NCBI GenBank assembly: GCA_029210915.1
Contig: JARGGJ010000018.1
Span: forward strand, 1-32,903
Direction: 5' to 3'
Length of the DNA: 32,903 nt
Source of the DNA: Patescibacteria group bacterium
Lineage (GTDB): Bacteria > Patescibacteriota > Patescibacteriia > 2-12-FULL-60-25
Shown here: piece by piece, positions 1 to 32,903 of the stretch
How positions within the stretch are numbered: position 1 is the first letter of the stretch
How the letters are laid out: each line of letters begins with the position of its first letter
Notes under the pieces: model-generated
Database searches by the model: none
Told to the model about the DNA's origin: nothing
What the model saw: the letters and a program-made list of their open reading frames with translations, nothing else
Program-made: the position numbers and the translations under genes

Positions 1-78
1 CCTGAACTACGAACCGCCCATCAATTTTCATTATCTTAATCATAATTTGTTACCGATGTACCCTTCAAGTACAGATTC

Positions 79-107
79 TTGACAATTAAGCAAAATATTG
101 CTAGTTT
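79..107 (+). promoter_or_regulatory. Promoter candidate for the 359-1549 gene
   Basis: TTGACA (79-84) is followed after 17 nt by TAGTTT (102-107). The -35 is perfect and the -10 is weak. It would give a leader of about 245 nt before the ATG at 359. Confidence 0.4.
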
Positions 108-114
108 TATTTTA

Positions 115-358
115 ACTTACCGGTTGTTTTGGTTTAGGTAAAAGTTGCTAAAGAAAGCGGTTTTTACCTATACCAAAAGACGTTTTGGTGGGCTGTTCCT
201 TAAAAAAAGAGCAGATTGCCTCGAGGTTAGAAATAATCGAAAGAGGTGCCGAAAATTGTCGAGGATTACCCGATCCAAGGCGCAGCAAGTTGGAATGTTT
301 CCGGCTTGGATTAAACTCAAGGACGCTTGATGACTGCTAGCTGTAGAAGGGTGAAGAG
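115..358 (+). promoter_or_regulatory. Long structured 5' leader with two competing hairpins
   Basis: TTTTGGT (127-133) plus AGGTAAAA (136-143) can pair with TTTTACCT (162-169) plus ACCAAAA (172-178), giving a 15-bp stem with an internal loop. The same ACCAAAA can instead pair with TTTTGGT (183-189) across a GACG loop. The two folds exclude each other, as in attenuators and riboswitches. I recognise no known riboswitch class. A basic 61-codon frame (145-330, TTG start) runs through it but has no convincing ribosome site. Confidence 0.35.
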
Positions 359-1549
359 ATGAGCGTACAACATTTGAGTCAAAAGAGCGATCGCGTTGTT
401 TCCTTGAAAGCTGTTGTGACTGAAACAGGTTACGTGGTAGCAAAGGATTACGACAGGAGACGATTGCAAAAAGGTGACATTGGTTTGGAGTTGCGTATTG
501 ACCGCGGGAAATTGCGGGAGATGACCGGCGATCAACAAGTTGCCGTGCGTGCACTTGCGCCAGAGATGGCGCGTGAGTGGCAGAATCAACTTGGTATTCA
601 GGTTGAAGAGGAAGTTCTTACGCCCGGAATGGAAGTGCGCTACAAGAGCGTTGTTTCGGGAAAAACGGATGTTGGGCTAGCGATTGTCCGAAGCGTCAAA
701 TCTCCGATGGTGTCGCTGGACTGTTTGCATTCTGATGGAGTTTTGCGACGCAAGGTGGTTCCTTTGGCAGCTTACATTTTCGAGGAGCTGTCGAACCCAT
801 TTACAGGTGTAGAATCTTTGGTGATAGCCTTGGTGCATTATGCGCCTGAGCAAGTAACTAAAGAAAAGGCGACCTGCCTTAAGAGCGAAGCGGCACAGGA
901 TGAGTTAATTTTTGCGACAGAGGTTCATGATTACGTGAAAATACACTTAATTATGTCGCGTGATTTTAGCGAAGATCGTTGCATAGCTTTACTTAAGAAG
1001 TTGTACCCACCTAAGGGTTTCGTTCGTCGTTCTTCTCATGCGGTTCACATGGTTTTACTCGATCGTGTGCAAACCGAAGCTGGGCTTTTGCGTATGGCAC
1101 TGGAGTTTGAGCCCATAGAAACCGCAAATATTCGGCAACCGATTGACGAAGCGGCTTCACGCATGAAGAATGAACACTCGTTGGCTCAACTGGCAATGCG
1201 GACCGATGTTGACTGGTCGCACTCTCCGGTTGGTGATTTGCGAGTTGATGCGGTAAAAAAGATCAGTAACAATGAGTTACTGACACAAATTGCCCAAAAG
1301 TACGCTGACACCGAGAGAAAAGACGAAGTGGAACTTTGTCTGTTGGCAGTTTATCTCATCAGTGATTTCACCCTAAAGGTGGAGCTGTGGAGAGAGTGCG
1401 TACGAGTGATTAGAAATAGTGATAATTGCCGTCGCGTAAAAGATTATACAATTCGGGATTTCTGGCATCGAATGCTGGCAGAGAGTTCCAACTCCGAAGA
1501 ACGGCAAATTTTAAGAGATGCGTATTCGGATATGGGTCTTGTTCAATAG
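359..1549 (+). CDS. Unknown 396-aa cytoplasmic protein with a HEAT-like C-terminal stretch
   Basis: I do not recognise a family. The protein has no signal peptide or membrane segment. The start at 359 follows GAAGGGTGAAGAG, an acceptable ribosome site. Residues about 290-330 (RVDAVKKISNNELLTQIA) have the spacing of a helical-repeat unit seen in HEAT-like proteins, but a single unit is weak evidence. The N-terminal half has a run resembling a small beta domain (residues about 90-125). The gene stands alone with its own promoter candidate, a long leader and a rho-independent terminator directly after the stop. The coding status is sure from length and context; the function is open. Confidence 0.75.
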   Translation: MSVQHLSQKSDRVVSLKAVVTETGYVVAKDYDRRRLQKGDIGLELRIDRGKLREMTGDQQVAVRALAPEMAREWQNQLGIQVEEEVLTPGMEVRYKSVVSGKTDVGLAIVRSVKSPMVSLDCLHSDGVLRRKVVPLAAYIFEELSNPFTGVESLVIALVHYAPEQVTKEKATCLKSEAAQDELIFATEVHDYVKIHLIMSRDFSEDRCIALLKKLYPPKGFVRRSSHAVHMVLLDRVQTEAGLLRMALEFEPIETANIRQPIDEAASRMKNEHSLAQLAMRTDVDWSHSPVGDLRVDAVKKISNNELLTQIAQKYADTERKDEVELCLLAVYLISDFTLKVELWRECVRVIRNSDNCRRVKDYTIRDFWHRMLAESSNSEERQILRDAYSDMGLVQ

Positions 1550-1579
1550 CGAGATCTACCCACAGCGAGATCTACCCAC
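1548..1579 (+). repeat. Perfect tandem 16-mer over a stop codon
   Basis: AGCGAGATCTACCCAC occurs twice head to tail (1548-1563 and 1564-1579). The first copy begins inside the TAG stop of the preceding gene and the second runs into the terminator stem. Confidence 0.85.
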
Positions 1580-1602
1580 GATTACTTGGTCGTGGTTTTT
1601 TT
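1576..1602 (+). terminator. Rho-independent terminator
   Basis: CCACGA (1576-1581) pairs with TCGTGG (1590-1595), loop TTACTTGG, followed by seven T. Confidence 0.8.
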
Positions 1603-1668
1603 GACCATGATTATCTTGATTAACTATCAAATATTACCAGGATTGTTTTTTTATATTACTTAAGATTT

Positions 1669-1932
1669 TTAGGTTGAAGCAGTTTTTATTAGGATGAGTT
1701 TTTCTTTGCGAGATAGCTTTTTGATCACTGCTTCGCGTTTTTTAGCTGAAGATTCTGTGTGCCCATCTTCTGTCCAGAGGATTTTGACGGGGAGGCGGCA
1801 TCTTGTGTATTTGGAGGCTTTGCCTTGGTTGTGGGTTTTTAGGCGATTGTCGAGATCTGTGGTAATTCCCGTATATAGAGTATTGTCGGCACAACCGAGG
1901 ATATAAATATGCCAATTAGCTGATTTTTTCAT
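1669..1932 (-). CDS. GIY-YIG nuclease-family protein (UPF0213/YhbQ-like)
   Basis: An 87-aa single-domain GIY-YIG protein. Visible motifs are HIYIL (8-12) for the first Tyr, TLYTG (18-22) for the second, and TDLDNRLKTHNQGK (25-38) with the conserved Arg30 and the HNxGK signature of YhbQ-like proteins. YTRCRLPV and the Lys-rich C-terminus also fit. I chose the ATG at 1932 because homology begins there; the frame continues to 1992. No clear ribosome site is seen. It lies about 130 nt from a broken tRNA-Met piece, just as the second GIY-YIG gene (7488-7742) abuts a broken tRNA-Ser. Such proteins are presumed structure-specific DNA nucleases; the actual substrate is unknown. Confidence 0.85.
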   Translation of the reverse strand: MKKSANWHIYILGCADNTLYTGITTDLDNRLKTHNQGKASKYTRCRLPVKILWTEDGHTESSAKKREAVIKKLSRKEKLILIKTAST

Positions 1933-2019
1933 GATTATCATTATAGCAGATGAGGACTTGCAAAAAATGGCATAATTGGTTATTATCCTCAAAGTCTTAT
2001 GACTTTAACAACTTGCCGG

Positions 2020-2058
2020 AAATAATTGTTAATTGGTAATTGTTAATTGGTAATTAAA
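2020..2058. repeat. GTTAATTGGTAATT word repeat
   Basis: Near-tandem copies of a TTAATTGGTAATTG word. One of several distinct word-like repeats that fill the intergenic spaces of this window. Confidence 0.6.
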
Positions 2059-2062
2059 GCAT

Positions 2063-2118
2063 GTGGCGAGGTAGCTCCACCCTTCGCGTAAAGCTTCGGG
2101 TGGCAAGCAGTTGGTTAG
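2063..2118 (+). pseudogene. 5' fragment of tRNA-Met split by a 31-nt hairpin
   Basis: Positions 2063-2077 equal 2164-2178, the flank and first 13 nt of the intact tRNA-Met. Positions 2109-2118 (AGTTGGTTAG) equal 2179-2188, the D loop. Between them sits a 31-nt insert (2078-2108) with stem CCACCC/GGGTGG (2077-2082, 2098-2103). The insertion point is between tRNA positions 13 and 14, where the D stem meets the D loop. No 3' half follows, so this is a relic. Confidence 0.85.
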
Positions 2119-2121
2119 TGG

Positions 2122-2149
2122 TTGTATAAAGTAATGTAGTTGGTAAAAT
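2122..2149 (+). promoter_or_regulatory. Promoter candidate for tRNA-Met
   Basis: TTGTAT (2122-2127), 16 nt, TAAAAT (2144-2149), ending 16 nt before the tRNA. It matches the consensus moderately well. Confidence 0.45.
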
Positions 2150-2165
2150 TGAAGAAATATATCGT

Positions 2166-2242
2166 GGCGAGGTAGCTCAGTTGGTTAGAGCGCGGGACTC
2201 ATAAGCCCGAGGTCGTGGGTTCGATCCCCACCCTCGCTACCA
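2166..2242 (+). tRNA. tRNA-Met(CAT), elongator
   Basis: Acceptor GGCGAGG (2166-2172) pairs with CCTCGCT (2232-2238) with one G-T pair at 1-72. D arm GCTC/GAGC, anticodon loop CTCATAA, T arm GTGGG-TTCGATC-CCCAC, and CCA is encoded (2240-2242). Position 31-39 is an A-G mismatch next to the loop. The paired 1-72 end separates it from the initiator tRNA at 3505. A CAT tRNA could also be the lysidine-modified tRNA-Ile; I prefer elongator Met. Confidence 0.9.
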
Positions 2243-2365
2243 CGTAAAAAGCCGCTTAGAATAATAGGCGGCTTTTTACGTGCCCCGTGATTAATGAAGC
2301 AATAGAATAATTACCGAAATTAATTTTACGGGGCAAAGCATCTATAAGTATCGGCTTCACGTGGT
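2241..2365 (+). repeat. tRNA-trailing structured unit, copy 1
   Basis: It begins with a 15-bp perfect hairpin, CACGTAAAAAGCCGC with its complement, starting in the tRNA CCA. A second stem pairs CCCCGT with ACGGGG. It ends with CGGCTTCACGTGG, which can pair back with the CCACGT at the tRNA end and so close the whole unit. This copy lacks the hairpin insertion found in copies 2 and 3 after GTGCCCCG. The leading hairpin with its T run probably also terminates the tRNA transcript. Confidence 0.75.
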
Positions 2366-2380
2366 ACAGCCCCTCCAAAT

Positions 2381-2528
2381 GCCGCTTAGAATAATAGGCG
2401 GCTTTTTACGTGCCCCGCGTAAAGTGACTTCGTCACTACGCGGCGCTGCCGTGATTATGAGTGAACGTGGATCTGATGGATATCAGATTTACATGGCTTA
2501 GTATTTATAGTACCGGCTTCACGTGGCA
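2381..2528 (+). repeat. tRNA-trailing structured unit, copy 2
   Basis: Same start (GCCGCTTAGAATAATAGGCG) and same end (CCGGCTTCACGTGGCAC) as copy 1. Relative to copy 1 it carries a 34-nt palindromic insert at 2418-2451 between GCCCCG and TGATTA, plus a palindrome at 2471-2488 (ATCTGAT-GGAT-ATCAGAT). Confidence 0.8.
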
Positions 2529-2537
2529 CTGCCCTAT

Positions 2538-2564
2538 AAAAAAATCCCTAAATAGGGATTTTTT
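2538..2564 (+). terminator. Bidirectional-looking terminator
   Basis: ATCCCTA-AA-TAGGGAT flanked by A and T runs, closing the repeat array after tRNA-Met. Confidence 0.7.
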
Positions 2565-2751
2565 GTAATTTCCAAATTCCAATCACCAATAACCAATGGG
2601 ATTGAAGGGAACGAGAGGTTTGATGGGGATCGTGTTGGTAATGAGTGTCTCAGATTCGAATAGAACATCTTGCTTTGGTTATTAAAAAATTACTTGAAAA
2701 TGGGTGATTTTTTGTTGCTTTTTTTGTAATTAAATATTGACAGATTTACTC

Positions 2752-2779
2752 TTGACAAAGCCAAAGAGTTTGGTAGAGT
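2752..2779 (+). promoter_or_regulatory. Promoter for the 2814-3353 gene
   Basis: TTGACA (2752-2757), 16 nt, TAGAGT (2774-2779). The region just upstream (2567-2751) holds no gene that I can support. Confidence 0.55.
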
Positions 2780-2813
2780 ACAAAAGTTGTTCCTTACAGC
2801 AAAAGAGGCAAAG

Positions 2814-3353
2814 ATGATGCACGCAAATTTACGCTACATTAGCCGGGCTTGGCTGGATAGAAACGGGATATTTGAAGTTGTAATTACCTCCATTGGAGGA
2901 ATGGAATTTTCGCATTCCGTTTTTCGGCGCAGCGATGAATTATCCATCAGTTCAACTTATGATGGTAAGAAAAAGCAAACAACTTATCGCCCTACATTTA
3001 AACAGCTTTTACCGGCGCATTTGGCCAGTGATTTTGAGAGGTGTGTGATTTTTTATCATGATGGTAAAGGTGGAATATTGGGAAGTATCAACTTCAACCA
3101 TTGGATTTTTGACAGAGGTTCTGAACGGCATGTTCTTGCTGTAAGCGATGATGAAATGGTTCGTTTGTATTTGCCACCCATCAATAAACACGTGGTACCG
3201 TTTGGTACTGTGTATGTATCTTTTTGTTTTGAATGGCCGGGAATAGAGATGAAAGCAACAAAGTATAATCTTATCGTTCGAATTAAAAAAGATTTGCGAA
3301 TTTACTCGAGATCCAAAGATTGGCCGGTGATGCGCAAACGAGAAGCCTCATAA
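2814..3353 (+). CDS. Unknown 179-aa protein
   Basis: No family recognised. The frame is open from a TTG at 2787, but the ATG pair at 2814/2817 follows AAGAGG and lies at a sensible distance from the promoter, so I start there. The protein has no signal peptide or long hydrophobic segment. It is rich in aromatic and basic residues and looks like a mixed alpha/beta soluble protein, with several FxxxW and YxxF pairs. It sits alone between the two CAT tRNA genes and has its own promoter and terminator. Confidence 0.7.
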   Translation: MMHANLRYISRAWLDRNGIFEVVITSIGGMEFSHSVFRRSDELSISSTYDGKKKQTTYRPTFKQLLPAHLASDFERCVIFYHDGKGGILGSINFNHWIFDRGSERHVLAVSDDEMVRLYLPPINKHVVPFGTVYVSFCFEWPGIEMKATKYNLIVRIKKDLRIYSRSKDWPVMRKREAS

Positions 3354-3362
3354 AAAGCTCCG

Positions 3363-3385
3363 GACAGCAATTAGCTGTCTTTTTT
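3363..3385 (+). terminator. Rho-independent terminator
   Basis: GACAGC-AATTA-GCTGTC followed by a T run, ten bases after the stop of the preceding gene. Confidence 0.8.
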
Positions 3386-3457
3386 GATTTTGATTTTCAG
3401 GAACAATCTTGGGAATTAACAGGATTGATTTTAAGTATATTTAGCGGATTAAGAGAT

Positions 3458-3486
3458 TTGACAAATAGATGGATTTTGTATATGAT
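3458..3486 (+). promoter_or_regulatory. Strong promoter for initiator tRNA
   Basis: TTGACA (3458-3463), 17 nt, TATGAT (3481-3486), ending 18 nt before the tRNA 5' end. Confidence 0.8.
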
Positions 3487-3504
3487 GCGGTTAATCAAAT
3501 TTAT

Positions 3505-3580
3505 CGCGGGGTAGAGCAGTTGGCAGCTCGCCAGGCCCATAACCTGGAGGTCGTAGGTTCAAGTCCTACCCCCGCAACCA
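3505..3580 (+). tRNA. Initiator tRNA-fMet(CAT) with C33
   Basis: Acceptor CGCGGGG (3505-3511) faces CCCCGCA (3570-3576), leaving the C1-A72 mismatch that marks bacterial initiators. A11-T24 in the D stem also fits an initiator. CCA is encoded. Two features are odd. The anticodon loop reads CCCATAA, so position 33 is C instead of the near-universal U. The stem is CCAGG/CCTGG, so base pair 29-41 is A-T and the usual run of three G-C pairs is reduced to two. Confidence 0.93.
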
Positions 3581-3737
3581 CGTAAAAAGCCGCTTAGAAT
3601 AATAGGCGGCTTTTTACGTGCCTCGCGTAAAGTGACTTCGTCACCACGCGACGCTGCCGTGATTATGAATGAACGTGGATCTGATGGATATCAGATTTAC
3701 GAGGCAAAGCATCTATAAGTACCGGCTTCACGTGGCA
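3577..3737 (+). repeat. tRNA-trailing structured unit, copy 3
   Basis: The same unit as behind tRNA-Met, now behind the initiator tRNA. It has the leading 15-bp hairpin, a 34-nt palindromic insert at 3626-3659 almost identical to that of copy 2, the ATCTGAT-GGAT-ATCAGAT palindrome (3679-3696), and the closing CCGGCTTCACGTGGCAC. Confidence 0.8.
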
Positions 3738-3812
3738 CGCCTTGTAAAAAGCCACATAGAATTTGTGGTTTTTTAGTTACAATAAATTTCAGTGGTGGCT
3801 TCACGTGGCGCC
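3738..3812 (+). repeat. tRNA-trailing unit, short copy 4, with terminator
   Basis: A hairpin AAAAAGCCACA...TGTGGTTTTTT (3746-3775) acts as a likely terminator. The copy ends with GTGGCTTCACGTGGCGCC, the same closing motif as the other units. Confidence 0.6.
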
Positions 3813-3854
3813 ACCGGTTTATAATCCGCTTTGGTGGTTGCTTTTTTTTGAAGC

Positions 3855-4322
3855 CTATAATTCATCCTTGCAAATATTTGCAACAAGTTCGGAGCTGGAG
3901 CGGATTTTGCCGCCGCCGACGTTAAAGATGACTTTACAGCCGACTTCTTGGCAAATATCCCACTCCGGAATATCTTTTGGCAGGGCACGATCTCCGCCTT
4001 TGGCGAAGATGTCGGGTTTGATCTGTGCGATTGCGCCTGTAACGAATTGAGTTCCATCGTCCCAGGGGATGACGATGTCGACGCCTTTGATGCCATCTAT
4101 TATTTCCATACGATCATCGACAGGCATAAACTTGTATTGTTTTTTACGTTCCAAAAAACCATCTCCATTTAAAATAGCAATGAGAGTGCCGCCGAGTTCG
4201 GATGCTTCACGGAGGCAACGAAGGTGGCCGATGTGGAGTGGATCAAAACCGCCGGAGGTGGCTACGAGCGGGCGCGGTAAACTGTCAATTTGCGATATTA
4301 ATTCATCAATCGTGAGAATCAT
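3855..4322 (-). CDS. HxGH nucleotidyltransferase (cytidylyl/adenylyltransferase family)
   Basis: About 155 aa, one Rossmann-like nucleotidyltransferase domain. The nucleotide site is GGFDPLHIGHLR (residues about 24-35) with the HxGH motif, and the second signature is GKIRSSSEL near the C-terminus, corresponding to the ISSS motif. A KGGDR motif lies between. The size and motifs resemble the HldE/RfaE C-terminal domain and glycerol-phosphate cytidylyltransferase, which activate a sugar or glycerol phosphate with CTP or ATP. The sequence does not settle which substrate. The longer frame to 4361 would overlap the divergent promoter at 4367-4395, so the ATG at 4322 is preferred. Confidence 0.85.
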   Translation of the reverse strand: MILTIDELISQIDSLPRPLVATSGGFDPLHIGHLRCLREASELGGTLIAILNGDGFLERKKQYKFMPVDDRMEIIDGIKGVDIVIPWDDGTQFVTGAIAQIKPDIFAKGGDRALPKDIPEWDICQEVGCKVIFNVGGGKIRSSSELVANICKDEL

Positions 4323-4366
4323 AATACTTTTAGGATAGCTGAGTTGAGGGTGTACGGTCAAAGCGC

Positions 4367-4395
4367 TTGACCAGCCCGTTAACTCATGTTATAAA
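4367..4395 (+). promoter_or_regulatory. Promoter for the 4427-4729 gene
   Basis: TTGACC (4367-4372), 17 nt, TATAAA (4390-4395). The TTG that could start a longer protein is in fact the -35 box. Confidence 0.75.
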
Positions 4396-4426
4396 AGAGC
4401 CTCTTCCAGCACCAAAAGGAGAGATG

Positions 4427-4729
4427 ATGCCGCAGTTGATGTACTTTTATATCGTGAGAAGCCATAAGGAGGGTGAAGCCAGGGTGATTCGTGAATTTCA
4501 CGAAGATATACGCGGTCGGAGGATTCGTCCGTCGGGCACACTGTTTGAAATAAAACGAGAAATTGATCTTGCAGATCTAACAACCTGGGAAGAAATAAAT
4601 AAACAGTTGGCGGACGGTGCACGTGAACTCGGTATCACAACTCTGCACAATCTATATCCACCAGAGGACATGATGGCCGCTGTCAAAGTCGGCGAAAAGA
4701 TCCGTAAGCGCTTGCACTCAGCTGATTAA
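4427..4729 (+). CDS. Small unknown protein, 100 aa
   Basis: No family recognised. The ribosome site AAAGGAG precedes two adjacent ATG codons; the second (4427) has the better spacing. The protein is soluble, charged and mostly helical in appearance, with a strand-like MYFYIVRSH near the N-terminus and a helix rich in Glu and Lys at the end. It is monocistronic and divergent from the nucleotidyltransferase. Confidence 0.65.
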   Translation: MPQLMYFYIVRSHKEGEARVIREFHEDIRGRRIRPSGTLFEIKREIDLADLTTWEEINKQLADGARELGITTLHNLYPPEDMMAAVKVGEKIRKRLHSAD

Positions 4730-4744
4730 CTTTCACTTTCCATC

Positions 4745-4851
4745 TATTCACGATCTATAATTTTTGACCGCTTTGCTGTTTAGCGGACCAAAGCATGTTT
4801 GATTCTTCTTTGCCGGACTTATACTTTAGCTCGGTCTTTTTTTTACCTTGA
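4745..4851 (-). pseudogene. Detached 3' remnant of a MazG-like gene
   Basis: Read on the minus strand, this stretch encodes KTELKYKSGKEESNMLW and continues about ten more codons to a stop. The pattern K-E-KYKSG-ESN-W matches the C-terminus of the intact MazG-like protein next door (KAEQKYKSGIKESNIPW). There is no start or N-terminal part. The remnant and the intact gene are separated by the inverted-repeat element 4862-4999. Confidence 0.65.
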
Positions 4852-4861
4852 TTAACTAATT

Positions 4862-4999
4862 GTCTGAACCTTGATTTTAGCTCATATTCACGCTCAAATT
4901 ATCTTGATTACTGTAGGAATTTCTTTTATATATGATTAGTCTTCAATAAGTAATCAAGATAATTAGGTCGGTAATCGGTTTTATAATCAAGGTTCAGAC
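4862..4999. mobile_element. Inverted-repeat element A (138 bp, no gene)
   Basis: Terminal inverted repeats are GTCTGAACCTTGATT at the left and its complement at the right. A second internal pair, AATTATCTTGATTACT, faces AGTAATCAAGATAATT. The left 58 bases are nearly the same as element C (14126 on). It resembles a MITE but no target duplication is clear. The right end overlaps the last codons of the MazG-like gene. Confidence 0.75.
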
Positions 5000-5332
5000 G
5001 TTTTTCCATGGTATGTTTGATTCTTTGATACCGGATTTATATTTTTGTTCCGCTTTATCTTTTGTGAGTGCAAAACCCTCTTCCAGATCTACACCCAGTT
5101 GATTGGCGAGCCGGCAGATACCAAAAAGGAGATCTCCCATTTCGGCAATGAAGTAATTTTTATTATTTTTTACATAATCGATACGTTCGGCTTCGGATTT
5201 GTAGCGGAGGTGTTGGGACATTTCTACAAGTTCTTCGTGAATGTGATCGAATTTATCGATGTTGGGAACATCTTTCCAACCATTACCATTCGACCAGGAT
5301 TTGACGATTTGTTGAGCTTCGGAGATTTGCAT
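4994..5332 (-). CDS. MazG-like nucleotide pyrophosphohydrolase
   Basis: About 112 aa, a single all-helical MazG-type domain. HIHEELVEMSQHL carries the EExxE-like metal-binding helix and FIAEMGDLLFGI the second acidic motif ExxD. Family members hydrolyse NTPs or dNTPs to the monophosphate, a house-cleaning role. The C-terminal codons GTC TGA lie in the terminal repeat of element A, so the stop codon comes from the repeat. A detached 3' remnant of a second copy lies beyond the element. The ATG at 5332 or the one two codons upstream could start it. Confidence 0.85.
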   Translation of the reverse strand: MQISEAQQIVKSWSNGNGWKDVPNIDKFDHIHEELVEMSQHLRYKSEAERIDYVKNNKNYFIAEMGDLLFGICRLANQLGVDLEEGFALTKDKAEQKYKSGIKESNIPWKNV

Positions 5333-5340
5333 AATCAATA

Positions 5341-5440
5341 GTTTGTAAAGTTTTTAAAGTTAAAAGTTTATAAGGTATAAAACCATTTGATCACCACTTT
5401 AACAACTTTACAAACTTTATGAACTTTATAAACTTTATAA
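5341..5440. repeat. Inverted AACTTTATAAACTTT word repeat
   Basis: GTTTGTAAAGTTTTTAAAG on the left faces tandem AACTTTATAAACTTTATAAA on the right, forming a large hairpin between two convergently oriented reading directions. It runs into the 3' end of the MFS gene. Confidence 0.65.
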
Positions 5441-6631
5441 ACTTATATCTTTTTTAGATGAGCCCCACCACACAACCGTAGCCAGAACGAGAGTGAATGG
5501 CAAGATGTACATGGCAAGTGCGAGGCTGCCGAAGGCAACGGAAAGCGCGCCCACAAGCCAAATACCGAGCATGTCACCAAGGAGACGACCCAGGAACATG
5601 TTGACTCCGCTGGCGGTTTCTTTTAGCTCTTGAGGAATAGTTTGAAAAAATGCCAAGGCGAAGGGAGTGTAGGTTGCAAAAAGTAAGAGTTGAACAAATG
5701 CCATAGTTGTAAAAAACCAAAGAGCGGATGATACATATATAGCCAAGAAGGCGAGCATGGAGGCGGGAACCATCAAATAGACGATTAACTTTAGAAGTGA
5801 TGATCTGTTTTGATTTTTTACAAACCGGCCAACCAGCCAACCTCCTAACAATGTGCCAATAACACCGGTTACAATGAAGATGACGCCAAAAATAATACTG
5901 CCCTCGGCCGATGGGTAGCCTAAATTGCGGGAGAAATAGATTGGCGCCCAAAAAGCAAAACCCGCTAAAGCAAAACCTTGCAAGATATTGCCAAAAACGG
6001 TTGTTATGTACTTGGGATAGAATCTTAATGATAAAACTTGGCTCTTGGATTTTTTGGGGAGTTTGTTTTTATCGCCATGTGTTATTGGAAAGCGGTGCAA
6101 TAAAAGCGCAACAGGTATTCCGAAAGCGCCGGCTACAATAAAACTCATTTGCCAGCCGATTACCATGTCCATAAAGCCTCCGGCAATGAAGCCCAAAGCG
6201 ATACCGATGGGAACTGCCGCGTAATAAATACTCATGGCACGCGCCTTCCAAGATTTTGAGGACATGGAATCAATTATTGGCGGGCTGGCTGTAGAAAATA
6301 CCGCTTGCCCTATTCCGATGATGGCGCGAAGAGCAATCATGGTGAAAAGCAGACGAACAACACCCGTTGCGGCTGTAGCCGCGCTCCAAGAGAGAACCGC
6401 AAAAGCAAGGACGACCTGCGGTTTATATTTACGCATGAGCAACCCCACGAAAGGACTCGCTAAAACAAAACCCCACAAAAACGCTGTGCCGATCATGCCA
6501 AGCTGCGCATCTGTGAATCCCAGGTCGCGTTGAATTGATGGAGCGACGGCGGAGAGGATGTATCTATCGGCAAAATTTAAAATGTTTAAGCCGGCTAAAA
6601 GGTAGATCAGTTTTTTGTGTTGGGTTTTCAT
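5435..6631 (-). CDS. MFS transporter, spinster-like
   Basis: A 398-aa integral membrane protein with about 12 hydrophobic segments in two halves separated by a basic loop near residue 195 (GDKNKLPKKSKS). The first helix carries NFADRYILSAVAPSIQRDLG and the loop after helix 2 has GLLMRKYKPQ, the MFS A-motif position. This pattern fits the spinster/sugar-phosphate part of the family. The substrate cannot be read. The -10 box TATAAT ends 7 nt before the ATG, so the message is probably leaderless. The extreme C-terminus (KKDISL) meets a word repeat. Confidence 0.88.
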   Translation of the reverse strand: MKTQHKKLIYLLAGLNILNFADRYILSAVAPSIQRDLGFTDAQLGMIGTAFLWGFVLASPFVGLLMRKYKPQVVLAFAVLSWSAATAATGVVRLLFTMIALRAIIGIGQAVFSTASPPIIDSMSSKSWKARAMSIYYAAVPIGIALGFIAGGFMDMVIGWQMSFIVAGAFGIPVALLLHRFPITHGDKNKLPKKSKSQVLSLRFYPKYITTVFGNILQGFALAGFAFWAPIYFSRNLGYPSAEGSIIFGVIFIVTGVIGTLLGGWLVGRFVKNQNRSSLLKLIVYLMVPASMLAFLAIYVSSALWFFTTMAFVQLLLFATYTPFALAFFQTIPQELKETASGVNMFLGRLLGDMLGIWLVGALSVAFGSLALAMYILPFTLVLATVVWWGSSKKDISL

Positions 6632-6645
6632 GGACTCTATTATAC
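6632..6645 (-). promoter_or_regulatory. Extended -10 promoter of the MFS gene
   Basis: On the minus strand TGGTATAAT ends at 6639; the ATG at 6631 follows after 7 nt, implying a leaderless transcript. Confidence 0.6.
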
Positions 6646-6719
6646 CATTGTTTTAGGCTTTGGATTCTATCTGATAATGCTCTGTATTTTTTAATTTGGG
6701 TGCATGAAAGCGATACTTA

Positions 6720-7283
6720 CTAACTCGAGACGCAAATATCAAGAAAGTTTTTTAGGATTTTTTCACCATTTTTACCTGAAACTTCCGGATGGAACTGAAA
6801 TCCATAAATATTTTTAGTTGGATGTTTTATAATTTCCACGTCATCTTTATTTGATGTGGCGAGAAGCTTAAAATTTGTTGGACAAGTAACAAACTCTTTG
6901 TGATGTTCCATAAGAGTTGCGCTTTTATTAAAACCTTTTGTTATTATATCTTTATCTTGAAAGGTAATCTTTATCTTCTTCTTTAAAAGTTTTTCTCTTC
7001 GGATTGGTGATCCATAAAGCAATGCAATTGTTTGATGACCAAAGCAAATACCCAAAACCGGTATTCTTACTTTTTTAATAAACTCAAATTTACTCAAATA
7101 TTCGCATTGGCACTTGCTCCACATTAATGGGCTTCCGCTTATAATGATTCCTTCGTAACCTTTTATGGATTTTAGAGGGAGTAACTCCATGGGAACCAAG
7201 GTGATTTTTGCACCAAGCTTTTTAGTCATTGCCGAGAGCTCTTTAATGGCTCGGCTGCCGCAATTTATAATCAAAATATTCAT
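6720..7283 (-). CDS. Class I glutamine amidotransferase, stand-alone
   Basis: A 187-aa single GATase1 domain. The nucleophile elbow is GICFGHQ with Cys80. The other triad residues are His165 and Glu167 in FQFHPE. The oxyanion strand IIISGSP is at 47-52. The layout is closest to the glutaminase half of GMP synthetase, but no synthetase domain follows, so the acceptor of the ammonia is unknown. Base composition is clearly more AT-rich than that of the neighbours. It has its own start after TATACT on the minus strand and is followed by no obvious terminator. Confidence 0.88.
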   Translation of the reverse strand: MNILIINCGSRAIKELSAMTKKLGAKITLVPMELLPLKSIKGYEGIIISGSPLMWSKCQCEYLSKFEFIKKVRIPVLGICFGHQTIALLYGSPIRREKLLKKKIKITFQDKDIITKGFNKSATLMEHHKEFVTCPTNFKLLATSNKDDVEIIKHPTKNIYGFQFHPEVSGKNGEKILKNFLDICVSS

Positions 7284-7384
7284 AATGGGTTTTTAAACCG
7301 AGTTATAGTATAGCAGAAATGAGGTTGGTTGTTAGTTTGTGTATTTAACAAAAATAAAAACCATCTTAATGATGATTTTTACTT

Positions 7385-7474
7385 TGGCGGAGAGGTAGGG
7401 ATTCGAACCCTAGGTACCCGTAAAGGCACACCGCATTTCGAGTGCGGCCCATTCGACCACTCTGGCACCTCTCC
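7385..7474 (-). tRNA. tRNA-Ser(CGA), intact
   Basis: Class II tRNA. Acceptor GGAGAGG pairs with CCTCTCC, discriminator G, and CCA is encoded (7385-7387). The anticodon arm is CCGCA-CTCGAAA-TGCGG with anticodon CGA, reading UCG. It has a long variable arm and T arm TAGGG-TTCGAAT-CCCTA. A second, interrupted copy lies at 7749-7914. Confidence 0.95.
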
Positions 7475-7487
7475 GAAAACTTTAAAC

Positions 7488-7742
7488 TCAAGTTTGATTG
7501 ATAATATCTCTGTATTGTTGTTTTAGCAACCTTCTACCTTCGGTGGTTTTAAGAAATTTTTCACGCCTCTGCACATCCGTTTTTAAAGTATAGGCCTCAA
7601 AACCAATCAATACTGTAGGACGATGATTGCAAGTTGATGCGACTTTGCCGTTATTATGTTCCCCAATTCTTCTTTGAATATCACCAGTCGAACCTTTGTA
7701 AATGTTGCCATTATTGAGTTTTAGAAAGTAAACGTAATACAT
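7488..7742 (-). CDS. GIY-YIG nuclease-family protein
   Basis: 84 aa, a single GIY-YIG domain. YYVYFLK (2-8) and GNIYKGST (12-19) give the two tyrosine motifs, followed by Arg24-Arg25 and EHNNGK (28-33), then RREKFLKT. This is the common small orphan type. It is placed exactly between an intact tRNA-Ser gene and an interrupted tRNA-Ser copy, all on the same strand. The interrupted copy ends 7 nt before its ATG, and the intact tRNA begins 13 nt after its stop. This is compatible with insertion of a GIY-YIG plus tRNA segment at the 3' end of the older tRNA gene. Activity on tRNA genes is inference only. Confidence 0.85.
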   Translation of the reverse strand: MYYVYFLKLNNGNIYKGSTGDIQRRIGEHNNGKVASTCNHRPTVLIGFEAYTLKTDVQRREKFLKTTEGRRLLKQQYRDIINQT

Positions 7743-7748
7743 AGTTAT

Positions 7749-7914
7749 TAGGGATTCGTCCGGTCAGCCGACCGGACACCCAATCGGATGATTGGGCGAA
7801 CCCTAGGTACCCGTAAAGGCACACCGCATTTCGCCGAGTCATCCGACTCGGTGCAAGTGCGGCCCATTCGACCACTGCATCAGGTCGAATGACCTGGCTG
7901 GCACCTCTCCGAAT
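7749..7914 (-). pseudogene. tRNA-Ser(CGA) copy with palindromes in the D, anticodon and T loops
   Basis: Removing three inserts gives 82 nt with no difference from the intact tRNA-Ser at 7385-7474, but the 3' acceptor strand and CCA are missing. Insert 1 (7759-7798, 40 nt, T loop) holds two palindromes, CCGGTC-AGCC-GACCGG and CCCAATC-GGAT-GATTGGG. Insert 2 (7834-7855, 22 nt, between T33 and the anticodon) holds CCGAGTC-ATCC-GACTCGG. Insert 3 (7877-7897, 21 nt, between positions 13 and 14) holds CAGGTC-GAAT-GACCTG. All stems of the tRNA stay uninterrupted. It cannot make a normal tRNA. Confidence 0.9.
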
Positions 7915-7992
7915 TGCTTAATGCTAACGATTTTTTAAGTAAAAGTCAACTATTCGCAAATCTGTTTATTTACGCTATGCTGTAGATTCGAT

Positions 7993-8859
7993 ATGAAACT
8001 ATTTTTACGTACAATGTACAATGTACAACGTACTACGCTATTGGCGTTGGTGCTGGTAACAATTTTTTTTGGTGCGGGGTGTGATGTGGAGACTGTAAAA
8101 AATACGGGCCGGTTTCCGCAACCTGCAAATCATGCCGTAGAAACACCCGAGGAAACGGTTGCTCCGCTATCGGATTTTATGGTACGCAGATCTGTTGCAT
8201 ATAACGATGGCCGAGTTGTTACTTTTTTAGTTGCAAAGCTAAGTACGGATGATTTTAAGTGGGGTTTGGCGGAAGACTCCCTCGCACCCAAAACTGTTAT
8301 GGCATGGAGGCAAGAGCTGGGAGCAGACCTGGTTATCAATGGATCTTATTTTGATGAGATGATGCAAGCAACAGGTTACTATCACCCTGCCGGAGCGACA
8401 AGCACCCGCATAGCGTGGCCATCGCGCGATAGCCAGAGCGACGAACTAAGCTATACGGGTTTGGTGCAAATTGTGAATGGTGATTTAAACCTTTTTTATT
8501 TGCCTGCGCAAACGCTCAAAGAATCCGCGCCCGATGTTGCGGCGTTTTTAACTTTTCCAACATTGGTTGCGGATGGGAAAACGTTAATTAAAACCGACAG
8601 TCAAAAATACGCGCATAGGACGGTTTTAGCTAAAGATATGAACGGTACACCATATGTAATTATCACCGAGAGCGGATCTCCATCTTTATTTGAGATGGCC
8701 GAGTGGCTTGTTGCTCAACCGGAAAGGTTTGCCATTGCCGTTAATTTGGATGGCGGACCTTCGACCGGAATGTCTTATGCTGATGATAAAATAAAACTCG
8801 AAGTTACTTCGGCCGCGGTACCGAATGTTGTTTACCTGAAAAGAGCTGATAGCAGATAG
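7993..8859 (+). CDS. Secreted lipoprotein, phosphodiester glycosidase (NAGPA-like) family
   Basis: 288 aa. The N-terminal region is a lipoprotein-type signal peptide with Cys30 in FFGAGC. The domain from about residue 75 carries NGSYFD (116-121) and, near the C-terminus, NLDGGPSTGM, the two hallmarks of the NAGPA domain found in uncovering-enzyme-like glycosidases. Such proteins cleave or bind sugar phosphodiesters; here the site would be outside the membrane. The start region is built from a GTACAATGTACAACGTAC word repeat, so Met1 or Met8 is possible. The last four residues (ADSR) come from a GATAGC word repeat that continues after the stop. Confidence 0.82.
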   Translation: MKLFLRTMYNVQRTTLLALVLVTIFFGAGCDVETVKNTGRFPQPANHAVETPEETVAPLSDFMVRRSVAYNDGRVVTFLVAKLSTDDFKWGLAEDSLAPKTVMAWRQELGADLVINGSYFDEMMQATGYYHPAGATSTRIAWPSRDSQSDELSYTGLVQIVNGDLNLFYLPAQTLKESAPDVAAFLTFPTLVADGKTLIKTDSQKYAHRTVLAKDMNGTPYVIITESGSPSLFEMAEWLVAQPERFAIAVNLDGGPSTGMSYADDKIKLEVTSAAVPNVVYLKRADSR

Positions 8860-8930
8860 CGGATAGCCAACTGAACTGAACTGACTAGAGGACTAGTACT
8901 AGTCCTAGTCATAGTCCTAGTCCTAGTTGT
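8843..8930. repeat. GATAGC and CTAGTC word repeats with a 16-bp palindrome
   Basis: GCTGATAGCAGATAGCGGAT overlaps the end of the lipoprotein gene. It is followed by ACTGA repeats and permuted CTAGTC words, including the perfect palindrome GGACTAGTACTAGTCC. Confidence 0.75.
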
Positions 8931-8968
8931 GGGTACGGTGTTGTGTTGTCTTATATGGGTTGTGTGGG

Positions 8969-8974
8969 TATAAT
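8969..8974 (+). promoter_or_regulatory. -10 box for the small acidic protein gene
   Basis: TATAAT (8969-8974) lies 9 nt before the ATG at 8984, which points to a leaderless message. No clear -35 is seen. Confidence 0.55.
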
Positions 8975-8983
8975 TATTTTACT

Positions 8984-9211
8984 ATGCCAGAACAAGAGAT
9001 ATTAAAAGGCCTCTGTTATGATGAAAGAGGCGAGGTTAAAACAAAGAACGAATGCCGAGCCTCTATGATCAATTATCTGATTTTAGAGGATACATTGGAC
9101 ATTGATGAGGCAGAGGATTTGGCGGAAAAAACGCTTAATGATTTGGATTTGTGGCCGGAGCCAACTGAAGACAAGAACCAGGATGTACCGGGATTACCGC
9201 TCAAGGATTAA
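8984..9211 (+). CDS. Small acidic protein, 75 aa
   Basis: No family recognised. The sequence MPEQEILKGLCYDERG starts right after a -10 box, so the longer frame from 8927 is rejected. The protein is soluble and strongly acidic in its second half (LEDTLDIDEAEDLAEKTL), probably helical, with two Cys residues. The last three codons (LKD and stop) lie inside the AAGGATTAACAGGATT repeat, so the repeat may have replaced the original end. A terminator follows. Confidence 0.65.
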   Translation: MPEQEILKGLCYDERGEVKTKNECRASMINYLILEDTLDIDEAEDLAEKTLNDLDLWPEPTEDKNQDVPGLPLKD

Positions 9212-9365
9212 CAGGATTTTTTTTATACGACCAAAAAAGTCATTAAAACGCCTTACAGGCGTTTTTAGATATAATGTGAAGTTTAGATTTCTTGATAGAG
9301 ACATATTAATCGCTTAACGGCTTATTCTACAATCCTGCTAATCCTGTTCATCCTGTAAATCAAGG
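9203..9365. repeat. Inverted AAGGATTAACAGGATT word element
   Basis: CAAGGATTAACAGGATT (from 9202) faces AATCCTGCTAATCCTGTTCA and CCTGTAAATCAAGG (to 9365). Between the arms lies a terminator hairpin and no gene. Confidence 0.6.
9245..9266 (+). terminator. Rho-independent terminator
   Basis: AAAACGCC-TTACA-GGCGTTTT followed by further T. Confidence 0.75.
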
Positions 9366-9407
9366 TAAGCTTTACAAAACCTGATTTATCTGCGTAAATA
9401 ATGGGAA

Positions 9408-11348
9408 ATGAAGCTTAACTACAATTATATGAAACGATTGATTACAGCAATACTATCGATAGCAATAATGCTCCCCATGGGCGTAATGGCCGCAGTTGCG
9501 GACTCTCCCAAAATCGGTTTACCCGGCCCCATAGAATCTACAGAGATACAGATTCAGGATTTAAGGGTTACTTACAGATTTGACCAAGTCAACGAGCCCG
9601 GTAAAAGCGTGGGCGCGGTGCCGGTACAAATAACAGCCAAACTGCATAACTTTGGCTCTACCCAAACATTGGAGGTGGGTATTCCGCTTGTTAGCGGGTA
9701 CAATGCCGCGCCCGAGATTGCCAGTGTTTATTTTAACGGGCAAGAGCAAAGAGTGGAACGCCGAAGTGGAGTAATGTTTGATGGCATTCTAAACGAGATG
9801 GATGCCGCAATAGTTAGATTGAGTTTGGCTAAAGATGCTGACGTTATTATTGATATACGATTACAGCAACCAATACAAGCAAATATTTTACCTCTTATAT
9901 TTAATACAGCCGGAGCTTGGAAAGATACAATTCCCACCGGAACAGTGGAGGCGATTACTCCTTTTACACCGGCAAATTGGAATTTGGAGATGCGCAGAAT
10001 CGAGAGTGACGCACTTGTATCGCTAACATACGCCGATAATTCGGCCTCGTATTCTTTTCAAAATCTGGAGCCATCGGCAGTACAAGATGTGTATTGGCAT
10101 TTTGCTAACATGGAAGCGCTGGAATATTTTGCCCGCGGGAATGAAAGGTTCCAAAAAACCCAAGGTGATGCAAAATCTTTTGAGATGATGCGAAGCGGGT
10201 TATTGGATATGATTCCTTGCAATGGCATTCGTATGCCGCTTGTTAGCTGGTGGAACAACATGTACGACACAATTACCATGGGCGTAGTTGCTTCCGCACC
10301 CGAGGGGCAAGAAAGATTGGCAAAAGCCATGGAGCTATGGAGCGATAATTGGCATGTACCAAATGATATAGATAAAGAATGCTCGGAGCTAAAACAGAGA
10401 CCCGACAGATATAAATCCGCTTTAAGCCAGATGCTTATGATTCCTCCGGCAGAGCGCTCGACAATAGCCAACGAAGCTCTTAAAAAACACGATGCTTATA
10501 TGAAAGAGTTGTCGGCCAAGTTGGGTGATGGCAGTGTAGCGGATAGTACAAATGATGAATTGGCAAATGATGAAAATCTATCCGAGGATGACAGAACGAT
10601 GCTGGGGGCTTGGGATAATAGATTCAATAACAATATACCAAGTACAGGCGACAGTAGTGATCCAACCGGAAAAGTAGATGATAACTCATCTTTCGTTTCT
10701 TCCACTTTGGCAAAAATAACAAATTGGTTCCCGGATCTATCTTTGGGATCGCAAATTTTATTGTTTATATTTTTAGCCGTGATTTTAGTGGTCATAGTAA
10801 CGCTTATCATCTTTAAATGGAGAGATGGCGAAGAGATTAAACCACCCTCCGGATACCAGCCAACCAGTACAACCAAACAATCCATATCACCTTCGTTTGT
10901 TTCCGGTGAGGCTAAAAAAGATACCGAGAAAAGACCCGATTTTAAACCACCCATAGCATCTCGCGAGGCTCCATCTTACCCCCCGATTCCAAGCCAACCT
11001 CGTAAGCCGGATTCGTTTGGTCAGAATAAGTCAGAAGATAAGTCTGATAAAAGCAAAGAGCAGACAATTCAAAAAGATACTAACTCTGAGAAACCAAAAG
11101 CTACCGCGTTTCAATTTTCAAAACCGGGTGCACCGGCCGGCCCTGTGCTAAACAACAATAATGAAGTTTCAAAAAAACCCGAAACAAAACCGGCAGACCC
11201 GCCATGGATTAAAAAAACACCGGAGCAAGAATTAATTAAACCAACAGCTCCCCCGCCAAAGCCAACCAATAATAATTTTCCTTGGCAGAAAAAAAGCGAT
11301 GAAAAAAAAGACAATGAACAAAAGCCCGGACCAACAGTAAACATATAA
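9408..11348 (+). CDS. Large single-pass membrane protein with proline-rich cytoplasmic tail
   Basis: 646 aa, no family recognised. A signal peptide spans about residues 8-30 (LITAILSIAIMLPMGVMAA). Residues about 35-440 would be outside: a beta-rich first part (40-220) and a helical second part (225-400) with Cys271 and Cys324. One transmembrane helix lies at about 447-470 and is followed by KWRDGEE. The remaining 175 residues are Pro, Lys, Ser and Glu rich and look disordered, with repeated PPxxP and PPWxKK/FPWQKK motifs. This is the topology of a receptor or wall-spanning scaffold. Start at 9408 or the ATG at 9429. It is monocistronic with a strong terminator. Confidence 0.8.
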   Translation: MKLNYNYMKRLITAILSIAIMLPMGVMAAVADSPKIGLPGPIESTEIQIQDLRVTYRFDQVNEPGKSVGAVPVQITAKLHNFGSTQTLEVGIPLVSGYNAAPEIASVYFNGQEQRVERRSGVMFDGILNEMDAAIVRLSLAKDADVIIDIRLQQPIQANILPLIFNTAGAWKDTIPTGTVEAITPFTPANWNLEMRRIESDALVSLTYADNSASYSFQNLEPSAVQDVYWHFANMEALEYFARGNERFQKTQGDAKSFEMMRSGLLDMIPCNGIRMPLVSWWNNMYDTITMGVVASAPEGQERLAKAMELWSDNWHVPNDIDKECSELKQRPDRYKSALSQMLMIPPAERSTIANEALKKHDAYMKELSAKLGDGSVADSTNDELANDENLSEDDRTMLGAWDNRFNNNIPSTGDSSDPTGKVDDNSSFVSSTLAKITNWFPDLSLGSQILLFIFLAVILVVIVTLIIFKWRDGEEIKPPSGYQPTSTTKQSISPSFVSGEAKKDTEKRPDFKPPIASREAPSYPPIPSQPRKPDSFGQNKSEDKSDKSKEQTIQKDTNSEKPKATAFQFSKPGAPAGPVLNNNNEVSKKPETKPADPPWIKKTPEQELIKPTAPPPKPTNNNFPWQKKSDEKKDNEQKPGPTVNI

Positions 11349-11365
11349 TGTTCATTGGATGAAAT

Positions 11366-11398
11366 TGAGACACTTGAAAAAGTTGTCTCATTTTTTTT
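11366..11398 (+). terminator. Rho-independent terminator
   Basis: TGAGACA (11366-11372) pairs with TGTCTCA (11384-11390), then eight T. Confidence 0.85.
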
Positions 11399-11412
11399 AT
11401 CCACTGTTTTTC

Positions 11413-11524
11413 CTTGACGCAAAACGTGTGGCATGAGAAAAATAACATTGTGATCGTCGCAACCATGCTTGGCGGCGATCATCGCATATAGAATAACTTC
11501 TTCCTTTACGGGAAGAAGTTTTTA
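11413..11524 (+). ncRNA. Possible small RNA with two hairpins
   Basis: A TTGACG box (11413-11418) is followed by hairpin GATCGTCGC/GCGGCGATC (11452-11460, 11472-11480), which contains one G-T pair, and then by a terminator-like hairpin AACTTCTTCC-TTTACG-GGAAGAAGTT with a short T run (11495-11524). There is no reading frame of note. The -10 is poor, so this is only a candidate. Confidence 0.3.
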
Positions 11525-11542
11525 ATTTTGTCTGAACATACA

Positions 11543-11701
11543 GTCTGAACCTTGATTGCCACTCAGATTACAAACCTAATTTCCTCCATAGGCTGATCAG
11601 CCTCTGGCTGATACTTGATTACTAAATGTGGGTATTAAATATATACCTAAAGTAATCAAGTTAATATGTTCGAGAATCTGAGTGGCAATCAAGGTTCAGA
11701 C
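11543..11701. mobile_element. Inverted-repeat element B (159 bp, no gene)
   Basis: A 27-bp perfect terminal inverted repeat begins GTCTGAACCTTGATTGCC (11543-11569 and 11675-11701). An internal pair ACTTGATTACT (11613-11623) faces AGTAATCAAGT (11651-11661). A partial GTCTGAAC copy lies at 11530. The palindrome AGGCTGATCAGCCT at about 11590-11603 looks like an added hairpin. Confidence 0.82.
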
Positions 11702-11713
11702 AATAAGAAAATG

Positions 11714-11746
11714 AAAAACCCGCCGCGATGTGAATCGGGGCGGGGT
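11714..11746 (-). terminator. Terminator of the 11769-12635 gene
   Basis: On the minus strand CCCGCCCCGAT pairs with ATCGCGGCGGG, followed by TTTTT. Confidence 0.8.
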
Positions 11747-11768
11747 TAGGGGTTGAAGGAGCAAATGG

Positions 11769-12635
11769 TTACAGATACCAGCGCCATCCCTTTGGGGACT
11801 TGGGGAACTCGAAGTTCCTGACTTGGCGCCGGTTGCGCTCGGGGCGGGGTTCGGCCTCCATGCTATACGGGATAGCCTGGACGGTGATACCGCAACCCGA
11901 TCCGTCGGGGGGACACGTTTCTGTGTCCACTACGAACATAGCTTTGTAGCCGGGCTTGATTAAGGTGACCCGGCTACCTGTCTTTGTTAGTAGTTCCACA
12001 AACGGACACGTTTCCGGTCGTGGAGGCGGGGGCAAGTGAGGCGAGTTCGACTCCATGCATTGGCCAACGAGTGGCTGCATGGTTGTGTAACCGGTCGTGC
12101 TCACCCACATGAATCGAGAGCCTCGGTTCTCGAACTGGAACATGTAGCCCGCGTTCCACGTTGCGTAGGCCGGACGATACGTCACGGTCCGCGCGTTGCG
12201 GAGTACCACACCCGGAGTACGCGACGGACCCATCGGCACACTGAGTGTGACGGGTTCGGGCTTGCGCTCGGGGGCGGGTTGTCTTTGTGCTTCACGCTCT
12301 GGCGCAGGCCGAGACGCCGGTTGACGAGCCGCGGGTTGCGGCTCACGCTTGGCGGAAGGTTGAGCCACCTGAGCCGGAGGCTCGGGTTTGGCTGGGGGTT
12401 GCACTGCCGGAGCCGGAGGCTCGGGCTTGGCAACTTCTTCGCTCTCGGCGACCTTGGCCTCGGCTTTTGCCTCGACCTTGGGAGCCGGCTCGGGAGTTGC
12501 CTCCTCGGAGCTTGCGACTCGCGTGGGAATATCCCACGCGCCCTTGGCGTCCAAGTCATTGGCGCTCTTGGCGCTGTTCTTTTGACAGCCAGTGATCAGA
12601 AGAGCGACAAAGAGAAAAATGAAATACTTTTTCAT
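11769..12635 (-). CDS. Lipoprotein with Pro/Ala/Glu linker and C-terminal globular domain
   Basis: 288 aa, no family recognised. The lipobox LITGC puts the lipidated Cys at 17. Residues about 45-130 are a low-complexity linker of PEPPA, KPEPPAQV and RQPAPERKPEP units, typical of a spacer through a cell envelope. The last 150 residues look folded, with aromatic and beta-type segments and four cysteines in two pairs (QCME, ETCPF, ETCPP, SGCGI). A GGAG ribosome site lies 8 nt before the ATG. It is the last gene of the GC-rich block and is 20 nt downstream of the next lipoprotein gene, so the two are probably cotranscribed. Confidence 0.8.
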   Translation of the reverse strand: MKKYFIFLFVALLITGCQKNSAKSANDLDAKGAWDIPTRVASSEEATPEPAPKVEAKAEAKVAESEEVAKPEPPAPAVQPPAKPEPPAQVAQPSAKREPQPAARQPASRPAPEREAQRQPAPERKPEPVTLSVPMGPSRTPGVVLRNARTVTYRPAYATWNAGYMFQFENRGSRFMWVSTTGYTTMQPLVGQCMESNSPHLPPPPRPETCPFVELLTKTGSRVTLIKPGYKAMFVVDTETCPPDGSGCGITVQAIPYSMEAEPRPERNRRQVRNFEFPKSPKGWRWYL

Positions 12636-12655
12636 GATTTAATCTCCAGTGCCGC

Positions 12656-13138
12656 TCAGCGGCAGTTGTTTTCGTTTTGGCACTCGACCAGGTCTTGGAC
12701 CGTTGCCGCCGTGTTTATCAGCAGATCGTGATCTGCGTTGTACTCGTTTGCGGTTCCGTTAGGATCCACAACCAGCGGAACGACACCATCCCTCGTGGGA
12801 CAGATTTGGATCGTGCGTCCATTCCCATCCTCGCCCACGGTGCAATTTACATGCGCCTTTGGAGGTGAGAGATAGATGGACGAACCCATACTGCCGGGCG
12901 TTACTCCTGTTGAATCCACAAACCCTCGAGACATGTAGCGTTGCTGTGCCTCTGGTTTTACTATTCTGGTTTCGACCGTCGAGGTTTGCCCACGGCTGTC
13001 CGTGGTCTCCTCGATTGTATGCTTGTGATATGGTGATTCATCATGCAGATTGTAGCTGCCGCCTGCGGACATACAGCCGCTCAAAGAAACAAGAAACAAG
13101 AAACAAGAAACAAACAGTGTAGCCGTTCGGGTATTCAT
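12656..13138 (-). CDS. Lipoprotein, 160 aa, signal peptide written in a heptamer repeat
   Basis: The frame is open to 13402, but AAAGGAG directly before the ATG at 13138 fixes the start. The lipobox LSGC gives lipidated Cys22. The hydrophobic core VSCFLFLVSL is encoded by about four tandem GTTTCTT heptamers. The mature part is polar, with no recognised domain; its Cys residues (NCTV, QICPTRDG, VECQNENNC) could form disulfides. It is followed after 20 nt by another lipoprotein gene. A strong promoter lies at 13245-13273 and a leader hairpin just upstream of the ribosome site. Confidence 0.82.
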   Translation of the reverse strand: MNTRTATLFVSCFLFLVSLSGCMSAGGSYNLHDESPYHKHTIEETTDSRGQTSTVETRIVKPEAQQRYMSRGFVDSTGVTPGSMGSSIYLSPPKAHVNCTVGEDGNGRTIQICPTRDGVVPLVVDPNGTANEYNADHDLLINTAATVQDLVECQNENNCR

Positions 13139-13153
13139 TTTTGATCTCCTTTC

Positions 13154-13179
13154 GGAGAGACGCGCCGTAGCGCGTCTCC
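13154..13179 (-). promoter_or_regulatory. Leader hairpin next to the ribosome site
   Basis: On the minus strand GAGACGCGC-TACG-GCGCGTCTC ends 3 nt before the AAAGGAG ribosome site. The TCTCC of its 3' arm could compete for GGAG. Confidence 0.6.
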
Positions 13180-13244
13180 ACCGTGTTGTTATGGTGCGAA
13201 TTCGCAATCTGGCCGGGTATGAACCTGGCTTGGATTGACGTGTA

Positions 13245-13273
13245 AATATAGCATAAAAAAGCCATTTTGTCAA
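13245..13273 (-). promoter_or_regulatory. Strong promoter of the lipoprotein pair
   Basis: Minus strand TTGACA, 17 nt, TATATT. The stretch TTTTTATGCTATATT is shared with the promoter at 17988-18016. Confidence 0.8.
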
Positions 13274-13352
13274 GGGTATTGAGGGCGTTATATTTGGTTC
13301 TGAACCTAGTTCAGAACTGCGATTATTTAAGTGGTTTTGGCTAAAATTAGGG

Positions 13353-13409
13353 TAAAAAAAAGACCCTCTTTGAGGGATTCGCAAGAGGCACGAGTCCGAC
13401 AAAGAGGGT
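13353..13409 (-). terminator. Terminator of the 13423-13977 gene, with a long loop
   Basis: On the minus strand ACCCTCTTTG pairs with CAAAGAGGGT and is followed by a run of T. The loop of nearly 30 nt is large for a terminator and may hold an inserted hairpin. Confidence 0.7.
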
Positions 13410-13422
13410 GAGAAAGGGTGGT

Positions 13423-13977
13423 TTAGTAGCCGGAGAGGTAGCCGCCACCGCCATAATAGGCGGGTTGGCCCCAGGTGGAACGTCGTTCACGGACCATGAC
13501 TTGCTCCATACAGAGGCTTTTTTCCTCACCTCCGGGGAGCTGACCAAGGCGATTGAGGCAGGATTCGTATTCACGGGTACGGCCATCGCAGTAGCCTGTT
13601 TGACTCATGCCATACTGGCCGAGACAGCCGTTGTAGAAACCGGCATAGGGAGTATTACCCCAAATGCGGGTTCGTTCTTCGGCATGGATGCGCTCGCGGG
13701 CGTAGCTATCTTCCGCGTCTCCGGGCAAGTCGCCGATTTCGGCTTTGTAGGCTTCGTAGCGCGATGTATCGCGCTTCACATGCAGATCCGAGCCCCAGGG
13801 GCCGTATTCTGCGCGGGTTTCCATGGTTTTGCGGCCATTTACCTCGGAGCTCATGGTGTTGGTGCTCCAACAACCCGTTGCAAATATTCCCAATGCCATC
13901 AAGAAACCCCACTTCGCCCCTCCATGCGTCAGGGCTACGAGGGGCAGGCAAGTTATAAACAACTGATATTTCCTCAT
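13423..13977 (-). CDS. Lipoprotein with an internally duplicated domain
   Basis: 184 aa, no family recognised. It has a long N-terminal region and lipobox FATGC at Cys36. The mature part holds two related units: residues about 74-118 (YEAYKAEIGDLPGDAED then ERTRIWGNTPYAGFY) and about 138-180 (YESCLNRLGQLPGGEEK then ERRSTWGQPAYYGGG). The shared core is LPG-E...RERR-WG-P-YYG. The second unit has extra Cys residues. Ribosome site AAAAGGAG lies 8 nt before the ATG. It has its own promoter (14081-14109) and terminator. Confidence 0.8.
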   Translation of the reverse strand: MRKYQLFITCLPLVALTHGGAKWGFLMALGIFATGCWSTNTMSSEVNGRKTMETRAEYGPWGSDLHVKRDTSRYEAYKAEIGDLPGDAEDSYARERIHAEERTRIWGNTPYAGFYNGCLGQYGMSQTGYCDGRTREYESCLNRLGQLPGGEEKSLCMEQVMVRERRSTWGQPAYYGGGGYLSGY

Positions 13978-14080
13978 TGTAGTCTCCTTTTGGATAGATG
14001 CGCCATAGCACGTTTTTTTCCGGTTTTTTGTTATGTGTTATGTGTTACATGCTACATGAATTTGTGAAGGTATGCTTATA

Positions 14081-14109
14081 AACGTAGCAGAAATATGGGG
14101 TTTTGTCAA
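14081..14109 (-). promoter_or_regulatory. Promoter of the 13423-13977 gene
   Basis: Minus strand TTGACA, 17 nt ending CTGC, TACGTT. Same design as the promoters at 13245 and 17988. Confidence 0.65.
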
Positions 14110-14125
14110 TATCCGTCTGAACCTT

Positions 14126-14459
14126 GTCTGAACCTTGATTTTAACTCATATTCACGCTCAAATTAACTTGATTACTGTGGGAGTTGATTTAAATAATATT
14201 AACCTTGGGGCGTATTCTTACTGTGCCGCTCTAAGCTTTAAGCGGAGTGTGGTGATCGCCGCGCTGTCGCCGTAGGCGGAACTGGAAAGCTGATGACAAA
14301 GCACGGATAACCACCCCACTTCATCAATCGATTACGAGGGGCACCGCAAGGGTTTATCCCTACTAATAAAACGGATAATCAAGAAAATTTGGTCAACAAT
14401 CAGTTTGATAATCCCCCTTCGCCAAAGGCTTCGGAGGGACACGGTCAAGGTTCAGACAG
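14126..14459. mobile_element. Inverted-repeat element C, interrupted by hairpins
   Basis: The left end is nearly the same as element A over about 58 bases (GTCTGAACCTTGATTTTA, then CTCATATTCACGCTCAAATT). The right end AAGGTTCAGAC is separated from its expected ATAATC neighbour by a 33-nt palindromic insert (14414-14446). The middle (14220-14360) holds further palindromes, for example CCGCTCTAAGCTTTAAGCGG, and no gene. An extra GTCTGAACCTT precedes it at 14115. Confidence 0.7.
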
Positions 14460-14473
14460 TAATAAATCAAGGT

Positions 14474-14508
14474 AAAAAAAATCCCCGCTCTTTCCTAGAG
14501 AGCGGGGG
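14474..14508 (-). terminator. Terminator of the 14531-17909 operon
   Basis: On the minus strand CCCCGCTCT pairs with AGAGCGGGG, followed by eight T. Confidence 0.88.
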
Positions 14509-14530
14509 TTAAGGTTAACACAAGGTGCGA

Positions 14531-16801
14531 TTAGCGACGGCGGGCGGCTGCAACTTCGTCACGCAGAGAAGGTGGAACCTTCAGTGGCTTGACTTTGCAT
14601 CCGGTGCCGCGAGGGGCGGTGGACGGGCGAGGTGCGTATTGATGAACGACGACTGTGCGCTGGGGGCGAGGTTTTGAATCGCTATCCCATGTCCAGAGGT
14701 CGTGCCACCAGGCACAGAAGCGATCCCACCTACTCAGAGGTTCCGGCAAGGTGCGGTCGAACTCGGCAGTTCGAATTACCTTACCGTAGTTGTGATTTAC
14801 CTGAGGCGAGCGGTCAGCGTTACGCATCAAGAGGCGATACTTGCCGGAAAAACTCTCCGGAACCTCGAAGTCTACGTTGTGCTGATACGCTACAATCTTA
14901 CCTTCTCTCTCCACAGGTGTAGTTTGTACTGACACCGGGAAATAGATTCCGGACTTTATGGCGGCCCTGGTTGGCATGAATTCTACCACTCCATAGGCCT
15001 TCTCCTTTGTCCAGAACTGTGCGGTCACCCTTCCGGTTTTATCCGGGGCGGGTGTTTGCCAAAGGATTTGAGCTGTTGCCCTGGCCGCTTCGCCGTTTAC
15101 CCGCACGTTTTTTACGACGTGTGGCGTATCCATAACGATGCGATACTCTCCGGAAAATGTTTCCAGTACCGAGAAATCAGCAAAGTTATGATACAAACCC
15201 GTTTTGCTACTTGGGTTTGGCAAAGACGAAAGCTCAATCACAACGTTCTCCTCATCATTCAACTTCGGTCTGGGCATGTAAAACTCTACTGAACCGGTTA
15301 CCGGTTCCGGAGTGTCAAACTCTACCCTAACCTTGCCGTTTTTGTGAGGATGAACAGCCTCTACGTGCCAAACTTCATCCTGAAGTGGCGGTAAGGCACG
15401 TCCGTTTACTGTGATGGCACGCAGAGCCAAAGCGTTTTGATGCGGATCCGGAGAAAACCTGTACGCACCATTACCGATTTGGCTATAGAATGCCGTGAAG
15501 AAGAAAAAGCATGCCAGCGATAAGGAAACAATCCAGAGCGCGAACGCCGGCCAAGAACCAAGGTATCTACCCAAGATGCTCTTGGGAGAACTGATGATTG
15601 GCGACTTGGCATCCTCGCCTTTAACGAACTCATTCGCGACCACGAAGGAGCGCTTGAGCAAGCGATTGGCGATGAAGGCAAAGAGAGCCAAACCAAGAGA
15701 AATCCACCAAGGAGGAGCCGGAATGTAACTAAGCCCATACCAGAAGTTTTCCAACTCCACCTGAATGTTACGCCCTGTAACGGTTTGCATACCGAAAGCC
15801 AAGGCAATCGCAACCATGCCTGCAATAGGCAGAACCTTGAAAGCGAGGTGCATTTTGCTGACACGCTCGTTCCAGGCAATTTCCTTGGCAAACGGACCCA
15901 TGCCACCGAACACGAATTCCATTAGACCTGTTGCCACGATCCCAAAAAGAATCATGACCGCCAAAAGCTGGCTCGGCCAAATGAAAATCGCCAAGTCGAA
16001 GATGATGATCGGAGTGAAGAGGACGGTGAACAGATACTTGATCTTGCTCGCGACATCTTCCTCATCCAATAGATCGATTTCGCCACCGATCGCTTGGAGA
16101 GCATTCTTGTTGAACTCGATGTTCAAGTCGATGCTCACGATCAGTTTTGCAATGAGCGTGGATGTGCGCTCCAAAAAGCGCGTACCCTTGACGATGATCC
16201 ACCCCAAGATGCTTGAAGTGGCAATCGCCATCACGCCATACATCACCTTGCTAAAGAATGCCAGCAAAATGATGACCTGTTGCTCACCATGGCTGTAGCC
16301 CGGGGCGTTTTCGAGCGCGTGGTACTCCAGGAGAGCACCCTGCGCCAGAAACCCAAACGATGTTAGTGCGAGCCAAGTGAGAGGGTGTGCGAGTGCGCTA
16401 AAGCGACCCCAACCGGCATAAACCGGGTTGGCTGTTGTGGTTGTCTTTCTGCAGACCGTCTCCGTCGTGGTTTCACGCGCGGAGGTGAGCAGGTTGAAGC
16501 CTGCCCAAAGCAACTGCCCCAAGGAAAGAAATGCGGGCAAAGCCCACATGTACCAAGGGACTTTGCTTTCTTCGATTGCTCGATAAATCAACCAACCCAG
16601 AGCCAACTCGGCGAACATTGCCAGAAGTGCCAGCTTCCAGAAAGTTCGAGCCAAGATAGACTGGAATATTTCGTTCCAGATTATGGCATAGTCGCGTGTC
16701 GCGGCTGCGTATTGGCGCAACCGTTTGAAAGCAATCCCGAAAAGCTGAGGCTGTGTGATAGCCAGCGCGATCGGGATGATGAAACCGAGTAGGTTGCCCA
16801 T
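14531..16801 (-). CDS. Polytopic membrane protein with repeated extracytoplasmic beta domain
   Basis: 756 aa, no family recognised. About nine hydrophobic segments lie between residues 55 and 440 (roughly 55-75, 83-105, 138-158, 175-205, a double segment 257-295, 320-340, 365-383 and 417-440). The last 300 residues are soluble. Two related beta-type units are visible: YHNFADFSVLETFSGEYRIV at about 537-556 and HNVDFEVPESFSGKYRLL at about 641-658. The tail (about 705-756) is basic and proline rich. A GGAG site lies before the ATG. It starts 20 nt after the stop of the 369-aa gene and ends before a strong terminator, so these two form an operon and perhaps a complex. Confidence 0.82.
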   Translation of the reverse strand: MGNLLGFIIPIALAITQPQLFGIAFKRLRQYAAATRDYAIIWNEIFQSILARTFWKLALLAMFAELALGWLIYRAIEESKVPWYMWALPAFLSLGQLLWAGFNLLTSARETTTETVCRKTTTTANPVYAGWGRFSALAHPLTWLALTSFGFLAQGALLEYHALENAPGYSHGEQQVIILLAFFSKVMYGVMAIATSSILGWIIVKGTRFLERTSTLIAKLIVSIDLNIEFNKNALQAIGGEIDLLDEEDVASKIKYLFTVLFTPIIIFDLAIFIWPSQLLAVMILFGIVATGLMEFVFGGMGPFAKEIAWNERVSKMHLAFKVLPIAGMVAIALAFGMQTVTGRNIQVELENFWYGLSYIPAPPWWISLGLALFAFIANRLLKRSFVVANEFVKGEDAKSPIISSPKSILGRYLGSWPAFALWIVSLSLACFFFFTAFYSQIGNGAYRFSPDPHQNALALRAITVNGRALPPLQDEVWHVEAVHPHKNGKVRVEFDTPEPVTGSVEFYMPRPKLNDEENVVIELSSLPNPSSKTGLYHNFADFSVLETFSGEYRIVMDTPHVVKNVRVNGEAARATAQILWQTPAPDKTGRVTAQFWTKEKAYGVVEFMPTRAAIKSGIYFPVSVQTTPVEREGKIVAYQHNVDFEVPESFSGKYRLLMRNADRSPQVNHNYGKVIRTAEFDRTLPEPLSRWDRFCAWWHDLWTWDSDSKPRPQRTVVVHQYAPRPSTAPRGTGCKVKPLKVPPSLRDEVAAARRR

Positions 16802-16820
16802 TTCTTATCTCCTTATCTGG

Positions 16821-17909
16821 TCATGGACCAGGTGTGATTTTTGTCTTTAGTGCACTCAGCATGGATTTGATCCAACTAAAAAAGCCACCAGTGGACGTCC
16901 TACGAATTTTTGCGAGCTTCCGGTGACGAATGAACTCGTTCACCTTGGCATCCACCTTGCTCATGAACTTAGGTTCATCGAGCAGGCGTTTGATGAAGGC
17001 TTGGTTTCGTTCTGCGACCATGTTGAAATCTGTGACGCCTCGCAGACTTTCTGATTCTTGGCGATACCTATCCAAGTCGCCACTAGCGACAAGTCGCTCC
17101 ACGTAAGCTTCGGGAACCTCGTGTTGGTCCTTGAAGTCGGGGAGTTCGAGTTCTTCATAAGGGAACAAATCCTTGATTCCCTTGTCGAATGCTTCAATCA
17201 CAGCTTTGCCCGACTCCACAACCTGCTTGACCCCTTTTTCGAATTCCTTCTTGGGGTCGGCTTTGGGCTCGGGTTCGAGGTAGACTTTGAGACGATTTAG
17301 GAAATCATTACTTCTCGCCTCATCATCAGCACCTTCGACGTTGGCAAGTGCGCTACCAATCATGTCAACCGTCTTGACGCGTTCACGAAACTGGTTCCAT
17401 ACACCGTGATTTTTTTCGCTCATGGCCATAACCAATTTTTCGAGCATCTTACGCTGATAATCATTCAGCCTCGGAACAATACGTTCCTCGAAAGACAGTT
17501 CTTGATACTGTTGATCGAGTACGCGAACTTCTTCGCTCAAATCGCGCTTAAGCTCTCTGAGCTTCAAAGAACGCTCAGCATCATCCTTGATGATGAGTGC
17601 GCCATGCGTCTTATCCAGGTATTTATCTATCAATAGCTCTAGCTTTTCATTATAGCTCTTGGGCATATTCTCTTTTCGAAGCTCATTTTTGAAAAGCCCC
17701 GAAAGTTTTTGAACATCCGTCGAATCAACCTCGTCCCCAGAGAGCTTACCAAGTCCACTCAAAGCAGCTTTTGCAAAGCTAATAATCTTGCCCGCTCCAT
17801 GAAAAGCGGATTGAGTGAAAGCAATGGCGATCAACTCAGGCATTATATTCTTAAATTCGTCAAATGCCACTTTTCGATACTTCGGAGTTGCGGTTGTGCT
17901 CTTAGCCAT
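16821..17909 (-). CDS. Cytosolic helical protein, partner of the polytopic protein
   Basis: 362 aa from the ATG at 17909, which follows AGGAG at proper spacing; the frame continues to 17930. No family recognised. There is no signal peptide. The middle is strongly charged and helical (about residues 95-185, rich in KLRELKRDL and QQYQEL patterns), probably coiled coil. A short hydrophobic stretch occurs near residue 25-50 and the C-terminus ends in FFSWIKSMLSALKTKI, an amphipathic helix that could touch the membrane. First gene of a two-gene operon with the polytopic protein. Confidence 0.8.
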   Translation of the reverse strand: MAKSTTATPKYRKVAFDEFKNIMPELIAIAFTQSAFHGAGKIISFAKAALSGLGKLSGDEVDSTDVQKLSGLFKNELRKENMPKSYNEKLELLIDKYLDKTHGALIIKDDAERSLKLRELKRDLSEEVRVLDQQYQELSFEERIVPRLNDYQRKMLEKLVMAMSEKNHGVWNQFRERVKTVDMIGSALANVEGADDEARSNDFLNRLKVYLEPEPKADPKKEFEKGVKQVVESGKAVIEAFDKGIKDLFPYEELELPDFKDQHEVPEAYVERLVASGDLDRYRQESESLRGVTDFNMVAERNQAFIKRLLDEPKFMSKVDAKVNEFIRHRKLAKIRRTSTGGFFSWIKSMLSALKTKITPGP

Positions 17910-17987
17910 CTTTTCTTCTCCTCTCCCCATCGGGGAGTTTGTAGATTGTCGAAGTTACGTCCTCGAATATACTTCGAAGAACGTGTT

Positions 17988-18016
17988 AATATAGCATAAA
18001 AATCGCCGATTGTCAA
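17988..18016 (-). promoter_or_regulatory. Strong promoter of the 17909-14531 operon
   Basis: Minus strand TTGACA, 17 nt, TATATT, with TTTTTATGCTATATT as in the promoter at 13245. The leader has hairpin CTCCCC-GAT-GGGGAG immediately before the AGGAG ribosome site. Confidence 0.82.
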
Positions 18017-18019
18017 CCC

Positions 18020-18308
18020 ATCAGCTACAATAATCAATAACCAAATTCCAATATCCAATGAAGGTGTCGAGCTAGGCTCGAATTTTTATTTATGTAGAGC
18101 GGAGTTTTTAGTGTTTGTGGGGTGACAAAACCCCTCTAAATCCCTGCCCGCAACGCTTCGCTTGCGAGGCAGGCGGGTCCCCTTGTCAGGGGAGACTTGT
18201 AACTTTATACGCCACTCCCCCATCTCCTTCCGCCAAGAAGGTATAGCGATGGTTAAACCCCCTAAATCCCCCTTGTCCCACGATGCTCTTCGAGCTATGA
18301 GGGACGCG
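18020..18308. repeat. Gene-free stretch with two interrupted copies of the C-rich dispersed repeat
   Basis: CAATAACCAAATTCCAATAT words (from 18032) are followed by the palindrome TCGAGC-TAG-GCTCGA (about 18067-18081). Then come two copies of a dispersed repeat, AACCCCTCTAAATC...CCTTGTCAGGGG-GACTT. Copy one is split at 18145-18178 by a 34-nt palindrome. Copy two is split at 18278-18310 by a 33-nt palindrome with stem GTCCC/GGGAC, falling in the loop of the CCCCCT-TGTC-AGGGGG hairpin of the parent. Confidence 0.8.
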
Positions 18309-20093
18309 TCAGGGGGACTTGTTGATTATATAGGCTTTACCGCCATTACCTTCAGCTAAAAAAGTATATCGTTCATCTGTAGCAATCATTTGATCCAGTT
18401 CAGGCCAGCGCTCATTATCGATCAAGATAAAATTTGAATGCAAGCGATCATGGATTAAACTATAAGTATCGGCTTGTGTTGATGATGAATTAAAAACCAA
18501 GTTTTGATAGTCGAGGGCGAGGGTGGAACTGGATTTGTAGAGGAAGGTTGGGTCGAGGCCCGAGATGTAGCGGAGGTTTTGATTGTGAAAAAAGAGGATG
18601 GGGAATTCATCCCACATGGAGTTGTAGACTCTGTCGCCGGGCTTCGCGATGGCGGAGATTGCATCCATGGGGGTTTTATATTGATTATTAAAAAAGCGCT
18701 TGGCAAAATGCATATCCGAATAGGCGGAGACTGTGTGCTGGACTAATATCATTACTATGGTGAAGAGGATGACTGAGGGAACTAATAAATCGAATTTCGT
18801 ATTTCGAATTTCGTATTTCGCGGTTGGAAGTTTTAATTTGTTGTAGAGATTTTTCCAGTTGATTAGTTGGGCAAGGAGGGCGGTTTGCAGGGCGAGCAGT
18901 GGTTGGAAGTATTCGGTGAAGCGGAGGCTTTTAATCGAGGCGATGAAAAGCAAGATTAGAAGCGGAAGCAGTGTTATCGCTAATCGTATTTCGTATTTCC
19001 CTCGACCTGAGCTCGGGACGAAGGTCGTATTTCGTATTTCGCTGTTATTGCTCTTGCTATTTGCTATTTGATATTTGCCATTTGATAGGATTGATTCGAG
19101 CAAAGTGAGTAGTAAAATAATTGCGAAGACTCCGAACATGCTGATGATGCTTTCGATTGAGCTTGTGTTCCATTCTGTGCCCATGCGGAGGATGCGAGGA
19201 GTAGCTACGGCGACGTCGAAAAGTTGGACTTTTAGGAAACTTAACAACTCGGAGCGGTTTGGATGAACAATAAGACCCGCCAGACATCCTGTGATGCTTG
19301 CCACTAACATGAACAACGAATTACGAACAACGAACTTCGATTTTTGAAGAAAGAGGTAACTTAGGATTATGACAAATATTGAAACCGGGAGGAGGATCCA
19401 GCCGCCGTGGGTGAGGGTGAAGAGGAAACTTAAAAGGCTGATAGCTGATAGCTGATCCCACTTCGCTAAAGCTTTGAGGGACACGTAGCGGATAGCGAAA
19501 AAATTTGGTTGTTTTAAACTCACCCCCTTCGCCCCCTCTCTTAAGATTAATAGAGGGGGTGTTTCTAAGTTTACTTTTAGCCCCTCTCTTGATCTTAAGA
19601 GAGGGGTTGGGGTGAGTTTATCCCGTTGCAAACAAAACAAAACCACTCCAATTCCAACAAACCAAAATAGAATCGCGAGTGGCGAGGCTTTGCCTTGGAT
19701 TAGGCGAGTGGTAAAGGGTTGGGTGAATGCGAGGAGGATGGGCCAGAGCCACCAGGGTTTTAGTTTAAGTTTGTAAAAGATGAGTGATATGCCAAGCATG
19801 CAGAGAACCGCGAAAAAGATGGATGAGATGCGGGAGGCTGTGAGCGGATCGAAGATCTTTAAGAAAGGGATTTGTAAAACGTGAAATAAAAAGTGTTGAT
19901 CGGCAAAGTGAGATCCGAGGGTTGTGAGATCCAACCAAGTAAAATCAGTTAGCGGACCCTGTTCAGATATCAGCTTTGCGACGGTAATGTGATAGAAAGC
20001 GTCGGGATCTGCGAAGCGATCCCGCGGGGTGATAAAAGAAAACCAGCTTAAGAAAAAGATGGTGAGAGCAATAAATATATATTTGGTTTTCAT
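18309..20093 (-). CDS. Polytopic glycosyltransferase-like membrane protein (GT39/STT3-like topology)
   Basis: About 594 aa with ten or more hydrophobic segments. Early in the first outer loop is RDRFADPDAFYHITVAKL, the Asp-rich motif and following His expected for GT-C enzymes that use lipid-linked sugars. A soluble C-terminal part follows the last helix. I start at the ATG at 20093; the upstream TTG is less likely. Several word repeats are read in frame (18791-18821, 18984-19085, 19440-19625), giving KYEIRNTKF-type and repeat-derived segments, and two hairpin inserts of 27 and 30 nt keep the frame. The stop TGA and last codons (NKSP) come from the dispersed C-rich repeat. Confidence 0.75.
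   Translation of the reverse strand: MKTKYIFIALTIFFLSWFSFITPRDRFADPDAFYHITVAKLISEQGPLTDFTWLDLTTLGSHFADQHFLFHVLQIPFLKIFDPLTASRISSIFFAVLCMLGISLIFYKLKLKPWWLWPILLAFTQPFTTRLIQGKASPLAILFWFVGIGVVLFCLQRDKLTPTPLLRSREGLKVNLETPPLLILREGAKGVSLKQPNFFAIRYVSLKALAKWDQLSAISLLSFLFTLTHGGWILLPVSIFVIILSYLFLQKSKFVVRNSLFMLVASITGCLAGLIVHPNRSELLSFLKVQLFDVAVATPRILRMGTEWNTSSIESIISMFGVFAIILLLTLLESILSNGKYQIANSKSNNSEIRNTTFVPSSGRGKYEIRLAITLLPLLILLFIASIKSLRFTEYFQPLLALQTALLAQLINWKNLYNKLKLPTAKYEIRNTKFDLLVPSVILFTIVMILVQHTVSAYSDMHFAKRFFNNQYKTPMDAISAIAKPGDRVYNSMWDEFPILFFHNQNLRYISGLDPTFLYKSSSTLALDYQNLVFNSSSTQADTYSLIHDRLHSNFILIDNERWPELDQMIATDERYTFLAEGNGGKAYIINKSP
18791..18821 (-). repeat. ATTTCG word repeat inside a coding region
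   Basis: CGAATTTCGTATTTCGAATT and continuing words, read in frame as KYEIRNTKFD. Related copies occur at 18984-19043 and in YchF (26883-26912). Confidence 0.8.
18984..19085 (-). repeat. ATTTCG and ATTTGC words with a 27-nt hairpin insert, in frame
   Basis: CGTATTTC words are split at 19000-19026 by an insert holding CGACCT/AGGTCG. Then TTGCTATTTGCTATTTGATA words follow. The reading frame of the host gene stays open. Confidence 0.75.
19440..19625 (-). repeat. GATAGCTGATAGC words, a 30-nt hairpin insert and C-rich hairpins, in frame
   Basis: GCTGATAGCTGAT is split from AGCGGATAGC by 30 nt (19457-19486; CCCACTTCGCTAAAGCTTTG then AGGGACACGT), ten codons. Two further hairpins follow: CACCCCC/GGGGGTG and CCCCTCTCTTGATCTTAAGA with its partner. 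All are translated. Confidence 0.75.
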
Positions 20094-20235
20094 GAGGTTA
20101 TCGTACAACGGAGGACCTAAATTAACAATAATTCCTAACTCACATTAACTTTAATTCCTATATGATCAAATTTTTTCATATAGAGATTGTGGTTAATAAT
20201 TTATTAATTAGGTTAATTTAGGTCTTTCGTTGGAT

Positions 20236-20266
20236 AACAAAAAATCCGTATAACGGATTTTTTGCT
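20236..20266 (-). terminator. Terminator of the pilin operon
   Basis: AAAAAATCCG-TTATA-CGGATTTTTT on the minus strand, close to the stop of the last pilin gene. Confidence 0.85.
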
Positions 20267-20283
20267 CTCCCTGCGCAGAGAGT

Positions 20284-20682
20284 TTATTGCGCGACGTTGA
20301 TGAGCGAGCCCAAAACGAAGTTTGAGATTGCGAATGCCGCTACGATGATAAGAAGGCCGATAATGGCGTTTCTGATCATGGTTGTTGCTGTTTTAACTTT
20401 ACCTTCATCGCCACCGGCAGTCATCCAGAGGAAGCCAGCGTAGAGGATGTAGACCAAGAGCAAGATACCAATGAAGCCTAAGGCCACGTTGATGAGGCGA
20501 CCGACTACATCGGGCAAACTTGCATCTGCAGCGGTTCCGATATCAGCGCTATCACCTACAGACTTAACGTTTTCTTGCGCTGTAGTAAAAACACCCTGAG
20601 CCGAAGCCATTGCCGGCAAAGCTAGTGCACCTGCGGCTGCTGTATAGTAACAAGATTTTAAAAATGTTTTCATAGTTTGCAT
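20284..20682 (-). CDS. VirB2/TrbC-like pilin 1
   Basis: 132 aa. A signal peptide (about residues 6-28, ending AMASA) is followed by a short polar segment and two hydrophobic helices (about 61-87 and 104-128) joined by the loop MTAGGDEGKVKTATTMIRNA. This layout is that of VirB2/TrbC pilins, which form conjugative or type IV secretion pili and are common as orphans in candidate-phyla bacteria. No VirB4-like ATPase is in the window. AAAGGA precedes the ATG. Last gene of the minus-strand set. Confidence 0.85.
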   Translation of the reverse strand: MQTMKTFLKSCYYTAAAGALALPAMASAQGVFTTAQENVKSVGDSADIGTAADASLPDVVGRLINVALGFIGILLLVYILYAGFLWMTAGGDEGKVKTATTMIRNAIIGLLIIVAAFAISNFVLGSLINVAQ

Positions 20683-20709
20683 TAATTCCTTTATTCTTAA
20701 TTTGTGCGT

Positions 20710-21159
20710 TTAAGGTATACTCGATGTTCCACCTCCACCCAGACCGGCTAATAGCGCATTCAGAATTTCGTTGGATATTACAAACGACAAGCCGATGATA
20801 AAGATACCAATGATGGCATTACGAATCATGGTTGTTGCTTGTTTTACTTTGCCTTCATCTCCCCCGGCAGTCATCCAGAGGAAGCCTGCCCAGATGAGAT
20901 AAACAAGGAGAAGTACGCCAACAAGTGTAAGGACAGAGTTGATAAGATTGCCTACGATTTGAGGAGCGGTTTGCTCTGTTTTTCCCAAATCACCGGCTGC
21001 GGTTTTTAAGCCACTCGACATCTCTGCCAAACCGGCGTGGGTTGCCGGAGCAAAAGCTAACGCTGTACCAAACAAAATTGCCGAGATGGCAAAAAAGCGC
21101 ACAAAGTTGCTTGCCGAAAGTATTTGCTTAACCGATTTGAATATTTTATTTGGCTCCAT
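20710..21159 (-). CDS. VirB2/TrbC-like pilin 2
   Basis: 149 aa. Signal peptide to about residue 41, two hydrophobic helices at about 70-93 and 110-135, and the same loop MTAGGDEGKVKQATTMIRNA as pilin 1, so the two are recent duplicates. The C-terminus has a Gly-rich tail (AGLGGGGTSS) absent from pilin 1. It is 27 nt upstream of pilin 1. Confidence 0.85.
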   Translation of the reverse strand: MEPNKIFKSVKQILSASNFVRFFAISAILFGTALAFAPATHAGLAEMSSGLKTAAGDLGKTEQTAPQIVGNLINSVLTLVGVLLLVYLIWAGFLWMTAGGDEGKVKQATTMIRNAIIGIFIIGLSFVISNEILNALLAGLGGGGTSSIP

Positions 21160-21181
21160 ACTTAAGAACTTGGAATAAAGG

Positions 21182-21574
21182 TTATTGCGTTGCTTCGATT
21201 AACTGACCGATTACGAAACTGGTGATTGCCCAACCGGAAAGGATAATTGCGAGACCAATGATACCCGAGATGATCCATCCGCGAGCTTCTTTGGTTTTGC
21301 CTTCGTCTCCACCGGCGATCATATATTTGAAACCACCGACGAGAACGATAACAACTGCGATGATACCCAAGAAACCGAGAGCTACGTTGATGATGTTCGC
21401 TATGGTTTGGCGAAGATCACTGCCCTCACCTCCCGAGAGTGCTAAACTTTCATCTAAAGCACCTACACCCAATGTATTAGCAGTTAAGGTAGGTTTTTGA
21501 GCTAAAACGCCCGCTACCGGCAACATAATCGCGAGAGCGATAATGAAAGCTGTTATCTGTTTTGTTATTTTCAT
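21182..21574 (-). CDS. VirB2/TrbC-like pilin 3
   Basis: 130 aa. Signal peptide (2-25), two hydrophobic helices, loop MIAGGDEGKTKEARGWIISG. It differs more from pilins 1 and 2 but has the same plan. It has the best ribosome site of the set (AAAGGAGGTG, 7-8 nt before the ATG) and an extended -10 (TGCTATAAT) upstream, so it may be the first gene of a separate transcript after the repeat insertion at 21630-21910. Confidence 0.85.
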   Translation of the reverse strand: MKITKQITAFIIALAIMLPVAGVLAQKPTLTANTLGVGALDESLALSGGEGSDLRQTIANIINVALGFLGIIAVVIVLVGGFKYMIAGGDEGKTKEARGWIISGIIGLAIILSGWAITSFVIGQLIEATQ

Positions 21575-21611
21575 TTACTTACACCTCCTTTCATATTTTA
21601 TTTATACACAT

Positions 21612-21620
21612 TATAGCATA
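21612..21620 (-). promoter_or_regulatory. Extended -10 for pilin 3
   Basis: Minus strand TGCTATAAT (21612-21620 region), about 40 nt before the ATG; no clear -35. It would let pilins 1-3 be transcribed apart from the upstream genes. Confidence 0.5.
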
Positions 21621-21629
21621 CAAATCTGA

Positions 21630-21910
21630 AAAATCACCAATCACCAAGTTCCAATAACCAAATTCCAATATCCAATAAATAACCAAAGTTGAAATAACCA
21701 ATTGATAATCACACAAATATTTACCAAATACTTACCAAGATACAAATATTTATCAAACTGCAATCAATAACCAAATAATAACCTTTTTCCGAAGTCTCCC
21801 ATGACAAGGGGAGATTTAGAGGGGTTGTGCCATCCAAGCTACAAAAACCAATTGATTATTATGTTATTGGTTTATTGGATGTTTATTGATGATTGTTATA
21901 TTGGTGATTG
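21630..21910. mobile_element. Inverted CAATAACCAA word element within the pilin operon, with a nested repeat
   Basis: AATCACCAATCACCAAGTTC-type words on the left face GGTGATTGGTTATT-type words on the right. Nested inside is a copy (about 21795-21830) of the dispersed C-rich repeat AAGTCTCCCATGACAAGGGG that is the same over about 36 nt as the copy at 29595. No gene is present. Confidence 0.7.
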
Positions 21911-21922
21911 GTTATTGCTATT

Positions 21923-22735
21923 TTATAGCGCACCAATGAATGAACCAAATATGTAGTCAAGGATTACGTAGGAGAACATAACAATGGCGACACCGATAAC
22001 TGCATTAACTAAAGTCGTTCTGCCTTTGGCGGCTTTGTTGGCGTCGTTGCTGAAAATAATAAACTGCATTCCTCCCCAAACAAACATTATAAGAAATATT
22101 GTACCTGATAAGGTTAATAGCCAGTTTATAACTCTTTGAATAACTCCAATGACAACTTTGGTTGGGCTCCCGTCAGCAACACACGGTACTACCAACCCGG
22201 TAGATTTTTCCACACAGCCGGCCCCGATTGGTTTATCTTTTTGACTTTCTTCTGCGGTGCTTGAAGCTGCAGCAGCAGCTTCTTCCGATCCGGGTGCTTC
22301 GCCCTCGGGGGTAACTATTCCGGTTGCGCAACAAACGTAGGTTTGATTACTGCAGGTGCCATTTCCTGCCAGTGGATCTGAAGCTTTTTTCCCGATATCG
22401 CCCGAAGGGCACTGACTCGAGGGTACGCATGTTCCTGAACAGTCATCTGATCCTGATACAATTGGTTCGCATTTCCATTGGCAACAAGATTTTCCTATCG
22501 CAGTACAGTCTGTTGTAAACTTGCACTGTGAAGTTCCTTTGGTTCCGGCGGGGCAATTTTTTGAAGCGGTTTCCCCAACTGTTAAACCTTGCGCCGGAGC
22601 CACACAGCCGGCCGTATATTCCGGAGTCCAGGCCGTGCAAGTATCCGCGCTGGCATTATTTATTGATGCTAAAAACAATCCTCCAAATAAAAGCGAAATA
22701 AACAGGATTGGAAATGTAATAATTTTATTTTGCAT
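21923..22735 (-). CDS. VirB2-like protein with cysteine-rich ectodomain
   Basis: 270 aa. Signal peptide (1-30), then a Cys-rich region 33-138 containing about 15 Cys with CC pairs (SCCQWKC, YVCCATG), a linker rich in Ala and Glu, and a C-terminal two-helix module (about 195-228 and 240-265) with the loop SNDANKAAKGRTTLVNAVIG. That module equals the pilin plan of genes 20284-21574. So a disulfide-rich outer domain is fused in front of a VirB2-like membrane module. It starts 5 nt after the preceding gene. Confidence 0.8.
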   Translation of the reverse strand: MQNKIITFPILFISLLFGGLFLASINNASADTCTAWTPEYTAGCVAPAQGLTVGETASKNCPAGTKGTSQCKFTTDCTAIGKSCCQWKCEPIVSGSDDCSGTCVPSSQCPSGDIGKKASDPLAGNGTCSNQTYVCCATGIVTPEGEAPGSEEAAAAASSTAEESQKDKPIGAGCVEKSTGLVVPCVADGSPTKVVIGVIQRVINWLLTLSGTIFLIMFVWGGMQFIIFSNDANKAAKGRTTLVNAVIGVAIVMFSYVILDYIFGSFIGAL

Positions 22736-22740
22736 AGATT

Positions 22741-23847
22741 CTATTTCTTTTTACAGCAGATGTAATTTGAAGCACTATTTGTTTGGCAGTATCCGGATAA
22801 ACAATCATAATCTTGTTGTTCAGCGCTATCTAAAGTTAGGCAGGAATATCCTGAAGTTGCGGGGGTTTGCCCGCAAACATCAGACTGCGCTGATTTTGCT
22901 GCTGCCTTGGCATCTGCCTCCACTTTTTGTGCGGCCTGTTGTTGCTCTTTTAAGGTAACTACATCTTGCTCTGCTTGAGTTGGGGCAGTAAGCAGAGCAT
23001 CTGGTGATGCTGCAGGAGGAGGGTTGATATCAACAGTCCAAAGCGAGATGAAGGTGTCGGTTAATACAAAGGAGAACATTATAATGAAGACGCCAATTAC
23101 AGCATAACGCATTGTATCTTTGGCTTTTTGTACTTTTTGTTCTGCACCCCCTGCCACCATATAAGATATCCCCGCGTAAACAAATACCAACAAAGCCAAA
23201 GCGCCAACGATTCCTAAAAATACGTTAATAACATTTTTAGCAATGAGGTTAAGGTTGGCCGTTCCAAGCGGATTTGCGAGTTTGTATGTTTTAGCTACGG
23301 TTGGGGCTGATGTGGCATCCGCCGGGGCTTCCGGGCAGTAATTCATTTGGCAACAAACTTTTGGAGTAACACCGCCCAAACATTGTGCACCGGCTACCAC
23401 CGTTCCCTGACAGCCATCGGCTTCAACGCATTTATACGCAGAACTGCCGCCAGCTGATGGTTTTGGCGGGGCGGTGAGGCCAGGGTAACACTCTACAACA
23501 TCTTCTTTACTGCAAAAACCGGTGGAGACATCACTCATGTCCGCTTTATACTCTGATGCGCAACAACCAAATACAGGGAGAGCGGCACCTAAACCTTCCT
23601 TGCCACAACCAACAAGCTTTTGACCATCAGCGCAACCATCGGTCGCATTATCTATTTTTGTTTGTGTCGATGGACACTTGCCAGCGTTAGGTTCTGCTAG
23701 CGAAGGTACATGTTTTGTTAAACCGGAACACTCTGGCGGAAACGCCGCTGACGCAAAAGTAACATTGAAGGATAATATAAAAAAACTTGCCAAAAAAATT
23801 GGTAACACGCTGTTCAGAAAAAAGTTGTGTATTTTTTTTAGTTGCAT
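22741..23847 (-). CDS. VirB2-like protein with cysteine-rich domains on both sides
   Basis: 368 aa. Signal peptide to about residue 34; Cys-rich region 40-171 with CC pairs at 95-96 and 165-166; two-helix module 207-268 with loop MVAGGAEQKVQKAKDTMRYA; then, unlike its neighbours, an Ala/Gln/Lys coiled coil (about 296-322) and a second Cys-rich stretch (325-365, ending YICCKKK). AAGGA lies 8 nt before the ATG and the gap to the upstream gene is 2 nt, so they are translationally linked. Confidence 0.8.
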   Translation of the reverse strand: MQLKKIHNFFLNSVLPIFLASFFILSFNVTFASAAFPPECSGLTKHVPSLAEPNAGKCPSTQTKIDNATDGCADGQKLVGCGKEGLGAALPVFGCCASEYKADMSDVSTGFCSKEDVVECYPGLTAPPKPSAGGSSAYKCVEADGCQGTVVAGAQCLGGVTPKVCCQMNYCPEAPADATSAPTVAKTYKLANPLGTANLNLIAKNVINVFLGIVGALALLVFVYAGISYMVAGGAEQKVQKAKDTMRYAVIGVFIIMFSFVLTDTFISLWTVDINPPPAASPDALLTAPTQAEQDVVTLKEQQQAAQKVEADAKAAAKSAQSDVCGQTPATSGYSCLTLDSAEQQDYDCLSGYCQTNSASNYICCKKK

Positions 23848-23849
23848 AT

Positions 23850-24527
23850 TTATAATCCTTTATAACCCAATGACTCAGCTACGAAGGTAACAATCGTCCA
23901 GGCTAAGATAATGAAGACGATGCCTATCATGGATTTTACCATGGCGTTGCGGCCTTTAGTGACCCATTCTGAACGTCCAAAAGATAGCAGATACATGGCA
24001 CCGCCCCAAATAAAAGCTATAAGAAAGATTGCGCCGGAAATACCGATGAGGAAATCGGCCACATATATTCCTTGCTGGACAATATCTTTAATAGAGCAGT
24101 CGCCGGTTTTTGTGCAAGCAACCAAACGGATTCCTGTACCGCCGGTATTATAATCCCAATTTGCGGTACTGCCGGTTTGCGGAACGGGTTTTGTGCCGGT
24201 ATCTGCGGCGCCAGTGCTACTATCCGCGCAGATTTTTGCTTCACAGCAACCTTCTATGCTTTGGCATCCGGGATATTTACCTGCCGTGCCATCGACACCC
24301 GTACCACCAAGATCTTTACATTTTGCGTCTTCCATTACACCCATGCAGATATAAGAAATATTTTTATCTGGGCTTGCTACTCCGCAATCATTTAAAGCTT
24401 CTGCTTTAGGTACGCATTTGTCTTCTATGGCTTGAGCTGAAACCGATGAAATATAACTAAAACAACCAAAAATTACTGTAACTACTATTAAGGGTAAGTA
24501 AAAAACTTGGTTAAACTTTTTAAACAT
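23850..24527 (-). CDS. VirB2-like protein with N-terminal cysteine-rich domain
   Basis: 225 aa. Signal peptide (1-32), Cys-rich region 38-110 (GCCEAKIC near its end), Gly/Thr linker, then two hydrophobic helices (about 155-180 and 195-220) joined by LSFGRSEWVTKGRNAMVKSMIG. The plan is the same as that of the two downstream genes. The gap to the solute-binding lipoprotein gene upstream is 2 nt. Confidence 0.8.
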   Translation of the reverse strand: MFKKFNQVFYLPLIVVTVIFGCFSYISSVSAQAIEDKCVPKAEALNDCGVASPDKNISYICMGVMEDAKCKDLGGTGVDGTAGKYPGCQSIEGCCEAKICADSSTGAADTGTKPVPQTGSTANWDYNTGGTGIRLVACTKTGDCSIKDIVQQGIYVADFLIGISGAIFLIAFIWGGAMYLLSFGRSEWVTKGRNAMVKSMIGIVFIILAWTIVTFVAESLGYKGL

Positions 24528-24529
24528 AC

Positions 24530-25966
24530 TTAAGGATTTCTTGGTGCTCTTAGTGTTTGATCTACTTTTTGTTGAGCTGTTTGTAATACTTTAGCCCAAT
24601 CTTTTTCATCCGCGGTTTTAATATCCTCTACAAGTGATGTTAACGCATCATCCGTGGTTGCAGGGTCGTAACCGCGGTACCAGGAATCGGAAGTCAGTAT
24701 CTGCGAAGCAAAAACTCCCATGTTTTCATCGTCCAAATAATCGGTAATGAGCGAGCGATGTGCGGGCGGGCGGGAGGCTCTATCTAAGAATTGCTTTTCG
24801 TTTTCTTCTTTTGTGAGATAGTTTATAAAATTCCATGCGGTTTCCGATGCTTTGGATTTTTTACTGACAGTCCATAGCCAGTAGTTGGCAAAGTTTACCT
24901 CGGGGTTGCCTTCGATTTGAGGGAGGCGTGCGATAGAGAGGTTAAGTTTTGGCGCTCGTGATTTGATTAGCGGGATGTGGTAGGAATAGCCAAAGAAGTA
25001 AGCAAGGCGACCCTCTACAAAAGCATCGAGTGAGTTTGGCATATCGTTGTTCCAGGAGTAGATATCTTTGGTTTCGTTGGCGAAATCGGTGTAAAAGCGC
25101 AAGGCTTGTATGGCAGGGAGCTCATCACGAATGGCGGCTAAAGCCTCGGGCATAAGCGCGAAAGTTGGATAGCCTTCGTCGGAAGCCATTTGTGTGCCGT
25201 TTTGCATCATCATGATTGAGATTATATCCGTGGCGCGTTCTACATTTTCCGTTGTACCAAGCGCGGCGCCAGCCTGAAGTATCTCGCCATCTGTATTGAT
25301 AGAGACAAGGCGATTGATTGTTGCTTGAAATGTATCCCAAGATTTGGGGATGGTTGGAATGCCGGCGCTGTTTAGCATGTCTTTGTTTACAAAAAGCGCC
25401 AAAGTATCGACAGACATTGGCAAGCCTACGATTTTTTCTTCCAGAAACGGACGCTCTGTGGCAGGAGCTGTGTTAATGAGTCGAATCGTGTCTTTGGCAA
25501 CAACATCCGGGTAATTATCACGAAGTTCTTTTAGAGTGATGCTTTTTTCGTTTTGTAGAACCAGAGTTTCACTGCGGTTAGTGTATCCGCCCTCTACAAT
25601 TGTGTAGACCATCTCGGTATTAGCGGGCATGGGTTCGATTTTGGTTAGATATTTGCCAACCCAAGTATTATGTACAAGGAAGATATCCGGGCCGCGGTCT
25701 TCGGCCATGGCATTCACTAAAAGATCCTCGTATTCCTCGAGACGGAAGCGTTTATAGGTGATGGAAATGTGAGGATGGGCTTTTTGATAAGCGTCAATAA
25801 GCGGCGCGTAAGCATCTCTGTCGTCTATAACTGCCCAGATCTCGAGCTTTTTTGGCTTAGCGGCATCGACAGTTGCTTTGTCGGGACCTTTGGTGCAACC
25901 CTGGCCGGTTAACATGGTCACAGCTATCAAAACAATGAACGCGCGATATAAAAAAGAATTCCTCAT
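24530..25966 (-). CDS. Extracellular solute-binding lipoprotein (ABC sugar-binding family 1 type)
   Basis: About 478 aa. The signal peptide ends TGQGC with the probable lipidated Cys at 24. The mature part starts LEIWAVIDDRDAYAPLIDAY and continues with GPDIFLVHNTW, the opening of family 1 solute-binding proteins; TAWNFINYLTKEENEKQFLD near the end also fits the family. No ABC permease or ATPase is adjacent. Instead it is the first gene of the pilin operon, 2 nt from the next gene. The start at 25966 follows TATAAT by about 12 nt, so it may be leaderless; the upstream frame would contain the -10 box. Confidence 0.83.
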   Translation of the reverse strand: MRNSFLYRAFIVLIAVTMLTGQGCTKGPDKATVDAAKPKKLEIWAVIDDRDAYAPLIDAYQKAHPHISITYKRFRLEEYEDLLVNAMAEDRGPDIFLVHNTWVGKYLTKIEPMPANTEMVYTIVEGGYTNRSETLVLQNEKSITLKELRDNYPDVVAKDTIRLINTAPATERPFLEEKIVGLPMSVDTLALFVNKDMLNSAGIPTIPKSWDTFQATINRLVSINTDGEILQAGAALGTTENVERATDIISIMMMQNGTQMASDEGYPTFALMPEALAAIRDELPAIQALRFYTDFANETKDIYSWNNDMPNSLDAFVEGRLAYFFGYSYHIPLIKSRAPKLNLSIARLPQIEGNPEVNFANYWLWTVSKKSKASETAWNFINYLTKEENEKQFLDRASRPPAHRSLITDYLDDENMGVFASQILTSDSWYRGYDPATTDDALTSLVEDIKTADEKDWAKVLQTAQQKVDQTLRAPRNP

Positions 25967-25987
25967 ATACTTGGAATCATTATAACA

Positions 25988-26486
25988 CAATTTGAACCTT
26001 GATTAAACTTGATTTTCCTTGATTAACCCTGATTACTTAAGGGGTTTAATTTATTGTTATGTATTCGCTTAAACTCCAGGCTTTTAGCTCCGAAGTTTAT
26101 CAGCAGACCAATTTCGACATTATACGTTTCCAAATAATTCATCGCTTGTGCAAAATGGACATCTTCCAATTTTGATTGGGCTTTAATTTCTACCATAATT
26201 GAATTTTCCACAAAGAAATCTACTCTGCGAGTTCCTATCTTATGCCCATCATAGGTAATGAGCATTTCTTTCTCTCTCTCGAATGCTAAGCCTCTTTTTT
26301 CCATTTCAATTGCCAACGCTCTTTGATAAATTACTTCTTGAAAACCATTCCTAAGTTTGGTATGCACTCTCATCGCAGAGCCAACTATTGTATGTGTGAT
26401 TTCGCGGTAGTCCGTCATATATAAATAATCCCATCACAAAGTAATTATGGCAAATCGTGGTTAATCAAGTTTAATCAAGGTTCAGA
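25988..26486. mobile_element. Inverted-repeat element D carrying a GxxExxY gene
   Basis: The left arm is TGAACCTTGATTAAACTTGATT and the right arm GGTTAATCAAGTTTAATCAA then GGTTCAGAC, the same terminal family as elements A-C. It holds exactly one gene. The right end supplies the stop of YchF and the left end lies just upstream of the -10 of the solute-binding gene. Confidence 0.75.
26023..26418 (-). CDS. GxxExxY protein (PD-(D/E)XK-like)
   Basis: 131 aa. The family signature GFQEVIY is at about 25-31. Later motifs are RVDFFVENSIMVEIKA, with the acidic-then-ExK arrangement of PD-(D/E)XK nucleases, and GLLINFGAKSLEFKRI at the end. The molecular role of the family is not established. It is the only gene of element D. 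On the minus strand TTGCCA, 17 nt, GATTAT precedes the ATG by a few bases, so it has a promoter of its own and is probably leaderless. Confidence 0.88.
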   Translation of the reverse strand: MTDYREITHTIVGSAMRVHTKLRNGFQEVIYQRALAIEMEKRGLAFEREKEMLITYDGHKIGTRRVDFFVENSIMVEIKAQSKLEDVHFAQAMNYLETYNVEIGLLINFGAKSLEFKRIHNNKLNPLSNQG

Positions 26487-27576
26487 CAGCTATCCTAAAA
26501 TACACAACATCTCCATCTTGCACCTCGTACTCTTTGCCTTCGATGCGGACTTTGCCTTTTTCTTTGGCGCCGTTCCAGCCTCCGCCGGCAACGAAGTCTT
26601 CGTAGGTTGCAACTTCGGCGCGGATGTAGCCTTTTTCGAAATCCGTGTGGATGACTGCGGCGGCCTCGGGGCCTTTGGCGCCACGGCGGACTGTCCAGGC
26701 TTTGGTTTCGAGTTCGCCCGAGGTTAGGAAGGTGATTAGGTCGAGTGATTTGTAAGCGGCAACAATGAGTTTATCCAAACCCGAGCTGTCTTGGCCGACG
26801 GATTCGAGGTATTCCTTCTTTTCATCTTCGTTCATGTCCAAGAATTCGGATTCCATTTTGGCGCAGATCGGTACTATCTCAGCGTATTTCGAATTTCGTA
26901 TTTCGAATTTCGCAACTGCATCTTTCCAGGAGGCGGATTGGAGTTGAGCTTCGGAGACGTTAAGCGCATAAATCATCGGCTTTAAAGTTAATAGTGACAA
27001 AGACTTCATGGCTTTGCGTTCATCGTCTGTCCATTCGAGATCGCGGAGAGGCTCCCCTTTTTCGAGAGATGCTTTGGCACGTTCGAGAGCCGGGACGAGA
27101 ATCTTGGTTTCTTTGTCTCCGCCGGATTTTAATTGCTTGGATGCTGTTGTGATGCGTTTTTCGACGACGGACATATCGGCGAGTGCGAGCTCGATGTTGA
27201 TAGTTTCCATATCACGAGCCGGGTCGATGTTGCCGTCGACGTGGATAATATCGCCGTCTTCGAAGACGCGAAGGACCTGGACTATAGCGTCTGTATCACG
27301 GATGTTTGCCAAGAAAGCGTTACCCAATCCCTGCCCCTCGGCTGCACCGCGGACAAGGCCCGCTACATCAACGAATTCGATTGTGGTTGGGACGATACGG
27401 CCGGAGTGGGAAATGTCGGATAAAGGTTTAAGCCTTTCATCCGGAACTTCGACAACGCCCACATTTGGGTCGATGGTACAAAATGGAAAATTAGCGCAGT
27501 CGACCGCTTTTTTGGTGATTGCACTAAACAGAGTTGATTTGCCTACATTCGGCAGGCCGACGATTGCGATTTTCAT
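26482..27576 (-). CDS. ychF: Ribosome-binding ATPase YchF
   Basis: 364 aa, full length for the family. P-loop GLPNVGKST (7-15), DVAGLVRGA for the second nucleotide motif, NVSE in place of the GTPase NKxD (ATP specificity), and a C-terminal TGS-like domain. It is a universal ribosome-associated P-loop protein. Two oddities. In the helical region after NVSE, the residues KFEIRNSKY are encoded by an ATTTCG word repeat (26883-26912) read in frame, adding about two residues relative to E. coli. The last codons GCT GTC TGA overlap the terminal repeat of element D, which gives the stop. Confidence 0.95.
   Translation of the reverse strand: MKIAIVGLPNVGKSTLFSAITKKAVDCANFPFCTIDPNVGVVEVPDERLKPLSDISHSGRIVPTTIEFVDVAGLVRGAAEGQGLGNAFLANIRDTDAIVQVLRVFEDGDIIHVDGNIDPARDMETINIELALADMSVVEKRITTASKQLKSGGDKETKILVPALERAKASLEKGEPLRDLEWTDDERKAMKSLSLLTLKPMIYALNVSEAQLQSASWKDAVAKFEIRNSKYAEIVPICAKMESEFLDMNEDEKKEYLESVGQDSSGLDKLIVAAYKSLDLITFLTSGELETKAWTVRRGAKGPEAAAVIHTDFEKGYIRAEVATYEDFVAGGGWNGAKEKGKVRIEGKEYEVQDGDVVYFRIAV
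26883..26912 (-). repeat. ATTTCG word repeat inside ychF
   Basis: CGTATTTCGAATTTCGTATT followed by TCGAATTTCG, read in frame as KFEIRNSKY. Same words as at 18791 and 18984. Confidence 0.85.
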
Positions 27577-28160
27577 AAATATAACTTTTAATAATCAATA
27601 ACCAAGTTCCAATTACCAATAAATAACCAATCACCAAACTTGAAATAACCAATAACCAAGTTCCAATCTCCAATAAATCACCAAAAACTAAATAACGAAA
27701 AATAATCAAATATGAGACTGTTCTGAGAAGGTTATTTTTTATTTTCAAGTTTGTAAATTATTACGGCAAAAATTCTTTTCAATTCGTATGCTTCTTGGAT
27801 CTCGGTATCAATTTCTTTAGATCTGTCTGGGTTGGCTTCTGATAAGAGCTCTAACCAATAATGCGTTTCTTTTATCTCTTTGCGTGAGATTTTAAATCTG
27901 AATATAAAATCTTTTTGACCAAGCGAATCATTTGCCTCGCGATAATTTGCACCGATTGAACCGGAAGATCTGATTAGTTGCTTGATAATCTGTTCATTAA
28001 TTGTATTGCTTGGCAGAGATTTACATAAATGGATTATACTTTTTGCAAATTTTAACGTTCTTTCTTCCAGATCAAAATCTTTCATATTGCTTGATTATTG
28101 ATTATTTTTAGTTTTTGGTGATTTATTGGTGATTGTTTTGTTGGTTATTGGTTATTAGGC
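27577..28160. mobile_element. Inverted CAATAACCAA word element carrying a four-helix-bundle gene
   Basis: The left arm (27577-27715) and right arm (28086-28160) are inverted copies. TCACCAAAAACTAAATAACG on the left matches the complement of TAGTTTTTGGTGATTTATTG on the right. It holds exactly one gene, in the same way as element D, but uses another word. Confidence 0.72.
27732..28085 (-). CDS. Four-helix-bundle protein (S23/23S rRNA intervening-sequence protein family)
   Basis: 117 aa, all helical. The hallmark IRSSGSIGANYREAN lies at about 48-62, followed by DFIFRFKISRKEIKETHYWL. Homologues are encoded in intervening sequences of 23S rRNA genes and, as Avd, beside diversity-generating retroelements. 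Here it lies outside rRNA and no reverse transcriptase is present. It is the single gene inside an inverted word-repeat element. Function unknown; nucleic-acid binding is plausible from the family. Confidence 0.88.
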   Translation of the reverse strand: MKDFDLEERTLKFAKSIIHLCKSLPSNTINEQIIKQLIRSSGSIGANYREANDSLGQKDFIFRFKISRKEIKETHYWLELLSEANPDRSKEIDTEIQEAYELKRIFAVIIYKLENKK

Positions 28161-28220
28161 TTTTAGTTTAGCGGTATTTTGTGGTTTTGGTCAATGGATG
28201 ATATAACGTTAGGGAAAAGT

Positions 28221-28292
28221 CTTAACGTCTTAACGTCTTAACGGGGTTGGTTGGGTTTGTACGTTAAGACGTTATGACTTTATGACGTTAAG
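28221..28292. repeat. Inverted CTTAACGT word repeat
   Basis: CTTAACGTCTTAACGTCTTA on the left faces ACGTTAAGACGTTATGACTT on the right. It lies directly upstream of the flavoprotein gene. Confidence 0.75.
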
Positions 28293-28304
28293 ATAAGTGT
28301 ATAT

Positions 28305-29549
28305 ATGAAGATAGCTGTAATTGGCGGTGGGGCTGCGGGATTAATGGCTGCGGCTACAATTGTAGAGGCTGACTCTGAGGCTGAAGTTTTTTTAATTGAG
28401 AAAAATGAGGAGCTTGGCAAGAAGGTGATCATCTCGGGAGGCGGAAGATGTAACCTGACAACCGGGTTTGATGACATTAAGCAAATTTTGACGAAGTATC
28501 CTCGTGGTGGGAAGTTTTTGACTAAGGCGATGTATGCTTTTCCTCCTAAGGCTGTGCGCAATTGGTTCGAAGCTCATGGCGTGACGGTTAAGATAGAGGG
28601 TGATATGCGGGCTTTTCCGGTTTCTGATGATGGGCAAGATGTTGTTGGGGTTTTTGAAAAGTCGTTTAAGAAAGGGAATGTGAAAGTGATGATAAATTCA
28701 GCGGTGGAGGAAATTAAAAAAGATAAAAAAGGTTTTAGTATAAAAATCAAGAAAAGATTAAAGCCGCTTACTGTCGACAAAGTTATTCTGACGACTGGCG
28801 GGCAAGCTTATAGGCAAACAGGGTCGACGGGTGATGGTTATACTTTTGCCGTGGAGCTTGGGCATAGCATTACTCCGCTTGCGCCGAGCTTGAGTGCTTT
28901 TCATACGAAAGAAAGTTGGACGGCGGATGTGGCAGGGTTATCTTTTAAGAAAGTTGAGTTGAATATAGGAAAGCGGACGACGGTTGGACCTGTTATGTTT
29001 ACGCATAAAGGAGTTACAGGGCCGGCTGTGTTTGCGATGTCGTCTTTGATAGCGTTTGAGGAGCTTTCGACGACTAATCCCATACTTTTAACGATGGATA
29101 TTTTTCCGGATCTGAAAATTGATAAATTGAATGCCAAGTTATCATTGCTTTTGCATAATAATCCAAAAAAGAATTTGAGCAGTGTTTTAAGTTTACTGGT
29201 TCCCAAATCTTTGGCGATGATAGTTTGTGATGAAGTAAAAATTGATTTTGCTAAAAATGCCGGGCAGGTTAGCAAGAAAGAAGTTGAGGTGATGGTTGAA
29301 TGGATGAAAAAGACACCTTTGCATATTATTGCGCGATCTGCGGGCGAGGAGTTTGTTACCGCGGGCGGAGTTGATCTAAATGAGATTAATCCGTCGACAA
29401 TGGAGTCTAAAAAGTGCCCGGGTTTGTATCTGGCCGGCGAGATTTTGGATATTGACGGGTTTACAGGCGGGTTTAATTTGCAAAGCGCTTGGGCGACGGG
29501 GAGATTGGCGGGAACTAATTTAGTACTTAGTCATAGTACTCAGTCATAG
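28305..29549 (+). CDS. HI0933/YhiN-type flavoprotein (NAD(P)/FAD-dependent oxidoreductase)
   Basis: 414 aa, normal length. FAD-binding GGGAAG (7-12) in IAVIGGGAAGLMAA, GKKVIISGGGRCNLT (38-52), TTGGQAYRQTGSTGDGY, FTHKGVTGPAVF, and the closing GLYLAGEILDIDGFTGGFNL plus QSAWATGR. The family is widespread and probably redox active, but its substrate is unknown. The final residues (SHSTQS) are encoded by a TAGTCATAGTACTCAGTCAT word repeat, so the native end has been replaced or extended. Confidence 0.9.
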   Translation: MKIAVIGGGAAGLMAAATIVEADSEAEVFLIEKNEELGKKVIISGGGRCNLTTGFDDIKQILTKYPRGGKFLTKAMYAFPPKAVRNWFEAHGVTVKIEGDMRAFPVSDDGQDVVGVFEKSFKKGNVKVMINSAVEEIKKDKKGFSIKIKKRLKPLTVDKVILTTGGQAYRQTGSTGDGYTFAVELGHSITPLAPSLSAFHTKESWTADVAGLSFKKVELNIGKRTTVGPVMFTHKGVTGPAVFAMSSLIAFEELSTTNPILLTMDIFPDLKIDKLNAKLSLLLHNNPKKNLSSVLSLLVPKSLAMIVCDEVKIDFAKNAGQVSKKEVEVMVEWMKKTPLHIIARSAGEEFVTAGGVDLNEINPSTMESKKCPGLYLAGEILDIDGFTGGFNLQSAWATGRLAGTNLVLSHSTQS

Positions 29550-29563
29550 TATCGGACACAACC

Positions 29564-29636
29564 CCCAACCCCCTTGTCAGGGGGCTGTATATCAAGTCTC
29601 CCATGACAAGGGGAGATTTAGAGGGGTTGAGCTTTG
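29564..29636. repeat. Dispersed C-rich repeat, two copies
   Basis: CCCAACCCCCTTGTCAGGGG is followed by AAGTCTCCCATGACAAGGGG with AGATTTAGAGGGGTTG. The second is the same as the copy at 21795. Its MTRGDLEGL reading gives a false N-terminal extension to the next gene. Confidence 0.8.
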
Positions 29637-29662
29637 TACTACTTTCTGTCATACTCCGCTTC

Positions 29663-31468
29663 ATGTCTACAGTATTGCAGATTCAAGATTTATCCAAAAC
29701 TTTCGGAACTCGACAGTTGTTTAGTGATGCGAGTGTTACTATTTGCATAGGGCAAAGAGTTGGGTTGATTGGAGCGAATGGATCGGGGAAGACAACGCTG
29801 ATGCGGATGATTTTGGGGCAAGAGAAACCCGAGGAAGGCAAGATAATTATTTACCCGGATATGAAGTTGGGGTATTTGGAGCAGAACGAGGAATATCCGG
29901 AAGGAGAAACTGTAATTGATTATTTGGTTAGAGTCTCGGAATGTGAATCTTGGGAGTGCGCTAAGATGGCGGGGAAGTTTGATATAAAGAATGAAAAGCT
30001 GGATGCGGAGTTTTTGAGTTTATCGGGCGGGTATCAGATGAGGGTGAGGATGGCGGGGATTTTGGTGCAAAAGCCGGATCTGTTGCTGCTGGATGAGCCG
30101 ACCAACTATTTGGATTTGCAGACAGTGCTGTTGCTTGAGGAGGTTTTGAAATCATACAGGGGATCATTACTTTTGGTATCGCATGATCGTGAGTTTTTAA
30201 AAAATGTTTGTACGCATACTTTAGAGCTTGAGCATGAAAAGTTTACACTTTTTGCGGGTGATATTGAGGCATATTTTGCGGAAAAAGAAACGCGATTAGA
30301 GATGCAAAGGCGTTACAATAAAAAAGTGCAGATCCAGCAAAGGCATCTTAAAGATTTTGTGGATCGGTTTCGTGCCAAAGCATCTAAAGCTTCGCAAGCT
30401 CAATCTAAAATGAAGCAGTTGGAGAAATTAAAGACGATTGATATCGCGCATTCAACTAGAACGGCGAGAATCAAGTTACCAAGTGTTCCACAGAGAAACG
30501 CGATGGCGCTGGATTGCAGAGATCTTTGTGTTGGATACGCAGAGGGAAAGCCGGTTTTGGCAGATATCAACTTTGAGATTAATCGCGGAGATCATATTGC
30601 GGTTGTGGGTGAGAATGGGCAGGGAAAATCGACATTGTTGAAGACATTAGCCGGTGAATTACAGGAACTGAACGGATCTTTTAAGTGGGGTCATAATTTA
30701 AATGTTGCTTATTACGCTCAACATGTTCCGCAGATGATGCCCGCCAGTGGAACGGCCGGTGACTATTTAAAATCTGTGGCGGATAGAGCCTTGCCCGAGG
30801 AGTTGTATAAGATGGCAGGGAACTTTTTGTTTAGTAAAGATGATTTGGATAAGTCGATTACAGTTTTATCCGGCGGAGAAAAGGCAAGACTTTGCTTAGC
30901 GGGAATTTGCCTTGGTAAATTTGATGTTTTGATTTTGGATGAGCCAACCAATCACTTGGATTTTGATACTGTTGAAGCGCTGGCCGAGGCGCTGGATGAG
31001 TATTCGGGAACTGTAATTTTTGTGAGCCATAGCCGTACGTTTGTATCGCAAATTGCCAATAAGATTTTGGAGATAAAAGATGGATCAGCGAGATACTACC
31101 CCTATAGTTATGAAATCTATGTTTATGAGTTGAAGACGCATGAAACTTTTGTGCCACCGGGCGAGGACAATCGCGGTGTTGAAGGAGAGGTTCCATTTGT
31201 GCGCAGTAAAGCCGATGTGCATGCGGATATGCAGAAGGAAAAGAGATTGCAGAAAAAGTTGGAAGAAACATCGCAAAAATTGACGACTGAAAAAGAGAGA
31301 TTGTTGGCTTGGTTTATCGAGAATACTTCGAAAGTTGATGTAGAAAAAACCAAAAGATTGAAAGAGTTGGATGATGAGATTTTGGATAGTGAATCTCTGT
31401 GGTTTTCTGCCCAGACCAGGTTTGATGCGCTGGAGAAGGAGATGAGTCTAATATCAAATGGCAAATAG
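29663..31468 (+). CDS. ABC-F family ATPase
   Basis: About 601 aa, two ABC domains in one chain and no membrane part. Domain 1: GANGSGKTT, LSGGYQM, LLLLDEPTNYLD, then a charged linker (about 235-270). Domain 2: GENGQGKST, LSGGEKARL, LILDEPTNHLD and a C-terminal coiled coil (about 500-590). ABC-F proteins act on the ribosome, in translation or antibiotic protection; the exact subfamily cannot be assigned. The ATG at 29663 is chosen since the 20 codons upstream lie in a dispersed repeat. The last residues (LISNGK) come from an AATAGCAAATGGC word repeat. Confidence 0.92.
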   Translation: MSTVLQIQDLSKTFGTRQLFSDASVTICIGQRVGLIGANGSGKTTLMRMILGQEKPEEGKIIIYPDMKLGYLEQNEEYPEGETVIDYLVRVSECESWECAKMAGKFDIKNEKLDAEFLSLSGGYQMRVRMAGILVQKPDLLLLDEPTNYLDLQTVLLLEEVLKSYRGSLLLVSHDREFLKNVCTHTLELEHEKFTLFAGDIEAYFAEKETRLEMQRRYNKKVQIQQRHLKDFVDRFRAKASKASQAQSKMKQLEKLKTIDIAHSTRTARIKLPSVPQRNAMALDCRDLCVGYAEGKPVLADINFEINRGDHIAVVGENGQGKSTLLKTLAGELQELNGSFKWGHNLNVAYYAQHVPQMMPASGTAGDYLKSVADRALPEELYKMAGNFLFSKDDLDKSITVLSGGEKARLCLAGICLGKFDVLILDEPTNHLDFDTVEALAEALDEYSGTVIFVSHSRTFVSQIANKILEIKDGSARYYPYSYEIYVYELKTHETFVPPGEDNRGVEGEVPFVRSKADVHADMQKEKRLQKKLEETSQKLTTEKERLLAWFIENTSKVDVEKTKRLKELDDEILDSESLWFSAQTRFDALEKEMSLISNGK

Positions 31469-31615
31469 CAAATGGCAAGAGAAGAATAGGAACTAGATAT
31501 TAATGGCAAATAGCAAGAGAAGAGTGGGTTTATTAAGTTATTTGGGTTTATTTTGAGAGAAGCCATACTTTTACTCAAAATTTTTACTTAACTCTTGCTA
31601 TTTGCTATTTGTTAT
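31440..31615. repeat. Inverted CAAATAGCAAGAG word element
   Basis: AAATGGCAAATAGCAAATGG and CAAATAGCAAGAG on the left face CTCTTGCTATTTGCTATTTG on the right. It overlaps the end of the ABC-F gene and holds no gene. Confidence 0.72.
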
Positions 31616-31671
31616 TGTTGGGGGTTGACAAAAGCGGGGATTTGTGGCATGTTTTTATATTGTTTCCCTGG

Positions 31672-31677
31672 TATAAT
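31672..31677 (+). promoter_or_regulatory. Extended -10 for the LVIVD lipoprotein gene
   Basis: TGGTATAAT, with TATAAT at 31672-31677, about 50 nt before the ATG. A TTGACA (31624-31629) lies too far upstream to pair with it directly. Confidence 0.55.
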
Positions 31678-31725
31678 GTATTCAGGGAGGAATAAAACCG
31701 CACTTTACACTGAAAGGTTAAGACC

Positions 31726-32742
31726 ATGAAAAAGTTTCAATCTGTTTTGTTTGCCTTGATTGTTGTTTTGAGCGCGTGTGGGATTTCCGTTGAAGAGCCA
31801 ACTTCACAAGTTGTTCTTGATCCTTCGGCTGTTGAGCCGGGGGCTGAAGCCGGCGTTCAAACCAAAAGCTTGGAACAAGTATCAATTGTGAATACGGCAG
31901 GAAATATCGCTGACATGTCTGTACGAGGCAACCTCGTCTATATTTGTGACAAGTCCAAGGGGATGTTCATTGTTGACATTAGTGACTTGGAACAACCACA
32001 GCCCGTGTTTGCACCCAGCGAGAATTATACGGCTTTGGGAATTGAAGTGGTTAACAACCACGCCTTTGTTGCCAGCAACACAGACGGTTTGCAGATCTAC
32101 GACGTGAGTGACCCGGTAAATACCACATTGCTTTCGAGCTTTCTGTACAACTGGGATGCGCATGACGTTAAGATTCAAGGTAACTACGCATTCGTGGCAT
32201 TCAACATTGCGGGAGTCGTGATTCTAAACATCAGCGACGTGAACAATCCCACACTGGTCGCGGCTTTGGATACTCCAGCCAACGCAAAGAGCATCTTTTT
32301 GCAAGACAACATGCTTTTTGTGGCAGACGGAGACTCGGGACTCATGATCTACGACGTGAGTAACGTGGGCAACCCCATGTTTCTCGGAGTCTTTTCGAAC
32401 GGTGCCGAGGTTAGAGATGTTTTCGTTCAGAACAACATTGCCTACCTGGCATCCGACGAAGCCGGGTTGCAGATTGTGGACGTGAGCGACCCGAGCAATC
32501 CGATTCTACTCGGAACCATGCCTGCCGAAGGCAATGCAACCGGAGTTTACGCCAGTGGAGACCAAATCTACATGGCTAACTACTATGGCGGGCTGGTTGT
32601 GGCCAACGTAGCACGACCGCAGAACCCGGATGTACTTTTTCAAGAGCCGACCTTTGGCGCGGCAAAGAAGGTGCTCGCAATCGGCGACACGATCTTTGTT
32701 GCCAATGGGAATACGGGACTCATGATCTACCAGATCCAATAG
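31726..32742 (+). CDS. LVIVD-repeat beta-propeller lipoprotein
   Basis: 338 aa. Lipobox LSAC gives lipidated Cys18. From about residue 50 there are six to seven repeats of about 40 residues, each with a core like GLQIYDVSDP, GLMIYDVSNV or GLQIVDVSDPSNPILLG, the LVIVD repeat that folds as a beta propeller. It is a surface-exposed binding domain of unknown ligand. AAAGG precedes the ATG. The repeats are regular and the gene is more GC-rich than the ABC-F gene. It is monocistronic with a terminator. Confidence 0.9.
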   Translation: MKKFQSVLFALIVVLSACGISVEEPTSQVVLDPSAVEPGAEAGVQTKSLEQVSIVNTAGNIADMSVRGNLVYICDKSKGMFIVDISDLEQPQPVFAPSENYTALGIEVVNNHAFVASNTDGLQIYDVSDPVNTTLLSSFLYNWDAHDVKIQGNYAFVAFNIAGVVILNISDVNNPTLVAALDTPANAKSIFLQDNMLFVADGDSGLMIYDVSNVGNPMFLGVFSNGAEVRDVFVQNNIAYLASDEAGLQIVDVSDPSNPILLGTMPAEGNATGVYASGDQIYMANYYGGLVVANVARPQNPDVLFQEPTFGAAKKVLAIGDTIFVANGNTGLMIYQIQ

Positions 32743-32763
32743 AAAGGATGGGTGATTATACTC

Positions 32764-32785
32764 GACGCTTCGGCGTCTTTTTTTT
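32764..32785 (+). terminator. Rho-independent terminator
   Basis: GACGC-TTCG-GCGTC followed by eight T. Confidence 0.88.
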
Positions 32786-32820
32786 GCTGAAATATCGAGC
32801 TGAGCTCGAACCATTCAGCA
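32785..32820. repeat. Nested palindrome TGCTGAA/TTCAGCA
   Basis: TGCTGAA (32785-32791) faces TTCAGCA (32814-32820), with TCGAGCT-G-AGCTCGA inside. The inner palindrome resembles those at 18067 and near 19010. Confidence 0.65.
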
Positions 32821-32846
32821 TGGAGTTTAACAGAATTTTTTATAAA

Positions 32847-32882
32847 TAAAAACACGGTGCTGACAGGTCACCGTGTTTTTTT
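32847..32882 (+). terminator. Second terminator near the window end
   Basis: AAAACACGGTG pairs with CACCGTGTTTT, loop CTGACAGGT, T run after. Confidence 0.75.
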
Positions 32883-32903
32883 GGGCGCCTTTTCCATGCC
32901 GTG

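Follow-up and report, generated by a model that had tools for sequence, protein, structure and literature searches.

Integrative elements at tRNA genes leave an insert flanked by one intact tRNA and a partial copy. SegB of phages T4/T6 is a free-standing GIY-YIG homing endonuclease (excerpts of PMC13096335 and reference 26 therein), which, according to the same excerpts of PMC13096335, cuts within tRNA genes at the motif RAWTSGAAC and drives tandem duplication of the tRNA-segB unit. Mobile hairpin elements are described from mitochondria, where they include the GC clusters of yeast, for which endonuclease-driven mobility has been suggested (excerpts of PMC4478555), the repetitive hairpin-forming elements of sponges, with conserved stems and variable loops (excerpts of PMC2800124), and double-hairpin elements. 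In CPR bacteria, rRNA genes carry LAGLIDADG-bearing insertions, reported in a study that judged GIY-YIG to be sparse and outside homing and did not mention tRNA (PMC11270868).

The window analysed here (the whole stretch of 32,903 nt) contains partial copies of tRNA-Ser(CGA) and tRNA-Met, termed relics, which are interrupted by hairpins and lie beside intact genes (Table 1). The Ser relic (7910-7749, minus strand) comprises positions 1-79 of the 90-nt tRNA, with 79/79 bases identical, and is interrupted exactly at 13/14, in the anticodon loop at 34/35 and, by a double hairpin, in the T loop (69-71). It folds far better than shuffled sequences (z -4.7). The gene between this relic and the intact tRNA has the GIY-YIG domain of a free-standing homing endonuclease and, as judged by residue conservation, keeps the catalytic Tyr, Arg, His and Glu. 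Such loci probably belong to a family of mobile GIY-YIG elements that combine a nuclease gene or its remnant, an intact tRNA and a hairpin-bearing partial tRNA copy, with a hairpin type that differs by clade. Comparison of loci establishes the layout, its recurrence, the covariation of the hairpins, their association with the nuclease and the empty sites. No report of hairpin-bearing tRNA relics tied to GIY-YIG genes was found in the open-access literature, and the family is widespread and apparently undescribed.

Table 1. Coordinates of the features at the tRNA-Met and tRNA-Ser(CGA) loci of the window.
Feature	Position	Strand	Remarks
tRNA-Met relic, positions 1-13, GGCGAGGTAGCTC	2065..2077	+	same as intact gene 2166-2178
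31-nt hairpin insert of Met relic, CACCCTTCGCGTAAAGCTTCGGGTGGCAAGC, core C type, arms CCACCC / GGGTGG	2078..2108	+	
tRNA-Met relic, positions 14-23, AGTTGGTTAG	2109..2118	+	
Intact tRNA-Met(CAT), parent of the relic	2166..2242	+	ARAGORN; Rfam 69 bits
Intact tRNA-Ser(CGA)	7385..7474	-	ARAGORN
Single-domain GIY-YIG nuclease gene, 84 aa, between relic and intact tRNA	7488..7742	-	PF01541 E 1.2e-12
tRNA-Ser relic, positions 70-79, end of T arm, without acceptor 3' strand	7749..7758	-	
T-loop double hairpin hp1+hp2, core A	7759..7798	-	covariance model E 2.8e-16, this hairpin being one of the 20 sequences from which the model was built
tRNA-Ser relic, positions 35-69	7799..7833	-	
Anticodon-loop hairpin CCGAGTC-GGAT-GACTCGG, core A inverted	7834..7855	-	
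tRNA-Ser relic, positions 14-34	7856..7876	-	
D-loop hairpin CCAGGTC-ATTC-GACCTGATGC, core A	7877..7897	-	
tRNA-Ser(CGA) relic, positions 1-13	7898..7910	-	
Host tRNA-Ser upstream region, TTGACTTTT..TTAGCAT..AGCAATTC	7911..7949	-	also conserved at the empty site of sister genome G008; putative promoter

The intact tRNA and partial copy flanking an insert recall integrative elements, but here the insert measures ~0.3 kb, no integrase is seen in it and the partial copy carries hairpins. The likeness to SegB extends to a GIY-YIG nuclease beside tRNA genes of many isotypes and to microhomology linking the 5' end of the tRNA with the 3' end of segB, which resembles the overlaps of nuclease and tRNA found here; however, SegB is phage-borne and the excerpts mention neither hairpins nor hairpin-capped tRNA fragments (PMC13096335), whereas the present gene is bacterial, ~84 aa long and limited to the GIY-YIG domain. 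When reverse-complemented, the SegB motif RAWTSGAAC reads as GTTCSAWTY, which appears to be the T-loop consensus in which the core-A double hairpin is lodged. Only three phage proteins matched the nuclease, weakly (~35% identical at best) and none named SegB, and the exact core-A pattern was absent from the viral contigs searched; a phage origin was rejected on these two counts. The LAGLIDADG insertions of CPR bacteria likewise bring homing endonucleases into essential RNA genes, and in the same bacteria, but they occupy rRNA rather than tRNA genes and are intron-like (PMC11270868). Mitochondrial elements share the short and sometimes double hairpins, although the excerpts of PMC4478555 and PMC2800124 link them neither to a nuclease clade alongside nor to tRNA copies, and the sponge elements have conserved stems and varying loops where the present ones have fixed loops and varying stems (excerpts of PMC2800124). 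A mobile hairpin element of the mitochondrial type is ruled out by this conservation of loops over stems and by matches that adjoin tRNA genes instead of being dispersed genome-wide. Group I and II introns are excluded by the lack of a ribozyme core, Rfam giving only tRNA matches in the window and six element loci, and an intron splitting a functional tRNA is excluded because the relics are without one tRNA end and have an intact copy alongside. A REP element mobilised by a RAYT or an IS200-IS605 transposase was also rejected, as the search for a Y1 transposase gave no PF01797 match in the 98% complete genome.

The Met relic (2065-2118) represents positions 1-23, interrupted after position 13 by the 31-nt hairpin; it equals the intact tRNA-Met at 2166-2242 in 23/23 tRNA bases, with the intact gene 48 bp downstream. 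The first-pass annotation had placed the breaks of both relics at the 13/14 junction and called their hairpins unrelated in sequence. The hairpins are indeed unrelated and the Ser break is exact, with two further insert sites in the same relic (34/35 and the T loop), while the Met boundary slides by one base and may equally be read as 12/13. The annotation overlooked that a GIY-YIG gene is present, that hairpin cores are clade-specific and that an intact tRNA is paired with a partial one. Folded in isolation, the Met fragment is not unusually stable (z -1.3). Hairpins of the same core C type also interrupt two other relics of this genome, those of Phe (L032) and Ala-ggc (L041), and the Met relic of sister genome G007. 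No nuclease gene separates relic from tRNA in the case of Met, Phe and Ala, and elsewhere core C occurs immediately 3' of tRNA CCA ends, so that the tie of these three relics to the nuclease family rests on hairpin type. The Met relic is present in this genome (G000) and G007 and missing from seven other members of the genus (2/9), and each relic matches its own host's tRNA (GGCGAGG versus GGCGGGG). As one part of the explanation given above, the Met relic is probably a nuclease-less ('solo') copy of this tRNA-gene element family. A structured repeat, CACGTAAAAAG..CTTTTTACGTGCCCCGT..ACGGGGCA..TTCACGTGGCACAGCC, lies 3' of both tRNA-Met genes (window 2241-2534 and 3579-3743) and is perhaps another solo derivative; a similar architecture occurs after other tRNA genes and before GIY-YIG genes in other genera (L137, L139, L142, L145 and L146).

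Partial tRNA copies are widespread in this genome (1.455 Mb, 49 contigs, 98% complete, 47 tRNA genes), in which the relic search covered 509 kb around tRNA genes, ~1/3 of the genome, and was supplemented by whole-genome searches. They adjoin the genes for Met, Phe, Ala(GGC), Thr(GGT), Lys (two), Arg(CCG), Arg(GCG) (two), Ser(TGA), Ser(GCT), Ser(CGA) and Trp. A whole-genome search with PF01541 gave 12 matches, one of them a 440-aa UvrC-like protein; with this set aside, all 11 small GIY-YIG genes lie within ~400 bp of a tRNA gene, 10 of them co-directionally, against a chance expectation of ~0.5 of 11 (~4% of the genome lies within 600 bp of a tRNA gene). The eleventh, at 1669-1932 on the minus strand beside the Met relic, groups with a YhbQ-like clade mostly without co-directional tRNAs and may be an ordinary gene. 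Across the fetched loci of this genome and its relatives, 57/107 GIY-YIG ORFs called by HMM have co-directional tRNA neighbours and 5 have opposite ones.

Several other repeats were observed in the survey. Two tandem 3' half-copies of tRNA-Lys, with the terminator repeated, follow an intact gene (L036:10061-10288); both bear anticodon-loop hairpins, the second also a T-loop hairpin, and no nuclease gene lies between. Perfect hairpins GTCCGAT-GAAT-ATCGGAC sit inside the loop of bigger palindromes just 3' of tRNA genes (L033:5689-5706 and L042:1421-1438), so the nesting of a hairpin in a loop is not confined to tRNA arms. Within the window, scattered inverted repeats with the unit TGAACCTTGATT / AATCAAGGTTCA border short stretches (4848-4999, 11543-11715, 14124-14481 and 25993-26484) and look like another palindromic repeat family, and the region 12000-17000, with a G+C of 0.49-0.59 versus ~0.43 elsewhere, is possibly acquired DNA.

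Two arrangements of the element recur among 38 relatives and 59 named loci; the homologous loci were collected by nuclease similarity, which over-samples core A. In the first, a hairpin-bearing 5' tRNA fragment is followed by the GIY-YIG gene and the intact tRNA, and the end of the ORF touches or overlaps the tRNA start; in the second, the intact tRNA is followed by the nuclease gene and a hairpin-bearing 3' fragment, and the TAG within the relic's D-loop GGCTAG/GGATAG often supplies the stop codon. The nuclease lies just 5' of an intact tRNA at 54 loci, 39 of which have the start of a relic, with strong hairpins in 32/39 (6.1 expected). A single relic can carry up to four hairpins, and in G006 copies of the tRNA-Pro(GGG) 3' part, along with its terminator, lie on either side of the nuclease gene. 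The same nuclease clade and hairpins are found beside many tRNA isotypes, mainly in Patescibacteria: closely related nucleases adjoin Ser, Lys, Gly, Tyr, Ile, Glu, Arg, Gln, Leu and other tRNAs, and every one is accompanied by a piece of the tRNA at its own locus. This piece therefore either derives from the gene at that site or is kept matched to it. The catalytic residues Y5, Y15, R25, H29 and E61 are kept in 93-98% of 94 tRNA-linked members, so the nuclease is probably active. At L141:1123-1790, a unit of nuclease and 3' tRNA-Pro relic is tandemly duplicated, which recalls the segmental amplification driven by SegB.

The hairpins themselves follow the nuclease lineages. Core-A nucleases are preceded by a pair, hp1-hp2, of the form stem-RTC-ATNC-GAY-stem and then, inverted, stem-RTC-GNAT-GAY-stem, usually at the T loop GGTT[..]CGAATCC. 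Arm pairs 3, 4, 5 and 7 vary with compensation around the invariant TC-ATNC-GA core; for example, pair 4 is Watson-Crick in 29/32 cases versus a shuffle mean of 11.7 and maximum of 20, in a test anchored on the loop and two closing pairs only, and the outer pairs covary far above shuffles. The covariation count of alignment A1, whose sequences were pre-selected for stems, agrees. Other clades have the cores B (CGATGNNCATCG), C (TTCGC..AAAGCTTCG) and D (GATC..CGTAG). On a tree of 156 proteins, which has few columns and many weak forks and in which regex-based core labels cover 61/156 loci, hairpin core changes 14 times versus a shuffled mean of 25.5 (0/200 as low). Core A occurs in 28/37 members of one clade with 97% support, core D is found mostly within one clade with 98% support, and a separate GIY-YIG clade of 30 members, serving as an internal control, has no tRNA neighbours. 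A covariance model of the core-A pair, built from the hairpin only, found matches in 38/144 genomes of the class. Of the 30 best-per-genome loci that were fetched, 24 lay within 700 nt of a tRNA gene, many of them inside relics of that tRNA, and 12 lay beside a GIY-YIG ORF, indicating that solo copies are common. Core-C hairpins also cluster, 7/10 matches lying within 400 nt of tRNA genes (~4 matches are expected overall from shuffling), which speaks against their being general dispersed repeats.

Could the hairpin-capped relic be a working RNA, that is, a tRNA-like 5' leader controlling translation of the nuclease or processing of the downstream tRNA, with loops used because they are the only part that can be extended while the fold stays intact? 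Several relics stop as soon as a T or anticodon arm has been completed, with the nuclease start codon following within a few bases, and this idea would also accommodate the stable fold of the Ser relic and the covarying stems, the latter from sequences pre-selected for stems. However, relics placed 3' of the nuclease gene bear hairpins as well and cannot be its leader, and solo relics have no nuclease gene to control, making such a role unlikely.

Alignment to the neighbouring tRNA identified 88 relics in the surroundings of 203 tRNA genes, and three sets of shuffled flanks yielded none, so the relics are not chance matches. Clean inserts were placed on cloverleafs in 73 cases, of which 57 contain a perfect hairpin (15.1 expected). 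The D, anticodon and T loops hold 47.2 of 71 inserts versus 30.7 expected, with a z-score of 4.0 that is generous because the counts pool related loci. We consider it quite improbable that these are neutral dispersed palindromes that land anywhere, go unremoved in dead tRNA copies and show a mild loop bias. The sampled genome has an excess of short hairpins, 14/73 inserts lie in stems and the loop preference is significant without being absolute, all of which such palindromes would explain; they would not explain the gathering of core-C hairpins and core-A model matches at tRNA genes, or a core A that is tied to one nuclease clade across phyla and has compensated stems. It is very unlikely that the hairpins are scars, formed where the nuclease repeatedly cuts the spare copy in its loops and palindromic filler remains after end-joining: inserts do sit in the loops of the redundant copy, up to four per relic, and the SegB motif (excerpts of PMC13096335) appears to equal the T loop, but an unchanged loop core and compensated stems would not be expected of filler in different phyla. 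The first-pass annotation favoured targeted insertion at the 13/14 junction, guided by structure or by the motif AGTGG/AGTTGG. Its view of insertion as recurrent, structured and non-random stands, as does a preference for loops, whereas the single site and the motif do not, inserts recurring at several other positions (17/18 in Pro of three genomes, 20-26, 32-36 and the T loop). A mechanism aimed at that junction or motif is scarcely credible: 6/13 inserts of this genome are placeable at positions 12-14, but only 13/73 overall, and other loops are used as often.

The presence of elements is sporadic at conserved loci, with empty sites in relatives, as for Ser(CGA) in G008 and for the Met relic. 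In G008, an uninterrupted tRNA-Ser(CGA) stands between matching flanks, and its upstream region corresponds to the sequence 5' of the relic in G000 (89/109 aligned bases identical) and not to the one preceding the intact gene. At tRNA-Pro(GGG) of G003, both halves of the relic conform to what is usual in the genus, and the intact copy differs in acceptor and T-stem pairs and has no encoded CCA, suggesting, at this one locus, that the intact copy is a replaced tRNA. Many relics are near-identical to the adjoining tRNA, which calls for recency, gene conversion or selection.

For the mobile GIY-YIG element family, cutting, copying, a protective role of the hairpins and movement of solo copies in trans would, by analogy with SegB, fit together as follows. 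The nuclease would break a tRNA gene, probably at the T loop in the case of core-A nucleases, and repair would copy the nuclease gene in and duplicate part of the local tRNA, leaving one full tRNA. The hairpin pair, which probably serves as a binding or end structure belonging to the element itself, would sit at the cut loops of the redundant copy and make this spare neither a target nor a tRNA. The intact tRNA keeps the same loops, so its escape, like that of the other tRNAs, must depend on more than loop sequence. The hairpin and partial tRNA could persist without the nuclease gene, either lost or inserted in trans, as at tRNA-Met. A more far-reaching possibility, advanced tentatively, is that each GIY-YIG lineage recognises its own hairpin pair, lodges in tRNA loops and always leaves or carries a working tRNA, and would thus form a new class of bacterial mobile element, a natural 'cleave-and-rescue' system with hairpin-only copies moved in trans.

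If this is right, many small GIY-YIG genes of Patescibacteria, and of some Omnitrophota, Kiritimatiellae and others, would be selfish elements that feed on essential tRNA genes. They would be a bacterial counterpart of SegB, with nuclease-specific hairpins as an added part for which no description was found for homing endonucleases in the open-access literature. Their activity would explain the tRNA fragments found near tRNA genes and may provide a case from nature in which an essential gene is cut and the rescue copy supplied along with it.

Follow-up and report, generated by a model that had tools for sequence, protein, structure and literature searches.

In fungal mitochondria (Allomyces), a mobile endonuclease gene arrives together with a replacement piece of the protein gene that is broken, and we know of no apex-coded hairpins in mobile endonuclease genes of this type. 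The free-standing GIY-YIG endonuclease SegB of T4 is encoded by segB, located between the genes for tRNA-Arg and tRNA-Ile, and its target is the tRNA intergenic region (PMC2988022). GIY-YIG-encoding insertions, which are neither group I nor group II introns, have been described in the rRNA genes of CPR bacteria, and the same rRNA survey placed most insertions at the top or the base of a stem-loop and judged the GIY-YIG cases to be outside homing spread (PMC11270868). Mitochondrial double-hairpin and repetitive hairpin elements are short G+C-rich palindromes, single or paired, which are thought to be mobile and can merge (PMC2800124, PMC4478555); the stems of the double-hairpin elements are conserved and the substitutions are found in their loops (PMC2800124).

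Here, we analyzed palindromes in a window of 32,903 nucleotides from a Patescibacteria group bacterium (contig JARGGJ010000018.1). We propose that the hairpins at 7758-7896 are probably the end or junction module of a mobile element that splits and restores a tRNA gene, the sequence pattern suggesting that their apex is read by the element's own nuclease. Such a tRNA-splitting element marked by hairpins is apparently widespread and undescribed; no prior description was found in the open literature searched, subscription journals and preprints being outside the scope.

The tRNA-Ser locus and the palindromes of the window

The locus is read on the minus strand, in the order of a promoter-like site, a broken tRNA-Ser, a GIY-YIG ORF and an intact tRNA-Ser(CGA) (Table 1). 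The ORF is squeezed between its neighbors, starting right behind the relic and stopping right ahead of the intact gene, and it encodes a free-standing nuclease, i.e., a GIY-YIG catalytic domain outside any intron. Excluding the palindromic inserts, nt 14-71 of the relic are 100% identical to the intact tRNA-Ser(CGA). The relic is interrupted by four palindromes, one each in the D and anticodon loops and a tandem pair in the T loop. A second locus on contig 16 follows the same plan with tRNA-Ser(TGA), and an empty site exists in the same-genus genome G008, in which the matching promoter region leads directly into an intact tRNA-Ser and then into the same downstream gene. Neither a catalytic intron core (group I or II) nor another known RNA family was detected at the locus, where the Rfam matches were to tRNA only.

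Table 1. Features of the window and the basis of their assignment
Feature	Position	Strand	Basis
Promoter-like site TTGACT-17-TAGCAT, ahead of the relic	7921-7949	-	Sequence; region compared with same-genus genome
Broken 5' copy of tRNA-Ser(CGA) (relic), reaching the T loop	7749-7910	-	Comparison with intact tRNA
D-loop palindrome of the relic, tRNA strand CAGGTC-ATTC-GACCTG	7881-7896	-	
Anticodon-loop palindrome of the relic, tRNA strand CCGAGTC-GGAT-GACTCGG	7834-7851	-	
T-loop double hairpin: CCCAATC-ATCC-GATTGGG, then GTCCGGTC-GGCT-GACCGGAC	7758-7796	-	Covariance model
GIY-YIG nuclease ORF, 84 aa	7488-7742	-	PF01541, 48.3 bits
Intact tRNA-Ser(CGA), restores function	7385-7474	-	
Second GIY-YIG gene, 107 aa, adjoining the tRNA-Met fragment on the opposite strand	1669-1992	-	68.7 bits
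tRNA-Met fragment with hairpin insert CCACCC...GGGTGG, upstream of intact tRNA-Met 2166-2242	2064-2118	+	Read from sequence
Nested-hairpin repeat, directly at the CCA end of tRNA-Met (2166-2242)	2240-2570	+	
Palindrome ATCTGAT-GGAT-ATCAGAT, apex of the tRNA-trailing repeat	2471-2488	+	
Shorter copy of the tRNA-trailing repeat, behind tRNA-Met 3505-3580	3585-3750	+	
Second copy of the ATCTGAT-GGAT-ATCAGAT apex, in the repeat behind the second tRNA-Met	3679-3696	+	

The initial annotation had listed ATCTGAT-GGAT-ATCAGAT in two copies, CCCAATC-GGAT-GATTGGG and CCGAGTC-ATCC-GACTCGG, all of which are present, the second of these sequences at 7779-7796 and not from 7780 as first given. The tRNA-Ser relic holds two further palindromes, GTCCGGTC-AGCC-GACCGGAC (7758-7777) and CAGGTC-GAAT-GACCTG (7881-7896). 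The suggested enrichment of GGAT or ATCC loops was also found. In 412 kb of this genome, taken in stretches, 11 of 130 hairpins (stem ≥7, loop 4) had such a loop, compared with 0.47 (maximum of 2 in 15 shuffles) among 35.8 hairpins in dinucleotide-preserving shuffles, and the counts are non-independent because six of the 11 are copies of one tRNA-trailing repeat and four come from two tRNA-Ser relics. Thus 10 of the 11 are tRNA-linked, and the remaining one is unrelated. When oriented, the relic loops read GGAT, GAAT, GGCT and GTAT, i.e., GGAT only in part. The genomes considered here are mainly metagenome assemblies, which could raise the suspicion of an assembly artefact, but the pattern recurs in dozens of independent assemblies from different phyla, and chance is countered by the enrichment over shuffles both in the relics and in the 412-kb scan; we consider the probability of either explanation to be negligible.

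The tRNA-linked palindromes fall into two unrelated families, the tRNA-trailing repeat (2471, 3679) and the tRNA-Ser relic (7758-7896). Genome-wide, the tRNA-trailing repeat has 40 partial matches, the better of which mostly begin at tRNA 3' ends, and many tRNAs of this genome have it from their CCA end onwards. The same type of repeat sits between the tRNA and the GIY-YIG gene in other genera (L077, L085, L090, L102, L107), and the nucleases of these five loci group together; the tRNA-trailing repeats, which lack an ORF, constitute a second family within the same broader phenomenon. Runs of A5/T5 in both arms give their first hairpin the look of a two-way terminator, and the sequence of its stem varies between genera while the pairing is kept. 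GGAT had been regarded as common to the repeat units and the relic. The palindrome at 2471 and 3679, however, is part of another, copied repeat family and its closing differs (GAT-GGAT-ATC), and hence the GGAT match between the two families is probably a coincidence.

GIY-YIG genes beside broken tRNA copies

A tRNA gene adjoins 11 of the 12 GIY-YIG genes of this genome, the exception being part of a 440-aa frame. Two layouts prevail, either a broken 5' tRNA copy followed by the ORF and the intact tRNA (Trp, Arg and three Ser), or an intact tRNA followed by hairpins and the ORF (His, Glu, Pro, Asn and Leu). At tRNA-Met, the GIY-YIG gene at 1669-1992 lies on the strand opposite to the tRNA-Met fragment at 2064-2118, which departs from the usual same-strand layout.

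The survey of relatives covered 38 genomes of the same class, this genome included; of the 124 small GIY-YIG genes examined, 78 have a tRNA ≤400 nt away, which is on the same strand with few exceptions. Most loci in which the nuclease precedes the tRNA show a 5' fragment of the same tRNA right ahead of the ORF, several mirror loci show a 3' tRNA fragment behind it, and in L138 and L228 tRNA fragments flank the ORF on both sides. In L138, tRNA-Gln is split at the anticodon, with nt 16-34 and 35-72 located around the ORF and a whole tRNA. Of 78 breakpoints, 54 are located in tRNA loops, compared with 35% expected (p = 1.4e-9), the blastn ends being approximate. Thirty 5' relics contain 63 hairpins compared with 6.1 in shuffles, and hairpins are borne by 93% of relics but by 28% and 10% of control stretches. 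At such loci, the D, anticodon or T loop of a tRNA gene thus holds a short GIY-YIG gene together with a copied piece of the tRNA. On one side this piece completes a functional tRNA, and the broken half with palindromes at the break remains on the other. Genome G007 has pairs of GIY-YIG genes of identical score (C5:49359 and 50055, C11:14155 and 17904), which are likely duplicates, with no tRNA in the stretch taken.

SLX1 is a structure-specific GIY-YIG endonuclease, and to our knowledge UPF0213/SLX1-type proteins have neither a link to tRNA nor a hairpin module. Proteins of this type are the nearest solved relatives of the window nuclease family, a likeness known here from sequence (PDB 1zg2, 1ywl, 7cq2; E from 5e-19 for 1zg2 to 2e-6 for SLX1). 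The catalytic domain spans residues 1-70 of the 84-aa protein, and a separate DNA-binding module is not evident. When named genomes were scanned with the window nuclease protein as a query, a tRNA adjoined 51 of the 59 closest homologues, whose hosts are Giovannonibacteria, Kuenenbacteria, Saccharibacteria, Omnitrophota, Kiritimatiellae and others.

Hairpin pairing and apex classes

At many loci of close homologues, the T loop contains a double hairpin, GGTTCG-[..TC-ATNC-GA..]-CG-[..TC-GNAT-GA..]-CGAATC, and its second apex is the reverse complement of the first. The order ATNC then GNAT was found in 30 distinct pairs and the reversed order in 3, each pair being counted on both strands in the underlying tally. 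In an alignment of 21 sequences, 97.3% of the cells are paired, 49 double changes were counted compared with 15.7 after shuffling, and the score is 0.467 compared with 0.160; slid-structure controls collapse. The covariance model matches the double hairpin of the window at 7748-7807 with 71.6 bits, this sequence being among the 21 members of the model. In this genome, strong matches were found only at the two tRNA-Ser relics. The search of 36 genomes, in most of which ≤150 candidates per genome were scored, gave strong matches (E<1e-9) that, where the surroundings were read, all lay in or beside a broken tRNA copy; three of those in relatives were outside the training set, and their tRNA copies are not accompanied by a nuclease gene.

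Perfect inverted repeats at break points, whose arms almost always match, could arise without any function as a by-product of repair, by template switching or quasi-palindrome correction at nuclease breaks, and the D-loop palindrome is indeed an inverse repeat of part of the tRNA D arm (GGTCGAATG). Such correction is expected to free the loops and keep the arms, whereas the loops observed here are fixed and the arms covary across phyla, which makes this explanation highly improbable.

Several variants of the hairpins were observed. In L234 (1877-2011), an ORF-less tRNA-Gly copy has the T-loop double hairpin with an extra hairpin nested in the loop of the second one. In L078, L293, L303, L286 and L254, several of which have no nuclease gene nearby, the double hairpin is altered in that TTTAT (or ATAAA) replaces GNAT in one of the loops. 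Genome G020 (L213-L224) contains palindromes CGGCGRATGCCG 11 times compared with 1 for the reversed control pattern; these palindromes of a related kind are also found away from tRNAs, some of them in terminator-like or coding contexts.

A hairpin with the apex TC-GNAT-GA (or TC-ATNC-GA) is present in 29 of the 33 loci of the clade of the window nuclease, four members being without it, and in 0 of the 88 loci outside. The clade specificity gives a Fisher p = 6e-24, which is optimistic because the loci are related. Since the members of the hairpin table were gathered by the apex octamer, apex conservation there is partly by construction, and the clade specificity is the fair test of the apex. 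The apex-bearing supported clade occupies 12 kinds of tRNA, and this type of apex is absent from all 21 tRNA-Ser loci outside the clade. The pairing of the hairpins is therefore conserved and their apex is tied to the nuclease clade; the co-inheritance of apex and nuclease falls short of proving recognition, as related loci are non-independent.

These results also bear on the idea of a constant apex with free stems, which was taken in the initial annotation as a hint of a templating rule and not of the copying of one sequence. For the tRNA-Ser relic family, the stems do vary with compensation and their covariation argues against simple copying of one sequence, while the constant part is TC-GNAT-GA or its complement and not GGAT itself, which is one of the four apices allowed in this family. 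Compared with a templating rule, conserved base pairing together with an apex co-inherited with one nuclease clade is the simpler explanation.

A single clade for all loci with GNAT-type loops was rejected (monophyly, p-AU 0.001). In a subgroup of L062, L072 and L075 the GNAT loops are closed by other pairs, and the GNAT label of L059 is probably due to chance. Other clades show other apices, i.e., GTA/TTC at Cys, CGCG at Trp and CCGAT-GNAC-ATCGG at Arg/Ala, an observation that is suggestive only. The tRNA-Trp relics L056, L121, L136 and L137 carry perfect CGCG-centered palindromes, mainly in the anticodon loop, beside a different GIY-YIG group. In the tRNA-Arg copies of L013 (1302-1500, contig 45) and L058 (1910-2022, contig 16), the anticodon arm is swapped for GTCCGAT-GGAC/GGCC-ATCGGAC, and Arg and Ala loci of other genera have CCCGAT-GGAC/GTAC-ATCGGG at the equivalent place. 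TCNGA is the motif cut by some GIY-YIG restriction enzymes; it was dropped as a recognition motif, several hairpins being without it. We tentatively suggest, although the odds are somewhat against it, that in tRNA-splitting elements the hairpin apex code is specific to, and read by, each nuclease clade, with TC-GNAT-GA in the present clade and possibly CGCG (Trp) and GTA/TTC (Cys) in others, the stem sequence being free and the ends defined by structure and a few loop bases.

The putative element and known systems

The position of the double hairpin differs among loci. It lies 5' of the ORF in L225, 3' of the ORF by a 3' half-tRNA in the mirror-image loci L240 and L256, and on either side of it in L228, which suits the role of an element end better than that of a 5'-UTR. 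As the relic is inside the presumed transcript, a role at the RNA level is possible: the broken tRNA and its hairpins could form a structured leader or tail of a nuclease transcript from the captured tRNA promoter, and either shield the relic from tRNA-processing enzymes or control translation via the protein, once bound at the apex. The relic starts directly behind the native promoter with the ORF only a few bases behind it, base-pair covariation is strong and G.T pairs are present, but the mirror-image loci carry the double hairpin behind the ORF, both hairpin orientations occur (39 ATNC and 36 GNAT), and the wobble test revealed no strand bias, with about 7 G.T vs 5 A.C mismatches, which favors neither DNA nor RNA. 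We therefore regard the RNA-level explanation as unlikely. Folding of the whole relic-ORF-tRNA transcript with and without the palindromes gave no usable contrast. An RNA tetraloop was rejected for the lack of strand bias, and kissing loops between the paired hairpins were rejected because the variable loop base is non-complementary within pairs. A module found on either side of the ORF and without strand preference favors an end or junction module acting at the DNA level.

Independent mobile palindromes comparable to REPs, the Rickettsia palindromic element or mitochondrial GC clusters could also gather in dead tRNA copies. This would account for several hairpins per relic, one of them nested in the loop of another (L234), for the ORF-less tRNA copies with the double hairpin and for the dispersal of related palindromes in G020. 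Such an origin is nevertheless improbable, as the double hairpin is restricted to tRNA relics in this genome and among the strong matches read in relatives, the apex class follows the nuclease clade, nearly every relic holds palindromes, and the genome is without a Y1 (RAYT-type) transposase. REP/RAYT palindromes in particular were rejected, PF01797 (Y1) being absent from this genome while the same search was positive in 6 of 14 genomes.

For the tRNA-splitting mobile element, we hypothesize that the nuclease would cut tRNA genes at their loops and the break would be repaired from an element-bearing copy, resulting in homing-like spread. The hairpins may extrude as DNA cruciforms or form in RNA, and their conserved apex may be recognized by the element's own nuclease, which could define the end of the element, prevent or steer re-cutting, or serve both purposes. 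The reverse-complement apices of the T-loop form would resemble a pair of inverted binding sites. Against this reading, the intact tRNA-Ser still carries the presumed target, which leaves protection from re-cutting unexplained, the window protein hardly exceeds the catalytic domain, and the CGGCGRATGCCG-type hairpins in G020 are found also off tRNAs. If the proposal is correct, small-genome bacteria would widely harbor a compact selfish element that disrupts essential tRNA genes but provides a functional copy in return. Whether the tips of DNA or RNA hairpins are read by a GIY-YIG nuclease of minimal size could then readily be tested on this system, and numerous unusual tRNA pseudogenes and palindromes of these bacteria would have to be viewed as parts of the element and not as noise.

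The GIY-YIG-encoding rRNA insertions (PMC11270868) share many host groups with the tRNA element and may be its cousins. They lie in rRNA genes, and neither a palindrome code nor gene restoration is described for them, the words hairpin and palindrome being absent from that report. The mitochondrial double-hairpin elements likewise consist of two neighboring hairpins, found here as 30 distinct pairs; unlike in them, the apex is fixed and the stems covary here, the hairpins are linked with tRNA loops and with a nuclease gene, and they are not dispersed, as the strong matches read here lie only in or beside tRNA copies. With T4 SegB the element shares a small GIY-YIG gene outside introns. It differs from SegB in that the insertion splits the tRNA gene itself, at a loop, and the copied half restores it, the break is marked by palindromes with a clade-specific apex, the hosts are bacteria and the protein extends barely beyond the catalytic domain. 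As is typical of a free-standing homing endonuclease, an element-free allele occurs in a relative (the tRNA-Ser locus of G008), while the separate DNA-binding module typical of one is not seen in the 84-aa protein. By analogy, the element would work like a free-standing homing endonuclease such as T4 SegB, equipped with mobile hairpins in addition and lacking a separate DNA-binding module.

Follow-up and report, generated by a model that had tools for sequence, protein, structure and literature searches.

The GTCTGAAC repeats described here are probably the ends of a compact mobile element that carries a GxxExxY nuclease gene as its sole gene, is placed at gene boundaries and is set in motion by that nuclease. 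The nuclease gene and the repeats form one unit that is inherited together and has spread across phyla. The copies lie at gene boundaries, namely near stop codons, behind the T tracts of terminators, and between the stop codon and the ATG of neighbouring operon genes. The tip of the element often stands in for the last letters and the stop codon of a gene, and essential genes are left intact.

In the window, the whole stretch of 32,903 nucleotides that was analysed, the tip GTCTGAACCTTGATT is read at 4985-4999 and at 26473-26487, on the minus strand in both cases, and its bases 1-6 are in frame as GTC TGA and close the MazG-like ORF and ychF (Table 1). This confirms the initial annotation, according to which both genes end in GTC TGA as the outer end of the terminal repeat, in elements A and D; in element A it is the right tip that closes the MazG-like gene. 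There are 11 near matches to the tip with at most three mismatches in the window compared to 0.99 expected, and the exact 15-mer is found in 48 copies genome-wide (1.455 Mb in 49 contigs) with none for the reversed control.

Table 1. Element copies and the genes that they adjoin or carry in the window
Feature	Position	Strand	Details
GTC TGA, outer repeat tip forming the last codon and stop of the MazG-like ORF	4994..4999	-	
GTC TGA, outer tip of element D forming the last codon and stop of ychF	26482..26487	-	
MazG-like ORF	4994..5338	-	PF03819, 24 bits (cut-off 22)
YchF GTPase gene	26482..27576	-	TIGR00092, E=3e-135
Element A, MITE-like copy, 138 bp	4862..4999	.	51-nt inverted arms, 78% complementary
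Element B, MITE-like copy, 159 bp	11543..11701	.	T tract of a terminator hairpin adjoins the right end
Element C, compound copy	14115..14457	.	Left end doubled (14115, 14126); right end 13/15 match
Element D, 498 bp, bears the GxxExxY gene	25990..26487	-	Ends ATTTGAACCTTGATT (left) and GTCTGAACCTTGATT (right)
GxxExxY protein, 131 aa	26023..26418	-	TIGR04256, PD-(D/E)XK nuclease

GxxExxY is the only gene in element D, which has no DDE transposase. The short inverted-repeat copies share their ends with this gene-bearing relative in the same genome, as MITEs do. In the window's genome (G000) and in three further genomes (G028, G029 and G030) the GxxExxY copies lie between inverted arms, and the copies of 100-160 bp are therefore gene-less derivatives (MITEs); most copies in G000 are without the gene. 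Target-site duplications show no excess over shuffled pairings for lengths of 2-9 nt, and at 1 nt there is a slight excess in one of two sets. The flanks are A-N-T on both sides, a composition that is weakly specific. An Rfam scan of the window matched tRNAs alone and assigned the element copies to no RNA family, including group II intron RNA. Doubled tips 21-23 nt apart, of the form GTCTGAACCTTGATT-N6-8-GTCTGAACC..., were seen at five loci in G000 (L017, L019, L020, L021 and L022), as if new copies had been inserted just inside the ends of older copies.

The positions of the ends were compared with gene boundaries in the stretches of G000 around tip matches, where genes were called by a simple ORF and hexamer script, and the distance d was taken from the outermost element end to the next gene boundary outward. 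Under a uniform noncoding null, 10 of 55 ends in G000 lie at -1 to +10 nt from a gene 3' end compared to 0.9 expected, while the same window at gene 5' ends holds 2 compared to 1.1 expected. Eight more ends overlap a gene and supply its stop codon, five of them at d=-6 (GTC TGA), two at -13 and one at -17. These stop-supplying ends use all three frames, with TGA as the stop codon in frame 0 and in frame 1; the in-frame GTC TGA is common and not the rule. Its frame is the commonest, yet in a rough hand count it does not differ significantly from one third, and no preference for it is claimed. Other ends lie 2-10 nt past an intact native stop codon, and about half of the ends are farther from gene ends, by up to several hundred nt.

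The uniform noncoding null was judged too generous because the elements themselves lengthen the spacers, and it was replaced by nulls in which each element is excised and its insertion is uniform over the remaining spacer. For paired elements in G000, G029 and G030 together, 19 of 44 3' sides are within 10 nt of the gene end (-6 to +10) compared to 9.3 expected (P=1e-4), whereas the 5' sides in the same pool are as expected (5 of 24 compared to 3.7, P=0.29). Convergent spacers, which are without promoters so that no promoter is at risk, have 9 of 12 within 10 nt of a stop codon compared to 3.9 (P=8e-4). Eleven of 96 ends are directly behind a terminator hairpin and T tract, compared to 1.2% of control positions. 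The element ends are thus clustered at gene 3' ends and not at 5' ends, and the genome-wide comparison of tips with stop codons that was proposed initially finds them distributed non-randomly relative to gene ends. This placement may reflect targeting, purifying selection or both.

Comparisons of orthologues, made for YchF across the family and with joined C-terminal queries for other genes, indicate what the host genes keep. YchF ends in FRIAV* in the window and FRVAV* in G029, both with the element, while same-genus genomes without it have FRVAT*, FRIAS*, FRIAT* and FRIGA*. Since these empty orthologues end in Thr, Ser, Thr and Ala, the Val and TGA of the occupied ychF are derived from the element; a native Val-TGA in YchF as the origin of the tip is ruled out by the same endings. 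Valine is last in both window genes as first annotated, but it is not the usual end of YchF in this lineage, where it is found in 6 of 28 element-free members of the family and in none of the four of the same genus. The length of YchF is unchanged, with the element replacing the native last codon and stop codon. The empty ychF site in G030 reads GCT^ACTTAAGATTTTATT..., and TGTGTTATAATG, which lies to the right of the element in G000, is found 36 nt downstream in this empty site, so that about 36 nt differ between the filled and empty alleles.

Similar replacements are seen in PolA (NWEEMESV* with the element, NWEEMNKI* or NWEEMTKL* without), a glycosyltransferase (EKIYIV* and EQIYSD*), MutM (CQPLSEP* and CQI*) and, in G029, RnpA (RKKV* and HKKV*) and TrxB (KYLQSEP* and KYLQSQ*). 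The native stop codon is unaltered, with the tip 2-10 nt behind it, in the genes for a sugar transferase, RecG, LexA, translin, UvrA and a flippase; in AlaRS the G of the tip completes TAG. The native C-terminus is kept in YchF, PolA, the glycosyltransferase, RnpA, TrxB, MutM, KsgA, RecG, LexA, UvrA and AlaRS. In the clearest cases the predicted genes keep their native length to about two codons, with the tip supplying the stop codon. The proposal that insertion occurs at or beside stop codons and leaves the gene unharmed is supported by these near-full-length coding regions and by the clustering of ends specific to 3' sides. Orthologous sites with and without the element are known for LexA (G000 and G030; C-terminal query 97% identical), the sugar transferase (C-terminal query 93% identical), RecG, TrxB and the flippase.

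The MazG-like gene has no orthologue elsewhere in the genus, and the family gave one match only, of 27% identity. A second MazG-like C-terminal coding stretch lies across element A (4788-4844 compared to 5006-5062, 72% identical) and continues for several codons to a stop codon of its own. It could be the remnant of a tandem paralogue, a captured flank or an old duplication.

Two or three species carry an element at the same gene end in the case of YchF, the glycosyltransferase, PolA and translin, and the element sites are therefore not all independent. At YchF both junctions are common to G000 and G029 although the two nucleases share only 64% identity, an indication of cassette exchange besides insertion; the nuclease at this site in G029 is 82-85% identical to copies elsewhere. 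The glycosyltransferase end holds elements in G000, G029 and G028, and the G028 element has GTCTAGACC ends, a type that no other copy in the family has. An apparent 11-nt tip remnant (GAACCTTGATT) is seen at rnpA in G000 and a decayed copy of the element at uvrA in G029. The multiply occupied ends fit repeated insertion as well as a swap of interiors between copies.

The window protein matches TIGR04256 with 135.7 bits (cut-off 35) and PF13366 with 128.6 bits (cut-off 22). Residues D67, E77, K79, Q91 and Y95 are the same in all 66 aligned sequences, where D67 lies within one of the scan patterns and the other four outside them. These residues make up the D, E77-x-K79 and Q91xxNY95 motifs, corresponding to the D, E-x-K and QxxxY motifs of PD-(D/E)XK nucleases of the RecB/Cas4 type. 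The AlphaFold2 model (mean pLDDT 90.6) has Cas4 SSO0001 (4ic1) as its best fold match (Z 9.8, 100 residues, 3.0 A). The PADLOC Cas4b profile gives a weak match (E=0.003), and a sequence search for a solved structure rendered no convincing hit. The 131-aa window protein has no cysteine and differs in this from Cas4 proper with its Fe-S cysteines; an Fe-S cluster is thus not expected. GxxExxY is accordingly predicted, from sequence motifs and the model, to be a minimal Cas4/RecB-like PD-(D/E)XK nuclease of about 125 aa.

A scan based on an alignment of eight copies against one genome per bacterial and archaeal species gave at least 80 loci, with proteins 62-76% identical to the query among the matches listed. 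The loci are from Bacteroidota, Chloroflexota, Spirochaetota, Ignavibacteriota, Chlorobiota, Fibrobacterota, Cyanobacteriota, Pseudomonadota, Myxococcota and candidate phyla, and the element with both GxxExxY and repeats is found in at least 11 phyla. The ends in these bacteria include GTCTGAACC.TGATT, GTCTTAACC.TGATT and GTCTGAATTA.GATT, and the GATT boxes that follow the ends are mostly 8-9 nt apart. Among the matches listed, 48 of 79 loci of other bacteria had both ends, as did 38 of 72 loci with enough flank; the control windows for the latter, at a distance of about 1.1-1.45 kb, had none. The end finder is imperfect, because a control in the wrong orientation also fired in 40 of 144 windows and 16 of 86 loci are without a repeat of the five classes at 90% match. 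On the protein tree the repeat class requires 5 changes (minimum 4, shuffled mean 29.3) while the phylum label requires 17. The repeat class thus follows the tree and the phylum does not, which means that gene and ends travel as a unit across phyla. No relatives were found in phages or in viral contigs, and a plasmid search rendered eight records with relatives, mostly distant.

In these other phyla the element is often wedged into operon junctions. The stop codon of the upstream gene meets the left end of the element in most loci (d from -17 to +7), and the ATG of the next gene is often 1-3 nt past the right end. When the elements are excised from operon spacers, the stop codon is at most 3 nt away in 24 of 36 cases compared to 15.8 expected (P=4e-5). 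GxxExxY is in sense orientation in 31 of 36 tandem cases, probably because the gene-bearing copies are expressed from the promoter of the host. In L267 the element lies between a PEBP gene and an aconitase-C (leuD-like) gene. The commonest neighbours are type I restriction-modification genes, with a specificity-subunit domain in 13 of 68 neighbouring proteins. Elements between hsdM, hsdS and hsdR, especially of the GTCTGAATTA repeat class, were seen in L195, L207, L221, L225, L226, L245 and others, in the order hsdM-element-hsdS (L225, L226), hsdS-element-hsdR (L221, L245) or hsdR-element-hsdS (L195).

The element would accordingly be laid out as GTCTGAAC, then GATT boxes, a single gene for a nuclease of about 125 aa, and the inverted arm. 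GxxExxY may recognise the arms and make the cut that starts movement, and host repair might then join the element into AT-rich A-N-T^ sites; joining by host repair would also account for the missing target duplication. Insertions that break genes would be lost and boundary copies remain, and the pattern at gene boundaries could be strengthened if A-N-T sites, for instance the bases following TAA, TGA or a T tract, are preferred. That the nuclease is the mover is suggested by its being the sole gene and by its co-inheritance with the repeats, and linkage in cis alone would also give this co-inheritance. The main doubt about the mechanism is who joins the DNA, and we know of no joining activity in a 125-aa nuclease.

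It is quite possible, if short of probable, that random insertion followed by purifying selection is sufficient, with positions behind a stop codon or terminator or between operon genes as the only places tolerated in compact genomes. Insertions inside the coding regions of PolA, KsgA or AlaRS would be lethal, the A-N-T flanks are only weakly specific, and many gene-bearing copies sit in very short operon spacers with few free positions. However, the 3'-end excess remains when insertion is uniform over the same spacer with the element excised, it holds in convergent spacers, which contain no promoter to be damaged, and ends directly behind T tracts occur at about ten times the control rate. 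A somewhat more doubtful explanation makes GxxExxY a cargo or accessory gene in an element whose GTCTGAAC ends are moved by a recombinase acting in trans, which would agree with the many copies in G000 that have no GxxExxY gene and with the fact that, to our knowledge, no nuclease of this size integrates DNA alone. Against such a recombinase, the gene-bearing copies looked at have GxxExxY as their sole gene in all sampled phyla, the repeat class follows the GxxExxY tree, and transposases of the HUH (Y1) family, the only family searched for, are absent from G000 and G030.

Homing-like spread, with cleavage by the nuclease at particular gene ends and gene conversion that copies the element into those sites, would explain why different subfamilies are found at the same gene ends across species (YchF, the glycosyltransferase in three species, PolA and translin) and why remnants lie at RnpA and UvrA. 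It is nevertheless unlikely, in that dozens of unrelated sites in one genome have only A-N-T flanks in common and the common sites may be old insertions with an exchanged interior. Least probable by far is that the repeats are non-mobile signals at host 3' ends, such as terminator hairpins or REP-like hairpins that stabilise mRNA, retained because they are useful. Long inverted arms do occur at transcript 3' ends in either orientation and some positions are common to several species, but the repeats are present or absent at orthologous sites, one nuclease accompanies them across phyla, many copies are behind the terminator and not before it, and the window copies have no Rfam match.

A mobile element with its movement started by the nuclease resembles several known systems in part. 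As in MITEs and their parent insertion sequences, gene-less short copies have the ends of longer one-gene copies, are dispersed, and are present or absent at orthologous sites; unlike them, the gene is a Cas4/RecB-like nuclease and not a DDE transposase, no target-site duplication was detected and the copies lie within a few nt of gene ends. Group IIC introns insert behind intrinsic terminators, where many element ends are also found, but the element has inverted arms and no reverse transcriptase, and it occurs at stop codons without a terminator as well. Tn7 inserts at attTn7 downstream of glmS without damage to the gene, and its TnsA is a PD-(D/E)XK nuclease. The element likewise settles downstream of genes without damage and has a nuclease of that type. 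Tn7 is however site-specific, requires TnsB (DDE) together with further proteins and produces a 5-bp duplication, whereas one small nuclease is associated here with dozens of sites. REP/BIME sequences with RAYT are also small palindromic repeats in 3' intergenic regions, often as inverted pairs, but the arms here are much longer, have GATT boxes and are linked to another gene; identity with REP/RAYT was rejected as the Y1 transposase (PF01797) is absent from G000 and G030. Cas4, including solo Cas4 and Cas4 in mobile elements, has the fold predicted for GxxExxY and its D/ExK/QxxxY active-site pattern, but GxxExxY is about 125 aa, has no cysteines in the window protein and has no CRISPR link that was seen.

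No description of these repeat sequences as a nuclease-bearing element was found in the literature searched, which was that outside subscription papers and preprints. Among 5.39 million papers GxxExxY is named in two, one on an algal virus and one with a passing mention as a gene beside a reverse transcriptase. The element is classed here as insertion-sequence/MITE-like mobile DNA and would be categorically new only if the nuclease is proven to be the mover. A class of transposable elements with a minimal Cas4/RecB-like nuclease as the sole enzyme, moving terminal-repeat DNA without target duplication and landing at stop codons, operon stop/start junctions and terminator ends in at least 11 phyla, can be put forward tentatively. 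If the nuclease is the mover, transposition would have a new enzymatic route, and the system would be a natural one for inserting DNA at gene ends while the genes remain unbroken. GxxExxY is a widespread family, and its placement inside terminal inverted repeats gives the family a testable role. Many of the short repeats known from Candidate Phyla Radiation and Bacteroidota genomes may also be explained by the element, and it is a warning that the last codons and stop codons of annotated genes may belong to a mobile element.

Other repeats were observed in the neighbourhood of the element copies. Just upstream of the ychF start, within 27590-28160, there is a gene for a 23S IVP-like four-helix-bundle protein (TIGR02436, 27732-28085 on the minus strand) flanked by inverted arms with CCAATAACCAA boxes (27664-27692 and 28107-28135, 97% complementary), which suggests another small element that is built in the same way but unrelated. 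An inverted repeat of AACGTCTTAACG units at 28201-28304 ends one base before the ATG of the ORF at 28305-29549, and similar units adjoin a GxxExxY copy in L059. Repeats of TCGAATTTCGTATTTCG are found at 26889-26912, inside the ychF coding region, and at 18790-18827 and 18977-19041. They resemble the TCGTATTTCG units in L062 of a further genome (G001, 1418-1481), where a distant GxxExxY gene is flanked by 64-nt arms of such units that are 94% complementary. Three tandem T4SS pilin-like genes (PF18895) are located at 20284-21574, one of which passes the cut-off of the Mbov_0395 family.

Follow-up and report, generated by a model that had tools for sequence, protein, structure and literature searches.

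A displaced, hairpin-bearing tRNA-Ser copy beside a GIY-YIG nuclease gene in a Patescibacteria genome, the probable trace of a small homing-type element

The window, that is, the whole 32,903-nt stretch of DNA analyzed here, carries on its minus strand an intact tRNA-Ser(CGA) gene preceded by an interrupted copy of its own 5′ part. The 0.26 kb separating the two consists of one ORF, which encodes an 84-aa GIY-YIG nuclease. The features of the locus are:

7921..7949, minus strand: ancestral tRNA promoter (TTGACT-17-TAGCAT; promoter scan), kept upstream of the undisturbed tRNA in genome G002
7749..7910, minus strand: displaced tRNA-Ser(CGA) copy, tRNA positions 1-79 with three inserts, 3′ acceptor strand absent
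7877..7897, minus strand: D-loop insert, hairpin CAGGTC-ATTC-GACCTG, between positions 13 and 14
7834..7855, minus strand: anticodon-loop insert, TGCA plus hairpin CCGAGTC-GGAT-GACTCGG, between positions 34 and 35 (sequence numbering), i.e. after T33
7759..7798, minus strand: T-loop insert, double hairpin CCCAATC-ATCC-GATTGGG plus TCCGGTC-GGCT-GACCGGA
7488..7742, minus strand: GIY-YIG nuclease ORF, 84 aa, single domain (Pfam PF01541, E 1.2e-12)
7501..7529, minus strand: promoter-like site at the 3′ end of the GIY-YIG ORF (promoter scan, consensus match only)
7385..7474, minus strand: intact tRNA-Ser(CGA) (ARAGORN; Rfam RF00005, 56.1 bits)

Read from 7910 to 7749 on the minus strand, the displaced copy consists of tRNA-Ser positions 1-13 followed by 21 nt, 14-34 followed by 22 nt, 35-69 followed by 40 nt, and finally 70-79. 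The original prediction had described a tRNA-Ser copy without point changes, with three inserts carrying four palindromes in its D, anticodon and T loops and with a common apex TC-NNNN-GA. Each of these points was confirmed: the tRNA letters show zero substitutions relative to the gene at 7385-7474, the insert positions are as described, and all four palindromes combine this apex with stems of 6-8 bp. The T-loop double hairpin is flanked by CG dinucleotides (TTCG...CGAA); inspection by eye suggested a 2-nt duplication of CG at such double hairpins in several loci, where the CG may belong to the stem. The assertion that every tRNA stem is intact was wrong for the acceptor stem, which is unable to form because the copy ends just past the T stem, at position 79. 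Folding had been proposed with the prediction as a check. Each hairpin folds as a single DNA strand far better than shuffled sequences (z -3.3 to -6.1). The minimum-energy fold of the whole window copy in free-energy folding is not a cloverleaf.

The nuclease ORF, absent from the original prediction, retains the catalytic residues of its family: Y5, G17, R25, H29 and E61 are invariant across 22 relatives, and Y15 is present in at least 90%. An empty version of the site was found in G002, a genome of the same genus, where the syntenic locus reads P0003, tRNA-Ser(CGA), P0002 in the same order, without GIY-YIG gene or copy. The sequence flanking the displaced copy can be aligned to the promoter and 5′ flank of G002 (TTGACT...TAGCAT...GCAATTC). 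The tRNA-Ser(CGA) gene lies on the contig beside the P0002 homologue in 7/8 other genus members, and no P0001 relative was found at that locus in these seven. Occupied and empty versions of the same site are both seen, in a comparison at species level (G002 versus the window).

Relative to the empty locus, the GIY-YIG gene and a fresh copy of tRNA positions 1-79 have been added behind position 79. Upstream of them stand the original promoter and the original positions 1-79, and the new intact tRNA is completed by the original 3′ end. Because the ancestral promoter and leader lie directly upstream of the displaced copy, we take this copy to be the original 5′ part, still where it used to be, and the gene at 7385..7474 to be the regenerated, functional one. 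The ancestral promoter appears now to drive the displaced copy, and either this promoter or the promoter-like site (7529-7501) could serve to read the intact tRNA-Ser. The whole insert measures ~0.4-0.5 kb with the GIY-YIG gene as its only ORF, on which grounds a tRNA-site integrative element with a tyrosine integrase was rejected. A group I or group II intron was also rejected, since all Rfam matches in the window are tRNAs and 13 GIY-YIG loci lacking a tRNA gave no intron match.

The original prediction treated the locus as one freak tRNA and did not include its recurrence at other tRNA genes of the same genome; the locus is instead one member of a widespread element family. At tRNA-Ser(TGA), a displaced 5′ part with same-apex hairpins, a GIY-YIG ORF and the intact tRNA follow in the same order, which is also found at tRNA-Arg(GCG), where a palindrome replaces the anticodon arm. 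In a tRNA-gene scan of this genome, displaced hairpin-bearing pieces, some without a GIY-YIG gene, adjoined Met, Trp, Arg-GCG, Arg-CCG, three Ser, Phe, Thr-GGT, Ala-GGC, Pro-GGG and Lys genes. Twelve PF01541 genes are present, 11 of them near a tRNA gene (chance about 4% each). The one near tRNA-Met (window 1699-1917) belongs to a low-scoring YhbQ-like group on the opposite strand and was left out of the family. Upstream of the intact tRNA-Met at 2166-2242, at a site without a clade GIY-YIG gene, lies a further relic:

2065..2118, plus strand: tRNA-Met relic, positions 1-23, with a 31-nt hairpin insert after position 13 (2078-2108)

Hairpins occupy the same position, after 13, in Phe and Ala relics of this genome. 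A near-identical stretch, comprising a duplicated terminator and a palindrome block (CGTAAAAAGCCGCTTAGAATAATAGGCGGCTTTTTACGTGCC...CACGTGGCA), follows both tRNA-Met genes (window 2243-2535 and 3578-3745). At tRNA-Lys-TTT (L021, G000:C47), two tandem 3′ tRNA-Lys relics, each with terminator-like palindromes, lie past the intact gene, and no GIY-YIG gene was seen beside them. The G+C content of the window is mostly 0.40-0.52 and rises to 0.59 within 12001-13000.

In related genomes, where the original prediction had proposed to look for tRNA copies with loop inserts, 81 displaced copies, mostly insert-bearing, were collected from many genomes. In the 5′ type of element, the old 5′ tRNA part is followed by the GIY-YIG gene and the intact tRNA, the latter usually <40 nt past the ORF. 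In the 3′ type, the intact tRNA and its terminator are followed by the GIY-YIG gene and the old 3′ part. Both types recur at many tRNA isotypes. At L132 and L144, the old tRNA is divided precisely between positions 17 and 18, with 1-17 on one side of the intact copy and the GIY-YIG gene and 18-77 on the other, and we read the two pieces as one old gene cut in two. The source genome is a draft of 49 contigs, and repeats near tRNAs can misassemble; nevertheless, dozens of genomes show this arrangement, in some cases on long contigs (1.5 Mb in G015, 368 kb in L248), which leaves an assembly artefact a negligible probability.

Tandem units were found at L132 (two GIY-YIG units), L120 and L076, where the duplication includes the terminator. 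Such loci would fit an alternative in which nuclease breaks and imprecise repair tandemly duplicate the tRNA gene, the hairpins being fold-back repair scars, with no homing to other genomes. Tandem units that take in flanking terminators are in line with this, as is the amplification of tRNA segments driven by SegB (PMC13096335), and all stems differ, as those of fresh fold-back products would. Against it stands the distribution of the nucleases and hairpin types across genomes.

A profile from the tRNA-linked GIY-YIG group was run against 41 genomes from the taxonomic family and 380 from the phylum. Its scores part a high-scoring clade from the remaining GIY-YIGs, and matches at E 1e-19 occur in 194/380 phylum genomes, about half of those sampled. 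GIY-YIG genes of the clade lie ≤500 nt from a tRNA gene in 94/108 cases (92 on the same strand), compared with 6/40 for low-scoring GIY-YIGs. As the profile was built mainly from tRNA-linked members, the fairer comparison is that outside the window's genus, where 72/85 clade genes and 4/26 low-scoring genes are near a tRNA (Fisher p 1.3e-10). The proteins group by tRNA isotype across genomes (55 label changes versus 100.3 shuffled, 0/200), revealing site-specific lineages common to several genomes. For tRNA-His, the GIY-YIG DNA is 85.5% identical between two species and their L14 gene 77.0%, a single case that strong purifying selection could also explain. Isotype-specific clades spanning distant genomes and apex classes common to several genera (described below) are unexpected of scars formed de novo, and the greater closeness of the tRNA-His element between species, compared with a ribosomal protein gene, may likewise speak against such scars. 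We therefore consider duplication with repair scars unlikely.

Several of the best relatives of the clade stem from Patescibacteria records, and contigs binned as Bacteroidota and Chloroflexi show this anatomy too, the taxon assignments being those of the metagenome-bin records. On the 368 kb contig L248, binned as Chitinophagaceae, an intact tRNA-Met is followed by a GIY-YIG gene and a displaced 3′ part with the hairpin TCCGCCGAAAGGCGGA, with a duplicated terminator. In L246 (binned as Chloroflexi), TCCCGACTCGTCGGGA stands in place of the anticodon arm of a displaced tRNA-Val, and L245 is a relative in a contig binned as Bacteroidia. In a database search with a clade query, no relatives from viral contigs, phages or plasmids were matched. 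A clade GIY-YIG gene was also found in the loop of a 23S rRNA helix (L126 1440-1775, G035), inside an inverted repeat of about 20 bp; this insertion resembles an intervening sequence with a nuclease gene.

The hairpin inserts are placed non-randomly. Among 56 clean inserts, which are partly related and do not represent 56 independent events, 31 fall in loops, 15 at helix edges and 10 inside predicted stems, compared with 21.3 expected in stems (0/2000 draws that low). Eight of the 10 in-stem inserts lie at a helix end, within its final one or two pairs; the other two are weakly folded and non-palindromic. Inserts at random places, stems included, had been named as the outcome that would speak against the original prediction; the relatives show avoidance of stems instead. 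Its suggestion of a process adding hairpins to single-stranded loops came close to these wider data, the 46/56 inserts outside stems being divided between loops and helix edges. Nested hairpins, one within the loop of another, occur in displaced copies of L191, L154 and L142.

The apex of the hairpins follows the nuclease clade. TC-NNNN-GA occurs with Ser/Lys/Arg-TCT, GC-NNNN-GC with Ser-GCT/Asp, GCC-NNN-GGC with Pro and Gln, TCGCGA with Trp, and palindromes like CGATGNNCATCG with Arg/Ala. Apex classes co-segregate with GIY-YIG clades both for hand labels, which were assigned after the tree was seen (9 changes versus 20.2 shuffled, 0/200), and for automatic labels based on closing dinucleotide and loop length (18 versus 26.0, 0/200). 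The stem sequences vary while the apex is kept; since perfect pairing was a search criterion, compensatory stem change is no independent result. Because the apex follows the nuclease clade while the stems vary, we regard the hairpins as part of the element. Stems differ within one copy while the intervening tRNA letters are unchanged, so the hairpins did not diverge in place and must, as judged from the sequences, have arrived different or been made different. The loops of double hairpins are exact reverse complements in 5/12 pairs (permutation P 0.01), which is no more than suggestive of a kissing-loop interaction.

The core of the tRNA hairpins was found at 24 places genome-wide versus 3 for the reversed control, many of the others belonging to a separate REP-like repeat that is dispersed in the genome and has GTCATNCGAC as its core. 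At L235 376-1014 (G000:C26) lies an ORF carrying MPNHIHG, a motif of REP-associated transposases, and two CCGGTCATCCGACCGG hairpins precede it. Movement of REPs is generally attributed to RAYT transposases, and the presence of these palindromes and of this ORF would be compatible with a decaying tRNA pseudogene hit by unrelated mobile palindromes of REP or MITE type. Such palindromes would not be expected to be restricted to loops or to have an apex tied to the GIY-YIG clade, and decay is at odds with the few substitutions in the tRNA parts. The tRNA hairpins are not dispersed near-identical copies; they have just a 10-nt core in common with the REP-like repeats, in other contexts, and REP/RAYT palindromes were rejected for this reason. 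Plain pseudogene decay is rejected because of the recurrence and loop restriction of the inserts, and a pseudogene struck by unrelated palindromes is very improbable.

Across the displaced copies, 84/3577 aligned nt of tRNA segments are changed and 42/79 copies have no change. This conservation, the respect of inserts for helices, the coevolution of apex and nuclease, and the predicted position of the 5′-type copy, by its layout, as leader of the GIY-YIG mRNA would also suit a functional structured RNA, for example an extended-loop tRNA mimic acting as a decoy, or an RNA restraining the nuclease as in type III toxin-antitoxin systems. However, the copies are truncated at different points, often without the anticodon stem or half of the acceptor stem, those of the 3′ type lie downstream of the GIY-YIG gene, and the window copy does not adopt a cloverleaf in free-energy folding. 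The proposal, made with the original prediction, of an RNA kept for a tRNA-like fold is weakened in the same way, as the copies are cut short at the junction of nuclease-gene insertion, and we judge a function of this kind quite unlikely.

We consider it probable (about 0.7) that the displaced copy is the 5′ part of a tRNA-Ser(CGA) gene left by a very small selfish homing-type element that splits its target and regrows an intact tRNA. This reading is based on the insertion into an empty locus, the conserved nuclease residues, the isotype-specific lineages and the association of nuclease and hairpin. It also draws on the second same-apex element at tRNA-Ser(TGA), the avoidance of stems by inserts, the split tRNA of L132/L144, the terminator duplication of L076, the linkage of clade GIY-YIGs to tRNAs, the same anatomy in Chitinophagaceae and Chloroflexi bins, and the cutting within tRNA genes by SegB. 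In the proposed pathway, the GIY-YIG nuclease would cleave within or close to a loop of the tRNA gene, and a chromosome that bears the element would act as repair template, so that the element is copied in, as in homing, with regeneration of an intact tRNA allowing the host to survive. The most likely role of the hairpins would be to tag the displaced copy where the cut was made and to inactivate it; in the form of folded DNA or RNA, they may also serve as nuclease substrates.

Several observations count against a homing element. Displaced copies without a GIY-YIG gene are common (Thr, Arg-CCG, Phe, Ala-GGC), and 14/108 clade GIY-YIGs have no nearby tRNA. The copy boundary and the hairpin are 5-10 nt apart, which means that the cut may lie elsewhere than the hairpin. 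To either side of the insert, the regenerated tRNA has exactly the sequence of the displaced copy, which makes its protection from the nuclease hard to account for; no recoding of the regenerated tRNA was apparent, tRNA-Trp and tRNA-Pro looking normal in element-bearing genomes. A broader proposal, which we hold to be possible though short of probable, is that these elements form a distinct class of bacterial mobile element, in which single-domain GIY-YIGs recognize a hairpin apex in folded ssDNA or RNA and insert their gene and cognate hairpins into loops of structured RNAs, with the intact target regenerated, making them a natural home-and-rescue drive on essential tRNA genes.

The homing-type reading has several implications. 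Displaced halves go unnoticed because tRNA scanners report the intact copy only. The system is similar to engineered home-and-rescue gene drives, with the difference that its targets are essential tRNA genes. It would supply nuclease-hairpin pairs whose apex specificity is testable in vitro, connect tRNA genes with the GIY-YIG insertions of CPR rRNA that have lacked an explanation, and offer a testable mechanism for the landing of hairpins in loops of structured RNA genes. The identity of the regenerated tRNA with the displaced copy around the insert, together with the link between apex and clade, makes the hairpins worth direct tests.

In searches of an open-access paper library, no description was found of tRNA-linked GIY-YIG genes with hairpins in bacterial chromosomes. 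We know of no nuclease partner for the mitochondrial hairpin elements of sponges (RHEs). Like these RHEs and bacterial REPs, the present hairpins are short, apparently mobile, and single or double; in RHEs, stems are conserved and loops vary, whereas here the apex is kept and the stems vary (PMC2800124). A survey of CPR rRNA reported GIY-YIG insertions unlike introns, and also insertions at the top or base of stem-loops; it considered GIY-YIG to be rare and not involved in homing, and mentions neither tRNA nor hairpins (PMC11270868). The present clade shares with it the CPR bacteria and has a 23S hairpin-loop member (L126).

The closest parallel in anatomy is with fungal mitochondrial mORFs, mobile endonuclease ORFs that bring a second 3′ end to the gene they target (Allomyces atp6; Glomus atp6, atp9, cox2, nad3; PMC3630166). 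As here, an endonuclease gene, in one case a GIY-YIG, lies in an essential gene, a duplicated target part restores the gene, and the displaced native end lies beyond. The mORFs described there reside in mitochondrial protein genes and their duplicated part is foreign and diverged (64-81% identity), whereas in the present elements it is nearly identical and bacterial tRNA genes are targeted, in 5′ and 3′ versions; the displaced part of mORFs is not known to carry palindromes. The T-even phage enzyme SegB is a homing endonuclease of the GIY-YIG type; its cutting site within tRNA genes is RAWTSGAAC, a motif that fits the T loop when read on the complementary strand (PMC13096335). Both systems have GIY-YIG genes beside tRNAs, and cutting by SegB at this T-loop-like motif drives duplication of tRNA segments; unlike the present nucleases, SegB is phage-borne, and hairpins are nowhere mentioned in its paper. 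By analogy with these systems, the elements are best read as tRNA-targeting homing elements that would duplicate their target, carry cognate hairpins and work like fungal mORFs and SegB.

Follow-up and report, generated by a model that had tools for sequence, protein, structure and literature searches.

A 33-nt palindrome in the loop of a dispersed hairpin repeat, probably a copy of a small hairpin element, in a Patescibacteria genome

Small dispersed repeats (SDRs) are tiny dispersed hairpins that occur in heptameric tandem repeats and in mini-transposons, some of them nested in themselves, and no enzyme is known to mobilise them. They measure 21–27 nt in Nostoc and its relatives, where they were reportedly described by Elhai et al. 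in 2008. To our knowledge, neither a rule linking the hairpin foot to a target base nor insertion into hairpin-loop hosts has been reported for SDRs. The Rickettsia palindromic elements, of about 100–150 nt, are known only from Rickettsiales. REP sequences of the REP/RAYT system (REPtron) are recognised by a GT[AG]G tetranucleotide lying 0–2 nt 5′ of the hairpin foot (PMC6006769). Here we analyse a 33-nt palindrome that splits a hairpin repeat in a window of 32,903 nt, the whole stretch of contig JARGGJ010000018.1 (C9 in our numbering; assembly GCA_029210915.1) from a 1.46-Mb, 98%-complete Patescibacteria genome.

The region reads AACCCCCTAAATCCCCCTTGT (host left), CCCACGATGCTCTTCGAGCTATGAGGGACGCGT (insert) and CAGGGGGACTT (host right). 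The C-rich host hairpin repeat occupies positions 18255–18323 of the plus strand, with the arms CCCCCT at 18268–18273 and AGGGGG at 18311–18316, and its four-base loop TGTC is interrupted as TGT / C by exactly 33 nt. Direct reading bears out the initial annotation in describing this insert as a palindrome within a hairpin loop with stems GTCCC/GGGAC and GCTC-TTC-GAGC. The length was also right, and only the placement shifts: the register of the family described below puts the insert at 18277–18309 (plus strand) instead of 18278–18310, a one-base shift that leaves the insertion itself unchanged because GTC occurs at both ends. That GTC had been noted correctly; as a 3-nt target duplication it is ruled out, since the family register backs a single base only, the T at 18276 (plus strand). 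The insert consists of a core, CCCACGATGCTCTTCGAGCTATGAGGG (18277–18303), and a foot hexamer, ACGCGT (18304–18309). Numbering from the first base after the core, the target T is complementary to +1 and identical to +6. Host and insert together fold into a single long hairpin (−14.1 kcal/mol as DNA, z −3.5, none of 200 shuffles being equally stable; z −3.0 when folded as RNA). The insert most likely represents a dispersed, non-autonomous hairpin element of 30–33 nt, one copy of which entered the exposed four-base loop directly after a T.

The insert abuts the TGA stop of a neighbouring 599-aa gene; this stop, just beyond the insert, is regenerated by the same T, so that the gene is unaffected. 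A degenerate second copy of the gene's 3′ end (RYTFLAEGxGGxAY) follows downstream at 18203–18350, between two host copies, and represents a tandem duplication that has now decayed. Farther along, tandem genes at 20284–22735 include two with matches to PF18895, a pilin family of type IV secretion, and the window DNA repeats D1 and D6 reflect duplicates among them. An analogy drawn earlier with insertion into tRNA loops found no evidence: the three tRNAs of the window are ordinary, and an Rfam search of the window returned nothing beyond tRNAs.

The host repeat is itself dispersed and is often a two-hairpin unit of about 75 nt. Its intact loop, CCCCTTGTCAGGGG, occurs with at most two mismatches at 43 places in the genome, compared with 3 in the control. 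One uninterrupted two-hairpin copy with an empty loop lies in the window at 29560–29640 (plus strand), and the parent hairpin that had been pointed out near 29575 is indeed present there, at 29569–29585. The loop is also intact in copies at 18130–18203 (plus strand) and 21798–21811 (minus strand). A search of 380 class genomes for the host split by 15–45 nt returned one real case, the window copy, and one unrelated match. The copy at 18130–18203 carries a different palindromic insert of 35 nt, CCTGCCCGCAACGCTTCGCTTGCGAGGCAGGCGGG, in its left shoulder (18143–18177); this insert recurs at C48:14476, in the matching position of the host, and once more at C20:1100, in the loop of the hairpin CCCTCTTT[..]AAAGAGGG. 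In the right arm of the host's partner hairpin, a small insert of the CAAAGCTCAGCTTAGCTG type appears to recur (G000 C2:30429, C19:4530, C48:38443 and C49:35502; read directly in C2 and C49).

The 33-nt insert belongs to a family of the form CCCACTWCG-[apical hairpin]-TWCGAGGG followed by six bases. The family pattern CCCACTWCGCTCTWCGAGCTWCGAGGG was found with up to three mismatches at 15 places in the genome (reversed control, 0), and a pattern with a free apex, CCCACTWCG-N6-24-TWCGAGGG, gave 38 strict matches (control, 0). The window copy differs from the family pattern at three of 27 positions and is thus not a fresh insertion. A second member in the window, of the C type, has an enlarged apical loop and reads CCCACTTCGCCC-CTCCATGCGTCA-GGGCTACGAGGG-GCAGGC (13908–13949, plus strand). 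The copy at 18277–18309 is also carried by a genome of the same genus (G001; JAQTXZ010000002, isolate STC_25). A copy was detected in one of 40 family relatives, and 8 of 379 genomes of the phylum, our own included, carry the element at two mismatches or fewer. The exact 27-nt core was recovered from 30 contig stretches in several phyla, the carriers being Roizmanbacteria, Berkelbacteria, Peribacteria, Uhrbacteria and, from two verrucomicrobial groups, a Lentisphaerae bin and Kiritimatiellia bins. The Lentisphaerae bin holds 16 copies on separate contigs and with variants of their own, a pattern that would speak against simple contamination. No copies of the main core were found in viral contigs, plasmids or phages. 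We found no report of such repeats in Patescibacteria, and the family is apparently undescribed as far as could be checked.

Comparison of the copies revealed a simple relation between foot and target, N-CCC...GGG-N′-C-NN-G-N, with N standing for the target base and N′ for the complementary one. Among 56 distinct 34-mers, base −1 is complementary to +1 in 54 (mean 29.9 and maximum 39 in 2000 shuffles) and +1 pairs with +6 in 41 (shuffle mean 25, maximum 34); these counts treat related copies as independent, and the shuffle figures serve as guides, not as probabilities. Base −1 usually equals +6, +2 is almost always C and +5 is mostly G, and G at −1 was seen in none of 124 strict copies. An identical core occurs both with T/A/T and with C/G/C feet. 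Within the hairpin, the alternate mismatches of the outer stem (4/24, 6/22 and 8/20) are nearly invariant and the apical stem shows compensatory TA/CG pair changes. Fixed outer mismatches together with a compensating apical stem are the pattern expected of a hairpin that may be recognised as such.

Insertion into a hairpin loop, as proposed in the initial annotation, recurs in independent hosts and genomes. With random sites from each locus as the reference, joining the flanks after removal of the insert gave a junction-spanning hairpin at p<0.05 for 13 of 24 T-type copies and for none of 27 A- and C-type copies, although several of the T-type loop cases are copies of one Uhrbacteria host. With flank shuffles in a larger set, where nested copies scored poorly, hairpins were found for 20 of 46 T-type, 11 of 57 C-type and 0 of 22 A-type copies. 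Hairpin hosts are rarer among C-type copies, and the A-type copies of simple form occupy 7-base arrays, not loops; both points weigh against loop insertion as a general rule. Among the independent loop hosts are two Uhrbacteria variants besides that of the window, a Peribacter hairpin, several hairpins in Peribacteria and in Roizmanbacteria, and one in Lentisphaerae.

Several hosts exist in both empty and filled forms. Uhrbacteria TrH-25oct19-103 has two of them, CTCCCCCTTGGCAGGGGGAG and CTCCCCCTTTGCAGGGGGAG: each is present as empty copies and as copies interrupted behind CTT by exactly 33 nt, with the C-rich loop junctions CTCCCCCTT / GGCAGGGGGAG and CTCCCCCTT / TGCAGGGGGAG. A hairpin host of our own genome, GGGCGAACACCAGGTTCGC, is empty at L189 and filled with 33 nt at L218 (junction GGGCGAACAC / CAGGTTCGC), and the heptamer array GCAAATAGCAAGAG is likewise present empty and with a 33-nt filling (junction GCAAA / TAGCAAGAG). 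The flanks of A-type copies have a period of 7 (identity 0.45 at lag 7 versus 0.27 in the control), and an AAATAGC-type 7-base tandem array in the window (31468–31530, plus strand) is an empty counterpart of the site that A-type copies fill elsewhere in the genome. The own genome also contains a dispersed composite of about 80 nt, GGCG..ACGGGCGAACA[element]CGAGGTTCGCGCCCTAC, with the element in the loop (L206, L208, L210, L211, L212, L217 and L218). Movement of the element was inferred from such paralogous hosts, close relatives having yielded no orthologous pair of filled and empty sites.

The element is also found inside the apical loop of its own copies. Copies with a CTAAAG apex are split after CTAA by whole element copies, to a depth of two at L209 and L215, two to three at L202 and three to four at L200, and in Roizmanbacteria (L237) one T-type copy sits inside another, directly behind its CTCTT. 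At L215 the outer copy has a C/G foot (C-type) and the inner one an A/T foot (A-type), fitting its target base. Arm numbers are unequal in the nested stacks L200 (4/3), L202 (3/2) and L216 (2/3), so slippage has also acted on the deepest stacks. The L215 locus (G000:C33:70420-70790) adjoins sequence that resembles repeats downstream of the tRNA-Met genes of the window (2240–2510 and 3580–3740).

We propose tentatively, as a possibility somewhat short of probable, that these are cross-phylum mobile hairpins of 30–33 nt in which a single guide base in the foot picks the target, loops are preferred, the element's own loops included, and the enzyme is one not yet recognised. On the favoured reading of the insert as a copy of a dispersed element, the element would move as single-stranded hairpin DNA in the style of IS200 or REP, and foot base N′ would pair with both the target N and the terminal N, so that one base could guide both ends. 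Loops might be targeted for being single-stranded, for instance on the lagging-strand template. Cutting and joining would fall to a trans-acting enzyme; an HUH/Y1 (IS200/REP-like) nuclease is the likeliest candidate, and it may have been lost here or escaped detection. A resident Y1/RAYT enzyme was rejected as mobiliser: no Y1 transposase (PF01797) was found in the own genome or in G736 and G739, two other multi-copy carriers, and no element copies flank the 40 Y1 loci inspected in carriers, of which 24 of 27 have Y1 genes.

Other routes to the same arrangement were weighed against this reading. The one taken most seriously, which we nevertheless judge unlikely, is that the same element spreads through an RNA intermediate, by reverse transcription or RNA-templated repair, and not as HUH-handled single-stranded DNA. 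It would fit a genome without a Y1 gene and a hairpin that folds well as RNA too, and RNA intermediates, reportedly proposed for cyanobacterial SDRs, would offer a precedent; however, there is no evidence of transcription, and the match between foot and target base is more easily explained by pairing with a DNA target. Growth of hairpin tips by template switching or slippage during replication, with no mobile element involved, is very improbable: the unequal arm numbers agree with slippage acting once stacks have formed, but such a process cannot explain how one 27-nt sequence, its conserved mismatches included, comes to stand at sites that are unrelated and in more than one phylum.

The remaining two alternatives concern the host. 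If host and insert had spread together as a composite repeat, the loop position would record one old event and imply no targeting rule, and the filled Uhrbacteria hosts and the GGGCGAAC hosts of the own genome do resemble dispersed composites. Against this, the filled form in the window is unique among about 40 host matches, the same element occupies loops of different hosts in different genomes, both Uhrbacteria host variants have filled as well as empty copies, and self-nested copies of the element occur. We consider composite spread improbable overall, and for the window copy it is already disfavoured. Least probable of all is an ancestral long form from which the short hosts arose by deletion, the outcome that the initial annotation had named as overturning its reading. 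No support for it was found: the genome holds some 40 intact-loop matches and a single split copy, the 33-nt unit was also gained in unrelated hosts, and dozens of intact copies could not each have arisen by a separate, exact loss of a unit found alone elsewhere. The short host form is ancestral; the insertion in the window is derived and, as the split host was found only there, unique.

If mobile hairpins with a one-base guide are indeed at work, they would rank among the smallest known mobile DNAs and would offer a readable target rule, natural empty-site controls and nested stacks that record the order of insertion. Their study could help to show how REP- and SDR-like repeats move, and they might account for a substantial share of the dispersed hairpins seen in some genomes of Patescibacteria.

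Among known systems, the element resembles REP sequences of the TnpA-REP/RAYT type in being a short imperfect hairpin with conserved mismatches (PMC3116915, PMC6006769) and in having a conserved foot tetranucleotide, here C-Y-T-G on the opposite strand and one base from the stem. In contrast to REP, that opposite-strand foot is CYTG/CNNG and not GT[AG]G, the own genome has no TnpA-REP gene and the Y1 genes examined have no flanking element, copies are single or self-nested and do not form inverted doublets (REPINs), and the element is inserted within other repeats. With the subterminal hairpins of IS200/IS605 (IS608, ISDra2) it shares a single-strand logic, a foot guide that pairs with the flanking target and insertion 3′ of a fixed base; it differs in consisting of one hairpin with no transposase gene between two ends, and its one-base guide is putative. 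A MITE was rejected, because the element has neither terminal inverted repeats of a known transposase nor a fixed target duplication, only the single base N being repeated, and no parent transposon was seen. Like the Rickettsia palindromic elements, it is a small palindrome with a length divisible by three that is able to sit in genes, but at 30–33 nt it is far smaller than those elements. The closest likeness is to SDRs: a dispersed hairpin of about 20–35 nt in many copies and without coding capacity, which sits in heptameric tandem repeats and mini-repeats and nests in itself. It is longer than SDRs (30–33 versus 21–27 nt), the likeness being judged by described features and not by sequence, and its hosts are Patescibacteria and verrucomicrobial groups instead of cyanobacteria. 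On these grounds we class the element with small dispersed hairpin elements and not with REPs.
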